Source: Peptostreptococcaceae bacterium
Lineage (GTDB): Bacteria; Bacillota; Clostridia; Peptostreptococcales; Peptostreptococcaceae
Direction of reading: 5' to 3'
DNA length: 64,000 nt
NCBI GenBank assembly: GCA_025210335.1
Contig: JAOARY010000050.1
Location: 1-64,000 of the forward strand
Part shown: piece after piece, positions 1-64,000 of the stretch
Layout: each line of letters begins with the position of its first letter
How positions within the stretch are numbered: the first letter of the stretch is position 1
The notes under the pieces: generated by a model
What the model was told of the DNA's origin: nothing
Database searches by the model: none
What the model saw: the letters and a program-made list of their open reading frames with translations, nothing else
Translations under genes and position numbers: made by a program

Positions 1-1
1 A

Positions 2-1321
2 TTCACATCGATGAGAGCTAGAGGTGCACAGGTAACGGATATAGCAATTTTAGTTGTTGCAGCTGATGATGGACTTATGCCACAAACTATAGAAGCTATA
101 AACCATGCAAAAGCAGCACAAGTACCAATAATAGTAGCAATAAATAAAATGGATAAGCCTTCTGCAAATCCTGATAAAGTAAAACAAGAGTTATCAGAAC
201 AAGGTCTTTTAGTTGAAGACTGGGGTGGAGAAATAATATCTGTACCAGTTTCAGCGTTAAAAGGTGAAAATATAGATACTCTTTTAGAAATGATATTATT
301 AGTTGCAGAAATGGAAGAATTAAAAGCAAATCCAAATAGAAAAGCTGTTGGAACTGTCGTTGAAGCAGAGTTAGACAAAGGTAGAGGTCCAGTTGCAACT
401 GTTGTTGTTCAAAACGGAACTTTAAATGTAGGAGATCCTATAGTTGTTGGAAGTAGCTGCGGAAAGATAAGAGCAATGATAAATGATAAAGGTAAGAGAG
501 TTAAAAAAGCAGGACCTTCTTCGCCAGTTGAAATATTAGGTTTATCAGATGTACCTGAAGGTGGAGATCAATTTGTTGTTGTTGGAAGCGAAAAAATAGC
601 TAGAAGTATAAGTGAAAGAAGAAAATTAAAAATAAGAGAAGCTCAAATGAAAGCAACTCAAAAAGTTTCACTTGATATTTTATTTGAACAAATGAAACAA
701 GGCGATTTAAAAGAATTAAATATTATAATAAAAGCAGATGTTCAAGGTTCTGTTCAAGCTGTTAGACAATCATTAGAAAAATTATCAAATGATGAAGTTG
801 TTATAAAGGTAATACATGGTGGAGTTGGAGCTATAACTGAGTCAGATGTAATGCTTGCTTCTGCATCAAATGCTATAATTATAGGATTTAATGTTCGTCC
901 AGTTTCAGGAGTTAAGGATGTAGCTGAAAGAGAATCTGTTGATGTTAGAACGTATACAATAATCTATAAGGCTATTGAAGATATCAAAGATGCAATGAAT
1001 GGTATGTTAGACCCTGAATTTGAAGAAGTTGAAATAGGAAAAGCTCAAATTCGTGCGACATTTAAAGTTTCAGGAGTTGGAACTATTGCAGGTTGTTATG
1101 TTACTGAAGGTAAGATAACTAGAAATGCTGGAGCTAGACTAGTTAGAGATGGTATTGTAATTCATGAAGGTAAATTATCATCACTAAAGAGATTTAAGGA
1201 TGATGTTAAAGAAGTTGCTTCTGGATATGAATGTGGTATGGGATTTGAAAACTACAATGATTTAAAAGAGGGCGACTTTATTGAAGCATACGTTATGGAA
1301 GAAGTAAAAAGACGTAAGTAG
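2..1321 (+). CDS. infB: translation initiation factor IF-2, 3' part (truncated by window start)
   Basis: This is the C-terminal part, about 440 residues, of the GTPase that delivers fMet-tRNA to the 30S subunit. The reading frame is open from base 2, and the residues before the first in-frame ATG at base 11 (Phe-Thr-Ser) match the conserved IF-2 sequence, so that ATG is internal. The fragment shows the NKMD and SAL guanine-binding motifs of the G domain, then the domain II barrel, the IF-2 domain with [13 protein letters not shown], and the C-terminal tRNA-binding barrel ending in [12 protein letters not shown]. The stop lies 11 bases before the rbfA start. The downstream order rbfA-nrnA-truB-ribF is the usual Firmicutes continuation of the nusA-infB operon, so cotranscription is likely. 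Confidence 0.98.
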
Positions 1322-1332
1322 AGGTGTTTAAT

Positions 1333-1695
1333 ATGGGATATGCAAGAACTAGTAGAATATCTGAAGAGATGAAAAAAGTTTTAGGTCAAATGATTTCAAA
1401 AGGTGAAATAAAAGATCCTAGAATAAATTCTCTTATGAGTATAACAAATGTGGATGTTACTTCTGATTTAAGCTATGCATATATTTATATAAGTGTTTTT
1501 GGTTCTAATGCACAAGAGTCTTTAAAAGGGCTAAATAAAGCAAAAGGATATATAAGAAAAGAGCTTGGAAGAAGGGTAAAATTAAGACATACACCAGAAT
1601 TAATATTTAAAATTGATGATTCAATAGAAAAAGGTATTAAAATGTCAAAACTAATAAATGAAGTTAATAAGAAAGAGGAGGATTCTAATGAGTAA
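1333..1695 (+). CDS. rbfA: 30S ribosome-binding factor A
   Basis: The product is a small KH-fold factor that binds immature 30S subunits and helps 16S rRNA 5' end maturation. The 120-residue length and the pattern GYARTSRISEEMKKVLGQMIS at the N-terminus, RVKLRHTPELIFKIDDSIEKG near residues 90-110, are typical of RbfA. I chose the ATG at 1333 because GAGGTG lies six bases upstream; an in-frame GTG at 1324 would sit inside that ribosome binding site. The 3' end overlaps the next gene by eight bases, which suggests translational coupling. Confidence 0.96.
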   Translation: MGYARTSRISEEMKKVLGQMISKGEIKDPRINSLMSITNVDVTSDLSYAYIYISVFGSNAQESLKGLNKAKGYIRKELGRRVKLRHTPELIFKIDDSIEKGIKMSKLINEVNKKEEDSNE

Positions 1696-2668
1696 TAATA
1701 CTCATTTGGATTTTGTGAAATTTCTTATAGATAATGATAACTTTTTAATTGTTTCACATGAAAGTCCGGACGGGGATAATATAGGATCCTCTTCCGGTCT
1801 TTACTATGTGCTAAAAAAACTAGATAAAGAAGTTATTCATGTAATAGATGATGAAATACCACAAAATTTAAATTTTTTAATAGATTATAAAATTTTAAAA
1901 AGTAAAGATGTTGATTTAAAAGAATATAATATAATATCTTTAGACTGTGGAGATATAAAAAGAATTAATTGTGATTTTAAATTAATAGAAAATAAAAATA
2001 AGCTTTTAAATATAGATCATCATGCTAGTAATAATCATTTTGGAGATTTAAATATTGTTCATGTAGATAAATCTTCAACATGTGAGGTTGTGTATGATAT
2101 ATTAAAAGAATATGAAAACTTTAAAAATGAAAAACTAATTGATAAAAAAATTGCAAGAAGTTTGTATACAGGGCTTCTTACTGATACAGGAAATTTCATG
2201 TATTCAAATACAAAGCAAGAATCATTTTATATGGCAGGAGATCTTTTAAAAAGAGGTGTAGATACATCGATTATCATTAATACAGTATTTTTAAGCAATC
2301 CAATAGGAAGAATAACATTGATAAAAGATATTATAGGAACTTTGGATATTAATAAAGATTTTGCTAGTATATTAATGACTAAAAATATGCTTGAAAAAAA
2401 TAATGTTGATTATAAGGATACTGATGGAATAGTAAATTATGCAAGAGATATTGAAAATATAAACGTGGGTGTTTTATTTAAAGAAAAAGAAAAAAATATA
2501 ACTAAAATAAGTTTAAGATCAAAATCAGATAAATATAATCTAAATGAAATTGCTAAATTATTTTCTGGTGGAGGTCATGTAAGAGCAGCAGGATGTACTA
2601 TAAATGAAAATATAAATGATGCTAAGAAGATATTCTTTGATAAATTAAAAGAAAATAAAATAATTTAA
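1688..2668 (+). CDS. nrnA: DHH/DHHA1 phosphoesterase, NrnA type (nanoRNase/pAp phosphatase)
   Basis: The enzyme degrades 2-5 nt RNA oligomers and 3'-phosphoadenosine 5'-phosphate in Mn-dependent fashion. The 326-residue protein has the DHH-family metal motifs in order: SHESPDGDNIGS near residue 23, DCGD near 87, NIDHHASN near 109, and GLLTDTGNF near 165. The DHHA1 substrate loop GGGHVRAAG is near residue 300. The start is the ATG at 1688 behind AGAGGAGG; the frame is open further upstream, but only inside rbfA. The overlap with rbfA and the six-base gap class with truB place it in the infB operon. I infer NrnA activity from family and position. Confidence 0.93.
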   Translation: MSNNTHLDFVKFLIDNDNFLIVSHESPDGDNIGSSSGLYYVLKKLDKEVIHVIDDEIPQNLNFLIDYKILKSKDVDLKEYNIISLDCGDIKRINCDFKLIENKNKLLNIDHHASNNHFGDLNIVHVDKSSTCEVVYDILKEYENFKNEKLIDKKIARSLYTGLLTDTGNFMYSNTKQESFYMAGDLLKRGVDTSIIINTVFLSNPIGRITLIKDIIGTLDINKDFASILMTKNMLEKNNVDYKDTDGIVNYARDIENINVGVLFKEKEKNITKISLRSKSDKYNLNEIAKLFSGGGHVRAAGCTINENINDAKKIFFDKLKENKII

Positions 2669-2683
2669 TAAAGGGTGGATTTT

Positions 2684-3580
2684 TTGAAAGGTATAATAAA
2701 TATTTTAAAACCTAGTGGTATGACTTCTCATGATGTGGTATCAAGATTAAGAAAAATCTTTAATATGAAAAAAATTGGTCACACAGGAACATTAGACCCT
2801 AATGCTAGTGGTGTACTACCGATATGCTTAGGAAAAGCGACAAAGATTTCAGAATATATATTAAATAAAGATAAGAAGTATAGATGTGAAGTTTATTTTG
2901 GAATAAAAACAAGCACTTATGATTCTTATGGTGAAATATTAGAATCTAAAGTCAATAATGATATAAAAAAAGAAGATATAGAAAATGCATTAAAAGATTT
3001 TAAGGGAAATATAAAACAAACACCACCTATATATTCTGCGCTTAAATTAAATGGTAAGAAATTATATGAATATGCAAGAGAAAATAAAGAGGTAAATTTA
3101 GATATAAAGAAAAGAGAAGTGTTTATAAAGGATATAAAACTGATTTCTTTTAAAGAAAATAGGGCTATTATAGATGTAGAATGTTCAAAAGGAACATATA
3201 TAAGAAGTATTGCAAATGATTTAGGTGAAAAGTTAAATACAGTATCATATATGTCATTTTTACTTAGAACAAAAAGTGGTAGATTTTCTTTAGAAGATGC
3301 AATTACATTAGAAGAATTAGAATTATTAAATGATGAAGATAAAAAATTATATATAAAAGATATTGACTATCCCCTTTATATATATGATTTTATAAAGATA
3401 AATTCATTAGCAAAAAAAGCTTTTATTAATGGTGGCGTAGTATATAATAAAGGTATAATAGGAAATTTAAAAGATTTAGATACTAAAATTTTTAGAGTTT
3501 ATACAAATGAAGATGAATTTTTGGGTCTTGGAAAAATAGTAGATGAAGTAAATATAAGATGTGAAAAACTACTATTATAA
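2684..3580 (+). CDS. truB: tRNA pseudouridine(55) synthase
   Basis: The enzyme makes the pseudouridine 55 of the T-arm of elongator tRNAs. The 298-residue protein begins GIINILKPSGMTSHDVVSRLR and holds the catalytic aspartate in GHTGTLDPNASGVLP (about residue 40) followed by KxxxY-type motifs and the CSKGTYIRS motif near residue 170. The start is taken as TTG at 2684 because AAGGGTGG ends five bases before it; a GTG at 2675 lies inside the ribosome binding site. The gene follows nrnA by 15 bases and continues the same operon. Confidence 0.96.
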   Translation: MKGIINILKPSGMTSHDVVSRLRKIFNMKKIGHTGTLDPNASGVLPICLGKATKISEYILNKDKKYRCEVYFGIKTSTYDSYGEILESKVNNDIKKEDIENALKDFKGNIKQTPPIYSALKLNGKKLYEYARENKEVNLDIKKREVFIKDIKLISFKENRAIIDVECSKGTYIRSIANDLGEKLNTVSYMSFLLRTKSGRFSLEDAITLEELELLNDEDKKLYIKDIDYPLYIYDFIKINSLAKKAFINGGVVYNKGIIGNLKDLDTKIFRVYTNEDEFLGLGKIVDEVNIRCEKLLL

Positions 3581-3656
3581 ACTTATATAAAAAATTATTT
3601 TGTAAAAAATTTTACTTCTTATTATATTTAATTTGCAAAACTTGGAGTTGGTGAAT

Positions 3657-4574
3657 TTGAAAATATACGATAATTTATCAGAATTAAAAAATTTAAAAGG
3701 TAGTGTTGTTACTATTGGTAATTTTGATGGACTTCATATAGGACATCAAAGTTTAATTGATAAATCAAATGAAGTTGCAAGAAAAAAAAATTTAACAAGT
3801 GTGCTTTTAACATTTAGAAATCATCCTCTTAATTTCATAATGAATAAAGATTTAAAAAAATTGATGACAGTACAAAGAAAATATGAAGTTTCTAAATATT
3901 TTGGAATAGATAAATTTGTATCCATAGATTTTACACAGGAAATATGTAATTTAGATCCTATTAATTTTGTAAAAAAAATAATAATAGAAGCATTTAACGG
4001 TAAAGAGGTTGTTGTTGGACATGACTTTAGGTTTGGAAAAGCCAGAAAAGGTGATATCAAACTTTTAAGAGAATATTCTAAAAAATTCAATTTTAATTTG
4101 CATGTAATAGATCCTGTTATAATGGATGAAAAAAGAATAAGTTCAACTTTAATAAGAGAACTTTTAGATTTTGGTCATGTAAAAAAGGCTTCTAAATTTT
4201 TAGGTAGAGATTATGAAATAATCGGAAAAGTAGTCCACGGAAAAAAATTGGGTAGAAAATTAGGATACCCGACACTTAATTTAGAAGTGGATAAAGAAAT
4301 TTTAATTCCTAAAAGTGGAGTATATTATACAAATGCAAAGATAAATGGAAAAATGTACAAATCAGCAACTAATATAGGTTTTAATCCTACTATTGAGGGC
4401 GATAAATTTAGTATAGAAACATTTGTATTAGATTTTAATGAAGAAATATATGGAGAAGAAATATATTTGTACTTTAAAGAAAGATTAAGAGATGAGAAAA
4501 AATTTGACTCTTTAGAAGAATTGAAAAAACAAATGGATGAAGATATAAGAAAAGTTCAAAAAAATCTTTTATAA
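3657..4574 (+). CDS. ribF: bifunctional riboflavin kinase/FAD synthetase
   Basis: The protein converts riboflavin to FMN and then to FAD. The N-terminal adenylyltransferase half shows VVTIGNFDGLHIGHQ (a nucleotidyltransferase HxGH motif) near residue 20 and ISSTLIRELL near 160. The C-terminal flavokinase half shows GKVVHGKKLGRKLGYPTLN near residue 190 and a conserved NIGFNPT segment. The 305-residue length is normal. The start is placed at TTG 3657, nine bases after GGAG. GTG 3651 and TTG 3633 are in frame but poorly placed. A 76-base AT-rich gap after truB could hold a separate promoter. It is not linked to the rib operon at 33 kb, as is usual. Confidence 0.95.
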   Translation: MKIYDNLSELKNLKGSVVTIGNFDGLHIGHQSLIDKSNEVARKKNLTSVLLTFRNHPLNFIMNKDLKKLMTVQRKYEVSKYFGIDKFVSIDFTQEICNLDPINFVKKIIIEAFNGKEVVVGHDFRFGKARKGDIKLLREYSKKFNFNLHVIDPVIMDEKRISSTLIRELLDFGHVKKASKFLGRDYEIIGKVVHGKKLGRKLGYPTLNLEVDKEILIPKSGVYYTNAKINGKMYKSATNIGFNPTIEGDKFSIETFVLDFNEEIYGEEIYLYFKERLRDEKKFDSLEELKKQMDEDIRKVQKNLL

Positions 4575-4586
4575 TTTAAATAACTA

Positions 4587-4595
4587 TGTTATACT
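4587..4595 (+). promoter_or_regulatory. extended -10 promoter of rpsO
   Basis: TGTTATACT matches an extended -10 element 87 bases before the rpsO start and 13 bases after the ribF stop. No good -35 hexamer stands 17 bases upstream, as is common with the TGn extension. It would give rpsO a short transcript with an 80-base leader. Confidence 0.55.
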
Positions 4596-4613
4596 AGACA
4601 AGTATGATTTTCC

Positions 4614-4660
4614 TATTCTAAGTTTGGGAGTACACCGACCTTTACTTGGAGTATGGAATA
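4614..4660 (+). promoter_or_regulatory. candidate structured leader of rpsO (S15 autoregulation?)
   Basis: The leader can fold with TATT at 4614-4617 pairing to AATA at 4657-4660, and CTAAGT at 4618-4623 pairing to ACTTGG at 4644-4649 with one G.U pair. The loop contains TTTGGGAGTA, nearly repeated as CTTGGAGTA in the 3' arm. Known from the family: S15 represses its own mRNA in several bacterial groups through unrelated leader folds. That this leader binds S15 is inference. Confidence 0.4.
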
Positions 4661-4681
4661 AATTTTTTGGAGGTGTATTAA

Positions 4682-4948
4682 ATGATAACTAAAGAAGCAA
4701 AAACTTCAATAATTGAAGAGTTCAGAACTAATGAAAAGGATACTGGTTCTGCAGAAGTACAAGTTGCGATATTAACTAAGAGAATAAACGAGTTAAATGA
4801 GCATCTTAAAGTTCATAAAAAAGATCATCACTCAAGAAGAGGTCTTTTCAAAATGGTTGGTAAAAGAAGAAATCTTTTAAAATACGTTAAGCAAAGAGAT
4901 TTAAAGAAATACCAAGAATTAATTAAGAGATTAGGACTTAGAAAATAG
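4682..4948 (+). CDS. rpsO: 30S ribosomal protein S15
   Basis: S15 binds the 16S rRNA central domain early in 30S assembly and contacts the 50S subunit. The 88-residue protein is the full usual length, with the diagnostic [20 protein letters not shown] at residues 18-37 and [20 protein letters not shown] at residues 48-67. The ATG follows GGAGGTG by six bases. It has its own apparent promoter and a strong terminator, so it can be transcribed alone, with pnp downstream as in most bacteria. Confidence 0.99.
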
Positions 4949-4952
4949 TTCT

Positions 4953-4982
4953 AAAAAAGAGCGGGTTTTTCCGCTCTTTTTC
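4953..4982 (+). terminator. rho-independent terminator of rpsO
   Basis: The arms AAAAGAGCGG (4955-4964) and CCGCTCTTTT (4971-4980) form a perfect 10-bp stem with a six-base loop and a run of T, starting five bases after the rpsO stop. Confidence 0.93.
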
Positions 4983-5006
4983 TGTAATTTGATATAAATT
5001 AAAAAA

Positions 5007-5092
5007 CAATCCTTTAGCTTTTAAATTCAATATTATTTAGCAATAATATTAGCATAATTATGAATTTAGATTTATAATTAATATGAGGATTG
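5007..5092 (+). promoter_or_regulatory. long stem-loop in the pnp leader ending at the SD
   Basis: Three nested pairings are visible: CAATCCT 5007-5013 with AGGATTG 5086-5092, TAAATTCA 5022-5029 with TGAATTTA 5061-5068, and ATATTATT 5030-5037 with AATAATAT 5042-5049. The outer stem ends at the base before the SD AAAGGAGG (5093-5100). A possible -10 TATAAA at 4993-4998 would start the transcript at about 5004. In E. coli the pnp leader is an RNase III substrate used for PNPase autocontrol; the same role here is inference. Confidence 0.5.
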
Positions 5093-5107
5093 AAAGGAGG
5101 TAACAAA

Positions 5108-7195
5108 TTGGAAATTAAGAAATTTGAAACAGTATTTGCAGGTAAGAATTTGAAAGTAGAAATAGGTGAGGTTGCGGGTCTTGCTAGTGGAAGTTGTTTA
5201 CTTTCATATGGAGAGACAGTTATATTGGCTTCAGCTTGTTCTTCAAAAGAACCTAGAGCCGGAATAGACTTTTTTCCACTTAGTGTAGATTATGAAGAAA
5301 AACAATATTCAGTAGGTAAAATACCAGGTGGGTTTGTAAAAAGAGAAGGAAGACCTAGTGAAAAGGCTATATTAACATCAAGATTAATAGATAGACCAAT
5401 TAGACCTTTATTTCCAAAGGGATATAGAAATGATGTACAAGTTGTAACAACTGTACTTTCTGTGGATCAAGATGCAAGTTCAGAAATAGCTGCTATGATA
5501 GCATCATCAGTAGTACTTTCTGTATCAGATATTCCTTTTAATGGACCAACAGGATCTGTTTTAGTAGGACTTGTAGATGGTCAGTTTGTAGCAAATCCAA
5601 CATTAGAGCAAAGAAATCAAAGTGATTTACATCTTGTAGTTTCGGGAACTAAAGATGCAATAATGATGGTTGAAGCAGGCTCTAAAGAAATAAAAGAAGA
5701 TGTAATGTTAGATGCCATTTTATTTGCTCATGAAGAGATTAAAAAAATTGTAGCATTTATAGAAGATGTAGTAAAAGAGGCTGGAAAAGAAAAGAAAGAA
5801 GTTTCTTTATTTGAGCCAAATGAAGAATTAAAAGCAAAAATAACAGATTTTGCATATGATAAAATGAAAGATGCTATATATAAAGAAGATAAAGCAGAAA
5901 GACAAGAAGCTATGAGTGCAGTGGAGACTGCTATTATGGATGAGTTTGAAGAATATAAAGAAGAATATAAAAATGATATAAAAGAAATCATTTATAAAAT
6001 GAAAAAAGAGTTTGTTAGAGGAAGAATTTTAAATGAAGGTGTAAGACCTGATAATAGAAAATTAGAAGAAATTAGACCTATATATACAAAGGTTGGACTT
6101 TTACCAAGAACTCATGGTTCGGGATTATTTACAAGAGGACAAACTCAAGCTCTTACAATAGCAACATTAGGTGCGTTAGGAGATGTTCAAATCTTAGATG
6201 GACTTGATGAAGCTGAAGAAAAAAGATATATGCATCATTACAATTTCCCTCCATATAGTACTGGTGAAACTAGACCACTTAGAGGACCTGGTAGAAGAGA
6301 AATTGGACATGGAGCATTAGCTGAAAGAGCATTAGAGCCAATGATTCCATCAAAAGAAGATTTTCCATATGCTATAAGACTTGTTTCAGAAGTATTAAGT
6401 TCAAATGGATCTTCATCACAGGCTAGTGTTTGTGGTAGTACATTAGCACTTTTAGATGCAGGTGTACCAATAAAAGATATGGTATCTGGAATAGCTATGG
6501 GTCTTATAAAAGAAGATGAAAAATTAGCTATACTTTCTGATATACAAGGATTAGAAGATTTCCTTGGTGATATGGACTTTAAGGTTGCAGGAACAGAAAA
6601 AGGAATAACTGCAATACAAATGGATATCAAAATAGATGGTATAAACAAAACTATTTTAAAACAAGCTTTAGAGCAAGCTAGAGTTGGAAGAATTCATATA
6701 TTAAATAAGATGAGAGAGAGTATACAAACTCCTAATGAATTATCAACTTATGCTCCTAGAATATTTAAAATGACTGTAAATCCAGATAAAATAAGAGATA
6801 TTATTGGACCTGGTGGAAAGGTTATAAACAAAATAATCGATGAAACTGGTGTTAAAGTAGATATAGAAAATGACGGAACAGTTTTTGTAGCATCAACAGA
6901 TAAAGAAGGCGGAGAAAAAGCTAGACTTATGATAGAAGCTATTGTAAAAGAAGCTGAAGTTGGAGAAGTATATGAAGGTAAAGTTACAAGACTTATGCAA
7001 TTTGGTGCTTTTGTAGAAATACTTCCGGGTAAAGAAGGTTTAGTTCATATATCTAATATATCACATGAAAGAGTTAATAAAGTTGAAGATGCTCTTAAGG
7101 TTGGAGATATAGTTAAGGTTAAGGTTACTGAAATTGATAAGCAAGGTAGAATTAATCTTTCAATGAAAGCTCTTATAGAGAAAAAAGAAAAATAG
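5108..7195 (+). CDS. pnp: polyribonucleotide nucleotidyltransferase (PNPase)
   Basis: PNPase is a phosphorolytic 3'-5' exoribonuclease of the mRNA decay machinery. The 695-residue protein has two RNase PH cores (about residues 5-220 and 310-540, with FxRGQTQ and [10 protein letters not shown]), an all-helical linker (about 235-305), a KH domain with [12 protein letters not shown] near residue 562, and an S1 domain with [17 protein letters not shown] near 635. The start is TTG 5108, eight bases after AAAGGAGG; an in-frame TTG at 5090 would be upstream of that site. The gene stands alone between two terminators. Confidence 0.97.
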
Positions 7196-7202
7196 AAATT
7201 TT

Positions 7203-7232
7203 AAATAAGCGCTAAATAGTGCTTATTTTTTA
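7203..7232 (+). terminator. terminator of pnp
   Basis: AAATAAGC and GCTTATTT form an 8-bp stem with a short loop followed by a T run, seven bases after the pnp stop. Confidence 0.8.
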
Positions 7233-7317
7233 TTTAATATTAAATAAATTCTATAAAATTTATTTAAATTTATGCTATCATTAAATAGGAAAAAATTTTT
7301 TTCTAGGAGGCAATAAT

Positions 7318-8511
7318 TTGGAGATTATTATAAAGAAATTTGGAGGAACTTCATTAAATTCTGATGACAAATTAAAAAGAGTTTCGTCAATAATAAAAAA
7401 AGATATAGATAAAAAACAAATTATAATTGTTTCAGCTATGGGTAGGGATAAAGATTACTATTCTACTGATACTCTTATAAATCTTTGTAAAAATATAACG
7501 AAGGATTTGTCAAAAAGAGAATTAGACCTTATAATGTCTTGTGGAGAAATAATTAGTGCTTGTGTTTTAAATCATTACCTAAGACTATATGATGTTAGTT
7601 CTACAGTTTTAACTGGTAGACAAGCTGGGATATATACAAATAATAATTATAATAATGCACAGATTAAAAAACTTGAAAATAAAAGACTAAAAAAAGAATT
7701 AGAAAAGAATGATGTTATTATAGTCACTGGTTTTCAAGGTTATAATGAAGAAAATGATGATATTACCACTTTAGGAAGAGGTGGTAGTGATACATCTGCA
7801 ATACTTATAGCAAAATCACTAGATGTAAAAGAAGCGTGTATTTATACAGATGTAAATGGAATAATGACAGCTGATCCTAAGATAGAACCTAATGCTAAGA
7901 TTATTGAAAATATAGATTATGATGAAGTTTTTCAAATGGCAGAACAAGGTGCGAAAGTGATACATCCAAGAGCTGTAGAAATTGCAAAAAATAATGATAT
8001 CAAAATTATTATAAAAAATATAACAAATGAAAAAGCAGGGACGATTATTTTAAAGGAAGAAAAAGAACTAGATTCTTATTTTAATGAAAAGTTAGTAAGA
8101 GCGGTTGCTAATAAAAGTAATCTAGTACAAGTTATATTAGAAGGCGAAGAAGATATATTTATGGATATTTTAAATGAAATAGAGGAAAATAGTATAAGTA
8201 TAGATATGATAAACTTTTTTACCTTTAAAAAAGCATTTGTAATAAATGAAGAAAATTTATATGATTTGCAAAAAATTATAGAAAAAAAAGAGATAGCAAT
8301 CAAATTCAAAAAAGATTTAGAAAAAGTAACTATAATAGGGGAAAAAATAACTGGAATACCTGGTGTTATGGCTAAAGTTGTAAGAGCATTAAATAATGAA
8401 AATATAACAATTTATCAAACATCAGATTCACATATGACTATTTCTTGTTTGGTTGATAAAATAAATGTATTAAAGGCAGTTAAAGCATTGCACAATGAAT
8501 TTAAATTATAA
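7318..8511 (+). CDS. aspartate kinase
   Basis: The enzyme phosphorylates aspartate, the first step to lysine, threonine, methionine and diaminopimelate. The 397-residue protein starts with IIKKFGGTSLNS, the kinase signature, has TTLGRGGSDTSA near residue 155 and DPKIEPNAK near 190, and ends in two ACT regulatory domains (about 265-395). The start is TTG 7318, seven bases after TAGGAGG. Which end product inhibits it cannot be read from the sequence, so no lysC/dapG symbol is given. No lysine riboswitch lies upstream, although one controls a transporter at 37 kb. mnmH follows after 18 bases. Confidence 0.93.
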   Translation: MEIIIKKFGGTSLNSDDKLKRVSSIIKKDIDKKQIIIVSAMGRDKDYYSTDTLINLCKNITKDLSKRELDLIMSCGEIISACVLNHYLRLYDVSSTVLTGRQAGIYTNNNYNNAQIKKLENKRLKKELEKNDVIIVTGFQGYNEENDDITTLGRGGSDTSAILIAKSLDVKEACIYTDVNGIMTADPKIEPNAKIIENIDYDEVFQMAEQGAKVIHPRAVEIAKNNDIKIIIKNITNEKAGTIILKEEKELDSYFNEKLVRAVANKSNLVQVILEGEEDIFMDILNEIEENSISIDMINFFTFKKAFVINEENLYDLQKIIEKKEIAIKFKKDLEKVTIIGEKITGIPGVMAKVVRALNNENITIYQTSDSHMTISCLVDKINVLKAVKALHNEFKL

Positions 8512-8529
8512 AAAAATAGAGATGATAAA

Positions 8530-9567
8530 ATGGAAAATATAATAAGTATAAAAGATGCATTTAAATTAAAAAATAAAATTTTTATAGATGTTAGAAGTGA
8601 AAGTGAGTATGAAAAAGATCATATTGTAAAGGCTATAAATATACCAGTTTTAAATGATGAAGAAAGAAAAGAAGTCGGAACTTTATATAAGAGGTTATCA
8701 AAAAAAGAAGCTATAAAATTAGGAATTAATTATGTTTCTAAGAAATTAGACAATATATATGAAGAAATATCAAATCTAAAAGAAGAATATGAAAATATAA
8801 TTCTTTATTGCCATAGAGGTGGTATGAGAAGTAATTCCTTAAAAGACTTTTTAAATTCTATGGGTATAAATTGTCTTAAATTAGATTTGGGTTATAAAGG
8901 ATATAGAAAATTTTTAAGAGATTACTTTGAAAGTTTCAACAAAGAATTTATAGTGCTTCATGGAAATACTGGTGTTGGAAAGACTAAAATTTTAGAAAAA
9001 TTGGAATCTAAAAATGTTGATATTTTAAATTTGGAAGAAATTGCAAAAAATAGCGGTTCAGTTTTTGGTTACATATCATTTGATTTAAAGCCTCCAACAC
9101 AAAGTTATTTTGAAAGCAAATTATTTAAAAGTCTTTATGAGTCTAAGGATTTTATAGTTGTTGAAAGCGAGAGTAAAAGAATTGGTAGAAATATAATACC
9201 TGATATTATATTTGATAAAATATCAAATGGTAAACATTATTTAATTGAATCCAGTTTGGATTCTCGTGTTGAAACGCTTTATGAAGTATATATAAAATCA
9301 AATTATAAAGATGAAGAGCATATAATAAAATCACTAAAGAATTTAAAGAAGAGAATAGGTAATAAAAAATTAGAATATTTAATAGATCTAATAAAAAATA
9401 AAGATTATAAAGAAGTAATAAGAATATTAATATATGAATATTATGACCCTATTTATAAATACTCTATAGATAAATATAGATATTTAGAGGTTTTAAATTC
9501 TGATGATATTGATAATGTTGTAAATTTAATATTAAATATATATGATGAATTGAAAAGGAGAAATTAA
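8530..9567 (+). CDS. mnmH: tRNA 2-selenouridine synthase
   Basis: MnmH (SelU/YbbB) converts 2-thiouridine at the wobble position of tRNA-Lys/Glu/Gln to geranyl-thio and then 2-selenouridine using selenophosphate. The 345-residue protein has an N-terminal rhodanese domain with IFIDVRSESEYEKDHI near residue 18 and the catalytic cysteine in YCHRGGMRS near residue 96. A P-loop GNTGVGKT follows near residue 144. The gene implies selenophosphate supply (SelD) elsewhere. The ribosome binding site (AGAGATG) is weak. The stop is immediately followed by the rimO ATG. Confidence 0.93.
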   Translation: MENIISIKDAFKLKNKIFIDVRSESEYEKDHIVKAINIPVLNDEERKEVGTLYKRLSKKEAIKLGINYVSKKLDNIYEEISNLKEEYENIILYCHRGGMRSNSLKDFLNSMGINCLKLDLGYKGYRKFLRDYFESFNKEFIVLHGNTGVGKTKILEKLESKNVDILNLEEIAKNSGSVFGYISFDLKPPTQSYFESKLFKSLYESKDFIVVESESKRIGRNIIPDIIFDKISNGKHYLIESSLDSRVETLYEVYIKSNYKDEEHIIKSLKNLKKRIGNKKLEYLIDLIKNKDYKEVIRILIYEYYDPIYKYSIDKYRYLEVLNSDDIDNVVNLILNIYDELKRRN

Positions 9568-10899
9568 ATGAGAGCAAAGGTAGCGATAGAATCTTTAGGA
9601 TGTTCAAAAAATTTAGTAGATGCGGAAATAATGGCAGGTCTTTTAGAAACTAATGGTTTTGAACTTACAGAGGATTTTAAAGAAGCAAATGTTATTATAG
9701 TAAATACATGTGGTTTTATAGAATCGGCAAAAGAAGAATCTATAAATACATCTTTGGAATTAGCAAAATACAAAGAATATGGAGAGTTAGAGTTTCTTAT
9801 AATGACAGGTTGTTTAGCACAAAGATATGCTGAACTTATGAATAATGAATTACCTGAGGTTGATGCATATGTTGGAACTACTAGTTATGATGAAATTGCA
9901 AATATAATCAAAGAATTATATGCTAAAAAATCAGATAAGAAACTTATATTTAAAGAAGATCTAGATAAAGATTTTAATGAAAATTCACCAAGAATAACAT
10001 CTACACCTTCATATATGGCTTACTTAAAAATAGCTGAAGGTTGTGATAATAAGTGTACCTACTGTATAATTCCAAAGTTAAGAGGAAAGTATAGAAGTAG
10101 ACAAATGGATGAAATAATAGATGAAGCTAAAGAACTTGTTAAATCTGGAGTAAAAGAGTTAATAGTAATAGCACAAGATACAAGTAGATATGGGATTGAT
10201 TTGTATGGAGAAAAAAAGCTTAAGGAATTATTAAAAGAATTAGCTAAAATTGAAGAGTTAAATTGGATTAGAGTTCATTATTTATATCCAGAAATGATAG
10301 ATGAAGAACTTATAAAAGTGTTTAAAGAAGAAGAAAAAGTGTTAAATTATTTTGATATCCCTATTCAGCATTGTAATGATAGAATTTTAAAGCTTATGAA
10401 TAGAAGAACTACAAAAGAAGATATAGTAAATAAAATAAATTTAATAAGAGAAAATTTAGAGGATGCAACAATAAGAACTTCTTTAATTGTAGGATTTCCA
10501 TCTGAAACAAATGATGAATTTGAGGAATTAAAACAATTTGTAAATGATATTAAATTTGATAGATTAGGTGTTTTTGCATATTCAAAAGAGGAAGATACGC
10601 CTGCATATAAATTAGATGGTCATATAGAAGAAGAAATAAAAGAAGATAGAAAAAATCAAATTATGTTAGATCAAAAATATATATCTTTAGAAAATAATAG
10701 AAAGCTAATAGGTCAAAATCTAGAAATTTTAATAGAAGAACAAGTAGCAGAAAATGAATATTGTGGAAGAAGTAAGAAGGATTCTTGCGATATTGATAAT
10801 GCTATTTTTGTAAAAACTAATGATAAATTAAATATAGGAGAGTTTTATAAAGTAAATATAGTAGACGCTTTAGAATATGATCTGATGGGAGAGATTTAG
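9568..10899 (+). CDS. rimO: ribosomal protein S12 methylthiotransferase
   Basis: RimO is a radical SAM enzyme with two 4Fe-4S clusters that adds a methylthio group to an aspartate of ribosomal protein S12. The 443-residue protein has the three N-terminal cluster cysteines in ESLGCSKN, NTCGF and GCLAQRY, the radical SAM motif CDNKCTYC near residue 155 and a C-terminal TRAM domain. S12-type specificity (RimO, not MiaB) is supported by SLGCSKNLVDAE at the N-terminus and by pgsA directly following. It abuts mnmH and pgsA with no spacing. Confidence 0.96.
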   Translation: MRAKVAIESLGCSKNLVDAEIMAGLLETNGFELTEDFKEANVIIVNTCGFIESAKEESINTSLELAKYKEYGELEFLIMTGCLAQRYAELMNNELPEVDAYVGTTSYDEIANIIKELYAKKSDKKLIFKEDLDKDFNENSPRITSTPSYMAYLKIAEGCDNKCTYCIIPKLRGKYRSRQMDEIIDEAKELVKSGVKELIVIAQDTSRYGIDLYGEKKLKELLKELAKIEELNWIRVHYLYPEMIDEELIKVFKEEEKVLNYFDIPIQHCNDRILKLMNRRTTKEDIVNKINLIRENLEDATIRTSLIVGFPSETNDEFEELKQFVNDIKFDRLGVFAYSKEEDTPAYKLDGHIEEEIKEDRKNQIMLDQKYISLENNRKLIGQNLEILIEEQVAENEYCGRSKKDSCDIDNAIFVKTNDKLNIGEFYKVNIVDALEYDLMGEI

Positions 10900-11412
10900 A
10901 TGAATATAGCAAACCAGCTTACAATGCTTAGAATTTTTTTAGTTCCTATTTTTATGTATTTTGCATTATTAAATTCAGATAAAGGTTTTTTATATGCTGG
11001 AATAATTTTTATAATAGCATCAATAACAGACTTTTTAGATGGATATCTAGCTAGAAAATATAATATGGTTACTAATTTTGGAAAACTTATGGATCCACTT
11101 GCAGATAAAATTTTAGTGTTGGCTGCAATGCTTGTATTTTTAGAAATGAATAAAATCGCATCTTGGATGGTTTTAATAGTTATAACAAGAGAATTAGGAA
11201 TAAGTATAATAAGAGCAATAGCGGCTTCTAGTGGAAAAGTTATTGCTGCAAGTTATTATGGAAAACTAAAGACAGTAAGTCAACTTATAGGTATAACTAT
11301 GATTTTATTTAATATACCTTTTGGATTTTATGTGTTTTATATATCAATATTTTTAACAGCATATTCAGGTTTTGATTATATAAGACTTAATATGGAAGTT
11401 TTAAAAGGATAA
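10900..11412 (+). CDS. pgsA: CDP-diacylglycerol-glycerol-3-phosphate 3-phosphatidyltransferase
   Basis: PgsA makes phosphatidylglycerol phosphate, the committed step to phosphatidylglycerol and cardiolipin. The 170-residue membrane protein carries the CDP-alcohol phosphotransferase motif DGYLARKYN followed by GKLMDPLADK (D-G-x2-A-R-x8-G-x3-D-x3-D) near residues 48-70, and several hydrophobic helices. The ATG overlaps the end of the rimO region with no gap and uses the site GGGAGA. Gene order rimO-pgsA is typical of Clostridia, but the usual cinA-recA continuation is absent here. Confidence 0.95.
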   Translation: MNIANQLTMLRIFLVPIFMYFALLNSDKGFLYAGIIFIIASITDFLDGYLARKYNMVTNFGKLMDPLADKILVLAAMLVFLEMNKIASWMVLIVITRELGISIIRAIAASSGKVIAASYYGKLKTVSQLIGITMILFNIPFGFYVFYISIFLTAYSGFDYIRLNMEVLKG

Positions 11413-11432
11413 TAAAATTAAATAAAAAAATA

Positions 11433-11458
11433 AAAAACAGCTTTTAGCTGTTTTTTAT
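11433..11458. terminator. bidirectional terminator between pgsA and the 11.4 kb gene
   Basis: AAAAAACAGCT pairs with AGCTGTTTTTT around the loop TTT. A/T runs on both sides let it work for both converging genes. The stop codon of the minus-strand gene lies inside the hairpin. Confidence 0.88.
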
Positions 11459-11836
11459 TTTGGGATTATCATAAATATAATAATCATGAATCACGTTTTG
11501 ATATACTAACATATTAAGTGATGCAATTAAGAAATCTTTGGCTACTTTTGGCGTTTTTAGAGGTATGTAAATTAGCCACTCATCCTTATTATTTGTACAT
11601 CTAGACATATAATGACCTATATATTTTTCATTTCCATATAGCCAATCACCAAGAGTAATATTATGTTTATTTATAATAGAATCAAATTCTATAATCTCAA
11701 AATAACGTTTATCTTGCATGGATATATCGATAAGCTGCTTTTTTACTTCAAACCCCCCAATACCTTCTTTTAGCTTTACTAAAATACAGTATCTTTGTGC
11801 TGGAGTAAGTGAATTTAAACGATAAGGAAAAAGCAT
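11444..11836 (-). CDS. hypothetical protein, no family recognised
   Basis: I do not recognise this 130-residue protein. It has no signal peptide, no clear membrane span and no cysteine pairs. It contains a conserved-looking core with LGDWLYGNEKYIGHY in the middle and a C-terminal stretch VIHDYYIYDNP. Mixed alpha/beta composition suggests a soluble globular protein. The ATG at 11836 is nine bases after AAGGAG; the GTG at 11845 would touch that site. The gene is divergent from the chemoreceptor, with 221 bases between them. Base composition matches its neighbours, so it looks like a real gene and not a recent arrival. Confidence 0.65.
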   Translation of the reverse strand: MLFPYRLNSLTPAQRYCILVKLKEGIGGFEVKKQLIDISMQDKRYFEIIEFDSIINKHNITLGDWLYGNEKYIGHYMSRCTNNKDEWLIYIPLKTPKVAKDFLIASLNMLVYQNVIHDYYIYDNPKIKNS

Positions 11837-11886
11837 AAAGAACACTCCTTAAAATAATCGGTAAAATCAACCCTTTTTATATTGAT

Positions 11887-11990
11887 ATACATATATGTAT
11901 TATTATAAACATAGAAAGCAAAAAAATAAACAAAAAATAGATAAAAAATAAATAAAAACAATATTAAAAGAATAAGTAAAAAATAAATAA
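11887..11990 (+). other. palindrome and phased A-tracts upstream of the chemoreceptor gene
   Basis: A perfect 14-bp palindrome, ATACATATATGTAT, occupies 11887-11900. It is followed by A-runs centred near 11923, 11934, 11945 and 11956, an 11-base period expected for intrinsically bent DNA, and by further A-runs to 11990. The bend lies just upstream of a possible -10 TATAAT near 12022-12027. Confidence 0.5.
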
Positions 11991-12057
11991 AACTATTATT
12001 ATAATTTTTTTGGGGTAGATATATAATACTTGACAGTTTGTTTAAGGAGGGAAGATT

Positions 12058-14097
12058 ATGATTTTATGGATTAGAAAAAAAATATCAAGAAAAATATTAT
12101 CATTTATATTGCTTACTGTAATATTAGTGTTTACAACATTAGGTTTAACTTTAAATACTAAAGTAAAAGGATTTATAGAAAATCAAATAGAGGGGGAATT
12201 ATTAAAGGACGCCAAGGTTATATCCAATGAATTAGATACTTTTTTTGCCAAAAATGAAACATTGGTAAATCAAATGGCTACAAATGAAGATTTTATAAAG
12301 ATTTTAAAAGAAGTAAAGGATAGGAATTTAAAAAGAGAAAATGAAATTTATTATAGGGTAACAAATCAATTAAAGAAAATTAAAGATACTGATTCGAATT
12401 TATCCTTAGTTTGGCTTGGTCTTTCTGATGCGAGTGATCTTATAACAGATATTTCTGAATACGATGCTTCACTCGACTATGATATTAAGGGAAAGGGTTG
12501 GTATAAAGAAACAATGGCAAATGCAAAAACTACTTTTACAGAACCTTATATAGATGCGGTTACTGGAAAATTAGTAATATCAATTGTAAAACCTATCTAT
12601 GATGGAGGGAAAGAAATTGGTGTTGTTGCTATAGATCTTCTTATAGATGATGTGTCAAAAGTTTTAGAGTCTTATAAAATTGGTAAAGAAGGTTATGCAA
12701 CTTTAGTTACAAAAACAGGAACAACTGTATATCATCCAAATAAAGATTTAATAATGAATAGTAATATTACAGAATTTCCTGATAAATTAGGCCTTGTGGG
12801 AAAAGAAATGATAAAGGGTAATAGTAATATAGATAAATATAAATTTGAAGGAAATGATAAATATATTGCATATAGTCCTATAAAATCAAATATGTGGTCT
12901 GTAGGAACTATAATAGATGTTAGTGAAACTCAAGAAGAGTTAAATAGTTTTATATTGATTAATACAGTATTATTTATAATTTTTTCTTTAATAATATTAA
13001 TAATATTATATTTATTAGTACAAATTAGTTTAAAACCAATACCAAAAATTTTAAATGCTATGGAATATTTTTCAAATGGAGATTTAAAAGCAGAAATATC
13101 AGTAAAAACCAATGATGAAATGGGTCTTATTTCAAAGAGTTTCAATAAAGTTAAAATGTTTGTCCATTCAATGGTTGAAAATATTAAACTATCTTCAGAT
13201 GAAATGAATGAAGCATCTCAAATGCTTGTAAGTGCTACTGAACAATCAAGACAAGCGTTAGAAGAAATGACTAAAGCTATAGGTGAAATTGCAGATGCTG
13301 CAACAGATCAAGCATCAGATACTCAAAAAAGTGTAAAAGAAATGCATAATTTCTCAGTTGATTTAGAGAAGGTGTTTGATTCAACTGTAAAAATTTATGA
13401 AATAACTGAAGAGTCATCTACTTTATCAAATAAAGGTTCAAAAACACTTAAAGGACTTAGTGAAAAGTCTCTTGAAAATCAAGAGTCTGTAAAAAATATA
13501 AAAAATATCGTAAGAGAAATGGATGATAGCACATCTGAAATTACGAGTATAATCGATATGATAAATGCTATATCAGAACAAACGAATTTACTTGCACTAA
13601 ATGCGTCAATAGAAGCTGCTAGAGCTGGAGAAGCAGGGAAAGGTTTTGCAGTAGTTGCAGAAGAAATAAGAAAATTAGCGGAACAAACAAGTTCTGCAAC
13701 AGATGATATAAGACAAAAGATATTAAATATACAAGAAAAATCAAAATTTGCAGTTGAATATACTGAGAATTCAGAAGAAATTGCAAAGAAAAATGAAGTT
13801 ATGGTTGTAGAAACTGAAAGTATATTTAAAGATATTAATTCTAATTTGCAAGATTTATTTAGTATAACAGAAGATACAAAGCAATTAGGTGAATCATTAA
13901 ATAACTATAAAGAAAATTTAACTTCACTTATAGAAAGTATTTCCGATGGTGTAGAACAAACATCTGCAAGTATGGAAGAAATGAGTGCCAATTCAGAAGA
14001 ACAAATTGCAACAATTGAGAACTTAGCAGAAGAATCCAAAAAATTAAAATTAGTTTCAGATCAACTTAAAAAGATTTTGATTAAATTTGATATTTAA
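12058..14097 (+). CDS. methyl-accepting chemotaxis protein with Cache sensor
   Basis: The protein is a transmembrane chemoreceptor that controls CheA. The 679 residues show a first membrane helix (about 13-32), an extracellular double-Cache-like sensor (about 35-295, with [19 protein letters not shown]), a second helix (about 298-322), a HAMP domain, and the cytoplasmic coiled coil. The hairpin tip is near residue 506, with [19 protein letters not shown] and [15 protein letters not shown]. There is no C-terminal CheR-tethering pentapeptide. The gene stands alone. The ligand cannot be predicted, though dCache receptors often sense amino acids. The ATG follows AAGGAGG. Confidence 0.95.
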
Positions 14098-14103
14098 ATA
14101 AAT

Positions 14104-14137
14104 TAAAAAAGATGAGCTTTAGCTCATCTTTTTTTTA
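14104..14137. terminator. bidirectional terminator between chemoreceptor and PPC gene
   Basis: AAAAAAGATGAGCT and AGCTCATCTTTTTT form a long stem with a two-base loop and T runs on both strands, between two converging genes. Confidence 0.92.
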
Positions 14138-14554
14138 GAATTTAAATATATTAAGATTTAAATCTTCATCTATTTGTCTATCTACATCAATATCAATAAT
14201 ATCTATTAGTATTTCACAAGTAGCACTTATATAAGCTTCATTTAAATGACCACCAAATGTTTGCATATCCTTATTAGATAAATTGATATGAAGATGAATA
14301 TAAGGTTTTTCATCCTTTCTTGTGATATTTCCAATCAAACTAGTTATTTCAAATTCTTCTTCAAATTCATATTTTAAATATTCCTTTGTTTGCAAATCTA
14401 AAAAACCAATTGTACCTCTATCACATGCACCTATTCCTGAGATAAATGCAGTTTTTATATTTAATTTGCTACATAAATCATTTAAAGTGCTTACAATTTC
14501 TTCACCTTTATCAATTCTTAGTATAATTTTATTATTACATGCTCTATAATCCAT
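14135..14554 (-). CDS. PPC-domain (DUF296) protein
   Basis: This 139-residue protein is a stand-alone plants-and-prokaryotes-conserved (PPC/DUF296) domain, a trimer-forming fold. Diagnostic features are AFISGIGACDRGTIGF near residue 38, the histidine-rich PYIHLHINLSN near 85 and GGHLNEAYISATCEIL near 102. Bacterial members have no settled function; some carry metal at the conserved histidines. The name 'DNA-binding' in databases comes from plant AT-hook fusions, and no AT-hook is present here. The start ATG is preceded by AGGAG. It is monocistronic and diverges from ilvE. Confidence 0.88.
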   Translation of the reverse strand: MDYRACNNKIILRIDKGEEIVSTLNDLCSKLNIKTAFISGIGACDRGTIGFLDLQTKEYLKYEFEEEFEITSLIGNITRKDEKPYIHLHINLSNKDMQTFGGHLNEAYISATCEILIDIIDIDVDRQIDEDLNLNIFKF

Positions 14555-14689
14555 ATCATCACTCCTATTATTTAGTATACAATAATTATATATTAATATA
14601 TCATTTTATTAAAGATTAAGAAGAAGTTTAAATTATTAAAATATTTAATTAAAAAATATATTTCTTTTTTAGGAAAATGTTTACCTGAC

Positions 14690-14717
14690 TTGCCAAAAAT
14701 AAAAATGTGAGTATAAT
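14690..14717 (+). promoter_or_regulatory. promoter of ilvE
   Basis: TTGCCA (14690-14695) and TATAAT (14712-14717) are separated by 16 bases. This predicts a start near 14724 and a 5' leader of about 140 bases. Confidence 0.65.
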
Positions 14718-14730
14718 TGATTTAGAGGGG

Positions 14731-14819
14731 GATTAGTCTGAAAATTAAGAATGTTTGTAAGTATATACATGAGAAATTATTTTTATAATATGATATACTG
14801 ATTATTGTAAAGGCTAATC
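14731..14819 (+). promoter_or_regulatory. candidate structured leader RNA of ilvE
   Basis: GATTAGTCT (14731-14739) can pair with AGGCTAATC (14811-14819), nine pairs with one G.U. Nested inside, AGTATAT plus CAT (14760-14770) can pair with ATGATATACT (14790-14799), with one bulged A. No T run follows, so it is not a simple terminator. It matches no riboswitch class that I know. Confidence 0.35.
14732..14746 (+). promoter_or_regulatory. probable CodY box over the ilvE transcription start region
   Basis: ATTAGTCTGAAAATT agrees with the CodY consensus AATTTTCWGAAAATT at 12 of 15 positions. It lies just downstream of the predicted start, where a bound repressor would block or roadblock transcription. 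CodY control of ilv genes is well established in Firmicutes; codY itself is not in this window. Confidence 0.45.
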
Positions 14820-14864
14820 AAACTTTGTTTCAAATAAAATACATATTAGTGAGGTGTATATAGG

Positions 14865-15887
14865 ATGGAAAAGAAAGTAGATATTGATTGGAGTAATTTA
14901 AGTTTTGGATACATGAAAACAGATTTTAGATATATATCTAGATGGAAAGATGGAAAATGGGATGATGGACAATTAACAGAAGATAATGTTCTTCATATAA
15001 GTGAAGCTTCAACTGCATTACATTATGGACAACAATGTTTTGAAGGATTAAAAGCTTATAGAACTAAAGATAATAAAATACAACTTTTTAGACCTGATGA
15101 AAATGGTAAGAGATTAAACAGAAGTTGTGAAAGAGTTATGATGCCAGAAGTTCCTGTTGAAAAGTTTATAGATGCTTGTAAGCAAGTTGTAAAAGCAAAT
15201 GAACACTTTGTACCACCATATGGTTCTGGAGCTACTTTATACTTAAGACCTTTTGTAATAGGTGTTGGAGATAACTTAGGAGTTAAGCCTGCACCAGAAT
15301 TTATATTTGCGATATTCTGTGTACCAGTAGGACCTTATTTCAAAGGTGGAATGGCACCAGTTAACTTTACAACTACTGATTTTGATAGAGCAGCACCTAT
15401 GGGTACTGGAAAAGCTAAAGTTGGTGGAAATTACGCTGGTAGTTTAAGACCACATGAAGCTGCTGTTAAAAAAGGTTTTGCAGATTGTATATATTTAGAT
15501 CCTGCAACACATACTAAGATTGAAGAAGTTGGAGCTGCTAATTTCTTTGGTATAACTAAGGATGATAAATTTATAACTCCATTATCTGAATCTATACTAC
15601 CTAGTATAACAAAATATTCATTAATGCATATTGCTAAAGAATATTTAAAGCTAGAAGTTTTAGAAAGAGATGTCTTAGTAGATAATTTAGATGAATTTAA
15701 AGAAGCTGGTGCTTGTGGTACTGCTGCTGTTATAACTCCAATTGGAGGTATAGAGCATCAAGGAAACTTACATGTTTTCCATAGTGAAACTGAAGTTGGA
15801 CCAGTTACTAAAAAATTATATGATACTTTATATGGAATTCAATTTGGAGATGTTAAAGCTCCAGAAGGTTGGATTTACGAAGTTTAA
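14865..15887 (+). CDS. ilvE: branched-chain amino acid aminotransferase
   Basis: IlvE is a PLP-dependent class IV aminotransferase that exchanges the amino group between glutamate and the branched-chain 2-oxo acids. The 340-residue length and the motifs [15 protein letters not shown] near residue 56 and [15 protein letters not shown] near residue 184 mark the longer BCAT subfamily found in Firmicutes and eukaryotes. The lysine in [11 protein letters not shown] is in the position expected for the PLP lysine. The ATG follows GTGAGGTG. It is monocistronic, with a terminator eight bases after the stop. The probable CodY box upstream fits control by isoleucine, leucine, valine and GTP. Confidence 0.95.
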
Positions 15888-15895
15888 TATAAAAA

Positions 15896-15931
15896 AAATA
15901 AAAGTCGCATTATGCGGCTTTTATTTTTTTA
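15896..15931. terminator. bidirectional terminator between ilvE and the MATE gene
   Basis: AATAAAAGTCGCA pairs with TGCGGCTTTTATT (one T.G pair) around TTA, followed by T runs on both strands. The MATE stop codon lies within it. Confidence 0.88.
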
Positions 15932-17262
15932 TCAAAATCTTTATGAAAATCTTTAGAAAGTATATAGGTTAATATTATAGTCAAAAAATCAGCTAGTGGT
16001 TGTGCAAATATAACACCTAATAGCCCAAAGCATTTTGGTAGTATAAAGACTGCTGGTAACAAGAATATTCCTTGCCTTGATAAAGATAAGAGCATGGCTT
16101 TTTTATTTTCACTAAGAGCTTGAAATAAAACCGAATAAACCTGTTGATAACCAGTAAAAGCAAATAATAAACCAAAGGCTTTTAAAGTAATTGTACCAAT
16201 TTTCAAAACTTCTAAATCATTTGAAAATAGTGATATTATCTGTTTGGAGAAAATAAAAAATACTATTGTTGTAAAAATACTAAATATGGATGTATATTTT
16301 ATAGAAAGATTTATTGTTTCTTTAACTCTTTTAAATTTTTTTGCACCATAATTAAAACCAACAATAGGTGAAAAACCTTGATTAAAACCAAGTATTACAT
16401 AAAGTGCTATGGAGATAACTCTTAGACAAATACCTATTGAAGCAACCGCAGCTTCAGAATATAATGAGGCTTGATAATTAATAAGACCTAATGATAAACT
16501 TGATAATCCTTGTCTACAGAAACTTGCAAAACCTATTTTGAAAATATTAGATAATAAATTTTTATCAAAATTAAAATCTTTTAGATTTATTTTTATTATA
16601 GACTTGTCCTTAATATAATAAGAAATTAAAAATAAAAAGGATATTATTTGAGATACTCCAGTGGCTAATGCAGCACCTTTTATTCCATAACCAAAAGTGA
16701 AAATAAATATTGGATCTAATATGATATTAAGTATTGCTCCAAGAATTATACCTATCATACTATATTTTGAATTGCCTTCTGCTCGAATCATATTATTTAG
16801 TACCATATTCATAATATTAAAGAATGATAAAAATACAAGTATTTTTGAATAGTCATAAGCATATAGGATTATATTATTTGTAGCTCCAAACAATTTTAAT
16901 ATAGGATTTAAATTAAGTATTAAAATCAGAGTAAATATTATTGATATTAGAGCCCCACTAATAAATGAATGAGAAGCAACATTGTTTGCTTTTTTATTAT
17001 TATTTTCACCTAAAAATCTTGATATTAATGATGAAGAACCAATTCCTATCATTTGACCTATAGCTGCAATTAAGATGAAAAGTGGAAATGCAACTGAGAT
17101 GGCTCCCATTGCATTAGTATCATTTAACATTCCAACAAACAATGTATCAACAAGATTATAAATTGCATTTACAAGCATTGCAGTTATTGCTGGAATGGAA
17201 AGTTTTAAAAGTAAAGAATTTATATTATTTTTACCTAAATCTAATTTTTCTTTTTTAATCAT
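15910..17262 (-). CDS. MATE family efflux transporter
   Basis: The 450-residue protein is an inner-membrane antiporter of the MATE/MepA type, with twelve hydrophobic segments in two halves and the typical N-terminal LSIPAITAMLVNAIYNLVDT near residue 23. Such pumps use Na+ or H+ gradients to export cationic drugs or metabolites. Its start codon overlaps the TetR stop (TAATG) behind AAGGAGG, so the two are translationally coupled, and the regulator probably senses a pump substrate. The substrate is unknown. Confidence 0.92.
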   Translation of the reverse strand: MIKKEKLDLGKNNINSLLLKLSIPAITAMLVNAIYNLVDTLFVGMLNDTNAMGAISVAFPLFILIAAIGQMIGIGSSSLISRFLGENNNKKANNVASHSFISGALISIIFTLILILNLNPILKLFGATNNIILYAYDYSKILVFLSFFNIMNMVLNNMIRAEGNSKYSMIGIILGAILNIILDPIFIFTFGYGIKGAALATGVSQIISFLFLISYYIKDKSIIKINLKDFNFDKNLLSNIFKIGFASFCRQGLSSLSLGLINYQASLYSEAAVASIGICLRVISIALYVILGFNQGFSPIVGFNYGAKKFKRVKETINLSIKYTSIFSIFTTIVFFIFSKQIISLFSNDLEVLKIGTITLKAFGLLFAFTGYQQVYSVLFQALSENKKAMLLSLSRQGIFLLPAVFILPKCFGLLGVIFAQPLADFLTIILTYILSKDFHKDFDKKIKAA

Positions 17263-17828
17263 TAAATAACCTCCTTAAATGAAATGTTAAATACATCAAC
17301 TAAATAATTTAATATATCGTCTAAATTTTCTTCTTCAAAAGTAAGATGAAGTGAAGATATTAATAAGCTTTTAACAAAATATAATTTTTGTTTCTCTAAT
17401 AATAAGAATTTATAATTATATTCTTCTTTTTTATCTATCAATAATAAAGTTAAATCTATTATTTTTTTATTTAAATTATCCATATCTTCTTTATCAATTA
17501 CATTATGTTCAAATAATTCTTTACCAAGACCTTTTCTGTTTTTTAATTCTAAGAATAATGTTTTAAAAAATTCTTTTATTTTTTTATCAATATTATTTTC
17601 CTGTTCTAGGATATAATCTAATTTTTTGAATGTATTAGTCCAACTTTCTTTTAGTATTTCAAAAAATAGATTTTCTTTGCTATTGTAATAATTATACAAA
17701 GTTCCTACTGCGATATTAGTATTTTTGCTGATATCTTTCATACTAGTTTTCTTATAGCCTTTTTCACAAAATAATGAAAATGCATTTATATATATCTTTT
17801 CTTCTAAATCTTTTATTATTTTTGGCAT
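17262..17828 (-). CDS. TetR/AcrR family transcriptional regulator
   Basis: The 188-residue protein has the TetR helix-turn-helix in residues 10-56 (AFSLFCEKGYKKTSMKDISK, then GTLYNYYNSKENLF). Its C-terminal ligand-binding half is variable. It is the first gene of a two-gene unit with the MATE pump and starts with ATG behind AGGAGG. Inverted repeats lie within 70 bases upstream, so I infer autorepression of the operon, relieved by a pump substrate. Confidence 0.92.
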   Translation of the reverse strand: MPKIIKDLEEKIYINAFSLFCEKGYKKTSMKDISKNTNIAVGTLYNYYNSKENLFFEILKESWTNTFKKLDYILEQENNIDKKIKEFFKTLFLELKNRKGLGKELFEHNVIDKEDMDNLNKKIIDLTLLLIDKKEEYNYKFLLLEKQKLYFVKSLLISSLHLTFEEENLDDILNYLVDVFNISFKEVI

Positions 17829-17840
17829 AAATCCTCCTTT

Positions 17841-17890
17841 ATGAATGTGAATTCATTTTATATTTATATTTTATATGAATATAGGTTCAC
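17841..17890 (-). promoter_or_regulatory. putative operator for the TetR/MATE operon
   Basis: ATGAAT (17841-17846) and ATTCAT (17851-17856) form a perfect inverted repeat around GTGA. A second relationship, GTGAA at 17847 against TTCAC at 17886-17890, spans the likely promoter. Such palindromes just upstream of tetR are usual TetR-family sites. Confidence 0.5.
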
Positions 17891-17945
17891 AAACAATAAT
17901 TATTAATGATATTTTAGATAAAATTAATAATTTATTAATAATTAA

Positions 17946-17993
17946 AAAAACTGGTAATAAAATAATTCATTAATTATTTTATTACCAGTTTTT
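17946..17993 (-). terminator. terminator of the clpE-type gene
   Basis: A perfect 22-bp inverted repeat (17946-17967 with 17972-17993) with a four-base loop and A/T runs at both ends stands just past the stop of the minus-strand unfoldase gene. Confidence 0.93.
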
Positions 17994-18002
17994 GATTTAA
18001 AT

Positions 18003-20315
18003 TTAATTATTTACAGTTACTTTAACAGAATCTTCAATATAATCGATATTTATATTTTGATTTTCGTCAATTTTTCCAAGTAAATATTCTTCTGCCAATT
18101 CGTCTTCTATATATTTTTGAATAGCACGTCTTAAAGGTCGAGCACCATATTTTTGATCAAAACCTTTTTTGAATATAAATTCTTTTAAATTAGAAGTATA
18201 GCTTATTTTGATATTTTTATCTAGAGCTTCTTCTTGTACATCTTTTAGCATTAAGTCTATAATACTAAATAATTCATCTTTTTCAAGTGGTCTAAATGTT
18301 ATTATTTCATCTATTCTATTTAGAAATTCAGGTCTAAATAGTTCTTTTAATGCATTTGATGTTTTTTCTTCTAATGCTTCATATTCATTAGAATTAAAAC
18401 CTATTGAAGAATTTGAACTACTTCCTGCATTTGAAGTTAAAACAATAATAGTGTTTTTAAATGAGATATTTTTACCTTGGCTATCAGTTAAAATTCCATC
18501 GTCTAAAATTTGAAGCAACATATTAAAAACATCTGGATGTGCTTTTTCAATTTCATCAAATAAAACAACACTATAAGGATTTCTTCTTATTTTTTCAGTT
18601 AATTGTCCCGCATCATCAAAACCAACATATCCTGGAGGCGAACCTATAAGTTTAGAAACAGAATGTTTTTCCATATATTCAGACATATCTACTCTTATCA
18701 GATTTTCTTCACTTCCAAAAACTTCTTTAGCTAAAGCTTTTACAGTTGCAGTTTTTCCAACTCCTGTTGGACCAGAAAAAATAAATGAAGAAGGTCTTTT
18801 TATGTTTTTAAATCCGGCGCGGTTTCTTCTAACTGTTCTAGATAGACTCTTTATAGCTTCATTTTGTCCAATTATTGATTTATGAAGATTGGTTTCTAAA
18901 TTTATAAGTTTAGAAGCTTCTTCTTTTGTTATTGTTTTTACTGGTATTTTAGTCCAATCTTCTATAACTTGAGCTATATCGTCTTTAGTTAGTTTAGGCC
19001 AGTTTTTCTTATCATTTAATTCTTCTAATTGTTCTTCAAATTTTAATTTTTTCATTTTTAATTTAGCTATTTCTTCATAGTCATTTGATAGAGATAAATT
19101 TTCTATTTGATCATTTATTTGGTCTATTTTTTCAACTAGATATTTATCATTATTTTCTTTTTTATAAAACTTTAGATTTAATTTAGAAGAAGCCTCATCT
19201 ATAAGGTCAATCGCTTTATCTGGTAGGTATCTTTCTGTAATATATCTATTTGAAAGAACTACAGATGCACTTATTATATCTTCTTCAATATTTACCTTGT
19301 GATGAGTTTCGTAATAATTTTTTATACCAGAAAGTATTTTTATAGAATCTGAAATATTTGGTTCATCAACTATTATAGGTTGAAATCTTCTTTCTAATGC
19401 TTTATCTTTTTCTATATGTTTTCTATACTCATCTTTTGTTGTGGCACCTATTATTTGAACTTCACCTTTTGAAAGTGCTGGTTTTAGAATATTAGCGGCA
19501 TTCATAACTCCACCATGAACTTCTCCTGCTCCCATGATATTATGAATTTCATCTATTATAAGAATAATATTTTTTGCTTGTTTAACCTCTTCTATTATTC
19601 CTTTCATTCTGCCTTCAAATTGGCCTCTAAATTGTGTTCCTGCAACAATGGCAGTTAAATCAAGTAAAAAAACTTCTTTATCATATAATTTACTTGGAAC
19701 TTCTTTAGTGGCAATTTTAAGAGCTAGACCTTCTGCTATAGCTGTTTTACCAACACCTGGTTCTCCAAGAAGTACAGGATTATTTTTATTTCTTCTATTT
19801 AGGATTTGAATAACTCTTTGTATTTCTTCTTCTCTTCCTATTATATTGTCAATTTCATTATCTAAAGCTTTTTTTGTAAGATTAGTTGCGTATTTGTATA
19901 GTGTTTTTAATTTTTTACTCTTCTTCTTTGATGAAGTTTTAGAAAAGATTTTTTTAAACGGAGAATCATTTTTAAAATCAAATTCCTGAAAATCATTTTC
20001 TGATATTTCTTCCTTATTTTCATCTATTTCGATATCATCATTTTTATCTTCTATAGAATTATTTTCTTCAAAAGAGTTAGACATATTTAAAAGGTCATCC
20101 ATATTCATCCCATCAAACATATCTTTCATTTGTTCACTTATGTTTTCCATATCTTCAGAATCTAAAGATAATTGTTTCATAAGCTGGTCTTTAACGGGAA
20201 TTCCCATTTTAGCAGCACATTCAAGGCAAATACCTTCCATTTTGGTATTACCATCTTCAATCTTCATATTGTACATAACTGCTATATTTTTTTTGCAAAT
20301 AGAGCATTTTTTCAT
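18003..20315 (-). CDS. clpE: ClpE-type AAA+ unfoldase with N-terminal zinc finger
   Basis: This 770-residue class I Clp ATPase feeds proteins to ClpP. The N-terminus carries a C4 zinc finger, CSICKKN near residue 3 and CLECAAK near 30, in place of the Clp repeat domain; this is the ClpE arrangement. An acidic linker precedes AAA-1 (Walker A GEPGVGKT near 183). A short coiled middle domain lies near 395-450, and AAA-2 has Walker A GPTGVGKT near 513. The loop SSIGFNS near 635 supplies the IGF tripeptide that docks on ClpP. It is monocistronic. I saw no convincing CtsR heptad upstream. Some databases would call it ClpC; the zinc finger argues for ClpE. Confidence 0.88.
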   Translation of the reverse strand: MKKCSICKKNIAVMYNMKIEDGNTKMEGICLECAAKMGIPVKDQLMKQLSLDSEDMENISEQMKDMFDGMNMDDLLNMSNSFEENNSIEDKNDDIEIDENKEEISENDFQEFDFKNDSPFKKIFSKTSSKKKSKKLKTLYKYATNLTKKALDNEIDNIIGREEEIQRVIQILNRRNKNNPVLLGEPGVGKTAIAEGLALKIATKEVPSKLYDKEVFLLDLTAIVAGTQFRGQFEGRMKGIIEEVKQAKNIILIIDEIHNIMGAGEVHGGVMNAANILKPALSKGEVQIIGATTKDEYRKHIEKDKALERRFQPIIVDEPNISDSIKILSGIKNYYETHHKVNIEEDIISASVVLSNRYITERYLPDKAIDLIDEASSKLNLKFYKKENNDKYLVEKIDQINDQIENLSLSNDYEEIAKLKMKKLKFEEQLEELNDKKNWPKLTKDDIAQVIEDWTKIPVKTITKEEASKLINLETNLHKSIIGQNEAIKSLSRTVRRNRAGFKNIKRPSSFIFSGPTGVGKTATVKALAKEVFGSEENLIRVDMSEYMEKHSVSKLIGSPPGYVGFDDAGQLTEKIRRNPYSVVLFDEIEKAHPDVFNMLLQILDDGILTDSQGKNISFKNTIIVLTSNAGSSSNSSIGFNSNEYEALEEKTSNALKELFRPEFLNRIDEIITFRPLEKDELFSIIDLMLKDVQEEALDKNIKISYTSNLKEFIFKKGFDQKYGARPLRRAIQKYIEDELAEEYLLGKIDENQNINIDYIEDSVKVTVNN

Positions 20316-20437
20316 AGTATTACATCATCTCCATATTAGTATTCTATATTAATAGTAATTGAAATTAATGACCAAATATAACTATAATAATATATTAGAC
20401 TATATGGAGTTAAATATCAAATTAAAAAAATAAAATA

Positions 20438-20466
20438 TTGAATTAAAATTATTTTTTTGATATACT
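20438..20466 (+). promoter_or_regulatory. promoter of the acetate transporter gene
   Basis: TTGAAT (20438-20443) and TATACT (20461-20466) are separated by 17 bases, 59 bases before the start codon. Confidence 0.6.
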
Positions 20467-20524
20467 ATGTAAGTATTTATTAATTTTTATTATGAAATTT
20501 TTGTAATTTTTTAAGGAGGATTTT

Positions 20525-21124
20525 ATGGAAGAAAGAAAGATTGTAGTTGCAGACCCTTCAGCTTTGGGATTATTTGGTCTTGCGATGGTTACTTTGGTAG
20601 CATCTTCATCAAAACTAGGTTTAACATCAGGTGTTTCACTTATTATTCCATGGGCAATATTTTTAGGAAGTTTTGCACAACTATTTGCATGTATTAATGA
20701 TGCTAAAAAAGACAATATATTTGGAGCTACAGCATTTGGAGGGTATGCATTCTTCTGGATGGGTGTTGCTATGACTTGGATGATCAATTTAGGTGTATTT
20801 GGAGAAGGTATGAAAGCAAATGCAGACATAAAACAATTAGGTTTTGCTTTTGTAGGATATTTAATATTTTCAGTGTTTATGACTATTGGAGCGATGGAGA
20901 CTAATAAAGTATTATTTTTAATATTTTTATTTATAGATTTTTTATTTATAGGACTTGCTTGTTCAACTTTTGGAATCATGGAACATTCGATGCATAATTT
21001 AGCTGCATATTCAGAAATTATAATTTCTATGTTAGCTTTTTATAATTCAGCAGCTGTTGTATTAAATAAACATTTTAATAAAGAATTCTTACCAATTGGA
21101 AAACCTTTTGGAATATTTAAATAG
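20525..21124 (+). CDS. acetate uptake transporter, GPR1/FUN34/YaaH (SatP) family
   Basis: The 199-residue membrane protein has six hydrophobic segments and the family signature near the N-terminus, ADPSALGLFGLAMVT, equivalent to the NPAPLGL motif of SatP. Members move acetate or succinate with protons. It starts with ATG behind AAGGAGG and ends with a strong terminator, so it is monocistronic. The open frame on the opposite strand is a shadow. Confidence 0.92.
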   Translation: MEERKIVVADPSALGLFGLAMVTLVASSSKLGLTSGVSLIIPWAIFLGSFAQLFACINDAKKDNIFGATAFGGYAFFWMGVAMTWMINLGVFGEGMKANADIKQLGFAFVGYLIFSVFMTIGAMETNKVLFLIFLFIDFLFIGLACSTFGIMEHSMHNLAAYSEIIISMLAFYNSAAVVLNKHFNKEFLPIGKPFGIFK

Positions 21125-21160
21125 TTTTGTATATTTAGATATTGAATAAAAAAATTAAAT

Positions 21161-21207
21161 AAAAATGCCTATATAAATTATAGATAATTTATATAGGCAT
21201 TTTTTTA
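21161..21207 (+). terminator. terminator of the acetate transporter gene
   Basis: A perfect 20-bp stem (21161-21180 with 21185-21204), with loop TAGA and a T run. Confidence 0.94.
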
Positions 21208-21359
21208 TTCTTTTATTTAAATATTTATAAAAAAATTAAATAAGTTTTGCTATATTTTCTATTTTAAATTGATTTAGTCATACTTACTAAGGGTATAAGA
21301 ATTTATATACTATAGACTATATTTTATTTTAAAATAAATTAATAAAGAAGGTGACTATT

Positions 21360-22223
21360 TTGAAAGAAGCGAAAATATTGATTGTTGATGATTCTTCGTT
21401 TTATAGAACTTATATAAGAGATATTTTGGAAAAAGCTGGTTTTGAAGTTGTTGGAGAAGCTGGTAGTGTTAAAGAGGCAGTTCAAAAGTCTATTGATTTA
21501 GAGCCTAATTTAGTTACTATGGATATGGCTATTTTGGGTGGAGATGGTTTTCAATGTAGTCAAGAGATTCATAGAATCAATTCACATATAAGAATTATAA
21601 TGATAAGTTCTATGATGGATGATGAAATGGTGAAAAAAGCAAAGATGAGTAATATATCTTCTTTTATACAAAAGCCTGTAGATCCAGAGCAATTGGTAGC
21701 TAAAGTTAAGCAATTGATAGTGGGAGAAGAATTATTAGAAGAATTAGAAGATGTTTATGTAGATGCATTTAAAGAAGCTTTGATATCGAATATACAAAGG
21801 ATTTTTAAAGCAACACCAGAAAGTACAGAAACGGAAAAAACAGCATTTAACCATGCTTCAAGAGGTATATCTACAGTCATAGGAATAATAGGAAAATATT
21901 CTGGTAGAATGATAATGGATGTTTCAAAAGAAACTGGAGATAAAATAGCAAGTGCAATGTTAAGAAGAGATCCAAAAGATAAGAAGGAAAGTATGGTTGT
22001 TATAGCTGAATTTGCAAATATTATATCCGGAAATGCTTGTTCAATGCTAAATCAAAAAAATAAAATGTATGGTCTTAGAGTCGCACCACCTGCAATGTTC
22101 CATGGTGAATCCCTAAATATTTCACAAAGTAAATTAGAAACAAATAATATAATAGTAAGTGGAGATTTTGGAGAAATATATATAAATATAGGATTTAAAA
22201 GAGGTGAGGACGAGTGGATATAA
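21360..22223 (+). CDS. response regulator receiver fused to a CheX-type phosphatase domain
   Basis: Residues 1-118 form a CheY-like receiver with the acidic pair DD at 10-11, phospho-acceptor Asp55 in LVTMDM, Ser in IMISSM and Lys in QKPVDP. The C-terminal half (about 135-285) resembles CheX: AEFANIISGNA supplies the ExxN catalytic pair used by CheX and CheC to dephosphorylate CheY-P. TTG 21360 is chosen because AAGAAGGTG ends just before it; GTG 21351 is inside that site. The gene overlaps a second, stand-alone CheX gene by ten bases. No other che genes are nearby. Autodephosphorylation or action on a partner receiver is inference. Confidence 0.85.
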   Translation: MKEAKILIVDDSSFYRTYIRDILEKAGFEVVGEAGSVKEAVQKSIDLEPNLVTMDMAILGGDGFQCSQEIHRINSHIRIIMISSMMDDEMVKKAKMSNISSFIQKPVDPEQLVAKVKQLIVGEELLEELEDVYVDAFKEALISNIQRIFKATPESTETEKTAFNHASRGISTVIGIIGKYSGRMIMDVSKETGDKIASAMLRRDPKDKKESMVVIAEFANIISGNACSMLNQKNKMYGLRVAPPAMFHGESLNISQSKLETNNIIVSGDFGEIYINIGFKRGEDEWI

Positions 22224-22678
22224 AATATATAAATCCTTTTGTAGAAGGTTTTTTAAATGTTATGCCTGTTTTAGGGTTTCAAGATGTAAAAAGAAATAGT
22301 GTACGAGTTAGAGAAGATAATACTATACAATATTCAGGTGTAGCACTTATGTTAGGTATTGTAGGTGACATTAAAGGTAATGTTATTTATGGTCTTGAGT
22401 TAGAAAGTGCTAAAAAAATTGCATCAAAAATGATGATGGGAATGCCTGTAGAAGAGCTAAATGATATGGCTCAAAGTGCAATATCTGAACTTTCAAATAT
22501 GCTTACAGCTAATGCGAGTACTAATTTTGAGAAAATGGGAATAAATATAAATATTTCAACACCGACTTTAATGTATGGTGAAAATTTTGAAGCTAAAATG
22601 AATACAGAAAAAGTTTTATGTATCGAAATGATGGCTGATGGTATACCACTTGAAATAAATGTTGCATTACAAATCTAA
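22214..22678 (+). CDS. CheX family chemotaxis protein (CheY-P phosphatase)
   Basis: The 154-residue protein is a single CheX domain: INPFVEGFLNVMPVLGF at the N-terminus and the catalytic ExxN in AISELSNMLTANAS near residue 95. CheX dimers remove phosphate from CheY. GTG 22214 follows GAGGTGAGGA and lies inside the end of the receiver-CheX gene, so the products are made together and probably act together, either as a heterodimer or as phosphatase and target. Confidence 0.88.
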   Translation: MDIKYINPFVEGFLNVMPVLGFQDVKRNSVRVREDNTIQYSGVALMLGIVGDIKGNVIYGLELESAKKIASKMMMGMPVEELNDMAQSAISELSNMLTANASTNFEKMGININISTPTLMYGENFEAKMNTEKVLCIEMMADGIPLEINVALQI

Positions 22679-22700
22679 AATTAAGAGATATCAAAAATGC

Positions 22701-22742
22701 AAAAAAGTTGTTTTGAATAATAAACCAAAACAACTTTTTTTT
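22701..22742. terminator. bidirectional terminator between CheX and the C_GCAxxG_C_C gene
   Basis: AAAAAAGTTGTTTTG (22701-22715) and CAAAACAACTTTTTT (22726-22740) form a perfect 15-bp stem with a ten-base loop. Confidence 0.93.
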
Positions 22743-22744
22743 AA

Positions 22745-23212
22745 TTATCCGATTAAAGATTTTAAAAGGCTATGTTTTTCTAGTATTAATTTCATAGTGA
22801 TTTCACAAATATCACCTGTAATCATTAAACAATTGTTAAAATGTTCTTTTGAGCCGGATTTAAAATCCTTTGTTAAAACTCTACAACATGTACTTTTATA
22901 TTTATTTCTAAATTCATTGTGGAGTTGTTTTGATAATTTCATTACTTTGAAATTATTTTTACCAGGAGCTTTTCTCCCGTAAGCTAATCCTAATGCAGCT
23001 ATTCCGCCACTTAAAGCTCCACAAGTACAACCACTACCCCCCATTCCTACAGGAAATCCAGACATCAAAGATATATATTCCTTAGGAAGATCATATTCTA
23101 AAACTTCATTTATAGCAGCTAATACAGCTTCAGAACACATGTATTGTTTGCTAGAGTAATAATTTTGTGCTAAATTTTTAGCTTCCGAAATTAATTTAGT
23201 ATTTTTATTCAT
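22745..23212 (-). CDS. C_GCAxxG_C_C family protein
   Basis: The 155-residue protein matches the redox-type family named for its cysteine pattern: Cys in YMCSEAV near residue 25, GCTCGALSGG near 61, a CC pair near 110 and a final Cys near 128 in HFNNC. The family is often found near membrane or electron-transfer proteins. The cysteines may bind a metal or cluster, but no reaction is established. ATG is preceded by a weak GGGTGAG. It is monocistronic. Confidence 0.88.
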   Translation of the reverse strand: MNKNTKLISEAKNLAQNYYSSKQYMCSEAVLAAINEVLEYDLPKEYISLMSGFPVGMGGSGCTCGALSGGIAALGLAYGRKAPGKNNFKVMKLSKQLHNEFRNKYKSTCCRVLTKDFKSGSKEHFNNCLMITGDICEITMKLILEKHSLLKSLIG

Positions 23213-23615
23213 TAACTCACCCGTTTCATTAGAAATAATTAATAATAATAAAGTAATTATAAATAATAATTATATTGATTAAAAAAATTAAAAAATTTTT
23301 AAGTATTTTTTAGCATTAAAAAATCAAATTATAATTGATAAATTCTTATTAATCCATTATAATTTCACTTGAATTTAAATTTTTGAAGAATAAATTTACT
23401 TTTTAAGATTTTTTACATTAGATATAATACTAAGTATAGCATAATAATTCTTATTGTATTTATAGAAAATTTAAATGAAAACAAAAATCTTATAAGAATT
23501 ATTTATTTTTTTTTCTTATTCTGATATTATTTAAAGATATAGAAATCATTTATTTTTTAGTACTTAAAGAATTGGAATTTATTAATGGGTAATATATATT
23601 AAATGGGGTGAATTT
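23213..23615. other. 403-base intergenic region upstream of glcT
   Basis: Very AT-rich. It holds possible -10 elements TATAAT at 23330-23335 and 23423-23428, neither with a good -35, and a terminator-like hairpin at 23443-23515. No open frame or tRNA was seen. AATTCTTATT occurs twice (near 23341 and 23446), and its complement lies near 23493. Confidence 0.6.
23443..23515 (+). terminator. terminator-like hairpin in the glcT upstream region
   Basis: AATAATTCTTAT (23443-23454) pairs perfectly with ATAAGAATTATT (23492-23503), and a T-rich run follows to 23515. It lies just after the possible -10 at 23423-23428, so it could end a short RNA or attenuate glcT. The stem is AT-only apart from one pair, so it is weak. 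Confidence 0.35.
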
Positions 23616-24443
23616 ATGGAAGATTATAAAATTATTAAGATTTTAAGTAATAATGTTGTACTTGTAAATCATAGAGATATAAATCATATTTTATTAGGAA
23701 AAGGTATTGGGTTTAATAGAAAAAAAGACGATATATTTGAAAGTCTTGATAATATAGAATCTAAATTTATATCATTAGAAGGTCTTAGTGAAAAGGATAG
23801 TAACAAATTTATGGATGAATTAAATCCTAAAATTATAGAACTTGTAAATGATATTTTAGAAATGGCAAAGGAAAAATTAAAAAAAGAATTGCATCCAAGA
23901 ATAAATGCAGGATTAATAGATCATATACAATTTAGCATAAAAAGAATAAAAGATAATGTAAAAATAATAAATCCATTTTTAGAAGAAACAAAATTGCTAT
24001 ATCCTTTGGAATATGAAGTAGCAAAAGAGGCTGTAGCTATACTTTCAAATGCTTTGAATCTTGAAATACCAGAAAGTGAAATAGGTTTTTTAACATTTCA
24101 TATATGTGGAGGATTAAATGAGGCATCTAAAATGGAAGCGCTTGAAAATACTAAGATTTTAAATAAAATAATAATGTATGCAAAAGAAAAGCTTAATTTA
24201 GATATAAATCCATCATCTTTTGACTATAACAGGTTTTTGGTACATTTAAAGGGTGTTATAAATAGAGTTAAGAGAAATAAGTCTATAAAAAATAATCTCT
24301 TGACAGATATAAAAGAAAAAAATATAATAGAATACAAGATAGCCTATGATATGTCGAAGATAATCGAAAATCAAATAGGATTTAAAGTACCAGATGATGA
24401 AGTTGGTTATATTGCAATTCATCTTATGAAATTAAATAGTTGA
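23616..24443 (+). CDS. glcT: PRD-containing transcription antiterminator, GlcT type
   Basis: The 275-residue protein has an N-terminal RNA-binding domain (about 1-60, IIKILSNNVVLV with the LLGKGIGF loop), then two PTS regulation domains with the histidines that are phosphorylated by the PTS: GLIDHIQF near residue 107 and GFLTFHICG in PRD1, and NRFLVHLKGV near 212 and GYIAIHL in PRD2. GlcT binds the RAT in the ptsG leader and prevents termination when glucose is present. The RAT begins only 20 bases after its stop, and ptsG follows, which fixes the assignment. ATG follows GGGGTG. Confidence 0.95.
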   Translation: MEDYKIIKILSNNVVLVNHRDINHILLGKGIGFNRKKDDIFESLDNIESKFISLEGLSEKDSNKFMDELNPKIIELVNDILEMAKEKLKKELHPRINAGLIDHIQFSIKRIKDNVKIINPFLEETKLLYPLEYEVAKEAVAILSNALNLEIPESEIGFLTFHICGGLNEASKMEALENTKILNKIIMYAKEKLNLDINPSSFDYNRFLVHLKGVINRVKRNKSIKNNLLTDIKEKNIIEYKIAYDMSKIIENQIGFKVPDDEVGYIAIHLMKLNS

Positions 24444-24463
24444 TATGTGAATATCAGATTTTT

Positions 24464-24492
24464 GCGTGTTACTGATACGATCAGGCATGAGC
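24464..24492 (+). promoter_or_regulatory. ribonucleic antiterminator (RAT) for GlcT
   Basis: The 29 bases closely match the B. subtilis ptsG RAT: GTGTTACTGAT, a three-base loop, then ATCAGGCATGAGC. The inner stem CTGAT/ATCAG (24472-24476 with 24480-24484) is perfect. Its 3' part is also the 5' arm of the terminator, so binding of GlcT excludes the terminator. Confidence 0.9.
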
Positions 24493-24610
24493 TTAGATTT
24501 GAGAAAATTACTAGTCTATGGACTAGGTGCATTTTGTTTGCTTTGTTTAAAGCTATAAGTGCGAAGTTTTTTGATATCTATTTGGCTCATGCTTTTTTTG
24601 CGTCTCAAAT
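24483..24610 (+). terminator. ptsG leader terminator with long insert
   Basis: GCATGAGC (24485-24492) pairs with GCTCATGC (24585-24592), extended by A-T and G.U pairs on both sides, and a run of seven T follows. The arms enclose about 90 bases that contain two small hairpins, CTAGTC/GACTAG (24511-24526) and GCTTT/AAAGC (24540-24553). ATTTGAGA (24497-24504) is also complementary to TCTCAAAT (24603-24610) beyond the T run, a crossing pairing. Confidence 0.75.
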
Positions 24611-24697
24611 AGTCAAAAGATTTCGGCTTTAGGAAAACATTAACTTATAAATTTAAAATCATTGGCCGATGATAAATTAACTTTTAGGAGGAGTATT

Positions 24698-26680
24698 ATG
24701 AGTAAGAATGGTATTTTTGCTAAGTTGCAAAAAGTAGGAAAGTCACTTATGTTACCAGTTTCAGTTCTTCCAGCAGCTGGTCTTATGGTAGCGTTCTCAA
24801 GATTAATAGAAAATTCAATTGGAGTTGAAAATGTAGCAGCAAATCCAATGTTAAATGCTTTAGTTCAAATAATGTTTAAGGGTGGACTTGTTGTATTTGA
24901 AAACTTACCAATTATATTTGCAATAGGTGTTGCAATTGGTTTTACAGCAGGAGAAGCAGTTGCTGGATTAGCGTCTGTTGTTGGTTATGTTGTATTAACA
25001 AAAGTATTGTCAGTTATGAGTGAAGTTCAAGGATTAGAAGTTCCTATAAATATGGGTATTTTTAGTGGAATCATAATAGGTTTAGTAGCAGCAAATGTGT
25101 ATAATAAATATTATAAAACGAAATTACACCCAGTTTTAGGATTTTTCCAAGGTAAAAGATTAGTACCAATTTTAATGGTTGCAATAGCATGTACATTAGG
25201 TATTGTATTTGGTTTTATTTGGCCTCCAATTCAAGATGGTATAAATTGGTTAGGACAACAAGCTATAGATGCAGAAATATTTGGATTTAGACTAGGTGGA
25301 GCTATATATGCACTTGGTAATAGAGCTCTTATACCAACTGGTTTACATCATGTATTTAAGACTCCTTTTACAGTTCAATTTGGTGAATACATACACCCAC
25401 AAACTGGTGAAGTATTTATAGGGGAAGTTGCAAGATTCTTCGCAGGAGATCCTACTGCTGGAAATATAACAGCAGCAGAATATCCATTGAAGATATTTGG
25501 ACTACCAGCAGCAGCTTTAGCTATATATTTAACAGCTAAGCCAGAAAATAAAAAGGCTGTTGGAGGAGCTATGCTTACAGCTTCATTAACATCTATAATA
25601 ACTGGTATAACAGAACCTATAGAGTTTGCATTTATGTTTGTAGCACCAATTTTATATTTAACTCATGTTGGTCTTGCTTTTGTTGGTGGACTTTTAATGA
25701 ATATGGCTGGTGTTAGATTATCAGAAACATTTACATCATCTTTAATAGATTATTTTGTTAGTATAGCAACAGGAAACGCAGGAAATCCAATGATGTTATT
25801 CCCTGTTGGGGTTGTAATATTTGTAGCATATTTTGCGACTTTCTATTATTTTATAAAGAAATTTGATTTAAAAACTCCAGGTAGAGAAGAAGAAACAGAA
25901 GAAATAGCTGATATATCAGCATCTCAAAAAGCTGTAGAAGTATTATTAGCATTAGGAGATGCAAAAAATATAAAGCATATTGATGCTTGTATAACAAGAC
26001 TTAGATTAGAACTTAATGATGATAGTATAATCAATGAAAAAAGATTAAAAGCTTTAGGAGCTTCAGGTGTTATGAAAGCAGGCGGTGGAAGTGTTCAAGT
26101 TGTATTTGGACCAGCAGCTGAAGGTTTAAAAGATGAGATAAAAACTGTAATGGCAGCAGGTGGAGCTTCATCTGTTGAAATTAAGGAAGAAGTTAAAAAA
26201 GAGGAAACTAAAGAAAAGATAAAAAAAGCTAAAAGATTAATATCATCTCCAATGAAAGGTAAATTAGTTGATTTAAAAGATGTTCCAGATCAAACTTTTG
26301 CAGATAAACTTTTAGGAGAAGGTATAGCTATAGAACCAGTTGATGGACTTGTAACATCTCCAGTTTCAGGTGAAATAGTACAATTATTTAGAACAAATCA
26401 TGCTGTTGGACTTAAAACAGATGATGGATTAGAAGTTTTAGTTCATGTTGGTATAGATACAGTTAATATGAATGGTGAAGGTTTTGAAGCTTTTGTAAAG
26501 CAAGGAGATAGAGTTAAAGTTGGGGATAAATTACTTAATGTAGACTTAGAACTTGTAAAAGAAAAAGCTAAATCTATAATAACTCCAATAGTTATTACAA
26601 ACACATTTGAGTTTGATTCTATAAAATCAATCAAAAATGGAGATGTATCAAATAAAGAAGATATAATAGAAGTAAACTAA
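24698..26680 (+). CDS. ptsG: PTS glucose transporter subunit IICBA
   Basis: The 660-residue enzyme II imports and phosphorylates glucose. IIC (about 1-390) is a membrane domain with NRALIPTGLHH and ITGITEPIEF. IIB has its phosphorylated cysteine in IDACITRLRLE near residue 430. IIA has its histidine in VLVHVGIDTV near 583. The start is ATG 24698 behind TAGGAGGAG; an upstream TTG at 24662 lacks a site. Expression is controlled by GlcT through the leader. Specificity for glucose over N-acetylglucosamine is inferred from the GlcT context. Confidence 0.94.
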   Translation: MSKNGIFAKLQKVGKSLMLPVSVLPAAGLMVAFSRLIENSIGVENVAANPMLNALVQIMFKGGLVVFENLPIIFAIGVAIGFTAGEAVAGLASVVGYVVLTKVLSVMSEVQGLEVPINMGIFSGIIIGLVAANVYNKYYKTKLHPVLGFFQGKRLVPILMVAIACTLGIVFGFIWPPIQDGINWLGQQAIDAEIFGFRLGGAIYALGNRALIPTGLHHVFKTPFTVQFGEYIHPQTGEVFIGEVARFFAGDPTAGNITAAEYPLKIFGLPAAALAIYLTAKPENKKAVGGAMLTASLTSIITGITEPIEFAFMFVAPILYLTHVGLAFVGGLLMNMAGVRLSETFTSSLIDYFVSIATGNAGNPMMLFPVGVVIFVAYFATFYYFIKKFDLKTPGREEETEEIADISASQKAVEVLLALGDAKNIKHIDACITRLRLELNDDSIINEKRLKALGASGVMKAGGGSVQVVFGPAAEGLKDEIKTVMAAGGASSVEIKEEVKKEETKEKIKKAKRLISSPMKGKLVDLKDVPDQTFADKLLGEGIAIEPVDGLVTSPVSGEIVQLFRTNHAVGLKTDDGLEVLVHVGIDTVNMNGEGFEAFVKQGDRVKVGDKLLNVDLELVKEKAKSIITPIVITNTFEFDSIKSIKNGDVSNKEDIIEVN

Positions 26681-26698
26681 TATTAATATATTATTTTT

Positions 26699-26745
26699 TA
26701 AAAAGTTTAAAAATGATTAAATCATTTTTAAACTTTTTTTTTATT
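26699..26745 (+). terminator. terminator of ptsG
   Basis: AAAAGTTTAAAAATGAT pairs with ATCATTTTTAAACTTTT around a three-base loop, and a run of T follows. Confidence 0.9.
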
Positions 26746-26830
26746 AAAATTAAAATAATTCATATTTAATAATTTGAATATTTAATGTTAAAATAAAATT
26801 AAAGTTCGATATATTATGAAGGAGGAAAAA

Positions 26831-27769
26831 ATGAAAATTTTGCTTACTTATAAATATGATGATAATAAATTAAATAAAATAAAAGAATTAGGCTATGATA
26901 TAGTTTATAGACATGAAAATATAGTATTTAATCAAGAGGATATAGATGATAGTGATATTTTGATTTGTTATAATCCTTTTAAAAATTTAGATATATCCAA
27001 GATGAACAATCTCAAATTAATATTACTTTCTTCTATTGGTATTGATCAAGTACCAATTGATAAAGTTGGTAAAGATGTTTTGGTTTGCAATAATAAAGGT
27101 GGATATAGTGTTGCCATGGGAGAATGGATTGTTTGTAAAATTCTAGAGATATATAAGGATTCAAAATATTTTTATGAAAAAAAGAAAGAAAAGAAATGGA
27201 AAATAAATACTTCATTAGAGGAAATAACGGATAAAACTATCGGTTTTTTAGGTACAGGAACAATTGCAAATGAAGCGGCAAAACGACTTAAAAGCTTTGA
27301 TTGTGAAATTTTAGGAATAAGTAAATCAGGAAAGCAAAAAGAGTATTTCGATGAAGTTTATAATATTGAGTGTTTAGATGAATTTTTAAAGAAATCAGAT
27401 GTTGTTATATCTTGCCTTCCATCAACTAAAGAAACAAAATATATATTAAATTATTCTAATTTGTCTTTGATGAAAGAAAATTCGATTTTTATAAATATAT
27501 CTAGGGGCGATATTGTAAAAGAGTGTGATTTAATTAAGTTACTAAAGGAAAATAAATTTAAAGCAGTGGCTTTGGATGTATTTGAAAAAGAACCTCTTGA
27601 TAAAGAATGTGAACTTTGGAATTTTGAAAATGTATATATATCATTTCATAATTCTTGGATTTCTCAACTTAGGAATGAAAGAAGATTTAATTTGATTTAT
27701 AAAAATTTAAAAAGATTTAAGGAAAAAAATGATTTATTAAATGTTGTGAATCTTAAAAAAGGGTATTAG
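26831..27769 (+). CDS. D-isomer specific 2-hydroxyacid dehydrogenase family protein
   Basis: The 312-residue protein has the NAD-binding glycine motif GFLGTGTIANEAAKRL near residue 140, the catalytic arginine context NISRGDIV near 225, the Glu context DVFEKEPL near 255 and a histidine in YISFHNSW near 275. It probably reduces a 2-oxo acid or oxidises a D-2-hydroxy acid. The substrate cannot be read. The ATG at 26831 follows AAGGAGG; an ATG at 26816 lies upstream of that site. It is 32 bases upstream of the amylase gene, suggesting cotranscription. Confidence 0.88.
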   Translation: MKILLTYKYDDNKLNKIKELGYDIVYRHENIVFNQEDIDDSDILICYNPFKNLDISKMNNLKLILLSSIGIDQVPIDKVGKDVLVCNNKGGYSVAMGEWIVCKILEIYKDSKYFYEKKKEKKWKINTSLEEITDKTIGFLGTGTIANEAAKRLKSFDCEILGISKSGKQKEYFDEVYNIECLDEFLKKSDVVISCLPSTKETKYILNYSNLSLMKENSIFINISRGDIVKECDLIKLLKENKFKAVALDVFEKEPLDKECELWNFENVYISFHNSWISQLRNERRFNLIYKNLKRFKEKNDLLNVVNLKKGY

Positions 27770-27801
27770 ATATAAAAAGACTGTTTAAGGGAGGTTTTTT
27801 T

Positions 27802-29751
27802 ATGGATAATAATCATATTATTTATGATTCTCAAGCGTTGAAATATAAATCTATTTTTGGAGCTATAAAGATAGATACTTCTTTTCTTATAAATATAGAA
27901 ATTTGTAATACTAAAAATATTAGGAATGTATTTTTACATTTGATTGACAAAAACAATATAGATAAAAAAATGCCTATGGAATTTAAGAAGGTTGTGGATT
28001 TTTATAATGTATATTCAATAGATTTAAAAACTCCAAATGAAGCTCAACTTTTATTTTATTATTTTGAAATTGAATTTGAGGATTTTAGAGTTTTTTATGG
28101 GAATAATGAAGAAGAGTTAGGTGGTATGGGAAAAATATATGAAGTTAATCCAAAAAAATATCAAATAAGTGTATATGAAGATATTTATGATATACCTTCT
28201 TGGTATCAAAATGGTATAATGTATCAAATTTTTGTAGATAGATTTAATAAAGTAAAAAGTGAAAATACTACTTTAAAAGATGATATATTAATTTATGCGA
28301 ATTGGTATGATAATCCTTCATATTTAAAAAATGAAAAAGGTGATATAAAAAAATGGGATTATTTTGGCGGTAATTTAGAAGGTGTTATACAAAAATTAGA
28401 TTATTTAAAATCTCTAAATATAAATATAATTTACTTTAACCCTATTTTTGAAGCTCATAGTAATCACAAATATGATACAGCTGATTATAAAAAATTGGAC
28501 TCAATGTTTGGAAATGAGGAAGTATTTAAAAAATTGATAGAAGAATGTGAAAAAAGAGATATAAAGATTATTTTAGATGGAGTATTTAGTCATACTGGTA
28601 GTGATAGTATTTACTTTAATAGGGAAGGTAAGTACAGTGAAATAGGTGCTTATGAGTCAAAAGAGTCCAAATATTTTGATTGGTATAAGTTTAAAGACTA
28701 TCCAGACGAATATGAATCTTGGTGGGGGGTTAAGACTTTACCTGAAATTAATGAGCTTACTGATTCTTATTTAGACTATATAATAAGAGATGATGATAGT
28801 GTTATAAAACATTGGCTTAAAAAAGGAGTAAGTGGTTATCGTCTTGATGTTGCAGATGAGCTTCCAGATAAGTTTATTGAAATATTAAAAAAACATATGA
28901 AGGAATATAAAAAAGATAGTATATTAATAGGAGAAGTTTGGGAAGATGCATCTAATAAAGAGGCTTATGGGGAATTACGAAAATATTTTTATGGTAAAGA
29001 GTTAGATGGTGTTATGAATTATCCATTTAAAGATATAATAATAGATTTTTTGATGAATAGAATTGATGCAAATAAAATGTCAAAATTATTCTTTAAATAC
29101 ATGGAAAATTATCCTATAAAAAATTTATATTCAAATATGAATATGGTTAGTAGTCATGATATTCCAAGAATCCTAACTATATTAGGAGAAAGTCCTCATG
29201 AAAATAATTTATGCAATATGGATAAAGAAAGTTATAGATTAGATTTTGATAAATTGGAATTAGGTATGAAAAGAGTGAAATTAATAAGTTTAATGCAAAT
29301 GACCTTTTATGGGATACCTTGTCTATATTATGGAGATGAAGCAGGTCTTGAAGGGTATAGTGATCCTTATAATAGAAGAACTTATCCATGGGGAAAAGAA
29401 AATCAAATTCTTTTAAATTGGTATAAAAAAATTACTTTTTTAAGAAATAAATATAAGGCATTATCTAATGGTTTTTTTAAACTATTATATGCAAAAGATA
29501 ATATATATATATATCAAAGATATATAGATCACTTAGATGTATATAATAATAAATCACAAAAGCAAAATCTTATTATAGCAATAAATAGAAGCGATAATGA
29601 AGAACATGTAGAACTTAATATTTGTGATATAAAAACTAATAATTATAAAAATATATTAAATAATTATTGCGATGAAATATATCATATAAAAAACAATAAA
29701 ATACATTTGAATTTAAAAGCATATGAAGGTAAGGTTTTGCTAGGCTATTAA
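27802..29751 (+). CDS. glycoside hydrolase family 13 enzyme, neopullulanase/cyclomaltodextrinase type
   Basis: The 649-residue protein has an N-terminal beta domain (about 1-125), then a catalytic barrel. The nucleophile is in GYRLDVADE near residue 348, the acid/base in GEVWEDA near 377, and the third carboxylate in VSSHDIPR near 453. DGVFSHTG near 255 is the first conserved region. The intervening YFGGNLEGVIQKLDYLKSLN is typical of intracellular maltogenic amylases. No signal peptide is seen, so it probably degrades imported maltodextrin in the cytoplasm, feeding glucose metabolism next to ptsG. Confidence 0.92.
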   Translation: MDNNHIIYDSQALKYKSIFGAIKIDTSFLINIEICNTKNIRNVFLHLIDKNNIDKKMPMEFKKVVDFYNVYSIDLKTPNEAQLLFYYFEIEFEDFRVFYGNNEEELGGMGKIYEVNPKKYQISVYEDIYDIPSWYQNGIMYQIFVDRFNKVKSENTTLKDDILIYANWYDNPSYLKNEKGDIKKWDYFGGNLEGVIQKLDYLKSLNINIIYFNPIFEAHSNHKYDTADYKKLDSMFGNEEVFKKLIEECEKRDIKIILDGVFSHTGSDSIYFNREGKYSEIGAYESKESKYFDWYKFKDYPDEYESWWGVKTLPEINELTDSYLDYIIRDDDSVIKHWLKKGVSGYRLDVADELPDKFIEILKKHMKEYKKDSILIGEVWEDASNKEAYGELRKYFYGKELDGVMNYPFKDIIIDFLMNRIDANKMSKLFFKYMENYPIKNLYSNMNMVSSHDIPRILTILGESPHENNLCNMDKESYRLDFDKLELGMKRVKLISLMQMTFYGIPCLYYGDEAGLEGYSDPYNRRTYPWGKENQILLNWYKKITFLRNKYKALSNGFFKLLYAKDNIYIYQRYIDHLDVYNNKSQKQNLIIAINRSDNEEHVELNICDIKTNNYKNILNNYCDEIYHIKNNKIHLNLKAYEGKVLLGY

Positions 29752-29782
29752 CATAATTAAAAATATATTATATAATAGATTA

Positions 29783-29815
29783 AAAAGGTAGTATCTTTTG
29801 GGTACTACTTTTTAT
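29783..29815 (+). terminator. terminator after the amylase gene
   Basis: AAGGTAGTATC pairs with GGGTACTACTT with one bulged G and a T.G pair, and a T run follows. Confidence 0.7.
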
Positions 29816-29835
29816 TTTAATTATAGAGGTGTTTT

Positions 29836-31542
29836 ATGGATAAATTCATTGAAGGTTTGTCTTTTTTGAGTGAGAATATAGATGATGGTGTTATAATAGT
29901 TAACAATGAAAGTGTGATAGTACATATAAATAATAGTGCTATAAATTTATTAGATATAAGTATAAATCCTATCAATAAATACATAAAGGATGTTATAAAA
30001 GAAAGTTTGATGCCTGAAATTCTTCAATCTAAAAATGAGCATGAAAATCAAAATTGGAACAAGAATAAAAAAAATTTTGTTGTTACAAGAAAATTATTAA
30101 AAAATGATGATAGAATAATAGGGGCTATTGCTATTTTTAAAGATATAACTATTTACAATAAATTAAATAAAAAAATAGATGAAGATACAAGTTATATAAA
30201 TACATTAAATACTTTATTAGATACTTCTTATGATTGGGCTGTAGTTGTTGATAAGAATTATAAAATAACAATGATGAGCAAAGGCTATAAGGAGTTTTTA
30301 GATGTTCAAAACCCTGTAGGTAAAGATGTTAGAGAAGTCATAGATAATACAAGGCTACATTTAATTATAGATAGTGGAATAACGGAAATTGGAGAAATCC
30401 AAGAGATAAGAGGACAAGAAGTTGTTTCAATGAGAGTACCTATAATTAAAGAAGGTAAAGTTGTTGGTGCTATTGGAAAAGTAATGTTTAAAGATTTAAA
30501 TGATTTTTATGTTATAAGTGAAAAAGTAAGAAAATTAAAAGAGGAATTAAAAGAATATGAAGGTAGTTTAAAAAGTGAAAAAAGTGCTAAATATTCTTTT
30601 GAAAATATAATAGGAAGTAGTTCTATTATTAAAGATGTTAAATATATGGGGGAAAAAGCCAGTAAAACAAATTCAAATGTATTGATAATGGGAGAGAGTG
30701 GAACAGGAAAAGAGTTATTTGCGCATGCAATACATAACAGGAGTAAAAGAGTGTTAGAACCTTTTGTAAAAATTAATTGTGGTGCAATTCCTTCTGAGCT
30801 TTTGGAAAGTGAATTATTTGGTTATGAAGAAGGTGCTTTTACTGGTGCAAAAAAAGGTGGGAAGAAAGGAAAATTTGAGCTTGCAAATAAAGGGACTATA
30901 TTTTTGGATGAAATTGGTGATATGCCCTTAAATATGCAGGTTAAATTATTAAGAGTAATACAAGAAAGAGAAGTTGAAAGAGTTGGAGGTAATAAATTAA
31001 AAAAAATAGATGTAAGAATAATTGCAGCTACAAATAAAAACTTAGAAGAACTTGTTAAAAAAAATCTATTTAGAGAAGATTTATATTATAGATTAAATGT
31101 AATGACATTAAATGTGCCACCTTTGAGAAGCAGAAAAGAAGATATTTCGATTTTGGCTGATTTTTTAAAATCAAAATTATCAAGAGAATTAAATAAATAT
31201 GTAGAAGGCATTAGTAAGGATGCTGTAAAATACTTGATGAATTATAATTGGCCTGGAAATGTTAGAGAGCTTGAGAATATAATTGAAAGAGCTATTAATC
31301 TACTTGATTCAGACCTTATAATTAAGCCTAAGCATTTACCTTCTAGAATTGTAACCTTAGATATATCTAATGCTTATGGTAAAGCAAATACAAGTTTAAA
31401 AGAAATTGTAGAAGATATAGAATATAAGCTTATAAGTAAATATTTAAATGAATTTAAAGGTAATAAAAATAAAGTTGCGAAGACTTTAGGTATAAGTAGA
31501 ACAAGTTTATATAAAAAAATAGAAAAATATAATATAGAATAG
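29836..31542 (+). CDS. sigma-54 dependent activator with PAS domains
   Basis: The 568-residue protein has two PAS-like sensor regions (about 8-110 and 125-230), an AAA+ sigma-54 interaction domain with Walker A GESGTGKE near residue 285 and GAFTGA near 333, and a C-terminal Fis-type helix-turn-helix (NKVAKTLGISRTSLYKKI). It would remodel sigma-54 RNA polymerase in response to a small ligand. No -24/-12 promoter was found near it, so its target is unknown. eamA follows after 18 bases and may be cotranscribed. Confidence 0.93.
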   Translation: MDKFIEGLSFLSENIDDGVIIVNNESVIVHINNSAINLLDISINPINKYIKDVIKESLMPEILQSKNEHENQNWNKNKKNFVVTRKLLKNDDRIIGAIAIFKDITIYNKLNKKIDEDTSYINTLNTLLDTSYDWAVVVDKNYKITMMSKGYKEFLDVQNPVGKDVREVIDNTRLHLIIDSGITEIGEIQEIRGQEVVSMRVPIIKEGKVVGAIGKVMFKDLNDFYVISEKVRKLKEELKEYEGSLKSEKSAKYSFENIIGSSSIIKDVKYMGEKASKTNSNVLIMGESGTGKELFAHAIHNRSKRVLEPFVKINCGAIPSELLESELFGYEEGAFTGAKKGGKKGKFELANKGTIFLDEIGDMPLNMQVKLLRVIQEREVERVGGNKLKKIDVRIIAATNKNLEELVKKNLFREDLYYRLNVMTLNVPPLRSRKEDISILADFLKSKLSRELNKYVEGISKDAVKYLMNYNWPGNVRELENIIERAINLLDSDLIIKPKHLPSRIVTLDISNAYGKANTSLKEIVEDIEYKLISKYLNEFKGNKNKVAKTLGISRTSLYKKIEKYNIE

Positions 31543-31560
31543 TTAAAGGAAGTGTGTAAT

Positions 31561-32448
31561 TTGAATAAAAAAAATAAAGCCATAATATATATGTTAATAT
31601 CTGCATTGGCATTTTCATTTATGGGTGCATTTGTAAAATTATCAGGAGATTTGCCAACATTTCAAAAAACATTTTTTAGAAACCTTGTTGCATCAATAAT
31701 TTCTGCAATGGTAATAATAAAAAATAAAGAAAGTTTTATTGGAAAAAAAGAAAATAGAAAAATCTTAATAATAAGATCCACGTTTGGAACTTTAGGAATG
31801 CTTTGTTATTTTTATAGTATTGATAAATTATTATTATCAGATTCATCTATGCTAAATAAATTAAATCCGTTTTTTGTAAGTATATTTGCATTTTTTGTTT
31901 TGAAAGAAACTCTGTCTAGAATTCAAATACCTGCACTTATAATGGCATTTTCTGGAGCGGTACTTATAATAAAACCAGAATTTAATATGAGTGTTATACC
32001 TGCTTTAATTGGTTTAATTGGTGCAGTTTTTGCAGCTGGAGCATATACTGCTGTTAGATTTTTAGGTGGAAAGGAAAAATTTTATACAATAGTGTTTTTC
32101 TTTTCAGCTTTTTCTTGTTTAGCAACATTACCATTTATGATTTATTATTATAAAGAGATGAACATACAACAGATGATGTATTTGGTTGCAACAGGAGTTT
32201 TTGCAGCAATTGGACAATTTGCATTAACTATTGCATATAAATATGCTCCAGCTGGTGAAATATCTATACTAAATTATACTAATGTTTTATTTTCTGGGGT
32301 TTTAGGCTATTTTATTTATGCTCAAGTTCCAGATTTTCTAAGTGTTATAGGATATTTCTTAATCATATTGGCTGCATTTATGATCTATTATTATAATAAT
32401 TATAAAACTAAAATGTCTAAAGAGGTGAGAGCAAATGTCAAAGGTTAA
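31561..32448 (+). CDS. EamA family (DMT superfamily) transporter
   Basis: The 295-residue protein has ten hydrophobic segments in two EamA repeats, the first from about residue 8 (YMLISALAFSFMGAFVKL), the second from about 150. TTG 31561 follows AAAGGAAG by nine bases; GTG 31552 touches that site. Its end overlaps by 14 bases the gene for a thiamine-binding-type protein, so a vitamin or precursor is one possible substrate, but EamA transporters are very diverse. Confidence 0.9.
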   Translation: MNKKNKAIIYMLISALAFSFMGAFVKLSGDLPTFQKTFFRNLVASIISAMVIIKNKESFIGKKENRKILIIRSTFGTLGMLCYFYSIDKLLLSDSSMLNKLNPFFVSIFAFFVLKETLSRIQIPALIMAFSGAVLIIKPEFNMSVIPALIGLIGAVFAAGAYTAVRFLGGKEKFYTIVFFFSAFSCLATLPFMIYYYKEMNIQQMMYLVATGVFAAIGQFALTIAYKYAPAGEISILNYTNVLFSGVLGYFIYAQVPDFLSVIGYFLIILAAFMIYYYNNYKTKMSKEVRANVKG

Positions 32449-32725
32449 CTTGAGTTTACAAATATTACCGTTGATAGAGGATGAAAAAAAATTATATTAT
32501 GTAGTGGATGAAGTTATTGACTATATAAAAAAAACAGGTCTTGATTTTGTTGTTTCTCCAATGGAAACCACTATTGAAGGTGAAATGGATGAAGTTTTAG
32601 ATATTGTTAAAAAAGCACAAGAAATATGTGTTGATAATAATGCAAAGAGAATTATTTCTTCAATTAAGATAGATTATAAAGTTGGAGGAATAACTATGGA
32701 AGAAAAAATAAAAAATTATAAATAA
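32435..32725 (+). CDS. MTH1187/YqgV family thiamine-binding-type protein
   Basis: The 96-residue protein is a single thiamine_BP (DUF77) ferredoxin-like domain: VNLSLQILPL at the N-terminus, DFVVSPMETTIEGEMDEV near residue 40 and RIISSIKIDYKVGG near 73. Structures of family members bind thiamine or pyrimidine-like ligands in tetramers. ATG overlaps the end of eamA behind GAGGTGAG. Role in thiamine storage or sensing is inference. Confidence 0.88.
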   Translation: MSKVNLSLQILPLIEDEKKLYYVVDEVIDYIKKTGLDFVVSPMETTIEGEMDEVLDIVKKAQEICVDNNAKRIISSIKIDYKVGGITMEEKIKNYK

Positions 32726-32727
32726 GC

Positions 32728-32756
32728 TTGACAATATAAAATATTTTATGTATTAT
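32728..32756 (+). promoter_or_regulatory. promoter of the rib operon
   Basis: TTGACA (32728-32733) and TATTAT (32751-32756), spaced 17 bases, lie immediately after the previous stop and 25 bases before the FMN aptamer. Confidence 0.8.
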
Positions 32757-32781
32757 TAAGTTGTCAAATAAATAACTCAAT

Positions 32782-32890
32782 ATCCTTCAGGGCAGGGTGT
32801 GATTCCCTACCGGTGGTTTAAGTCCACGAGCGAAAGCTGAACTTGTGTGATTCCAGTACCGACAGTATAGTCTGGATGTAAGAAGGTAAT
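32782..32890 (+). promoter_or_regulatory. FMN riboswitch (RFN element)
   Basis: All hallmark segments are present in order: CTTCAGGGCAGGGTG, GATTCCCTACCGG, GTCCACGAGCGAAAGC, GATTCCAGTACCGACAG and TCTGGATG, closing with GAAGG that pairs to CCTTC. Binding of FMN should switch off ribD-ribE-ribBA-ribH. Confidence 0.97.
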
Positions 32891-32912
32891 ATCGTAATTT
32901 GTGATGTTTTTT

Positions 32913-32946
32913 ATCCCCTGAAGTTTTTTGCTTTAGGGGATTTTTG
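32913..32946 (+). terminator. FMN-controlled terminator
   Basis: ATCCCCTgAAG pairs with CTTtAGGGGAT (each arm with one unpaired base), followed by TTTTT. Its 5' arm CCCTGAAG (32916-32923) is complementary to CTTCAGGG (32785-32792) of the aptamer's closing strand, the expected antiterminator. Confidence 0.88.
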
Positions 32947-32975
32947 AGATGTTAATAAATTACTTTTAAGAATTT

Positions 32976-33010
32976 TAGGCCCTGTTTTTATGCAGGGTCT
33001 TTGTTTTTTA
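32976..33010 (+). terminator. second terminator in the rib leader
   Basis: GGCCCTG pairs with CAGGGTC (one G.T pair) around an eight-base loop, followed by TTTGTTTTTTATTT. It stands about 35 bases after the first terminator and 95 bases before ribD. Confidence 0.65.
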
Positions 33011-33103
33011 TTTAACAAAAAAACAAATATTAAATAAAAAAATATATTTGCTAGAAAGAAAATAAACTAAAAATTTTAAATTTTTAGAAAGAAGGTGAAT
33101 TGT

Positions 33104-34192
33104 TTGAATCATGAAGATGTAATGAAAGAAGTTTTTCATCTTGCTAATAAAGGTATAGGAAAGGTAAATCCAAATCCTTTGGTTGGAGCTATTTTGATTA
33201 AAGATGATGAAATTATTGGAAAAGGATATCATAAAGAATATAAAAAAGAACATGCAGAAGAAAATGCAATAAAAGATGCAATAAAAAGAGGAAATAAAGA
33301 TAAAATAAAAAATTCGAGTATATATGTAAATTTAGAACCTTGTAGTCATTTTGGAAATAGACCACCTTGTGTACATTTGATTAAAAAATATGAGATTAAA
33401 AAAGTATATATAAGTAATATTGATGAAAATGAACTTGTAAACAAAAAAGGAATAGAATTTTTAAAAGAAAATAATATAGAAGTATACACAGGAATATTAG
33501 AAGAAGAAGGTAAAAAAATAAATGAAATACATAATTATTTTATAAAAAACAAAAGACCTTTTATAGTATTAAAATCAGCATTCTCCATAGATGGAAAGAT
33601 ACAAACTTATACAAATGATTCAAAGTGGATTAGTAATGAATTAAGTAGAAAGAAAGTTCATGAATATAGAAATTTGTATATGGGAATATTGACAACTGCA
33701 AATACCATAAAAATAGATGATCCTTATTTAAATGTAAGACATGTTAAAAAAATAAGAAATCCTATAAAAATAATATTAGATCCAAAAGATGAAATTAATC
33801 AAAATTATAATATTTTTAAAGAAGGTCAAAATATTATAATAAAACCATTTAATAATAAATATAATAATCTTAAAAATACCAAAGTGATAAATATGAAATT
33901 AGTAAATAAAAAATTTGATTTAGATGAAGTTTTAAAGAAATTAGGAGAGCTGAAAATAGATTCAATTATGGTTGAAGCTGGAGGTAATTTAGTTTGGAAT
34001 TTAATAAATAAAAATTTAATAAATAAATATTTATTTTTTATAGCGCCAAAAATAATAGGCGGAAAGGATTCTAAGACTTTTGTAGAAGGAAGTGGATTTT
34101 TAAAAGTTGACAATGCTTTAAATTTAGAATTTGAAAAAGTTTTAAATTTGGAAGGAGATTTATTTGTAGAAGCATATAATAAAAAATTATAA
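33104..34192 (+). CDS. ribD: bifunctional pyrimidine deaminase/reductase of riboflavin synthesis
   Basis: RibD deaminates and then reduces the GTP-derived pyrimidine. The N-terminal deaminase (about 1-145) has the zinc site HAEENAI near residue 49 and EPCSHFGNRPPC near 79. The reductase half starts near 150 with RPFIVLKSAFSIDGKI. The 362-residue length is normal. TTG 33104 follows GAAGGTG; the in-frame GTG 33095 is inside that site. It is the first gene under the FMN riboswitch. Confidence 0.96.
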   Translation: MNHEDVMKEVFHLANKGIGKVNPNPLVGAILIKDDEIIGKGYHKEYKKEHAEENAIKDAIKRGNKDKIKNSSIYVNLEPCSHFGNRPPCVHLIKKYEIKKVYISNIDENELVNKKGIEFLKENNIEVYTGILEEEGKKINEIHNYFIKNKRPFIVLKSAFSIDGKIQTYTNDSKWISNELSRKKVHEYRNLYMGILTTANTIKIDDPYLNVRHVKKIRNPIKIILDPKDEINQNYNIFKEGQNIIIKPFNNKYNNLKNTKVINMKLVNKKFDLDEVLKKLGELKIDSIMVEAGGNLVWNLINKNLINKYLFFIAPKIIGGKDSKTFVEGSGFLKVDNALNLEFEKVLNLEGDLFVEAYNKKL

Positions 34193-34258
34193 GAAAGATT
34201 TTGAAGCTAAAATAAATAAAAATATGGATTAGAAGAAATACTATTAGGATGTGATTTA

Positions 34259-34921
34259 TTGTTTACTGGAATTATTGAAGAGATTGGAATAGTAAAAAAA
34301 ATAAAAAAATCAAATAATGGGTTAAGAATTCATATAGAGTGTAAAGACTTATTAAATGATTGTAATTTAGGAGATAGTATAGCTGTAAATGGAGTGTGTC
34401 TTACAGTTGACAAAAAAGAAAAAAATATTTTTGTTGCAGATATTATGAATGAAAGTTTAAAAGCAAGTAATTTGAAATTTTTAAATACAGGTTACAAAGT
34501 TAATTTGGAAAGAGCGATGAGTTTAAATAAAAGACTTGGAGGACATATTGTAACTGGTCATGTAGATAAAATGGCCAAATTAGAATCTATAAATGATGAT
34601 GGATTATCTATTGAATTAAAAATATCATATGAAAATAAAAACTATAAAAAGTATTTGATAAAAAAAGGGTCAATTACTTTAAATGGAGTAAGTTTAACTG
34701 TGAATAATGTAAACGAAGGGAATTTTACAGTTAATATAATTCCTCATACATTTAATAATACGAATTTATCTAATTTATCTAAAGGAGATTTTTTGAACTT
34801 AGAATTTGATGTTTTAGCTAAATATATAGAAAATTTAATTGATTTTAGTAATAATGGAAATTTAAAAGAAGATAAAAAAGGAATAGATAAAAATTTTTTG
34901 CTTACAAATGGCTTTTTTTAA
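34259..34921 (+). CDS. ribE: riboflavin synthase alpha chain
   Basis: The enzyme dismutates two 6,7-dimethyl-8-ribityllumazines to riboflavin. The 220-residue protein begins with the family signature MFTGIIEEIG and has two lumazine-binding repeats, each with a VNGVCLTV/LNGVSLTV type motif (near residues 41 and 142). GGHIVTGHVD is near 98. The TTG start is inferred, since MFTG is the universal N-terminus. It follows ribD by 66 bases. Confidence 0.96.
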   Translation: MFTGIIEEIGIVKKIKKSNNGLRIHIECKDLLNDCNLGDSIAVNGVCLTVDKKEKNIFVADIMNESLKASNLKFLNTGYKVNLERAMSLNKRLGGHIVTGHVDKMAKLESINDDGLSIELKISYENKNYKKYLIKKGSITLNGVSLTVNNVNEGNFTVNIIPHTFNNTNLSNLSKGDFLNLEFDVLAKYIENLIDFSNNGNLKEDKKGIDKNFLLTNGFF

Positions 34922-34951
34922 TAAAAATAAATTATAATAGGAGGATTTAAT

Positions 34952-36163
34952 ATGTTTTGTAAAATTGAAGATGCAATAAAAGATTTAAAAGAAGGAAAAA
35001 TAATAATAATAACAGATGATGATGATAGAGAAAATGAAGGAGATTTTGTAATACCATCAGAAATTTGTGATTATAAGCATGTAGATTTTATGATATCCAA
35101 AGGTAAAGGGCTATTATGTGTAAGTGTAGATGAAGATTTGGCAAAAAAATTGGATTTAAATTATATGAATGATAATAATACAGATCCAAACAAAACTGCA
35201 TTTACTATTTCAATTGATCATAAAGATAGTGGTACTGGAATAAGTGCAATTTCAAGAGCATTAACAATAAATGAAATGGTAAAAGAAAATTCAAAACCAA
35301 ATGACTTTACAAGACCTGGACATGTATTTCCTTTAATAGCTAAGAAGTATGGAGTATTAAAAAGAAATGGTCATACAGAGGCTTCTTTAGATATAGCAAA
35401 ACTTGCAGGATTTAAACCATCAGCAGTAATTTGTGAAATTTTAAGTGATAGTGGATATTCTGCAACAAGAGAAGAAATTTTTGATATTGCAAAAGAATAT
35501 GAATTAAAAATAATAAGTATAAAAGATTTAATAGAGTATAAAAAATTGAATTACGAATATTTAGACTATACTAATATAATAGATTTTAAAACTAAATATG
35601 GTGATTTCAAAGCATTTAGTGTAAAAGATGAAATTTCAAAAGATGAACATTTTGTGATTTTTAAAAATGAATTTGATAACGATATTTCAAAAAATGAAAA
35701 TTTAGAATTTGATCTTAGAATACATTCAGAGTGCTTGACTGGAGATGTCTTTTTTTCAAAAAGATGTGATTGTAAAAGTCAATTAGAAAAATCTCTTATA
35801 CATATATCAAAGCAAAAAAATGGAGCTTTGATTTATCTAAGACAAGAAGGTAGAGGGATTGGTCTTTTTAACAAAATAAAAGCATATGATTTACAAGAAA
35901 AAGGGTTTGATACAGTACAAGCCAATATAGAATTAGGATTTAAAGAAGAACAAAGAGAATTTTTTGTGGCTGCAAATATTTTAAAAAAATTAAATATAAA
36001 TAAAGTCAATTTGCTTACTAACAATCCTTTAAAAATAAATGAATTAAAAAAATGGAATGTTGATGTTATAAAAAGAATACCTATTTTGGGTGAAATAAAT
36101 GATATTAATAAATTTTATATAGATACAAAAGTTAAGAAGATGAAACATTGTATTGAAATTTAA
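34952..36163 (+). CDS. ribBA: bifunctional DHBP synthase/GTP cyclohydrolase II
   Basis: The N-terminal half (about 1-205) makes 3,4-dihydroxy-2-butanone 4-phosphate from ribulose 5-phosphate and shows DDDDRENEGDFV near residue 24. The C-terminal half opens the GTP ring, with zinc cysteines in RIHSECLTGDVFFSKRCDC near 250-270 and RQEGRGIGL near 295. The 403-residue fusion is typical of Firmicutes. ATG follows TAGGAGG. Confidence 0.97.
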   Translation: MFCKIEDAIKDLKEGKIIIITDDDDRENEGDFVIPSEICDYKHVDFMISKGKGLLCVSVDEDLAKKLDLNYMNDNNTDPNKTAFTISIDHKDSGTGISAISRALTINEMVKENSKPNDFTRPGHVFPLIAKKYGVLKRNGHTEASLDIAKLAGFKPSAVICEILSDSGYSATREEIFDIAKEYELKIISIKDLIEYKKLNYEYLDYTNIIDFKTKYGDFKAFSVKDEISKDEHFVIFKNEFDNDISKNENLEFDLRIHSECLTGDVFFSKRCDCKSQLEKSLIHISKQKNGALIYLRQEGRGIGLFNKIKAYDLQEKGFDTVQANIELGFKEEQREFFVAANILKKLNINKVNLLTNNPLKINELKKWNVDVIKRIPILGEINDINKFYIDTKVKKMKHCIEI

Positions 36164-36261
36164 ATTTCTCATAAAAAATGTAGATTATCATTTGATGGTT
36201 ATTAGATAAAAAGAAGAAATTTATAAAAAGTATATATTAAAAAATAGATGGAGGTTTTATT

Positions 36262-36726
36262 ATGAAAATTTATGAAGGTAATTTAGTAAAAACAGATAAA
36301 AAAGTAGGGATAATCGTTTCAAGATTTAATGAATTTATAACAAGAAAATTATTGGAAGGTGCAATTGATTGTTTAAAAAGACATGAAATAAAAGAAGAAA
36401 ATATAGATATATTTTATGTTCCAGGTGCTTTTGAAATTCCACTTATAGCAAAAAAGTTAACTAAAAAATATGATGGAATAATAGCTATTGGCGCAGTGAT
36501 AAAAGGAGATACAGATCATTATGATTATGTTTGTGCTGAAGTTACAAAGGGAGTAGCATCAGTATCATTAGAATCACAAAAACCTGTTATGTTTAGTGTT
36601 TTAACAGTAGATAGTATAGAACAAGCAATAGAAAGAGCTGGTACTAAAAAAGGTAATAAAGGCTTTGAATGTGCTCTAAGTTTGATTGAAATATTTAATT
36701 TAACAGATAAAATTGATAGGATTTAA
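36262..36726 (+). CDS. ribH: 6,7-dimethyl-8-ribityllumazine synthase
   Basis: RibH condenses the RibBA and RibD products and forms icosahedral shells. The 154-residue protein has [12 protein letters not shown] near residue 16, [14 protein letters not shown] near 52, [17 protein letters not shown] near 75 (catalytic His) and the terminal [18 protein letters not shown] follows GGAGG. It is the last gene of the rib operon; 98 bases separate it from ribBA. Confidence 0.97.
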
Positions 36727-36832
36727 TATAGAAGATACATTTAAAATAGATTTTATTAAAATTTTGCCTATTAATCTATATATTAATTTGATAAAATATG
36801 ATATTATTAATAAGTAATAATATTATAGATTG

Positions 36833-36873
36833 AAAATAAAGTTTAGAGCATTTGTTTTAAGCTTTATTTTTAT
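36833..36873 (+). terminator. putative terminator of the rib operon
   Basis: AAAATAAAG pairs with CTTTATTTT with a longer AT-rich loop. It lies after a nested AT hairpin: AATCTATA near 36774 pairs with TATAGATT near 36824, and ATATTATT with AATAATAT between them. The T run is short, so confidence is moderate. Confidence 0.55.
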
Positions 36874-36896
36874 AAGAATTTAATAGGAGTGTTATG

Positions 36897-37259
36897 ATGG
36901 AAAATAATTTAAGAGTAGGTCAAATTATTGAAGGAACAGTAACAGGTATAAAACCTTTTGGTGCGTTTGTGAAATTAGATGAAAAAACTCAAGGACTTGT
37001 ACATATTTCACAAGTTACTCATGGATTTTTAAAGGATATAAATGAGGTTCTTTCAGTAGGAGATTTAGTAAAAGTTAAGATACTATCTATAGATGACAAG
37101 ACAAAAAAAGTATCATTATCAATCAAAGAGGCTAAGGAAAAGGAAAGACCAGCTAAGCCTGCTAAGGATAAAGTTCAGAAATTAGATGATATGATGAAGA
37201 ACTGGTTAAAAGAATCTAATGATAGACAAGCTGTTTTAAATAAAAGAAATACAAAATAA
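36897..37259 (+). CDS. S1 RNA-binding domain protein (YugI/GSP13-like)
   Basis: The 120-residue protein has one S1 domain (about residues 5-75) with GQIIEGTVTGIKPFGAFVKL and TQGLVHISQV, followed by a basic tail rich in lysine. Small S1 proteins of this type bind RNA or ribosomes, and the B. subtilis general stress protein 13 is the closest known model. Two ATGs in tandem (36894 and 36897) follow AGGAG; the second has the better seven-base spacing. It lies between the rib operon and the lysine riboswitch. Confidence 0.88.
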   Translation: MENNLRVGQIIEGTVTGIKPFGAFVKLDEKTQGLVHISQVTHGFLKDINEVLSVGDLVKVKILSIDDKTKKVSLSIKEAKEKERPAKPAKDKVQKLDDMMKNWLKESNDRQAVLNKRNTK

Positions 37260-37271
37260 TAAAAATATTTA

Positions 37272-37300
37272 TTGACAAATTAAAAATATTTTTATATTAT
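37272..37300 (+). promoter_or_regulatory. promoter of the lysine-riboswitch gene
   Basis: TTGACA (37272-37277) and TATTAT (37295-37300), spaced 17 bases, about 30 bases before the aptamer. Confidence 0.8.
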
Positions 37301-37330
37301 TAAACTTGTAATTGAAAAGTGAATACCGTT

Positions 37331-37501
37331 TTGGTAGTAGAGGTGCGAAACTAAAGAGTATCTATTGGGAGTCTAAGCGATTAAGATCAATAGAAAAAGG
37401 GAGTTTTGCCGAAGTTTTTGACTGATAGCTTTGAGGTTAATCACTGGGATGATAGATAATATCTATTATACTGTCACATTTAATATGTGGAGGGCTATTA
37501 T
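37331..37501 (+). promoter_or_regulatory. lysine riboswitch (L box)
   Basis: Conserved segments are in order: TAGTAGAGGTGCG, AAGAGTA, GGGAGTTTTGCCGAAG, GAGGTTAATCACTGGGAT, ACTGTCACA and TGTGGAGGGCTATTA, which closes P1. The downstream gene is a NhaC-type transporter, a known lysine-regulated family. Confidence 0.96.
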
Positions 37502-37551
37502 TCAAATGTTTTTATTTGCAGGAATCCTAGGTAATATTCTGTAAATTTGAA

Positions 37552-37578
37552 CCTTGAGTAATTACTCAAGGTTTTTTG
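37552..37578 (+). terminator. terminator in the lysine leader
   Basis: CCTTGAGTA pairs perfectly with TACTCAAGG around AT, followed by TTTTTTG. It is placed 50 bases after the aptamer. Confidence 0.88.
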
Positions 37579-37587
37579 ATTTGATAG

Positions 37588-37613
37588 TCCTCCTTTGATA
37601 AAACAAAGGAGGA
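37588..37613 (+). promoter_or_regulatory. SD-sequestering hairpin of the lysine leader
   Basis: TCCTCCTTTG (37588-37597) pairs perfectly with CAAAGGAGGA (37604-37613) around ATAAAA, burying the whole SD AAAGGAGG, and seven T and the ATG follow. The anti-SD strand is also complementary to the aptamer: ATAGTCCTCC (37584-37593) pairs with GGAGGGCTAT (37489-37498) in ten pairs, one of them G.U. Confidence 0.8.
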
Positions 37614-37620
37614 TTTTTTT

Positions 37621-39360
37621 ATGAGAAAAAGAAGTATTTTATTTAGTTTAATTTTGGTGTTATTATTTTCATTTGACATTTCTTTTGCAAATGACTTAGA
37701 GATGGTAGAAAAATATAAATTTCTGACATTATTACCACCAATAGTTGCAATTATATTAGCTTTTATAACAAAAAATGTTGTATTTTCATTATTTGTAGGT
37801 GTATTATCAGGAACTTTTTTAGTAAGATTTTATAGTGAGAATTTCTTTATGGCATTTGTAAATGGATTTTTAGATGTTATATTAAATACATTAAACTCAC
37901 TTGCTGATAAGTGGAATGCTGGAATAATACTTCAGTGTTTAGCTATTGGAGGTTTGATAGCTCTTATTTCAAAGATGGGTGGAGCTTTAGCAGTTGCAAA
38001 TGCACTTTCTAAAAAAGCAAAAACATTAAGAAGTACACAACTTATAACTTGGGTTTTGGGACTATTTGTATTTTTTGACGATTATGCAAATTCACTAATT
38101 GTAGGACCTATAATGAGACCTATTAGTGATAAAATGAAATTATCAAGAGAAAAACTAGCTTTTATTGTAGATGGAACAGCAGCACCTATTGCTGGTATTG
38201 CTATGGTTTCTACATGGGTTGGATATGAAGTTGGACTTATAAAAGATGCATATTCATCAATTGGGATGGAAGTAAATTCTTATTCGATATTCTTAGAATC
38301 AATTCCATTTAGATTTTATAATATTTTAGTTTTAGCATTCATTGTAATTAGTGCAATAACATTAAGAGAATTTGGACCTATGTTAAAAAGTCAAAGAAGA
38401 GCATATTTTACAGGTGAAGTTAAGCCAAATAATAAGAATATTCAGATGAATGAAGAAAACAATTTAAAGCCAAAAGAGGGAATTAAACTTAGAGTTTGCA
38501 ATGCTTTAGTACCTATAGCTGTTCTTATAATTACCTCTTTTATAGGATTTTATTTAAATGGATATTCAGCACTTTTAGAAAATGTAGATGTAATTACAAA
38601 AATTCAAGAATCACCATTATCTTTTTATGCTATAAGGGAAACTTTTGGGGCTTCAGATGCGAGTATTGTATTATTTCAATCAGCTATAATAGCAGCTTTA
38701 GTTGCTCTTATTATGGGAATTAGTCAAAAGATATTTACTTTATCTGAAGGTATTGAAATATTTGTAGAAGGTATGAAAGAACTAGTTATAACTGGTGTAA
38801 TTCTTTTGCTTGCATGGTCTTTAAGTTCAGTTATAAAAGAACTTGGAACAGCTAAGTTTTTAGTGTCGATTCTTTCTAGTAAGATACCTGCATTTTTACT
38901 TCCTAGTATAATATTTATACTAGCTTCAATAATTTCATTTGCAACAGGAACAGCATATGGAACTATGGGTATACTTATGCCACTTGCAATACCACTTGCT
39001 AATTCAATTGGTAGTGCTAATACTAATTTTATATTAGCAGGAGCAGGAGCTGTTCTTGCAGGAGCTATATTTGGAGATCATTGTTCGCCTATATCCGATA
39101 CGACAATACTTTCTTCTATGGGAACATCTTGTGATCATATTGAACACACTAAAACACAGATGGTTTATGCTGTTAGTATTGCTTTAGTGTCTGTAGTATT
39201 TGGTTATATTCCAATTGGATTAGGCATGAATATATTTATGGTACTGCCTATATCAATTATTGCAATATATGGACTTTTAAGAATAGTTGGTTCGAGAATA
39301 GATGATGTATCAAAAGAGGAATTAAATAATATTCAAAATGAGTATAAGAAAGCTGTTTAA
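37621..39360 (+). CDS. NhaC family antiporter, probable lysine transporter (LysW type)
   Basis: The 579-residue protein has about twelve membrane segments and the Na+/H+ antiporter NhaC domain, with FFDDYANSLIVGPIMRP near residue 153 and AIFGDHCSPISDTTILSS near 480. An N-terminal signal-peptide-like segment (about residues 3-23, ending FA-ND) precedes the first core helix. NhaC-type members under a lysine riboswitch have been proposed as lysine transporters (LysW). The riboswitch here supports that, but substrate and direction are not shown by the sequence. ATG follows AAAGGAGG. Confidence 0.88.
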   Translation: MRKRSILFSLILVLLFSFDISFANDLEMVEKYKFLTLLPPIVAIILAFITKNVVFSLFVGVLSGTFLVRFYSENFFMAFVNGFLDVILNTLNSLADKWNAGIILQCLAIGGLIALISKMGGALAVANALSKKAKTLRSTQLITWVLGLFVFFDDYANSLIVGPIMRPISDKMKLSREKLAFIVDGTAAPIAGIAMVSTWVGYEVGLIKDAYSSIGMEVNSYSIFLESIPFRFYNILVLAFIVISAITLREFGPMLKSQRRAYFTGEVKPNNKNIQMNEENNLKPKEGIKLRVCNALVPIAVLIITSFIGFYLNGYSALLENVDVITKIQESPLSFYAIRETFGASDASIVLFQSAIIAALVALIMGISQKIFTLSEGIEIFVEGMKELVITGVILLLAWSLSSVIKELGTAKFLVSILSSKIPAFLLPSIIFILASIISFATGTAYGTMGILMPLAIPLANSIGSANTNFILAGAGAVLAGAIFGDHCSPISDTTILSSMGTSCDHIEHTKTQMVYAVSIALVSVVFGYIPIGLGMNIFMVLPISIIAIYGLLRIVGSRIDDVSKEELNNIQNEYKKAV

Positions 39361-39456
39361 ATAAATATATAAATATTTTTATAATTTTATACTTGAAAAT
39401 AAATCTTTTATATATTATTATTGGTTATAGAAGTTTTATTAATAAAAATAAAACTC

Positions 39457-39485
39457 TTGACAATTTTAAATAAATTGTTTATCAT
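39457..39485 (+). promoter_or_regulatory. promoter of ileS
   Basis: TTGACA (39457-39462) and TATCAT (39480-39485) are spaced 17 bases, about 25 bases before the T-box leader. No gene lies between 39361 and 39812. Confidence 0.75.
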
Positions 39486-39507
39486 TTACAATAAATAATT
39501 TAATAAA

Positions 39508-39741
39508 TAATAGCTTTGAGTAGGACAGTAGTTATATTAAAATTTCTTTAGAGAGATGATTGTTAGCTGAAAAATCGTCGTCATTTTATATAGTGAAAAT
39601 CACCTATGAGCTGGTTATCTGAAATAAAGTAAGATAGTTCCCTTTATTGGGTTAAAATTTTTCAAGTGATAGATTTATAATCTATAATTTGGGTGGTACC
39701 GCGTAAAAATACGTCCCAGAGCATTGCTCTGGGATTTTTTA
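39508..39741 (+). promoter_or_regulatory. isoleucine T-box leader with terminator
   Basis: The invariant T-box sequence GGGTGGTACCGCG starts at 39691. GAGTAGGACAGTAG opens stem I, and the specifier region AGTGAAAATCACC gives codon ATC at 39599-39601, read by tRNA-Ile. The terminator TCCCAGAGC/GCTCTGGGA plus T6 (39714-39741) follows directly. Uncharged tRNA-Ile should stabilise the antiterminator and allow ileS expression. Confidence 0.95.
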
Positions 39742-39812
39742 TTATATTTAAAAGTTTTTATTTATGGATTAATTAAAAGTGAATTTTTATATAAAGAGGA
39801 GGAAAAAAGAAG

Positions 39813-42800
39813 ATGGAAAAGTTTAAAACTTTAGACAATTCAGTCAAGACTAGCGAAGAAAAAGTTATGAAATATTGGGAAGAGATAGATTTATTAAAAA
39901 AATCAGTTGAAGAAAGAGAAGGTAAAGAACCTTATATATTTTATGAAGGACCACCTACTGCAAATGGAAACCCAGGAATACACCATGTTATAGCAAGAAC
40001 ATTAAAGGATTCTATATGTAGATTTAAAACTATGAAGGGTTATCAAGTAAAAAGAAAAGCAGGATGGGATACTCATGGTTTACCTGTTGAAATACAAGTT
40101 GAAAAGCAACTTGGTTTATCTTCAAAGCCTGAAATAGAAAAGTATGGAATTGCAGAATTTAATGAAAAATGTAGAGAGTCTGTTTTCCAATATGAAAAAC
40201 AATGGAGAGATATGACTGAAAGAATGGCATATTTAGTAGATTTAGATGATCCATATATAACTTTAGATAATAATTATATTGAAAGTGTGTGGTGGATATT
40301 AGATAAATTCCAAAAAGAAGGATATATATATGAAGGTCATAAGATACTTCCTTATTGTTCAAGATGTGGAACTGGATTAGCTTCACATGAAGTTGCACAA
40401 GGATATAAAGAAATAAAATCAGAAACTGTAATTGCAAAATTTAAAAAAGTTGATGAAGATGCATATTTCTTAGCTTGGACAACTACACCTTGGACACTAC
40501 CTTCAAATGTATGTTTAACAGTGAATCCTAATGAAACATATATAAAAGCTAAGCATGAAGATGGTAATACTTATTATATGGAAAAGAACTTAGCTAACTC
40601 TGTTATGGGTGAAGATAAGTATGAGATATTAGAAGAAATGAAAGGTAAAGATTTAGAATATATGGAATATGAACAACTTATGCCTTTTGTTAAAGCTGAT
40701 AAAAAAGCATTTTTTGTAACTTGTGCAGATTATGTAACTACAGATGATGGTACAGGTATAGTTCATTCAGCTCCTGCATTTGGAGAAGATGATTATCAAA
40801 CAGGAAGAAAATACGAACTTCCAGTATTAAAACCTGTTGGAGACGATGGTAAATTTACAATGACACCTTGGGAAGGTAGATTTGTTATGGATGCAGATAC
40901 AGATATAGTTATATGGTTAAAAGAACAAAATAAATTATTTAAAAAGCAAAAAATGCCTCACAATTATCCACATTGTTGGAGATGTGACACACCACTTTTA
41001 TACTATGCTAGACCAAGTTGGTATATAGAAATAACAAAATTAAAAGATAAATTAATAGAAAATAATAACTCAGTAGAATGGTATCCTGACTATGTTGGAG
41101 AAAAGAGATTTGGTAACTGGTTAGAAAATCTAAATGATTGGGCAATATCAAGAAGTAGATATTGGGGAACACCATTTAATATTTGGAAATGTGAATGTGG
41201 ACATAAAGATAGTGTTGGATCGAAACAAGAACTTGCAAATAGAGCGATTGAAGATGTTGATCCAAATACTGTAGAACTTCATAGACCTCATGTTGATAAT
41301 ATTCATTTAAAATGTGATAAGTGTGGCGGAACAATGACAAGAATTGACGATGTTATAGATGTTTGGTTTGATTCAGGTGCTATGCCATTTGCTCAAAGAC
41401 ATTATCCATTTGAAAATAAAGATAATTTCTTTGATGATTTCTTCCCAGCTGACTTTATCTGTGAAGGTATAGATCAAACTAGAGGATGGTTCTATTCTTT
41501 ACTTGCAATATCAACATTTGTAACAGGAAAATCACCATATAAGAGAGTTTTAGTTAATGATCTTATATTAGATAAAAATGGAAAGAAAATGTCTAAGTCA
41601 AAAGGAAATACAGTTAGTCCATTTAAATTATTTGATCAATATGGAGCAGATGCTCTTAGATGGTATTTACTTTATGTATCTCCAGCTTGGACACCAACTA
41701 GATTTGATGAAGATGGACTTAAAGAAGTGCTAAGCAAATTCTTTGGAACTTATAAGAACGTATATAGTTTCTTTACTCTTTATGCAAATACAGATAATAT
41801 AGATCCAAAAGAGTTCTATGTTGAAGTTAAAGATAGACCAGAGCTTGATAGATGGGTTATATCTAAATTCAATAATTTAGCGAAGACTGTAAATGAAGAG
41901 ATAGAAATATTTGATTTAACAAAGGCTGTTAGAAAGATACAAAACTTTGTTGATTCTGAATTATCAAACTGGTATATAAGACGTTCAAGAAGAAGATTCT
42001 GGGAACCAACTTTAACAGAAGATAAAAAAGCTGTTTATAATACTACATTTGAAATATTAGAAGGTATTGCAAGACTTATAGCTCCATTTGCACCATTTAT
42101 AGCAGAAGAAATATATACTAATTTAACTGGTAATCAAACAGTTCATACTGCTTATTATCCAGAGTGCAATGAAGATTATATAGATAATAAATTAGAAGAA
42201 AAAATGGACTTAGTTAAAAATCTTGTTACTTTAGGAAGAGCATCAAGAGAAAAGGTTAGAATAAAAGTTAGACAACCACTTTCTAAGGTTATGATAGATG
42301 GAAAATATGAAGATTTAATATCTGATGTTGTACCACTTATTAAAGAAGAATTAAATGTTAAGGAAGTTGTATTTGCTAAAGATTTAGGTGAATTTATGAA
42401 CTTTAGCTTAAAGCCAAACTTCAAGGTATTAGGAGCTGTACTTGGTTCTAAGATAAAAACTTTTGCAAAAGAATTATCTTCTTTAGATGCTTCAAAAGCT
42501 GTTCCTTCTTTAGAGTCAGGAAATACTATAAAAGTAGATTTAGAAGGCGAAGAATTTGAATTTGATAAAGAAAAAGTTCTTATAAACATCCAAGCTAAAG
42601 AAGGTTTTGATGTTGGAATGGAAAATAATCTATTTGTTATATTAGATACTTCTTTAAATGAGGAACTTGTAAATGAAGGATATGCAAGAGAGTTTATTTC
42701 GAAAGTTCAACAACTTAGAAAAGCAAATGATTTTGAAATGATGGATAGAATAAAAATAAGCTATGATTCTAATGATGATATAGCAAATGCTGTAAATATC

Positions 42801-42920
42801 CATAATGAATATATAAAATCAGAAACATTAGCTGATGAAATAGTAAAAGTATCTGATGAGACATTAGAAAAGCATAACCTAAATGGACATGATACTGGAA
42901 TGAAAGTTGAAAAATTATAA
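39813..42920 (+). CDS. ileS: isoleucyl-tRNA synthetase, long form
   Basis: The 1035-residue class I synthetase charges tRNA-Ile. The HIGH-type motif is NPGIHHVIARTLKD near residue 53 and KMSKS is at about 592. Zinc-type cysteine pairs are seen in CSRCGT, CWRCDTP and CDKCGG. The length and motif style match the eukaryote-like IleS group (IleS2), members of which are often insensitive to mupirocin. ATG follows GAGGAGG by about ten bases. It is controlled by the T-box upstream. Confidence 0.97.
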   Translation: MEKFKTLDNSVKTSEEKVMKYWEEIDLLKKSVEEREGKEPYIFYEGPPTANGNPGIHHVIARTLKDSICRFKTMKGYQVKRKAGWDTHGLPVEIQVEKQLGLSSKPEIEKYGIAEFNEKCRESVFQYEKQWRDMTERMAYLVDLDDPYITLDNNYIESVWWILDKFQKEGYIYEGHKILPYCSRCGTGLASHEVAQGYKEIKSETVIAKFKKVDEDAYFLAWTTTPWTLPSNVCLTVNPNETYIKAKHEDGNTYYMEKNLANSVMGEDKYEILEEMKGKDLEYMEYEQLMPFVKADKKAFFVTCADYVTTDDGTGIVHSAPAFGEDDYQTGRKYELPVLKPVGDDGKFTMTPWEGRFVMDADTDIVIWLKEQNKLFKKQKMPHNYPHCWRCDTPLLYYARPSWYIEITKLKDKLIENNNSVEWYPDYVGEKRFGNWLENLNDWAISRSRYWGTPFNIWKCECGHKDSVGSKQELANRAIEDVDPNTVELHRPHVDNIHLKCDKCGGTMTRIDDVIDVWFDSGAMPFAQRHYPFENKDNFFDDFFPADFICEGIDQTRGWFYSLLAISTFVTGKSPYKRVLVNDLILDKNGKKMSKSKGNTVSPFKLFDQYGADALRWYLLYVSPAWTPTRFDEDGLKEVLSKFFGTYKNVYSFFTLYANTDNIDPKEFYVEVKDRPELDRWVISKFNNLAKTVNEEIEIFDLTKAVRKIQNFVDSELSNWYIRRSRRRFWEPTLTEDKKAVYNTTFEILEGIARLIAPFAPFIAEEIYTNLTGNQTVHTAYYPECNEDYIDNKLEEKMDLVKNLVTLGRASREKVRIKVRQPLSKVMIDGKYEDLISDVVPLIKEELNVKEVVFAKDLGEFMNFSLKPNFKVLGAVLGSKIKTFAKELSSLDASKAVPSLESGNTIKVDLEGEEFEFDKEKVLINIQAKEGFDVGMENNLFVILDTSLNEELVNEGYAREFISKVQQLRKANDFEMMDRIKISYDSNDDIANAVNIHNEYIKSETLADEIVKVSDETLEKHNLNGHDTGMKVEKL

Positions 42921-42938
42921 TAATATATAAATAATGAA

Positions 42939-42978
42939 AGAGACTAAATGAAATTTATCATTTAGTCTCTTATTTTTA
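42939..42978 (+). terminator. terminator of ileS
   Basis: AGAGACTAAATGA pairs perfectly with TCATTTAGTCTCT around AATTTA, then a T-rich stretch. Confidence 0.9.
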
Positions 42979-43029
42979 TATAACTCTTTTGTAAAATTTT
43001 AAAATTTATTATATTTGTCAAAATAATTT

Positions 43030-43635
43030 TTATAAATTTTCAACTAATACAGCTCTTGTTAGGGATGCTTCTGCATTTATTTTTAGAGGTAGAGCTATTA
43101 ATGTATAATATTTTTCTTCAATATTTTTAAGGCAAAGACCTTCTATTATGGGGATATCAAGACTTAAAAGTATTTTATGAGTTTCATGATTTTTTTGATT
43201 TCGTTCTATCCCAAGAGCATCAATTCCAACACCTGAAATTTCTTTTGATTTTAAATAATTACTTGCTTCTTCATTTAAATAAACGAAATTAAAATTAAAT
43301 TCTTTATCAAAAGAATTTTTTGTTTTAAATAATAAAAAATCATTTTTTTTGATATCTTTTGTTCTTAATATTTTTTCATCAATACATTCTATATTCAATT
43401 TTGAAAAATCCAAAACCTTACATTGATTACTTATAAATTTTTCTAAAGGGATATCCAATATAGTTTTACCATCTTTAATAGCATGTAAAGGAGCATCCAT
43501 ATGAGTTCCTGTATGTGCTTCTAAAATAAATTTACTTTCGAACATCTCTGCATTTGAGTAATTTTTTAAATTTATAATTTGTGGTTTTTTTTCCTCTTTA
43601 TTTTTATAAACCATCATATCTTTTTTTATCTCCAT
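43030..43635 (-). CDS. cyclase family protein (kynurenine formamidase-like)
   Basis: The protein has the metal-binding motif HTGTHMDAPLHAIKDG near residue 36 that defines the cyclase/KynB fold; these are Mn or Zn hydrolases of varied substrates. The first ATG in frame gives 201 residues, but the frame is open 27 bases upstream and encodes KIKIYDISM, which I recall as the usual start of this family. No ATG, GTG or TTG exists there, only ATT or ATA codons behind AAAGGTGG. The real start may therefore be non-canonical near 43656-43662. It is the last gene after gnd-zwf, about ten bases from zwf. Confidence 0.85.
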   Translation of the reverse strand: MEIKKDMMVYKNKEEKKPQIINLKNYSNAEMFESKFILEAHTGTHMDAPLHAIKDGKTILDIPLEKFISNQCKVLDFSKLNIECIDEKILRTKDIKKNDFLLFKTKNSFDKEFNFNFVYLNEEASNYLKSKEISGVGIDALGIERNQKNHETHKILLSLDIPIIEGLCLKNIEEKYYTLIALPLKINAEASLTRAVLVENL

Positions 43636-43671
43636 GGATATATCATAAATTTTTATTTTAATTCACCACCT

Positions 43672-45117
43672 TTATTTAAATAACCATTTTTTATTATCAT
43701 TTTCGATAAGTGCAAATGATTTTTTTGGTCCCAAACTAGCAAATTCATATTTTTGTAAATATTTTTTTCTATAATCAATATCTAATATTTTTGATATGCT
43801 ATCAATAAAACTCCATTCACTTTCAATTTCATCCCATCTTGTATATAAAGATTGATCATTATTTAAGGCATCTAAGAGTAATTTTTCATAGGCTTGTGGA
43901 GATCTAGCGTTTATATTACAATTTTGACAGAATTCCATATGTTGTTTATCTATATTAATTTGAGTAGAAGGTGTTTTTGTGTTGAATTCTAAAGACATTC
44001 CTTCTTTTGGTTGAATTTGTATAATAAATATATTAGATTTGGAAATATCATAAAGTTTATTATTATTTTTTAATTCTATAATTACATTAGCATATTTTTT
44101 GTCTAAACCTTTACCTGTTCGGATGTATATAGGTGTATTTTGCCATCTTTGATTTTGTATTTTTAATTTTAAGGCTACAAAAGTTTCTGTTAATGAATTT
44201 TTATTTATATTTGTTTCATTTACGTAAGCTATATGATCTTTAGACTTATCATATTGACCTATTACTATATTTTTTTTAGAATTATTTTCATCATAAACTG
44301 TTATATTTTTTAGAATTTTTAGTTTTTGATCTCGAATATCCTTTGTAGACAAACTTAAGGGTTCATCCATGCAAATCAATGAAATAATCTGAAGTATATG
44401 ATTTTGAACCATATCTTTTAGAGCTCCAGAATGTTCATAATAATTACCTCTATTTAAAACACCAACAGATTCACTTACATGAATTTGTATATTATCTACA
44501 AATTCAGAATTTAGGATATTTTCGAATATAGGATTAGTAAATCTTAATATCATTATATTTTGAATCATTTGTTTACCGAGGTAATGGTCTATTCTAAAGA
44601 TTTCTTTTTCGTTAAATTCCTCATTTATTATAGTATTATATTTTTTTGCTGAGTCTAAATCCTTACCAAAGGGTTTTTCGATTATAATTTTTTTAGTTTT
44701 TGAGATTGAATTAAGCTGACTTTCCTTTAGTAGTTTTGGTATTGTTTTAAAATATTTTGGAGGTGTAGCAAGATAGTAAATAAGATTATTTTCTGTACAT
44801 AAATCCAAAGAAGAAGATTCTATGAAATTTTTAAGTTTAAAATAATCATATATATTTTCAAAATTTAAATTAAAATAATGAATTCTATTTTTAAATTTAT
44901 TAAAATTGGAATCCAAAAATTCTATATTTTCATCTTCGAATTTAGTTTTTAGTAAATTTTGATATTCTAAATTTGTATAATTTTTTCGTCCTATACAAAC
45001 TATATAGAAACATTGTTCTAATTTTTCTTGAAAATCTAAAAAATAAAAAGCAGGCAATAATTTTTTGAAGGCCAAATCACCCGTAGCACCAAATAGTAAG
45101 AATACTCCATTATACAT
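43672..45117 (-). CDS. zwf: glucose-6-phosphate dehydrogenase
   Basis: The 481-residue enzyme oxidises glucose 6-phosphate to the lactone. It has the NADP fold GATGDLAFKKLLPAFY near residue 10 and the catalytic motif RIDHYLGKQMIQN near 175. ATG 45117 follows CAGGAGA; an upstream in-frame ATG at 45156 lies inside gnd and without a site. Only one base separates it from the gnd stop, so the two are coupled. No 6-phosphogluconolactonase gene is present next to it. Confidence 0.95.
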   Translation of the reverse strand: MYNGVFLLFGATGDLAFKKLLPAFYFLDFQEKLEQCFYIVCIGRKNYTNLEYQNLLKTKFEDENIEFLDSNFNKFKNRIHYFNLNFENIYDYFKLKNFIESSSLDLCTENNLIYYLATPPKYFKTIPKLLKESQLNSISKTKKIIIEKPFGKDLDSAKKYNTIINEEFNEKEIFRIDHYLGKQMIQNIMILRFTNPIFENILNSEFVDNIQIHVSESVGVLNRGNYYEHSGALKDMVQNHILQIISLICMDEPLSLSTKDIRDQKLKILKNITVYDENNSKKNIVIGQYDKSKDHIAYVNETNINKNSLTETFVALKLKIQNQRWQNTPIYIRTGKGLDKKYANVIIELKNNNKLYDISKSNIFIIQIQPKEGMSLEFNTKTPSTQINIDKQHMEFCQNCNINARSPQAYEKLLLDALNNDQSLYTRWDEIESEWSFIDSISKILDIDYRKKYLQKYEFASLGPKKSFALIENDNKKWLFK

Positions 45118-45118
45118 T

Positions 45119-46024
45119 TTAATTCTCCTGTTTCTTATGAATTTTATGACCACCAAATTTATTTCTCATAGCAGAAATTAATTTATTAGAGTAATTTTCA
45201 TCTATTTTAGAATTATATCTAATAAGTAATGCTTGAGTTATCAAAAAGGCCGGAGATTTTAAATTAAGAGCTTCTAATACAGTCCAAAGCCCTTCTCCTG
45301 AAGAGTCTATTTTTCCTTCTATATTTTCTAATTTTGGATTTGCATCAAGTATATCAACTACTTGTTTTAATAAATAACTTTCAATTATAGAACCATTATT
45401 CCAAACATCTGCTATCTCTTTTAAATTTAAATCAAAATTAGATGTTTCTAGTAATGAAAAACCCTCGCCAATTGATTGCATTATTGCATATTCAATTCCA
45501 TTATGAATCATTTTAACAAAATGCCCCGAACCTGATTCGCCTGTATATACAAATCCATCATCTTTGCAAATATCAGAAAATAAATTTTTTAGATCTTCAA
45601 ATATAGCCTTTTCTCCACCAATCATCATGCAAGCACCATTTCGAGCACCTAAAGTTCCACCGCTTGTTCCAACATCTAAAAAATATATATTTTTTTCTTT
45701 TAGCATTTTAGATCTTCTAATGCTATCTTTATAATTCGAATTACCGCCATCAATTATTACATCTCCTTCATTTAATTTTGGTAATATTTTTTCTAGAACT
45801 TCGTCGATAACTTTTCCAGCAGGAAGCATAAGCCATATAACTTTTATATCATCCAATTTTTTCAAAAGTTCATCTAAAGTAAAAGCACCTTCAAAACCAA
45901 GTTCTACCAATTCTTGAGTTTTAGAGGAACTTCTATTATAAACGACTATATCATAATCATTATCTTTAATATTTAAGGCTAGATTTCTTCCCATTTTTCC
46001 AAGACCAATAAGACCTAATTTCAT
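45119..46024 (-). CDS. gnd: 6-phosphogluconate dehydrogenase, short decarboxylating form
   Basis: The 301-residue enzyme makes ribulose 5-phosphate and CO2. It begins MKLGLIGLGKMGRNLALN, has GGNSNYKDSIRR near residue 94 and FVKMIHNGIEYAIMQ near 168, and ends in the shortened C-terminal domain of the GntZ/YqeC group, which usually prefers NAD. It is the first gene of gnd-zwf-cyclase, with AAGGAGG upstream. Confidence 0.94.
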   Translation of the reverse strand: MKLGLIGLGKMGRNLALNIKDNDYDIVVYNRSSSKTQELVELGFEGAFTLDELLKKLDDIKVIWLMLPAGKVIDEVLEKILPKLNEGDVIIDGGNSNYKDSIRRSKMLKEKNIYFLDVGTSGGTLGARNGACMMIGGEKAIFEDLKNLFSDICKDDGFVYTGESGSGHFVKMIHNGIEYAIMQSIGEGFSLLETSNFDLNLKEIADVWNNGSIIESYLLKQVVDILDANPKLENIEGKIDSSGEGLWTVLEALNLKSPAFLITQALLIRYNSKIDENYSNKLISAMRNKFGGHKIHKKQEN

Positions 46025-46125
46025 AAAAATCCTCCTTTTTAATTTGAATAATCATACCATTAAATGATACCCATAATTAATAAAAAGATAACAAATTAGC
46101 ATAAGGACTTGAGTTTTGATTTAAT

Positions 46126-46167
46126 AAAAAAAGAGCTATTACAATTAGTGCAATAGCTCTTTTTTTT
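46126..46167 (-). terminator. terminator of the polysaccharide deacetylase gene
   Basis: AAAAAAGAGCTATT pairs with AATAGCTCTTTTTT around a ten-base loop, read on the minus strand between the deacetylase and gnd. Confidence 0.9.
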
Positions 46168-47287
46168 AGTATTTTATTATTTCTTTATTTTTAGTAGTAA
46201 CAGTAGAAGATAAAACCTCTTCAAAATTGTTTGGAATAACTATGGTATTTGGATTACCATCACTGATATATCTGATTTGTTTATTTTCATCAAATCTTTT
46301 TAACCAATCATATAATCCAACATCATCAACATTCATCTCACTTGCTCTTACACGGCGTATTTTTGATGAGTTAAAATCTTTATGAAATGGTGATTTATAT
46401 GGATCCCATCCAACTAACAATATAGCATTATTTTTATAATCGATATCTTTATATTTACCTTCTTCAATGAACTTATATAGATTATCTTCTTTTGGATATC
46501 CACCAAAAGGTAATGCTAAAGTATTTACAGAATAATTTGAAACATATTTATTTATAAGCGATATTTCTTTTCCTATAACTTCTTGTATTTTATTTGAATC
46601 TTTTATTTTTGATAAATTATTATGACCTATTGTATGGTTTCCTATATCATAGCCATTTTTAATTAGGTAATTTAATTTATATTCATAATATTTATCTTGA
46701 TTAAATGGATTTGCATTTAAGAAAAATGTAGCTGTCATATTAAAATCCGGATGATTCTTTTTAAATTCATCCATTATTCCTACTGCACAATTTGGATCTA
46801 TTTTAATTTCACCATTTTCTTCAATCACGCTAAAATTATTTTCATTTCCATCATCGAATGTAAATACAACAGGTGTAAATCCATATTCCGTATTTATATT
46901 ACCACTAGCATAATCATTTAAAGATATAGCTCTATATTTTTTTTCATATAAAGTATTTAAATCTTTTTTGAAATTAGCATAAGTTCTTGTCCAAGTAGAT
47001 TCTTCTTCGCCAATTGAATGATACATAAGAACCATGATTTTTCCAAGTTCATTTATCTTATCATTTTTTAATTCTTCATTTGTATATGTTTTTGTCTCTA
47101 TATTTTCTTTTGTTTGGTCTTCCTTAACTAAATTTTCTTGATTATCTTCTTGATTTTCTACAGTTTCAGTAGATATATCATTAGTAGTAGATATTTCATC
47201 AGTTGAAGAAACATTATTACATCCTAATAACATAGATGATATTGCTAAAAATATTACTGTATTTTTTATTATTTTTCTAAATTTCAT
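46166..47287 (-). CDS. polysaccharide deacetylase lipoprotein
   Basis: The 373-residue protein has a lipoprotein signal: MKFRKIIKNTVIF, a hydrophobic stretch, then the lipobox LLGC with Cys23. A Ser/Thr/Glu/Asn-rich linker (about 24-75) follows. The NodB-type domain has TFDDGNENNF near residue 144 and the zinc pair HTIGH near 216. It probably deacetylates peptidoglycan or another wall glycan outside the membrane. It is monocistronic, upstream of gnd on the same strand but separated by a terminator. Confidence 0.9.
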   Translation of the reverse strand: MKFRKIIKNTVIFLAISSMLLGCNNVSSTDEISTTNDISTETVENQEDNQENLVKEDQTKENIETKTYTNEELKNDKINELGKIMVLMYHSIGEEESTWTRTYANFKKDLNTLYEKKYRAISLNDYASGNINTEYGFTPVVFTFDDGNENNFSVIEENGEIKIDPNCAVGIMDEFKKNHPDFNMTATFFLNANPFNQDKYYEYKLNYLIKNGYDIGNHTIGHNNLSKIKDSNKIQEVIGKEISLINKYVSNYSVNTLALPFGGYPKEDNLYKFIEEGKYKDIDYKNNAILLVGWDPYKSPFHKDFNSSKIRRVRASEMNVDDVGLYDWLKRFDENKQIRYISDGNPNTIVIPNNFEEVLSSTVTTKNKEIIKY

Positions 47288-47377
47288 ACAATCATCTCCT
47301 TTATAAAATCTAATTATATTATATCATTGATTATATATATTTCATTATAAATTAGAATTAAATTTATTTTATAAAGT

Positions 47378-47419
47378 AAAAAGGCATTTTAAAGATGGGG
47401 GTCTTTAAAATGCCTTTTT
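47378..47419 (-). terminator. terminator of the FMN oxidoreductase gene
   Basis: A perfect 18-bp stem (47378-47395 with 47402-47419) with a G-rich loop and A/T ends. Confidence 0.92.
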
Positions 47420-47505
47420 GGGGGTTTATATATAAATATATGGGGTTATTGAGATATTAATTTTATCATAAAAAAAGAATTTTGTATACAGTTTTAATAA
47501 ATTTA

Positions 47506-48576
47506 TTACAAATATTCTAAGGTTTCTTCTAAAAGATTATCCATTAAATCACTAACTGATACAATTGTATCTATTCTATAGGTATTAGAACCCGCAAATA
47601 ATAGCCCATTATCAACATCACCTTTAACTGAATTTATAAGAGCTTTTGATATACAATAAGGTGCTGTTTTAGGATTACATCCTTTTAAACATCTATAACA
47701 TTTTGTTATTTTCTCTTTTTCTTGTTCTATTTTTTCTATAAAATTATTTTTTATAGCACGACCTGGCATTCCAAGTGGGCTTTTTATTACTTTTATTTTT
47801 TCTTTTAAACTATCAATATAAGCTTTTTTAAAATTAATATGAGCATCACATTCATCTGTTGCAACAAATCTAGATCCCATTTGTACTCCACTTGCACCTA
47901 ATTTTAAAAATTTAGCAATATCTTTTCCATCAAAAATACCACCAGCAGCTATTACAGGTATTTTAACATTGTATTTTTCTTGGAATGGTTTTATTGCATC
48001 TAAAACTTCAGTAACTAGTTCTTCTAAAGATGGCAGAGGTGATTTTGATAAAGTTTCTTCACTAAAACCTAAATGGCCACCTGCTAAAGGTCCCTCAACT
48101 ATAAGAGCATCAGGTAAGTAATCGTATTTTCTTTTCCATGATTTTGTTATTGTTGAAGCAGCTTTTCCAGATGATACAATTGGTATGATTTTAGTATTAC
48201 TTCCTTTTACTAAACCAGGTAAGCTTAGTGGTAGACCAGCTCCTGATATTATAACATCAACCTTTTCTTTAACAGCAGCTAAGACCATTTCTTTATAATT
48301 ATTAGCAGCACTAAGCATATTAATTCCAATTGGATTTTTTGTAAGAGCTTTTGCTTTTTTAATTTCTTTTATAAGACCTGTTAAATTAGCATTATCATTA
48401 TCCTTTTCAAAATTATCTTCCTCGTATCCAATTTGTACGGCTGATATGATACCAAGCCCACCTTTATTAGATACTGCACTTGCTAAAGAACTTTTTGATA
48501 CACCAATACCCATACCACCTTGAATTATAGGTATTTTTATAGATATATTCCCTAAATTTAAAGAATTTAATTTCAT
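47506..48576 (-). CDS. NAD(P)H-dependent flavin oxidoreductase (nitronate monooxygenase/FabK-like)
   Basis: The 356-residue TIM-barrel protein has IIQGGMGIGVSKSSLASAV near residue 16, VEGPLAGGHLGF near 160 and the FMN phosphate site ASGVQMGSRFVATDEC near 230. Nitronate monooxygenases and enoyl-ACP reductase II (FabK) share this fold. A C-terminal region with CYRCLKGCNP near 292 adds cysteines that are common in the oxidoreductase subgroup. No fatty-acid genes lie beside it, so I do not call it FabK. ATG follows AAGGAG. Confidence 0.88.
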   Translation of the reverse strand: MKLNSLNLGNISIKIPIIQGGMGIGVSKSSLASAVSNKGGLGIISAVQIGYEEDNFEKDNDNANLTGLIKEIKKAKALTKNPIGINMLSAANNYKEMVLAAVKEKVDVIISGAGLPLSLPGLVKGSNTKIIPIVSSGKAASTITKSWKRKYDYLPDALIVEGPLAGGHLGFSEETLSKSPLPSLEELVTEVLDAIKPFQEKYNVKIPVIAAGGIFDGKDIAKFLKLGASGVQMGSRFVATDECDAHINFKKAYIDSLKEKIKVIKSPLGMPGRAIKNNFIEKIEQEKEKITKCYRCLKGCNPKTAPYCISKALINSVKGDVDNGLLFAGSNTYRIDTIVSVSDLMDNLLEETLEYL

Positions 48577-48720
48577 TTTTAATTCTCAACTCCTTAAAAA
48601 TTATTATGAGATAATAATACCACATACTAAAAATTAATTAAACATATTTCGCAAAAATAAAAATAAAAAACCGTTATTTTGTAAAGAATTATTAAAAAAT
48701 ATAGAAATATCAGAAAAAAA

Positions 48721-48729
48721 TGTTATAAT
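48721..48729 (+). promoter_or_regulatory. extended -10 promoter of pepT
   Basis: TGTTATAAT lies 55 bases before the pepT start; the -35 region is poor, as is usual with a TGn extension. Confidence 0.6.
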
Positions 48730-48783
48730 GATTGTGTAAAATATTTTTGATATATAAAACTTTTATAATTAGGGGGTAATTAT

Positions 48784-50013
48784 ATGAAGAAGAATGTTAA
48801 GGAAAGATTTTTGGAGTACATAAAATGGGATACTAAATCAGATGAGGAAAATTTAAACTGTCCAAGTTCAAATGGACAAATGGAATTTGCAAAGTTTTTA
48901 GTTGAAGAGATAAAAAATATTGGTATTAAAGATGTATCATTGGATGAAAATGGTTATATAATAGCAAATATAGAAGGGGAATTAAAAAATGTTCCTAAAG
49001 TAGCTTTTATAGCTCATATGGACACTGCTCCTGATATGGATGGTAAATGCATTGATCCTCAAATAATAGAAAATTACAATGGTGAAGATATAATATTAAA
49101 TAAGGAAAATAATATTATATTATCAAATAGAGATTTTCCTGAACTTAAGAATTACAAAGGAAAAACTTTAATAACAACAAGAGGAAATACATTACTTGGT
49201 GCAGATGATAAAGCTGGTATAAGTGAGATAATTACTGCTGTTGAAAATATAATAAATAGTGATTTAAAACATGGTGATATTAAAATTGCATTTACACCTG
49301 ATGAAGAAATTGGACGTGGGGCAGATAAGTTTAATGTAGAAAAACTAGATGCAGATTTTGCGTATACTATAGATGGTGGAGAAATTGGAGAACTTGAATA
49401 TGAAAACTTTAATGCTGCTGTTTGTAAAATTGCTATAAATGGTAGAAATGTTCATCCTGGTTCAGCTAAAGATAAAATGGTAAATTCAATAGAACTTGCT
49501 ATGGAATTTAATTCTATGTTGCCAAATGTTCAAAAACCAGAACATACTGAGCATTATGAAGGATTTTATCATTTGATAGATTTTAAAGGTAGTGTTGAAA
49601 AAACAGATTTGACATATATAATAAGAGATCATTGTATGGATAAATTCAATAAGAAAAAAGAATTAATAGAAGATGTTACTAAATACCTAGGTATAAAATA
49701 TGAAAATGCTAAGATTGATGTAAATTTAAAAGATCAATATTATAATATGAAAGAAAAAATTGAACCTGTAAAATACATTGTGGATATAGCTAAGGAAGCT
49801 ATGATTGATGCACAAGTAGAGCCTAATATAAAACCTATAAGAGGAGGAACTGATGGAGCGAGACTTTCATTTATGGGTCTGCCAACTCCGAATATATTTA
49901 CAGGTGGTCATAATTTCCATGGTAAATATGAATATATACCAGTTGAATCAATGGAAAAAACAGTAGAAGTTATATCAAATATAGTTAAAAATGTTTCAAA
50001 ATTAAGCAAATAA
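48784..50013 (+). CDS. pepT: peptidase T (tripeptide aminopeptidase)
   Basis: PepT is a cytoplasmic M20 dizinc peptidase that releases N-terminal residues from tripeptides. The 409-residue protein has AFIAHMDTAPDMDG near residue 77 (metal His and Asp), LLGADDKAGISEI near 138 (bridging Asp), FTPDEEIGRGADKF near 170 (catalytic Glu) and FTGGHNFHGKYEYIP near 378. ATG follows GGGGG. It stands between a promoter and a terminator. Confidence 0.96.
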   Translation: MKKNVKERFLEYIKWDTKSDEENLNCPSSNGQMEFAKFLVEEIKNIGIKDVSLDENGYIIANIEGELKNVPKVAFIAHMDTAPDMDGKCIDPQIIENYNGEDIILNKENNIILSNRDFPELKNYKGKTLITTRGNTLLGADDKAGISEIITAVENIINSDLKHGDIKIAFTPDEEIGRGADKFNVEKLDADFAYTIDGGEIGELEYENFNAAVCKIAINGRNVHPGSAKDKMVNSIELAMEFNSMLPNVQKPEHTEHYEGFYHLIDFKGSVEKTDLTYIIRDHCMDKFNKKKELIEDVTKYLGIKYENAKIDVNLKDQYYNMKEKIEPVKYIVDIAKEAMIDAQVEPNIKPIRGGTDGARLSFMGLPTPNIFTGGHNFHGKYEYIPVESMEKTVEVISNIVKNVSKLSK

Positions 50014-50041
50014 TTAAACATATAAAATATGGACATAAAAG

Positions 50042-50085
50042 CCTTTGAAGATAAATTTTAAGATTTATTTTTAAAGGTTTTTTTG
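50042..50085 (+). terminator. terminator of pepT
   Basis: CCTTTGAAGATAAAT pairs with ATTTATTTTTAAAGG with small mismatches, then a run of T. Confidence 0.8.
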
Positions 50086-50180
50086 TTTTTCTATGTTAAA
50101 ATATTAATAATATCTTTTTTGGTTTAAATTGATGAATTTTAGGTATAAATAAAATGTTTGTGTAAAGTGGGAGTGTAAGA

Positions 50181-50435
50181 ATGTTTTTTAAAATTTATTT
50201 AATTATTATTAACGTGGTAGCATTTTTTGTTGTCAAAAGTGATAAAAGAAAAGCAATTAAAAATAAGTTTAGAATAAGTGAAAAAAATTTATTTTTAATT
50301 TCAATTTTAGGAGGGAGTATAGGATTTTATATTGGAATGAATTATTTTAGACATAAGACAAATAAGACTAAATTTAAAATAGGCATACCTTTTTTAATGC
50401 TTGTTCAGATTATTCTTTTATCATTCTTTGTTTAA
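50181..50435 (+). CDS. DUF1294 small membrane protein (YsdA-like)
   Basis: The 84-residue protein has an N-terminal hydrophobic helix, a basic stretch with SDKRKAIKNKFRISE, a second helix with LGGSIGFYIGM and the conserved HKTNKTKFKIGIP, then a C-terminal helix. This pattern is DUF1294, function unknown. It is 24 bases upstream of the degenerate GGDEF gene. Confidence 0.85.
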   Translation: MFFKIYLIIINVVAFFVVKSDKRKAIKNKFRISEKNLFLISILGGSIGFYIGMNYFRHKTNKTKFKIGIPFLMLVQIILLSFFV

Positions 50436-50459
50436 TGTTTTTTTAAGAAGGTGGGGTAA

Positions 50460-51296
50460 ATGTTTTTTAAAGATTATTTTGACGGTGATTTTTTGCATTT
50501 TGAATGGAATAAGAACTTAGATCTTGTATATAAAAGGAATATATCAAAAGAGGATTTAAATGAATTTAAAAAATTTTTTAATTTAAAAGATTTTTTAAAT
50601 TCAAATTGTATACAAAAAAATAAGAGTGTTTTTTTAAAAGAAAGTGGAGAGATGTTTAAATTTTTATTAAAAAAAGAGGGAAATTTAAAATTATTGGGTC
50701 ATAAAATTACATATGATGATATTTTAAATTTTGATATCAAACAAAGCGAAACAAATGTTTGTAAAAAAGATGATTTTTTATCAAATAGCTTTAAAAAAGA
50801 AATTTCTTTGAATGATGAAATAGAAAAATTACAATTTATATTAAAAAAGCAAAAGAAATTCATAAAAGCACAAAAGGAAATATTCCAAAATATAAGCATA
50901 GTAGATCCTGTAACGATGTTATATAATAGAAAATATTTTTATGAAAAGCTTGAAAGTGAGCTCTTAAAAGCAAAAGCCTTTGAGTATAAAATAATGAAAA
51001 CTTATTTAAAAGTGAGGAATTTAAAAGAGTTAAATAAAGAAAAAGGCGTGTATTATGCAGATGATATATTAAAGACAATATCAAAAAGTATCAAAAAGAG
51101 AAGTAGAAAAGATTTAGACTATTCTTTTAGAATTGGGTCTAAAGAATTTATAATAATTAGCAAAGACATAGATATTAAGGATTTACAAATTAAGTATGAT
51201 GATATGGCAAAAGAGCTAAAAAACAAGAGAAATATAGATTTAATGATGAATATAAATGAGATTGATTTAGAACAAAATCTTGAAAATATAATATAA
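50460..51296 (+). CDS. degenerate GGDEF-like protein
   Basis: The 278-residue protein ends in a GGDEF-type fold: DPVTMLYNRKYFYEKLESEL near residue 153 matches the D-x-L-T-x-L-x-N-R-R opening, but the signature is RIGSKEF near 224 instead of R-x-G-G-D-E-F. Loss of the central G and D predicts no diguanylate cyclase activity. The N-terminal 130 residues are not recognised; a short coiled coil (about 118-145) joins the parts. ATG follows GGTGGGG. Confidence 0.75.
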   Translation: MFFKDYFDGDFLHFEWNKNLDLVYKRNISKEDLNEFKKFFNLKDFLNSNCIQKNKSVFLKESGEMFKFLLKKEGNLKLLGHKITYDDILNFDIKQSETNVCKKDDFLSNSFKKEISLNDEIEKLQFILKKQKKFIKAQKEIFQNISIVDPVTMLYNRKYFYEKLESELLKAKAFEYKIMKTYLKVRNLKELNKEKGVYYADDILKTISKSIKKRSRKDLDYSFRIGSKEFIIISKDIDIKDLQIKYDDMAKELKNKRNIDLMMNINEIDLEQNLENII

Positions 51297-51337
51297 ACTT
51301 TTAAAAGAAAACGATTTTTAAAAATAAATAATAGCAT

Positions 51338-51382
51338 TTAGCATATAAATTTAAATATATTATAAATTTATATGCTAAATTA
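51338..51382 (+). terminator. long hairpin after the GGDEF-like gene
   Basis: A perfect 18-bp stem (51338-51355 with 51365-51382) with a nine-base loop. No strong T run follows on the plus strand, so it may be a processing or stability element and not a classical terminator. Confidence 0.5.
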
Positions 51383-51504
51383 ATTTAATCGTAAAATTTA
51401 GCTTAAAAACACCTTGTTTAGACTTATATAGAGTTTTACTTATTTTATTAATAGCAATATTATAGAATATGTTGAAATTTTAATAAGGCAAAGAGGTGTT
51501 TTTT

Positions 51505-52704
51505 ATGTTTAGTTTTAATTTAGCTACGTATATGAATCCGTTTATGAGCATATCGATAGCATTAATTGTAGGAATATTATTTGGGCAATTGGTTAATAAA
51601 TTTAAAATACCAGCTGTTGCTGGGTATATAATCGCAGGACTTATAATAGGAATTTCTGGTTTAAAAATTATTGATGATAATATGATAGAAACAGTATCAT
51701 TCATAAGTGATTTTGCACTTGGAATAGTAGCTTTTAATATAGGTAGTGAACTTAAATTCTCAAAGGTAAAAAAGCTTGGGAAATCTATATTTACAATAGC
51801 TTTATTTGAGGCTTTTGGAGCATTTTTATTAGTGAGTCTATCTACATATTTTTTAATAAGAGATATAGGTATAGCAATAATTTTGGGTGCAGTATCATCA
51901 GCAACAGCACCAGCAGCTACTGTTATGGTATTAAAAGAATATAAATCAAAAGGAGATTTAACAAGTACTTTACTTGGAGTAGTTGCAGTTGATGATGGGA
52001 TTTGTCTTATTATATACGCATTAGCATCATCTATTGCGAAAGTATTTATATTAAATGAACATATAACAGCATACAAGGTTGTATTTCATCCTGTAATAGA
52101 GATTGTTTTTTCGATAGTTTCAGGAGGATTACTTGGTATAATGCTATCATTCTTTATGAGTAAAGCTAAGAAAAATAGTGAAATATTAAGTTTTTGTATA
52201 GGATTTATAATTCTTTGTGTAGGAATAGCACTAAAGTTTAAATTATCACCACTTTTATGTGCAATGTCATTAGGTATTTTGGTTGCTAATGTATCTAATA
52301 AATCAAGAATTGTATTTGATGGACTTGAAAAATTTTCACCACCTGTAATTGGAGTATTTTTCGTAATGGCTGGTTCAAGATTAGATATATCATTACTTCC
52401 TAAGATAGGAACTATAGGAGTATTTTATTTAGTCTTTAGAATAATAGGTAAGGTATTTGGAGCTTCATTTGGAGCAAGATTATCAAAATCTCCAGAAAAT
52501 GTTAAGAAATATATAGGTTATGGATTATTGTCTCAAGTTGGGGTTGCAGTTGGTTTAGCTATTATAGTCAGCAAAGAATTTGCGGGAACTGATCTTGGTA
52601 GTATGGTAATTACAATATTACTTGCAACGACGATAATAACAGAAATAATAGGACCAATAGCTACAAAAACAGTTATATTAAAATCTGGAGAAGCAAAAAA
52701 TTAA
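51505..52704 (+). CDS. cation:proton antiporter (CPA2/KefB-like)
   Basis: The 399-residue protein has eleven or twelve membrane segments of the Na+/H+ exchanger fold, with VAGYIIAGLIIGISGLKII near residue 36, LGAVSSATAPAATVMVL near 130 and the aspartate pair VAVDDGICL near 158. It lacks a C-terminal RCK domain. A PII-like small protein is encoded 21 bases downstream and may replace that regulatory role. The ATG follows AGAGGTG; a GTG at 51496 is part of that site. Confidence 0.9.
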   Translation: MFSFNLATYMNPFMSISIALIVGILFGQLVNKFKIPAVAGYIIAGLIIGISGLKIIDDNMIETVSFISDFALGIVAFNIGSELKFSKVKKLGKSIFTIALFEAFGAFLLVSLSTYFLIRDIGIAIILGAVSSATAPAATVMVLKEYKSKGDLTSTLLGVVAVDDGICLIIYALASSIAKVFILNEHITAYKVVFHPVIEIVFSIVSGGLLGIMLSFFMSKAKKNSEILSFCIGFIILCVGIALKFKLSPLLCAMSLGILVANVSNKSRIVFDGLEKFSPPVIGVFFVMAGSRLDISLLPKIGTIGVFYLVFRIIGKVFGASFGARLSKSPENVKKYIGYGLLSQVGVAVGLAIIVSKEFAGTDLGSMVITILLATTIITEIIGPIATKTVILKSGEAKN

Positions 52705-52725
52705 TTTTATAAGAGGGTGACTTTC

Positions 52726-53073
52726 TTGAACAATAAATATGCATTATTTCTTATATTAAATGATGTTGATAAATTAGATGTTATTTTGGAAAAATTATTT
52801 GAAATTAAAGTGGGTGCAACGGTTGTAGATGGTGTAGGTATGAGTAAGATGCTTATAGATCACGATGTTGAAATACCTCTATTTTCAAGTATAAGAAAAT
52901 TAATTGATGGAGATAGACCATTTAACAAAATTATAATGAGTGTAATAAGAGATGAAAATAAATTAAATACAGCAAAAGATATAATAATGAAAGAGCTTGA
53001 TGGCATAAAAAATCCAGGTGTTGGATTTATGTTTATAATGCCTGTTATAGAATGTTATGGATTTGGTGTTTAG
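52726..53073 (+). CDS. PII-like small protein, partner of the antiporter
   Basis: The 115-residue protein has a PII-like alpha/beta layout: a first strand YALFLILND, a helix LDVILEKLFEIKVGATVVDGVGMS, a central charged region and a final strand MFIMPVIECYGFGV. Residues of the PII T-loop and B-loop are not clearly present, so nucleotide binding is uncertain. TTG 52726 follows AGAGGGTG. Its position after the antiporter suggests control of that transporter, as is known for other PII-like/transporter pairs. Similarity is from pattern reading only. Confidence 0.6.
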   Translation: MNNKYALFLILNDVDKLDVILEKLFEIKVGATVVDGVGMSKMLIDHDVEIPLFSSIRKLIDGDRPFNKIIMSVIRDENKLNTAKDIIMKELDGIKNPGVGFMFIMPVIECYGFGV

Positions 53074-53082
53074 GATAAAGAT

Positions 53083-53126
53083 AAAAAAAGATTAAAAACC
53101 TTATAAGGTTTTTAATCTTTTTTTTT
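53083..53126. terminator. bidirectional terminator
   Basis: AAAAGATTAAAAACCTT and AAGGTTTTTAATCTTTT pair around AT, with T runs on both strands, between converging genes. Confidence 0.93.
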
Positions 53127-53667
53127 AATATTCTAAGACTTGGATAATTGATTTTGTATTTATGTCTATAAGAGATATATGTGAATCATCTATTATTGCT
53201 ACTGAATGACTGTCATCTTTAGGTAAAGATGTACTACCAGGATTTAAAACAATTAAATTATTATCTTTTCTTAATTCTTTTATATGAGTATGACCATAGA
53301 TGAATATATCGCAATTTAAGTTTTTAGCTTGAGCAATAAGTTCATTTAATGGTTTTTTATATCCATGACATAGAAATATTTTTTTTCCTTCTATACTTAA
53401 AAATACATAAGGGCTTTGTATTGGATGATTTAAAACCATCTGGTCAACATCACTATCACAATTTCCTCTTGTAAAGAATAAATTATCTAAATCATTTATT
53501 TTATTTGCAACACTTTTTGGGTCATAGCCTTTAGGTAAAGGATTTCTAGGTCCATGATATAATATATCACCACCATGAATTATATAATCACAATCATTTA
53601 ATACTTCAAAAGCTTTTTCAACATAAAAAAAACTCCCATGTGTATCGCTTAAAACACCAATTTTCAT
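53125..53667 (-). CDS. YfcE-type metallophosphoesterase
   Basis: The 180-residue protein has the calcineurin-like motifs: SDTHGSF near residue 7, GGDILYHG near 32, GNCD near 67, CHGYK near 94 and GHTHIKE near 120. It belongs to the MJ0936/YfcE group, phosphodiesterases with Mn preference and uncertain physiological substrate. The ATG follows AGGAGGG. It is the second gene after nadK on the minus strand, 11 bases away. Confidence 0.92.
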   Translation of the reverse strand: MKIGVLSDTHGSFFYVEKAFEVLNDCDYIIHGGDILYHGPRNPLPKGYDPKSVANKINDLDNLFFTRGNCDSDVDQMVLNHPIQSPYVFLSIEGKKIFLCHGYKKPLNELIAQAKNLNCDIFIYGHTHIKELRKDNNLIVLNPGSTSLPKDDSHSVAIIDDSHISLIDINTKSIIQVLEY

Positions 53668-53678
53668 AATTAACCCTC

Positions 53679-54479
53679 CTATAAGAATTTTTCAGACACT
53701 TTAGTCCAAAAATCGTAATCTTTAAATCTAAGCAGATTTATATCCATTTGAGATGTTGTTATCTCTATTTTTACTATTTCTTCATGTTTATGCTCTATTC
53801 CATCTGCACTAACTAAAATTGAATTTTCAAATCTATATTCTGGAAAAATTTTTATTGTAGCATCATGCGGTAAGATTACACTCGATGTAAAAGATCTATA
53901 TGCATTTGTATTTATGGGAGATAAAGGTGTAATTTGCAATACCTTTATAGATGGGTCGACTATGCTTCCGCCTGATGAATAATTATAAGCGGTTGAACCA
54001 GAAGGTGTTGATATGATTATACCATCTCCACTAAAATTCTGAATCATTTTATCATTTACAGATATATTCATGTGTATTGTTCTTGATTTGTCACCTTTTA
54101 TTACAATTTCATTTATACCAATTGCATTTACACAATGAGTTCTTGTGCAAATAGAAGCTTCCACTGGATTTATTTTTTGTATATAATATTCTTTTTTTAA
54201 ATATAAATCTAAGAAAGTATCAATATTATATGGATAAACTTCTTGAAAGAAACCTAAATGTCCAGTGTTTATACCAACAAAAGGCATTTGAGGAAAATCA
54301 TAATTTCTTACAGCATTCAAAAAAGAGCCATCTCCACCAATACAGATTGAAAGCTGAGCATTATCATCAAATTCTTTTGGAATTTTAAAATCTAAAGAAT
54401 TTAATTTACTTATTAAATTTTTTTCTACTATTTTAGATTTTTCACTATTATTACTTAAAATATTTATAAGCTTTTGCAT
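53679..54479 (-). CDS. nadK: NAD kinase
   Basis: The kinase makes NADP from NAD. The 266-residue protein has the GGDGSFL motif near residue 48, INTGHLGFF near 72 and STPSGSTAYNYSSGG near 160, all diagnostic. The start ATG at 54479 follows CGGAGGAA. The frame is open 60 codons further, but that segment is hydrophobic and lacks a site, so it is excluded. Divergent from the chorismate mutase gene. Confidence 0.95.
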   Translation of the reverse strand: MQKLINILSNNSEKSKIVEKNLISKLNSLDFKIPKEFDDNAQLSICIGGDGSFLNAVRNYDFPQMPFVGINTGHLGFFQEVYPYNIDTFLDLYLKKEYYIQKINPVEASICTRTHCVNAIGINEIVIKGDKSRTIHMNISVNDKMIQNFSGDGIIISTPSGSTAYNYSSGGSIVDPSIKVLQITPLSPINTNAYRSFTSSVILPHDATIKIFPEYRFENSILVSADGIEHKHEEIVKIEITTSQMDINLLRFKDYDFWTKVSEKFL

Positions 54480-54643
54480 TTTATTCCTCCGTAATAAACT
54501 TATATATACTATAATACACAAGCTTATTCTAACTAACAAGTTTTTTATAATAAAAAGTTGAATAATGATGAATATAAGTGTAAAATTATTTAGTAAAATA
54601 CTAATTTTTTTAGATGGGTTATGATTTTGAAAGGACGATTTAA

Positions 54644-54919
54644 TTGAATATAAATTCATATAGAAAAGAAATAGATATAATAGACAAAGAAATAGTAAAA
54701 TTATTTGAACAAAGACTTGATATTGTAGAAAAAATTTTAGAGTATAAGGTAGAAAAAAATTTGGATGTAAAGGATGAAGATAGAGAAATTATTGTTTTAG
54801 AAAATGCAGTAAAAAACTCAAAGAGTGAATATAAAAGTTATTGTAAAGATTTGATGAAATATATAATGGATTTGAGTAAAAAATATCAATTTTTAAAGAA
54901 GGGATTAAATGATGATTAG
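54644..54919 (+). CDS. chorismate mutase, AroQ type
   Basis: The 91-residue all-helical protein starts SYRKEIDIIDKEIVKLFEQRLDIVEKILEYK, the classic first helix with the catalytic Arg near 13-15 and the Lys in EYKVEKN. It would make prephenate from chorismate. TTG 54644 follows GAAAGGA. Its end overlaps the RluA gene by 11 bases. No other aromatic genes are near. Confidence 0.85.
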   Translation: MNINSYRKEIDIIDKEIVKLFEQRLDIVEKILEYKVEKNLDVKDEDREIIVLENAVKNSKSEYKSYCKDLMKYIMDLSKKYQFLKKGLNDD

Positions 54920-55823
54920 AGAAGAACTTCAAAAATATAATAAGATAGTTTATGAAAATAAGGATAAGAAAGAATTAAAAACAATATTAAAAGATGAAAT
55001 CAATTTATCTTCAAGGCTTATAAATAAATTAAAAAAGAACAATAAAATTTTTGTAAATAATAAAAAAAGAAAATTAGATGATATTATCAAAAAAAATGAT
55101 ATTGTTGAAATTATATTAGAAGAAGAAAAAAATGAATATGATAAAAATAAGATGAATTTAAATATAATATATGAAGATTATGACTTATTAATATTAAACA
55201 AAGAGCCATATATAGTTGTGCATCCAACGAAATCACATAAAAATGAAACAATTGCAAATGGACTATGTCATTATTTGTATGAAGATAAAAAGGAAAATTG
55301 TAAAATACGATTTATAAATAGATTAGATATGAATACATCTGGACTTTTAATTATAGGTAAAAATAGTTATGCACAACATATTTTATCTTTAGATATGAAA
55401 GAAGATAAGGTTGAAAAAAAATACTATGCTTTAGTACATGGAAATTTAAAAGAAAAAGAATTTAAAATAGATAAACCTATATATAAAGATGAAGACAGTA
55501 TAAAGAGGGTTGTAGATAAAAGAGGACAAAGATGCATAACTAATGTAAAAGTAGTAGAAGAATATAATAATTATTCTCTTTTAGAACTTGGATTAGAAAC
55601 AGGAAGGACACATCAAATAAGAGTACATTTGTCACATATAGGAAATCCTATAGTGGGGGATGAACTTTATGGTAAAGAAAATGATGATTTGATGAAAAGA
55701 CAAGCTTTACATGCTTATTATTTAAAATTTTTAAGACCTAGAACCAAAGAAATTTTGGAACTTAAAGTAGAATTACCTAAAGATATAAAAAATGCTATAA
55801 ATAAAATAAAAAATGATAATTAA
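54909..55823 (+). CDS. RluA family pseudouridine synthase
   Basis: The 304-residue protein has an S4-like N-terminal domain (about 25-75, SSRLINKLKKNNKIFVNNK) and the RluA catalytic core: RFINRLDMNTSGLLII near residue 138 with the catalytic Asp, and TGRTHQIRVHLSHIGNPI near 232. The RNA target is probably 23S rRNA or tRNA but cannot be fixed. Two tandem ATGs (54909 and 54912) follow AAGAAGGG; the second has the more usual spacing. Confidence 0.92.
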   Translation: MMIREELQKYNKIVYENKDKKELKTILKDEINLSSRLINKLKKNNKIFVNNKKRKLDDIIKKNDIVEIILEEEKNEYDKNKMNLNIIYEDYDLLILNKEPYIVVHPTKSHKNETIANGLCHYLYEDKKENCKIRFINRLDMNTSGLLIIGKNSYAQHILSLDMKEDKVEKKYYALVHGNLKEKEFKIDKPIYKDEDSIKRVVDKRGQRCITNVKVVEEYNNYSLLELGLETGRTHQIRVHLSHIGNPIVGDELYGKENDDLMKRQALHAYYLKFLRPRTKEILELKVELPKDIKNAINKIKNDN

Positions 55824-55850
55824 AAAACAGCTTAAAGCTGTTTTTTTTTA
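55822..55850. terminator. bidirectional terminator between RluA and acyl carrier protein genes
   Basis: AAAAAACAGCTT pairs with AAGCTGTTTTTT with a very tight loop and T runs on both strands. Confidence 0.9.
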
Positions 55851-55854
55851 TTAA

Positions 55855-56079
55855 TTAATTATAATTTTCTATATAATCAATAATATCTTTTATTTTTTTA
55901 AATTGCATTATTTGTTCATCTTCAATTTTGATATCAAATTCATCTTCAATGCTCATCATAATTTCAACAGCATCCAAAGAATCAATTTCTAAATCCTGTT
56001 TTAAATCACTATTTAAATCAATACTATCCATATCAATTGTCATTTGATCAGAAATTATTGTTTTTATAGTTTCCATCAT
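55855..56079 (-). CDS. acyl carrier protein
   Basis: The 74-residue acidic protein has the phosphopantetheine serine in LEIDSLDAVEIMM near residue 34 and the usual four-helix layout. It stands alone, not with fab genes, so it could be the fatty-acid carrier or a specialised one. I give no acpP symbol. ATG follows AGGAGG. Confidence 0.92.
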   Translation of the reverse strand: MMETIKTIISDQMTIDMDSIDLNSDLKQDLEIDSLDAVEIMMSIEDEFDIKIEDEQIMQFKKIKDIIDYIENYN

Positions 56080-56201
56080 GATAAATTCCTCCTAAAAATA
56101 AAAATTTAAATTAACCTATTTGTAGTTTAATATAATTATTAAATCATTGCAATATCTATTTTTTATTATTTATAATAAATAAAAATAGGTTGAATTTTCT
56201 A

Positions 56202-56230
56202 TTGTAAAAAGTCATTAAATATTGTATACT
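56202..56230 (+). promoter_or_regulatory. promoter of trmB
   Basis: TTGTAA (56202-56207) and TATACT (56225-56230), spaced 17 bases, 50 bases before trmB. Confidence 0.7.
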
Positions 56231-56280
56231 ACATGTTTATGTAACAGTTTTTTATATTAAATTGAAAAGAGGTATGAAAT

Positions 56281-56925
56281 ATGAGATTTAGAAGATCACA
56301 CTATAGCCATTTAAACTTATTGGATTATGATGCTTATATAGATGAACCACAAGATTATAAAGGAAAATGGAATGAAGTATTTTCAAATAATAATGATTTA
56401 GAGATTGAAATAGGTTGTGGAAAGGGTAAGTTTATAATAGAGCATGCTTTAAGAAATCCAAATAAGAATTATATAGCAATAGAAAAAGTAGATGTAATAC
56501 TTGCTCTTTGTGGAGAAAAAATAAATGAACTTGGCTTAAAAAATATAAGAATATTAAATTATGATGCTAATAAATTAGAAGAAATTTTTGATGAAGATGA
56601 AATTTCAAAAATTTATCTTAATTTTTCAGATCCTTGGCCAAAAAATAAGCATCAAAAAAGAAGACTTACACATAGTAAATTATTAAATGTTTATTATAAT
56701 TTTTTAAAGGATGCATCTTATATAGAATTTAAAACAGATAATAGAAATTTATTTGAATTTTCTATTAATGAATTTATAATAAATGAAAAATATAATTTAG
56801 AATCTGTAAATTTAGATTTGCATAAAGATCAAGAGTTATCAAAAGATATAATTACAACAGAATATGAAGATAAATTTAAAAATATGGGTAATGAAATATA
56901 TAAGTTAGTAAGTAAAAAAGTATAA
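56281..56925 (+). CDS. trmB: tRNA (guanine(46)-N7)-methyltransferase
   Basis: TrmB methylates G46 in the tRNA variable loop with SAM. The 214-residue protein has EIEIGCGKGKFI near residue 40 and the diagnostic LNFSDPWPKNKHQKRRL near 118, and ends with GNEIYKLVSKK. ATG follows AAGAGGTA. A LacI-family gene follows after 12 bases. Confidence 0.96.
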   Translation: MRFRRSHYSHLNLLDYDAYIDEPQDYKGKWNEVFSNNNDLEIEIGCGKGKFIIEHALRNPNKNYIAIEKVDVILALCGEKINELGLKNIRILNYDANKLEEIFDEDEISKIYLNFSDPWPKNKHQKRRLTHSKLLNVYYNFLKDASYIEFKTDNRNLFEFSINEFIINEKYNLESVNLDLHKDQELSKDIITTEYEDKFKNMGNEIYKLVSKKV

Positions 56926-56937
56926 GGGGGAATAAAA

Positions 56938-57936
56938 TTGACAGTTACTATAAAAGATGTAGCAAGAGAAGCTGGGGTTTCTATTTCTACTGTTTCGAGA
57001 GTTATTAATAATTCAAAACCAGTTAGTAATGAAATTAGACAAAAAGTCTTAGAAGTTATAAAAAGAACAGGATATGTACCAAATCCAGTGGCTAGAAGTT
57101 TAGTTACGAAAAAAAGTCAAACTATAGGTGTTATTGTTCCAGATATGTCCAATTTATTTATAGGAGAGCTTATAAATGGAATTGAAGAAGTAGGTAGAAT
57201 TTATAATTATGATATATTACTTTGTAATAGCTATGGAACTGAAGAAGAAGAATTTAGATATATAAATCTTTTAAAATCAAAACAAGTAGCAGGACTTGTT
57301 TTTGTTTCTTGGAATATGACAGAAAAACAAGTAAAAGCTATTGAAGAATCAAATATAAAAGCAGTATATATAAGTAAAAATGCTAAAGATTTTGATGTAT
57401 ATTCTGTTGGGATAAATCATTTTGATGCTTCTTATGAAACTACAAAACATTTACTTGAAAAAGGTCTTAGAAAGATATTATTTATAAGATCATCTATAGA
57501 AAATACAATAGCAGACTCTGAAAGATTCAAAGGTTATAAAAAAGCATTAAAAGAATATGATATTGAAGTTGATAAGGATTATGTTAAACAAGGTGACATG
57601 ACAAGCTCTTGTGGTTATGAAATAATGAAGAAAGTTTTAGAAAATTATACACCAGAAGCAGTTTTTGCAACTAATGATGAATTAGCAATAGGAGTTATGA
57701 ATGCTATATTAGATAAAGGACTTGATGTTCCAAAAGATATATCTGTAGTAGGGTATGATGATACTAGAATAGCATCTTTAACTAGACCTAAACTTACAAC
57801 TGTAAGACAACCAATATATGATATAGGAGCAGTTTGTATAAGAATGCTTGTAAAAGTTTTAGCGGGAGAAGAAATAAGTGATAAAAGAGTTGAGCTTCCA
57901 TATAAATTAGTATTAAGAGATAGTGTTATTGATTAA
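56938..57936 (+). CDS. LacI family regulator, CcpA-like
   Basis: The 332-residue protein has the LacI helix-turn-helix TIKDVAREAGVSISTVSRVINN (residues 4-25), the hinge NPVARSLVTKKSQTIGVIVPD, and a periplasmic-binding-like effector domain ending SLTRPKLTTVRQP. Length and N-terminus fit CcpA, the global carbon catabolite regulator, and glcT/ptsG and amylase genes in the window are the sort of targets it controls. CcpA cannot be told from other LacI members by sequence reading alone, so I leave the symbol out. TTG start behind AAGGGGG. Confidence 0.85.
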   Translation: MTVTIKDVAREAGVSISTVSRVINNSKPVSNEIRQKVLEVIKRTGYVPNPVARSLVTKKSQTIGVIVPDMSNLFIGELINGIEEVGRIYNYDILLCNSYGTEEEEFRYINLLKSKQVAGLVFVSWNMTEKQVKAIEESNIKAVYISKNAKDFDVYSVGINHFDASYETTKHLLEKGLRKILFIRSSIENTIADSERFKGYKKALKEYDIEVDKDYVKQGDMTSSCGYEIMKKVLENYTPEAVFATNDELAIGVMNAILDKGLDVPKDISVVGYDDTRIASLTRPKLTTVRQPIYDIGAVCIRMLVKVLAGEEISDKRVELPYKLVLRDSVID

Positions 57937-57967
57937 TAAAAAATAATAAAAATATTTATAAAATAAT

Positions 57968-58020
57968 AAAAAGAGGTTATCTAAATACATGTAAATATGT
58001 ATTTAGATAACCTCTTTTTA
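57968..58020 (+). terminator. terminator of the LacI family gene
   Basis: A perfect 23-bp stem (57968-57990 with 57997-58019) with a six-base loop and T run. Confidence 0.95.
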
Positions 58021-58089
58021 TTATAATTTTGTTTTAAAAAATGATATACGGAAATAAATATAAAAAGTATGATTAATAGGGGGGAGCTT

Positions 58090-60519
58090 ATGAATACTAA
58101 AAATTATCAGCTTAATTATAAAGAATTGAAATGTAATTGTAATTTAAGTGAATTTGATTTTAATACAACAAAAGATTTAAAGCCACTAAAAGGAATAATA
58201 GGACAAAAGCGTGCTGTAGATGCTCTTAATTTTGGATTAAAAATGAAACAAAAAGGATATAATGTTTATGTTGCTGGTATTAGTGGAACAGGAAGAAATA
58301 GTTATACTAAATCTTTAGTTGAAAAAGTTGCAAAAGAAAAATCATTTAATAAAGATTATGTATATGTATATAATTTTAAAAGATATGATGAGCCTATATC
58401 TTTGAGTTTTGAAGCTGGAAAAGGAAAAGAATTTAAAAGAGATTTAGAAGAAATGCTTGAAAAATTAATAGAAGAAGTTCCAAAAATATTTTCTTCAAGG
58501 GAGTATGAATCCAGAAATGAAGAGATAATGAGAGGTTATGAAAGTGTAAGTAAAAATTTACTAGATGAATTAAATGAATTTGCAAAAGACAAGGGCTTTA
58601 TGTTTCAACAGACATCTCAAGGATTATTTAGTATACCTTTAAAAGAGGACGGTAGTCAAATTAGTGATGAAGAATATAAAGAACTTAGTGAAGAAGAATA
58701 TGAAAGTATTAGAGAAAAATCATTGGAATTAAATAAGGATGTAACGGAATATCTAAATAGATTAAAGACTTTAGAAGAAAAATTTAGAAATAGAGTTAAA
58801 GATTTAGATAAAAAAACTGGTGAAAGAATAGTTAATTTTCATTTAGAGGATATTGTGGAAAAGTATGCACAAACAGAAAAGATTTTAGGTTATTTAAATG
58901 ATATGAAAGAGGATATGATTGAACATATAAATAAGTTTAGAGGAGACAAAACTCCAAAGAAAAATCCTCTTGGTTTAGCTGTTAAGGACCCTATGAAATT
59001 TTTTAATAGATATAAAGTAAACTTATTTATAGATAATAGTCAAAATAGAGGAGCTAGTATTGTAAATGAAACTAATCCAACATATTATAATTTAACAGGT
59101 CTTATTGAATATAAAAATGAAATGGGAGTTTTAACTACTAATTTCTTAGAATTAAAACCTGGAGCTCTTCACAAAGCAAATGGAGGATTTTTAATATTAA
59201 ATGTAAGAGATTTATTTTCACATCCGTTTGCTTGGGAAGCTTTAAAAAGAGCATTAAAAACATCAAAGGTTACAATGGAAAGTTTAAATAAACAATATGG
59301 ATATATAGTGACTTCAACTTTAAAACCAGAGCCTATAGATATAAAATTAAAAGTTATATTAGTGGGAGATTATAGGACTTATAGTGTTTTATATTCTTAT
59401 GATGAAGAGTTTAAAAAATTATTTAAAATAATGGCTGATTTTGATGTTGAATTGAGAAGAAATGAAGATAATGTATTAAAAATAGCTAGATTTATAGCAT
59501 CACATTGTGAAGAAGTTGGACTTAAACACTTTGATAAAAGTGCAGTAGAAAGAGTTGTAGAATTTAGTGCAAGACTTTCAGATAATAAAGAAAAATTAAG
59601 TGCAAGATTTAATAAGATAGTTGAAATATTGTATGAGGCAGATGCTTATAGTAATGAGCATAATACTTATATAACAAGAGAAGATGTAGAAAAAGCAATA
59701 GATAGTAAAAGATATAGAAATAGCAAATATGAAGATAAATTAAATGAACTTTATGAAGATAATACACTTATTATAGATGTTGATGGTAAAAAAGTAGGTC
59801 AAATAAATGGCTTAGCTGTTATGGGTTCTGGGGATTATATGTTTGGTAAACCTTCAAGAATAACAGCATCGACTTATAAAGGGAAAAATGGAATTATAAA
59901 TATAGAAAGAGAAGTAAGACATAGTGGAAGTATTCATGATAAAGGTGTTTTAATTTTGAGTGGATATTTGGGAGAAAAATATGCAAAAGAAGAACCTATG
60001 TCACTATCTACATCTATTACATTTGAACAAAATTATTCAGGTATCGATGGAGATAGTGCTTCTAGCACAGAACTTTATTTAATACTTTCAAGTATTGCAG
60101 GCATACCAATAAGACAAGATATAGCTGTTACAGGTTCAATATCTCAAAAAGGAGAAATCCAACCTATTGGTGGGGTAAATGAAAAAATAGAAGGATTTTT
60201 TGATATATGTAAGATAAAAGGATTTACAAATAATCAAGGTGTTATAATACCAAAACAAAATGTTAAGAATTTGATGTTAAAAGATGAAGTTATAGAAGAA
60301 GTTAGAAAAGGTAATTTTAATATATATGCAATTTCTCATGTTAATGAAGGTATAGAAATATTAACAGGCATGGACTATAAAGAGGTTGATAGACTTGTGG
60401 TTGAAGAAATAGAAAAGATGAGGAAAAAAGATAAGGATAAAGAAAAAGATGATGAAGAAAATGATGATCAAAAAAATAATGAAAAAGAATTAAAAGAAGA
60501 AGTTAAAAATGAAAAATAA
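58090..60519 (+). CDS. Lon-like serine protease with degenerate AAA domain (AAA_32/Lon_C)
   Basis: The 809-residue protein has the Lon S16 catalytic dyad: Ser in DGDSASSTEL near residue 657 and Lys in GGVNEKIEG near 699. The N-terminal ATPase-like region has AGISGTGRNSYTKS near 68, where the Walker A lysine is replaced, and GGFLILNVRDLF near 370 where a Walker B DE is missing. A coiled insert lies near 140-290, and the C-terminal 35 residues are highly charged. It belongs to the AAA_32 group of Lon-like proteases. ATP-independent or weakly ATP-dependent action is inference. ATG 58090 follows GGGGGAG. Confidence 0.88.
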   Translation: MNTKNYQLNYKELKCNCNLSEFDFNTTKDLKPLKGIIGQKRAVDALNFGLKMKQKGYNVYVAGISGTGRNSYTKSLVEKVAKEKSFNKDYVYVYNFKRYDEPISLSFEAGKGKEFKRDLEEMLEKLIEEVPKIFSSREYESRNEEIMRGYESVSKNLLDELNEFAKDKGFMFQQTSQGLFSIPLKEDGSQISDEEYKELSEEEYESIREKSLELNKDVTEYLNRLKTLEEKFRNRVKDLDKKTGERIVNFHLEDIVEKYAQTEKILGYLNDMKEDMIEHINKFRGDKTPKKNPLGLAVKDPMKFFNRYKVNLFIDNSQNRGASIVNETNPTYYNLTGLIEYKNEMGVLTTNFLELKPGALHKANGGFLILNVRDLFSHPFAWEALKRALKTSKVTMESLNKQYGYIVTSTLKPEPIDIKLKVILVGDYRTYSVLYSYDEEFKKLFKIMADFDVELRRNEDNVLKIARFIASHCEEVGLKHFDKSAVERVVEFSARLSDNKEKLSARFNKIVEILYEADAYSNEHNTYITREDVEKAIDSKRYRNSKYEDKLNELYEDNTLIIDVDGKKVGQINGLAVMGSGDYMFGKPSRITASTYKGKNGIINIEREVRHSGSIHDKGVLILSGYLGEKYAKEEPMSLSTSITFEQNYSGIDGDSASSTELYLILSSIAGIPIRQDIAVTGSISQKGEIQPIGGVNEKIEGFFDICKIKGFTNNQGVIIPKQNVKNLMLKDEVIEEVRKGNFNIYAISHVNEGIEILTGMDYKEVDRLVVEEIEKMRKKDKDKEKDDEENDDQKNNEKELKEEVKNEK

Positions 60520-60541
60520 TTCTTAAGTAGAGTATTTGTAT

Positions 60542-60595
60542 ATAAGATTATGTTGATTGAAATTCGTTTTTCATTTTAGCATAATCTTATTTTTT
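60542..60595 (+). terminator. terminator of the Lon-like protease gene
   Basis: ATAAGATTATG pairs perfectly with CATAATCTTAT, with a 27-base loop and a T run. Confidence 0.75.
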
Positions 60596-60639
60596 ATAAA
60601 AATAAGCAAATAGAATGGTTTTTTTTATAGATTTATAAA

Positions 60640-60648
60640 TGTTATAAT
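60640..60648 (+). promoter_or_regulatory. extended -10 promoter of the IMPACT-family gene
   Basis: TGTTATAAT, 63 bases before the start. The inverted repeat AATGATATTAT (60646-60656)/ATAATATCATT (60687-60697) begins in it and ends at the SD, with TATTTTA/TAAAATA inside. Confidence 0.5.
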
Positions 60649-60710
60649 GATATTATCAAATTATATTTTATTATAAAATAAATTTAATAATATCATTTTG
60701 GAGGATTAAA

Positions 60711-61364
60711 ATGAAGCTTTTAAAATATAATACAGTACATGAATTTGGTCAAGATGAAATAATAATAGAAAAATCAAGGTTTATTGGTTATGCAAAACCT
60801 GTAAAGACAGAAGACGAAGCTAGATCATTTATAGATGAAATAAAAAAAAAGCATAAAGATGCAACGCATAATGTTTGGGCATATACAATTGGATTAGATA
60901 TGAATATACAAAGATACTCTGATGATGGAGAACCAAGTGGTACGGCTGGAATACCAAGTTTAGAAGTTATAAAAAAAGAGGATTTAAGAGATGTTGTTGT
61001 TGTTGTCACTAGGTATTTTGGTGGAACTAAATTAGGTGCAGGAGGACTTGTAAGAGCGTATACAAAAGGTGCAAAAATAGGATTGGAAGCAGCTAATATT
61101 GTTCAAAAGAAAATGTTTAGGGAAATCAAAATAAATACAGATTATACCAATATGGGGAAAATACAAAATTTTTTAATGAATAAAGATTATTATATAAAAG
61201 ATACTATATTTGAGGATAAAGTGTGCATAATTGTTTATTGTGAACTAGAGCAAGTTAAATCGCTTATAAGTAAATTAATTGATTTAACTAATGCAAAGGT
61301 GGATATAATTGAAAATGAAGAGTTTTATATATCTTGCAAGAATGATGAACTTATATTTTCTTAA
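60711..61364 (+). CDS. YigZ/IMPACT family protein
   Basis: The 217-residue protein has the UPF0029 N-terminal domain, with IIEKSRFIGYAKPVKTEDEA near residue 18, AYTIG near 63, SDDGEPSGTAGIP near 74 and VTRYFGGTKLGAGGLVRAY near 100, followed by a C-terminal DUF1949 domain. Family members are linked to translation quality control; the reaction is not known. ATG follows TTGGAGG. Confidence 0.93.
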   Translation: MKLLKYNTVHEFGQDEIIIEKSRFIGYAKPVKTEDEARSFIDEIKKKHKDATHNVWAYTIGLDMNIQRYSDDGEPSGTAGIPSLEVIKKEDLRDVVVVVTRYFGGTKLGAGGLVRAYTKGAKIGLEAANIVQKKMFREIKINTDYTNMGKIQNFLMNKDYYIKDTIFEDKVCIIVYCELEQVKSLISKLIDLTNAKVDIIENEEFYISCKNDELIFS

Positions 61365-61436
61365 AGTGTATTATATTTATATATAGAGTTTAATATAATT
61401 AATGTCAAAAAGTAAATTCTATCAAGGAGTGATTTT

Positions 61437-61835
61437 ATGAAATCAGTAGATGAAGTAAAAGTTGAAATGCTAAAAAAGAAGAAATGGGTTGTAGTAGGGG
61501 TTACTAAAGATCAAGATAAATTTGGTTATAAAATATTTAAAAGATTAAAGAATAAAGGTTTTACTGTTTATGGTGTTAATCCTAAATATGACGAAATTGA
61601 TGGAGAAAAAATTTATAAATCTATTTTAGAAATAGATGATGATATTGATTGTGTTAGTATGGTTGTTTCGCCTAAAGTTTCAATTAAAGTTATAGATGAG
61701 ATAGTTAAAAATAATATAAATTATGTTTGGTTTCAACCAGGTGCATTTGACGAAGAAGTTTTAGATAAATCAAAACAAAATAAATTAGAAATCGTTTATT
61801 TTGATTGTGTTTATGTTGATTTAGCAAAAATATAG
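61437..61835 (+). CDS. CoA-binding domain protein (YccU-like)
   Basis: The 132-residue protein is a single CoA-binding Rossmann-type domain: WVVVGVTKDQDKFGYKIFKRL near residue 18, VYGVNPKYDEIDGEKIYKS near 42 and WFQPGAFDEEVL near 100. Family members bind coenzyme A or acyl-CoA; no enzyme activity is assigned. ATG follows AAGGAG. A terminator overlaps its stop. Confidence 0.9.
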   Translation: MKSVDEVKVEMLKKKKWVVVGVTKDQDKFGYKIFKRLKNKGFTVYGVNPKYDEIDGEKIYKSILEIDDDIDCVSMVVSPKVSIKVIDEIVKNNINYVWFQPGAFDEEVLDKSKQNKLEIVYFDCVYVDLAKI

Positions 61836-61868
61836 ATAAGTCTTTATAAGATTTATCTATATTTTTTT
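61828..61868 (+). terminator. terminator of the CoA-binding gene
   Basis: AAATATAGATAA pairs with TTATCTATATTT, followed by T6; the arm includes the stop codon. Confidence 0.85.
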
Positions 61869-61900
61869 AATATATCAATAAATATAGGGGAGTTGATTTT

Positions 61901-62788
61901 ATGTATTTTTTAGATTTTAATTATGAAGATAAAAATTTTTTAGGAATAAAATTTAAGCTTGATGGAGATATATATCCATTGAAAAATTTTGGTAAGAAGT
62001 ATGAAAAATATGAAAATATAAATGATATAATTGATGATTTTACAAAGGTTGATATAGATTACATAAAAAATTATGAATTAAATGATTCAAAAAAATTCAA
62101 AGAAGAAGAAATAAAAATAAATCCACCTATTAAATATCCAAAAAGAAATATAATATGTCTTGGGAAAAATTACAAAGATCATATAGAAGAAGTTAAGGGA
62201 CTTTCTGGTGGAGATGATCAAATCCCTAAATTTCCTATTTATTTTATGAAAATAGCAGATCCAGCGATTGGACATTTAGATACTATACCAATGCATAAAG
62301 AGATAACTGATAAAATAGATTATGAAGTAGAATTAGCTGTTATAATTGGAAAAGATGGTATAAATATAAATAAGGAAGATGTAAAAGAGTATATTTTTGG
62401 ATATACAATAATAAATGATATATCAGCAAGAAATATCCAAAGAAAGCATATGCAGTGGTTTAGAGGGAAGTCTCTTGAAGGTTTTTGTCCTATGGGTCCA
62501 TATATAGCTTACAATGATATTATTTCATATCCTCCAAAACTTGATATAAAATGTTTTGTAAATGATGAACTTAGACAAGATTCAAATACTAAGAATTTCA
62601 TATTTGATTTAGATTATGTGATATCAGATTTATCTAAGGGTATGAAATTAAGAAAAGGTGATATAATAATAACTGGGACTCCAAGTGGTGTTGGTCTTGG
62701 ATTTAAACCATTTAAATTCTTAAATAGTAAAGATAAGATAACATCTTATATACAGGATATAGGAACGTTAATAAATTATATGGAATAA
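61901..62788 (+). CDS. fumarylacetoacetate hydrolase family protein
   Basis: The 295-residue protein has the FAH fold: NIICLGKNYKDHIEE near residue 85, DYEVELAVIIGKDG near 142 (metal Glu), and ITGTPSGVGLG near 262. FAH family members hydrolyse or decarboxylate acylpyruvates, or tautomerise oxaloacetate. The substrate is unknown. ATG follows GGGGAG. Confidence 0.9.
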   Translation: MYFLDFNYEDKNFLGIKFKLDGDIYPLKNFGKKYEKYENINDIIDDFTKVDIDYIKNYELNDSKKFKEEEIKINPPIKYPKRNIICLGKNYKDHIEEVKGLSGGDDQIPKFPIYFMKIADPAIGHLDTIPMHKEITDKIDYEVELAVIIGKDGININKEDVKEYIFGYTIINDISARNIQRKHMQWFRGKSLEGFCPMGPYIAYNDIISYPPKLDIKCFVNDELRQDSNTKNFIFDLDYVISDLSKGMKLRKGDIIITGTPSGVGLGFKPFKFLNSKDKITSYIQDIGTLINYME

Positions 62789-62849
62789 ATTATAGATTTA
62801 AGTTTCTAAATGATAAATCTAAAATTCAAATAAATATGGGGGAATTTAT

Positions 62850-64000
62850 ATGAATATAAGTAAATTAGAAACTTTACTTAAAAAAAGAGAATATGCAAAA
62901 TTAGATTTTAAAAGAGATTTGAATTTAAAAACAGCAGGAGATAAAAAAGAGTTGGCAAAAGATATTTCTGCAATAGGAAATAGTCGTGGTGGAAGAGGTT
63001 ATATAATTTTTGGTGTAGAAGATAAAACTAAGGATATTGTAGGAATAAAAAAAGACGATTTATTAGAAGAAAAAATACAACAGATAATAGCAAATAGATT
63101 AGATCCTCCAATACCAATAAAAATAGAATATATACATTATAAAAACAAATATGTTGGTGTTTTAACTATATTTAGAAGTATTCAAAAACCCCATCAATTA
63201 AGACAAAATGGAACTTTTTATATAAGGAGAGGTTCAACCACAGATGTTGCAAGAAGATTTGAAGTGGCAAGTATGTTTGAAGAGGCTGGTTTTATCAATT
63301 CGGAATTGATTCCTATTTATGATTCTAGTATTAAGGATTTGAATTTAGATATATTAAGTGATTATTTAAAAAAGATAAATATACATTATAAAATTACTAA
63401 CGAATTACTTGTATCTATGGGGATATTAAAAAAACAAAATAAATCTAATTATTGTTTGACTTTAGGAGGTTTATTATTATTTAGTGATTATCCTCAAAAA
63501 TATTTAAACCATGCAAATATTCGTATTATCATACATTATGATGATAAAAAATATATAAAGGTATTTAAAGGAAATCTAATATTTATGTTGGATAAAAGTG
63601 AAGCATTTTTACAGGATTTATTTAAATATAATAAATATCCATTAAGAGCTATATTAGAAGCGTTAAGGAATGCTATAGTTCATAGAGATTACCTTGATAA
63701 ACATAGGGAAATAATTATTTATATAAGTAAAACCAAAGTTGAAATTTCAAATCCAGGGATATTAATAAATGGAGATACGAAAAATACAATAATTAAAGAG
63801 AAGAATAATAGTAGAAGAAATAATTGGATTTATCAAAAGATACTTATTATGGATGATAAAAAAAGATATTTAGAAAGTGGACTTGGAATTCTTAGAATAA
63901 AGGAAAGTTTTAAAAATAAAAAAACGAAGATTAAATTCTTAAATATAGATAGTAGAAATTTATTTAAAGTTATATTACCTGGAGTAAAGTTAAAGATTTA
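62850..64000 (+). CDS. AlbA_2/Schlafen-type ATP-binding protein (window edge)
   Basis: An open frame of 383 codons reaches the last bases; the final two bases, TA, may be the start of a stop. The N-terminus (about 15-125) is an AlbA_2 domain: LDFKRDLN, AIGNSRGGRGYIIFGVED near residue 48, and RQNGTFYIRRGSTT near 123. The C-terminal part resembles the HATPase_c_4 helix and strand EALRNAIVHRDY with VEISNPG near 285-310. Such proteins are seen in transcriptional control and some phage defence. ATG follows GGGGGAAT. Not in the supplied gene list because no stop is within the window. Confidence 0.85.
   Translation, partial: MNISKLETLLKKREYAKLDFKRDLNLKTAGDKKELAKDISAIGNSRGGRGYIIFGVEDKTKDIVGIKKDDLLEEKIQQIIANRLDPPIPIKIEYIHYKNKYVGVLTIFRSIQKPHQLRQNGTFYIRRGSTTDVARRFEVASMFEEAGFINSELIPIYDSSIKDLNLDILSDYLKKINIHYKITNELLVSMGILKKQNKSNYCLTLGGLLLFSDYPQKYLNHANIRIIIHYDDKKYIKVFKGNLIFMLDKSEAFLQDLFKYNKYPLRAILEALRNAIVHRDYLDKHREIIIYISKTKVEISNPGILINGDTKNTIIKEKNNSRRNNWIYQKILIMDDKKRYLESGLGILRIKESFKNKKTKIKFLNIDSRNLFKVILPGVKLKI

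Follow-up and report, generated by a model that had tools for sequence, protein, structure and literature searches.

Riboswitches of the Firmicutes are mostly classed as transcriptional (PMC2258182). In the L box of Bacillus subtilis lysC (RF00168), a transcriptional OFF switch, a full aptamer is followed by an antiterminator which contains the 3' strand of aptamer stem P1 and competes with the terminator. A dual platform was described by Barrick and Breaker in 2007, where one hairpin serves for both termination and masking of the Shine-Dalgarno (SD) sequence; this hairpin resembles a terminator and carries the SD in its 3' arm, the criterion being a terminator no more than 10 nt away from the start codon (PMC2258182). 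The lysC riboswitch of Escherichia coli acts on translation initiation and, with RNase E, on mRNA decay as the second layer; an intrinsic terminator is not described in the parts of PMC5584792 drawn on here. The nhaC/lysW genes are named there as a target family of lysine riboswitches, with Clostridium difficile CD1655 nhaC (PMC11477304) and lysW (PMC5584792) as examples; the portions of these two papers used here contain no description of the expression platform. While the one-hairpin dual platform and the nhaC/lysW association are, within these sources, already known, a literature search that covered its sources in part found no description of a lysine riboswitch in which a single strand serves both a separate terminator and an SD hairpin, and an earlier description is possible.

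The leader studied here has the same aptamer and gene family as the C. difficile examples. It is located in a window of 64,000 nucleotides, the whole stretch of DNA that was analysed, from a Peptostreptococcaceae bacterium whose genome contains four lysine riboswitches and whose family also includes Tepidibacter and Romboutsia. The lysine aptamer (L box), which is encoded on the + strand like all other features of the leader and the gene, extends from 37330 to 37505 and matches RF00168 over the full length of the model (positions 1-182) with 111.1 bits and an E value of 9e-29, the gathering score being 30 bits; the aptamer had already been recognized in a sequence-only reading of the region. 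About 30 nt upstream of it lies a candidate promoter, TTGACA-17-TATTAT (37272-37300), which agrees with the consensus at 11/12 positions and is named on that match alone. Directly downstream, an nhaC-type antiporter gene begins at 37621 and ends at 39360 (579 aa, LysW-like; PF03553, E 5.9e-55), the product of which is probably a lysine or Na+/H+ transporter. Judged from covariance-model match and gene context, the element is a lysine riboswitch of the regular type with a predicted two-gate platform, that is, a variant of a known design.

Between aptamer and gene, two hairpins are found, and they are the only terminator-like sites in 36900-37900, where shuffles of the region give 0.1. The first, T1 (37549-37580), has a stem of 11 bp at 37549-37574 with about -14 kcal/mol, followed by a T-rich tail; a terminator downstream of the aptamer had been proposed at 37552-37578. 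The second, H2 (37588-37613), has the form TCCTCCTTTG-ATAAAA-CAAAGGAGGA and is the perfect 10-bp hairpin that the same reading had described as burying the SD; the SD, GGAGG, is at 37608-37612 in its 3' arm. H2 ends at 37613 and is followed by seven T (37614-37620) and by the ATG at 37621, which places it, with the ribosome-binding site in the 3' side, within the dual-platform criterion of PMC2258182. The earlier suggestion that H2 could terminate as well is fair as a prediction, and in the window H2 may both mask the SD and terminate. In most nhaC relatives no T-run follows the SD hairpin, which should therefore mask the SD only.

The element that connects aptamer, T1, and H2 is a strand of 17 nt, GGAGGGCTATTATTCAA (37489-37505), which comprises junction J5/1, the P1 3' strand, and a tail. 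This switch strand has three partners, namely the P1 5' strand, the T1 5' arm, and an anti-SD strand. According to the Rfam consensus structure in the alignment, the P1 5' strand (37335-37340) pairs with 37495-37500. The anti-SD strand TGATAGTCCTCC (37582-37593) is complementary to 37489-37500, a pairing designated AAS (12 bp, two G.U, -17.3 kcal/mol), so that the 5' arm of the SD-holding H2 has an alternative, partly automatic partner in the switch strand. The core of this pairing, GGAGGGCTAT (37489-37498) with ATAGTCCTCC (37584-37593), had been noticed before as 10 bp with one G.U; it was confirmed and extends to the 12 bp. Its aptamer side had been assigned to the P1 3' strand, which is correct for CTATTA (37495-37500), but GGAGG belongs to J5/1. 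With its flanks, the AAS duplex has -19.3 kcal/mol compared with a mean of -9.2 (sd 2.0) in 20,000 dinucleotide shuffles of 37506-37620, one of which was as good; its length alone is less striking, helices of at least 12 bp being found in about 1% of the shuffles. The conserved GGAG of the lysine-aptamer junction resembles an SD, and the anti-SD match is therefore partly automatic. Because the GGAG:CTCC match comes for free, the informative part of AAS is the extension into the P1 strand, which in the window alone is marginal (p 0.08).

AAS was also considered as the antiterminator of T1, but its two strands lie on either side of the T1 stem and leave it intact, so that it cannot block termination there; the idea was rejected. 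A different pairing would serve this purpose. The switch-strand segment ATTATTCAA (37497-37505), which adjoins and partly overlaps the AAS segment, forms 9 bp with TTGAGTAAT (37554-37562) in the T1 5' arm (antiterminator AT1; window shuffle test, p 0.018), and AT1, taken from the P1 3' strand, and T1 are mutually exclusive. The two antiterminator strands are separated by a hairpin at 37514-37546, in which 37514-37523 pair with 37537-37546. Besides this shuffle test, nascent-RNA folds and relatives speak for AT1.

The aptamer, the hairpins, and the complementarities recur in related leaders, the two platform pairings in nhaC leaders from other Clostridia. Among 80 contigs with an NhaC-type homologue, in which aptamers were located by an nhmmer model built on oriented sequences, about 70 have a lysine aptamer directly upstream of the nhaC-type gene; a wider genome search gained few further leaders. 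A terminator call that looked wrong or ambiguous led to the omission of L036, L062, and L081 from the pairing tests. A T1-like hairpin is present in nearly all nhaC leaders scored, and the AT1-type pairing is better than in shuffles at p<0.05 in 43/66, counts whose significance is overstated because the leaders are related and not independent. Own partners reach a mean of -9.0 kcal/mol compared with -6.5 for swapped ones, with 0/5000 permutations as good. Compensatory changes are found at 12/14 switch-strand columns, examples being ATTATTCG:CGAATAAT in L018 and ATTTAAGG:CCTTGAGT in L045; in a MAFFT alignment of the 15 close leaders, the AT1 pairing is clearly above slid controls with hardly any compensatory change. 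From these comparisons the antiterminator pairing is well supported in relatives, and compensatory changes support it better than they support the anti-SD pairing.

A short motif, TTCAC, was observed after T1 in 29/69 nhaC leaders, usually 25-45 nt upstream of the start codon, where shuffling predicts 2.8; between aptamer and T1 there are 0 cases, and the window does not have the motif. Leaders with TTCAC include L006, L009, L015, L021, L040, and L083. Possible partners are GTGA(A/G) in the T1 5' arm or in switch strands of the GGTGAG type.

Concerning the anti-SD pairing, at least 17/71 leaders, the window included, combine a significant pairing with an overlapping SD-masking arm. Here, too, the relatedness of the leaders makes the counts overstate significance. 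Leaders with this combination come, among other taxa, from Tepidibacter, several Clostridium species, Caloramator, and Alkaliphilus; L005 escaped the automatic overlap test, but by eye it shows the same. A typical leader has ATGATGGACTCTCC 5-10 nt after T1, which pairs with GGAGAGCTATCAT and whose CTCTCC also pairs with the SD. In about three quarters of the nhaC leaders, C. difficile L083 included, a clear anti-SD pairing that reaches the SD arm is missing. This proportion, together with the near universality of the T1/antiterminator pair in nhaC leaders, is what would be expected of a purely transcriptional riboswitch, in which T1 and its antiterminator regulate while the SD hairpin is constitutive or incidental and owes its match with the switch strand to the SD-like GGAG of the junction. 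The automatic nature of GGAG:CTCC agrees with that as well, and so does the window's own value for the extension (p 0.08). If the match in the relatives were wholly such an artefact, however, the extension into the P1 strand should not be enriched after removal of the automatic GGAG:CTCC, yet it is found at p<=0.05 in 15/62 leaders, 3 being expected; for the relatives' set, the artefact was rejected on this ground, while in the window taken alone it may still apply. The position of the anti-SD strand is also constant, mostly 5-10 nt after T1, and in the divergent leaders L005, L016, and L038 the strand tracks the changes of the switch strand, both strands being altered and still complementary there as in L037. 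Regulation by termination alone is for these reasons held to be unlikely.

The covariation support for the anti-SD pairing comes from the divergent lineages and is the weaker of the two. In the significant subset, own partners have a mean of -15.7 kcal/mol and swapped ones -13.7. In the close subset (MAFFT, 15 leaders), both strands hardly vary, and no anti-SD covariation is gained from the column test; in this alignment the right half of the anti-SD strand of the window, which is without bulge, is off by one base. The conservation of the pairing expected by the sequence-only reading is thus seen overall, in that own partners beat swapped ones, but the close subset is uninformative. In about 90 other leaders, mostly from the family of the host and upstream of several genes, an automatic and rough survey scored the layout of T1 plus anti-SD strand only in Tepidibacter copies of the nhaC leader. 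The leader L081 (2386-2491), from a Caloramator sp. MAG, retains the anti-SD pairing as well as an SD hairpin with seven T, while a clear T1 seems to be lost.

Folding of the growing leader was followed as a series of minimum-energy structures of the nascent RNA. As long as the switch strand is free, the lowest-energy structure contains AT1 when the 3' end is at 37566-37570 and AAS when it is at 37593-37604, with -40.0 kcal/mol once 37593 is out. If that strand is kept in its P1 position, T1 forms when the 3' end reaches 37570 and H2 when it reaches 37613. In the whole T1 segment, even without lysine, T1 (-22.5 kcal/mol) is slightly favoured over the antiterminator (-21.2), and for the full leader the SD-masked (-41.9) and SD-free (-41.3) forms are about equal. 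As the energies of the complete segments are close or slightly in favour of T1 and SD masking, the ON state needs kinetic ordering. Transcriptional riboswitches are commonly regarded as dependent on kinetic order.

The leader probably works as a lysine OFF switch that is gated twice, first at termination and then at translation initiation, by the switch strand 37489-37505. The ligand response, termination, SD masking, and order of events that we infer would be the following. In the absence of lysine, P1 would be open, and the switch-strand tail 37497-37505 would capture the emerging T1 5' arm at 37554-37562; T1 would be delayed by this capture, and polymerase would read through. The strand 37582-37593 would emerge ahead of the SD and pair with the switch strand, leaving the SD at 37608-37612 free for translation of nhaC. 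In the presence of lysine, the aptamer would keep the switch strand in P1 and J5/1, T1 would form, and most transcripts would end there. In transcripts escaping T1, H2 would form, hide the SD, and perhaps terminate again in the T7 tract. The combination of terminator and SD-masking hairpin with the aptamer 3' strand as switch had been proposed before, and fold series and relatives agree with it; the antiterminator of T1 had been missed. That H2 would be the main regulated terminator, with the SD in its 3' arm, the T7 tract, and 37489-37500:37582-37593 as antiterminator, T1 being secondary as in single-hairpin dual platforms, is very unlikely, given that T1 precedes H2, is conserved, and is provided with an antiterminator of its own, and that most nhaC relatives are without a T-run after the SD hairpin, even though H2 was scored as a terminator within the published criterion (PMC2258182) and L003, the lysC leader of this genome, shows a lone hairpin of that type together with a matching switch-strand pairing.

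Compared with the described systems, the window resembles B. subtilis lysC in the full aptamer and in the use of the P1 3' strand in an antiterminator competing with the terminator, and adds to it an SD-masking hairpin after the terminator, for which a neighbouring part of the switch strand would be used. Like the platform of Barrick and Breaker it has an SD-holding, terminator-like hairpin near the start codon (H2), and it differs from that platform by the separate preceding terminator; in most nhaC relatives, the missing T-run sets the SD hairpin further apart. The proposed second gate resembles lysine-dependent SD masking in E. coli lysC, as far as the latter is presented in the consulted text of PMC5584792. 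In the C. difficile leader L083, T1 and an antiterminator were found as in the window, but in contrast to the window the scoring gave no pairing of the switch strand with the SD-masking arm.

Tentatively, the arrangement may even represent a conserved two-gate switch that is widespread in nhaC leaders of Clostridia, a reading that could well hold but is put forward with less confidence than that for the window itself. The 17-nt strand would be passed from terminator antagonist to SD antagonist, and lysine would be sensed once on the nascent RNA and possibly a second time on the completed mRNA. Should this strand control translation as well in many nhaC leaders, these would provide a natural system, open to direct testing, in which a single aptamer acts first on termination and then on initiation, and it could be asked there whether a 'transcriptional' riboswitch still senses once polymerase has passed. 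A possible benefit of two gates is suggested by a paper on a synthetic two-level regulator, the consulted part of which addresses the leak from incomplete repression (PMC5435934).

Further RNA switches were observed in the course of the analysis. The same-genome lysC leader L003 (aptamer 1501-1676 and the following 120 nt) contains a single SD-holding hairpin followed by a T-run, the 5' arm of which pairs with the switch strand GGAGAGCT; there is no separate T1, and the predicted arrangement fits the published dual platform (PMC2258182). In the rough automatic survey of about 90 other leaders, the single-hairpin version was scored in this leader. Tandem lysine aptamers are located upstream of nhaC in Propionigenium maris (L048, 2007-2152 and 2247-2405), and in Metaclostridioides / Clostridioides mangenotii (L033, 7-119; L047, 20-79) a second, partly included lysine aptamer lies about 2.2 kb upstream of the nhaC one. 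In the window, an FMN riboswitch (RF00050, 104.9 bits) at 32779-32891 precedes riboflavin genes including 34259-36726, and a T-box leader (RF00230, 132.2 bits) at 39507-39721 precedes ileS (39813-42920), the nhaC-type transporter gene thus being flanked by two RNA switches, the lysine riboswitch and the T-box.
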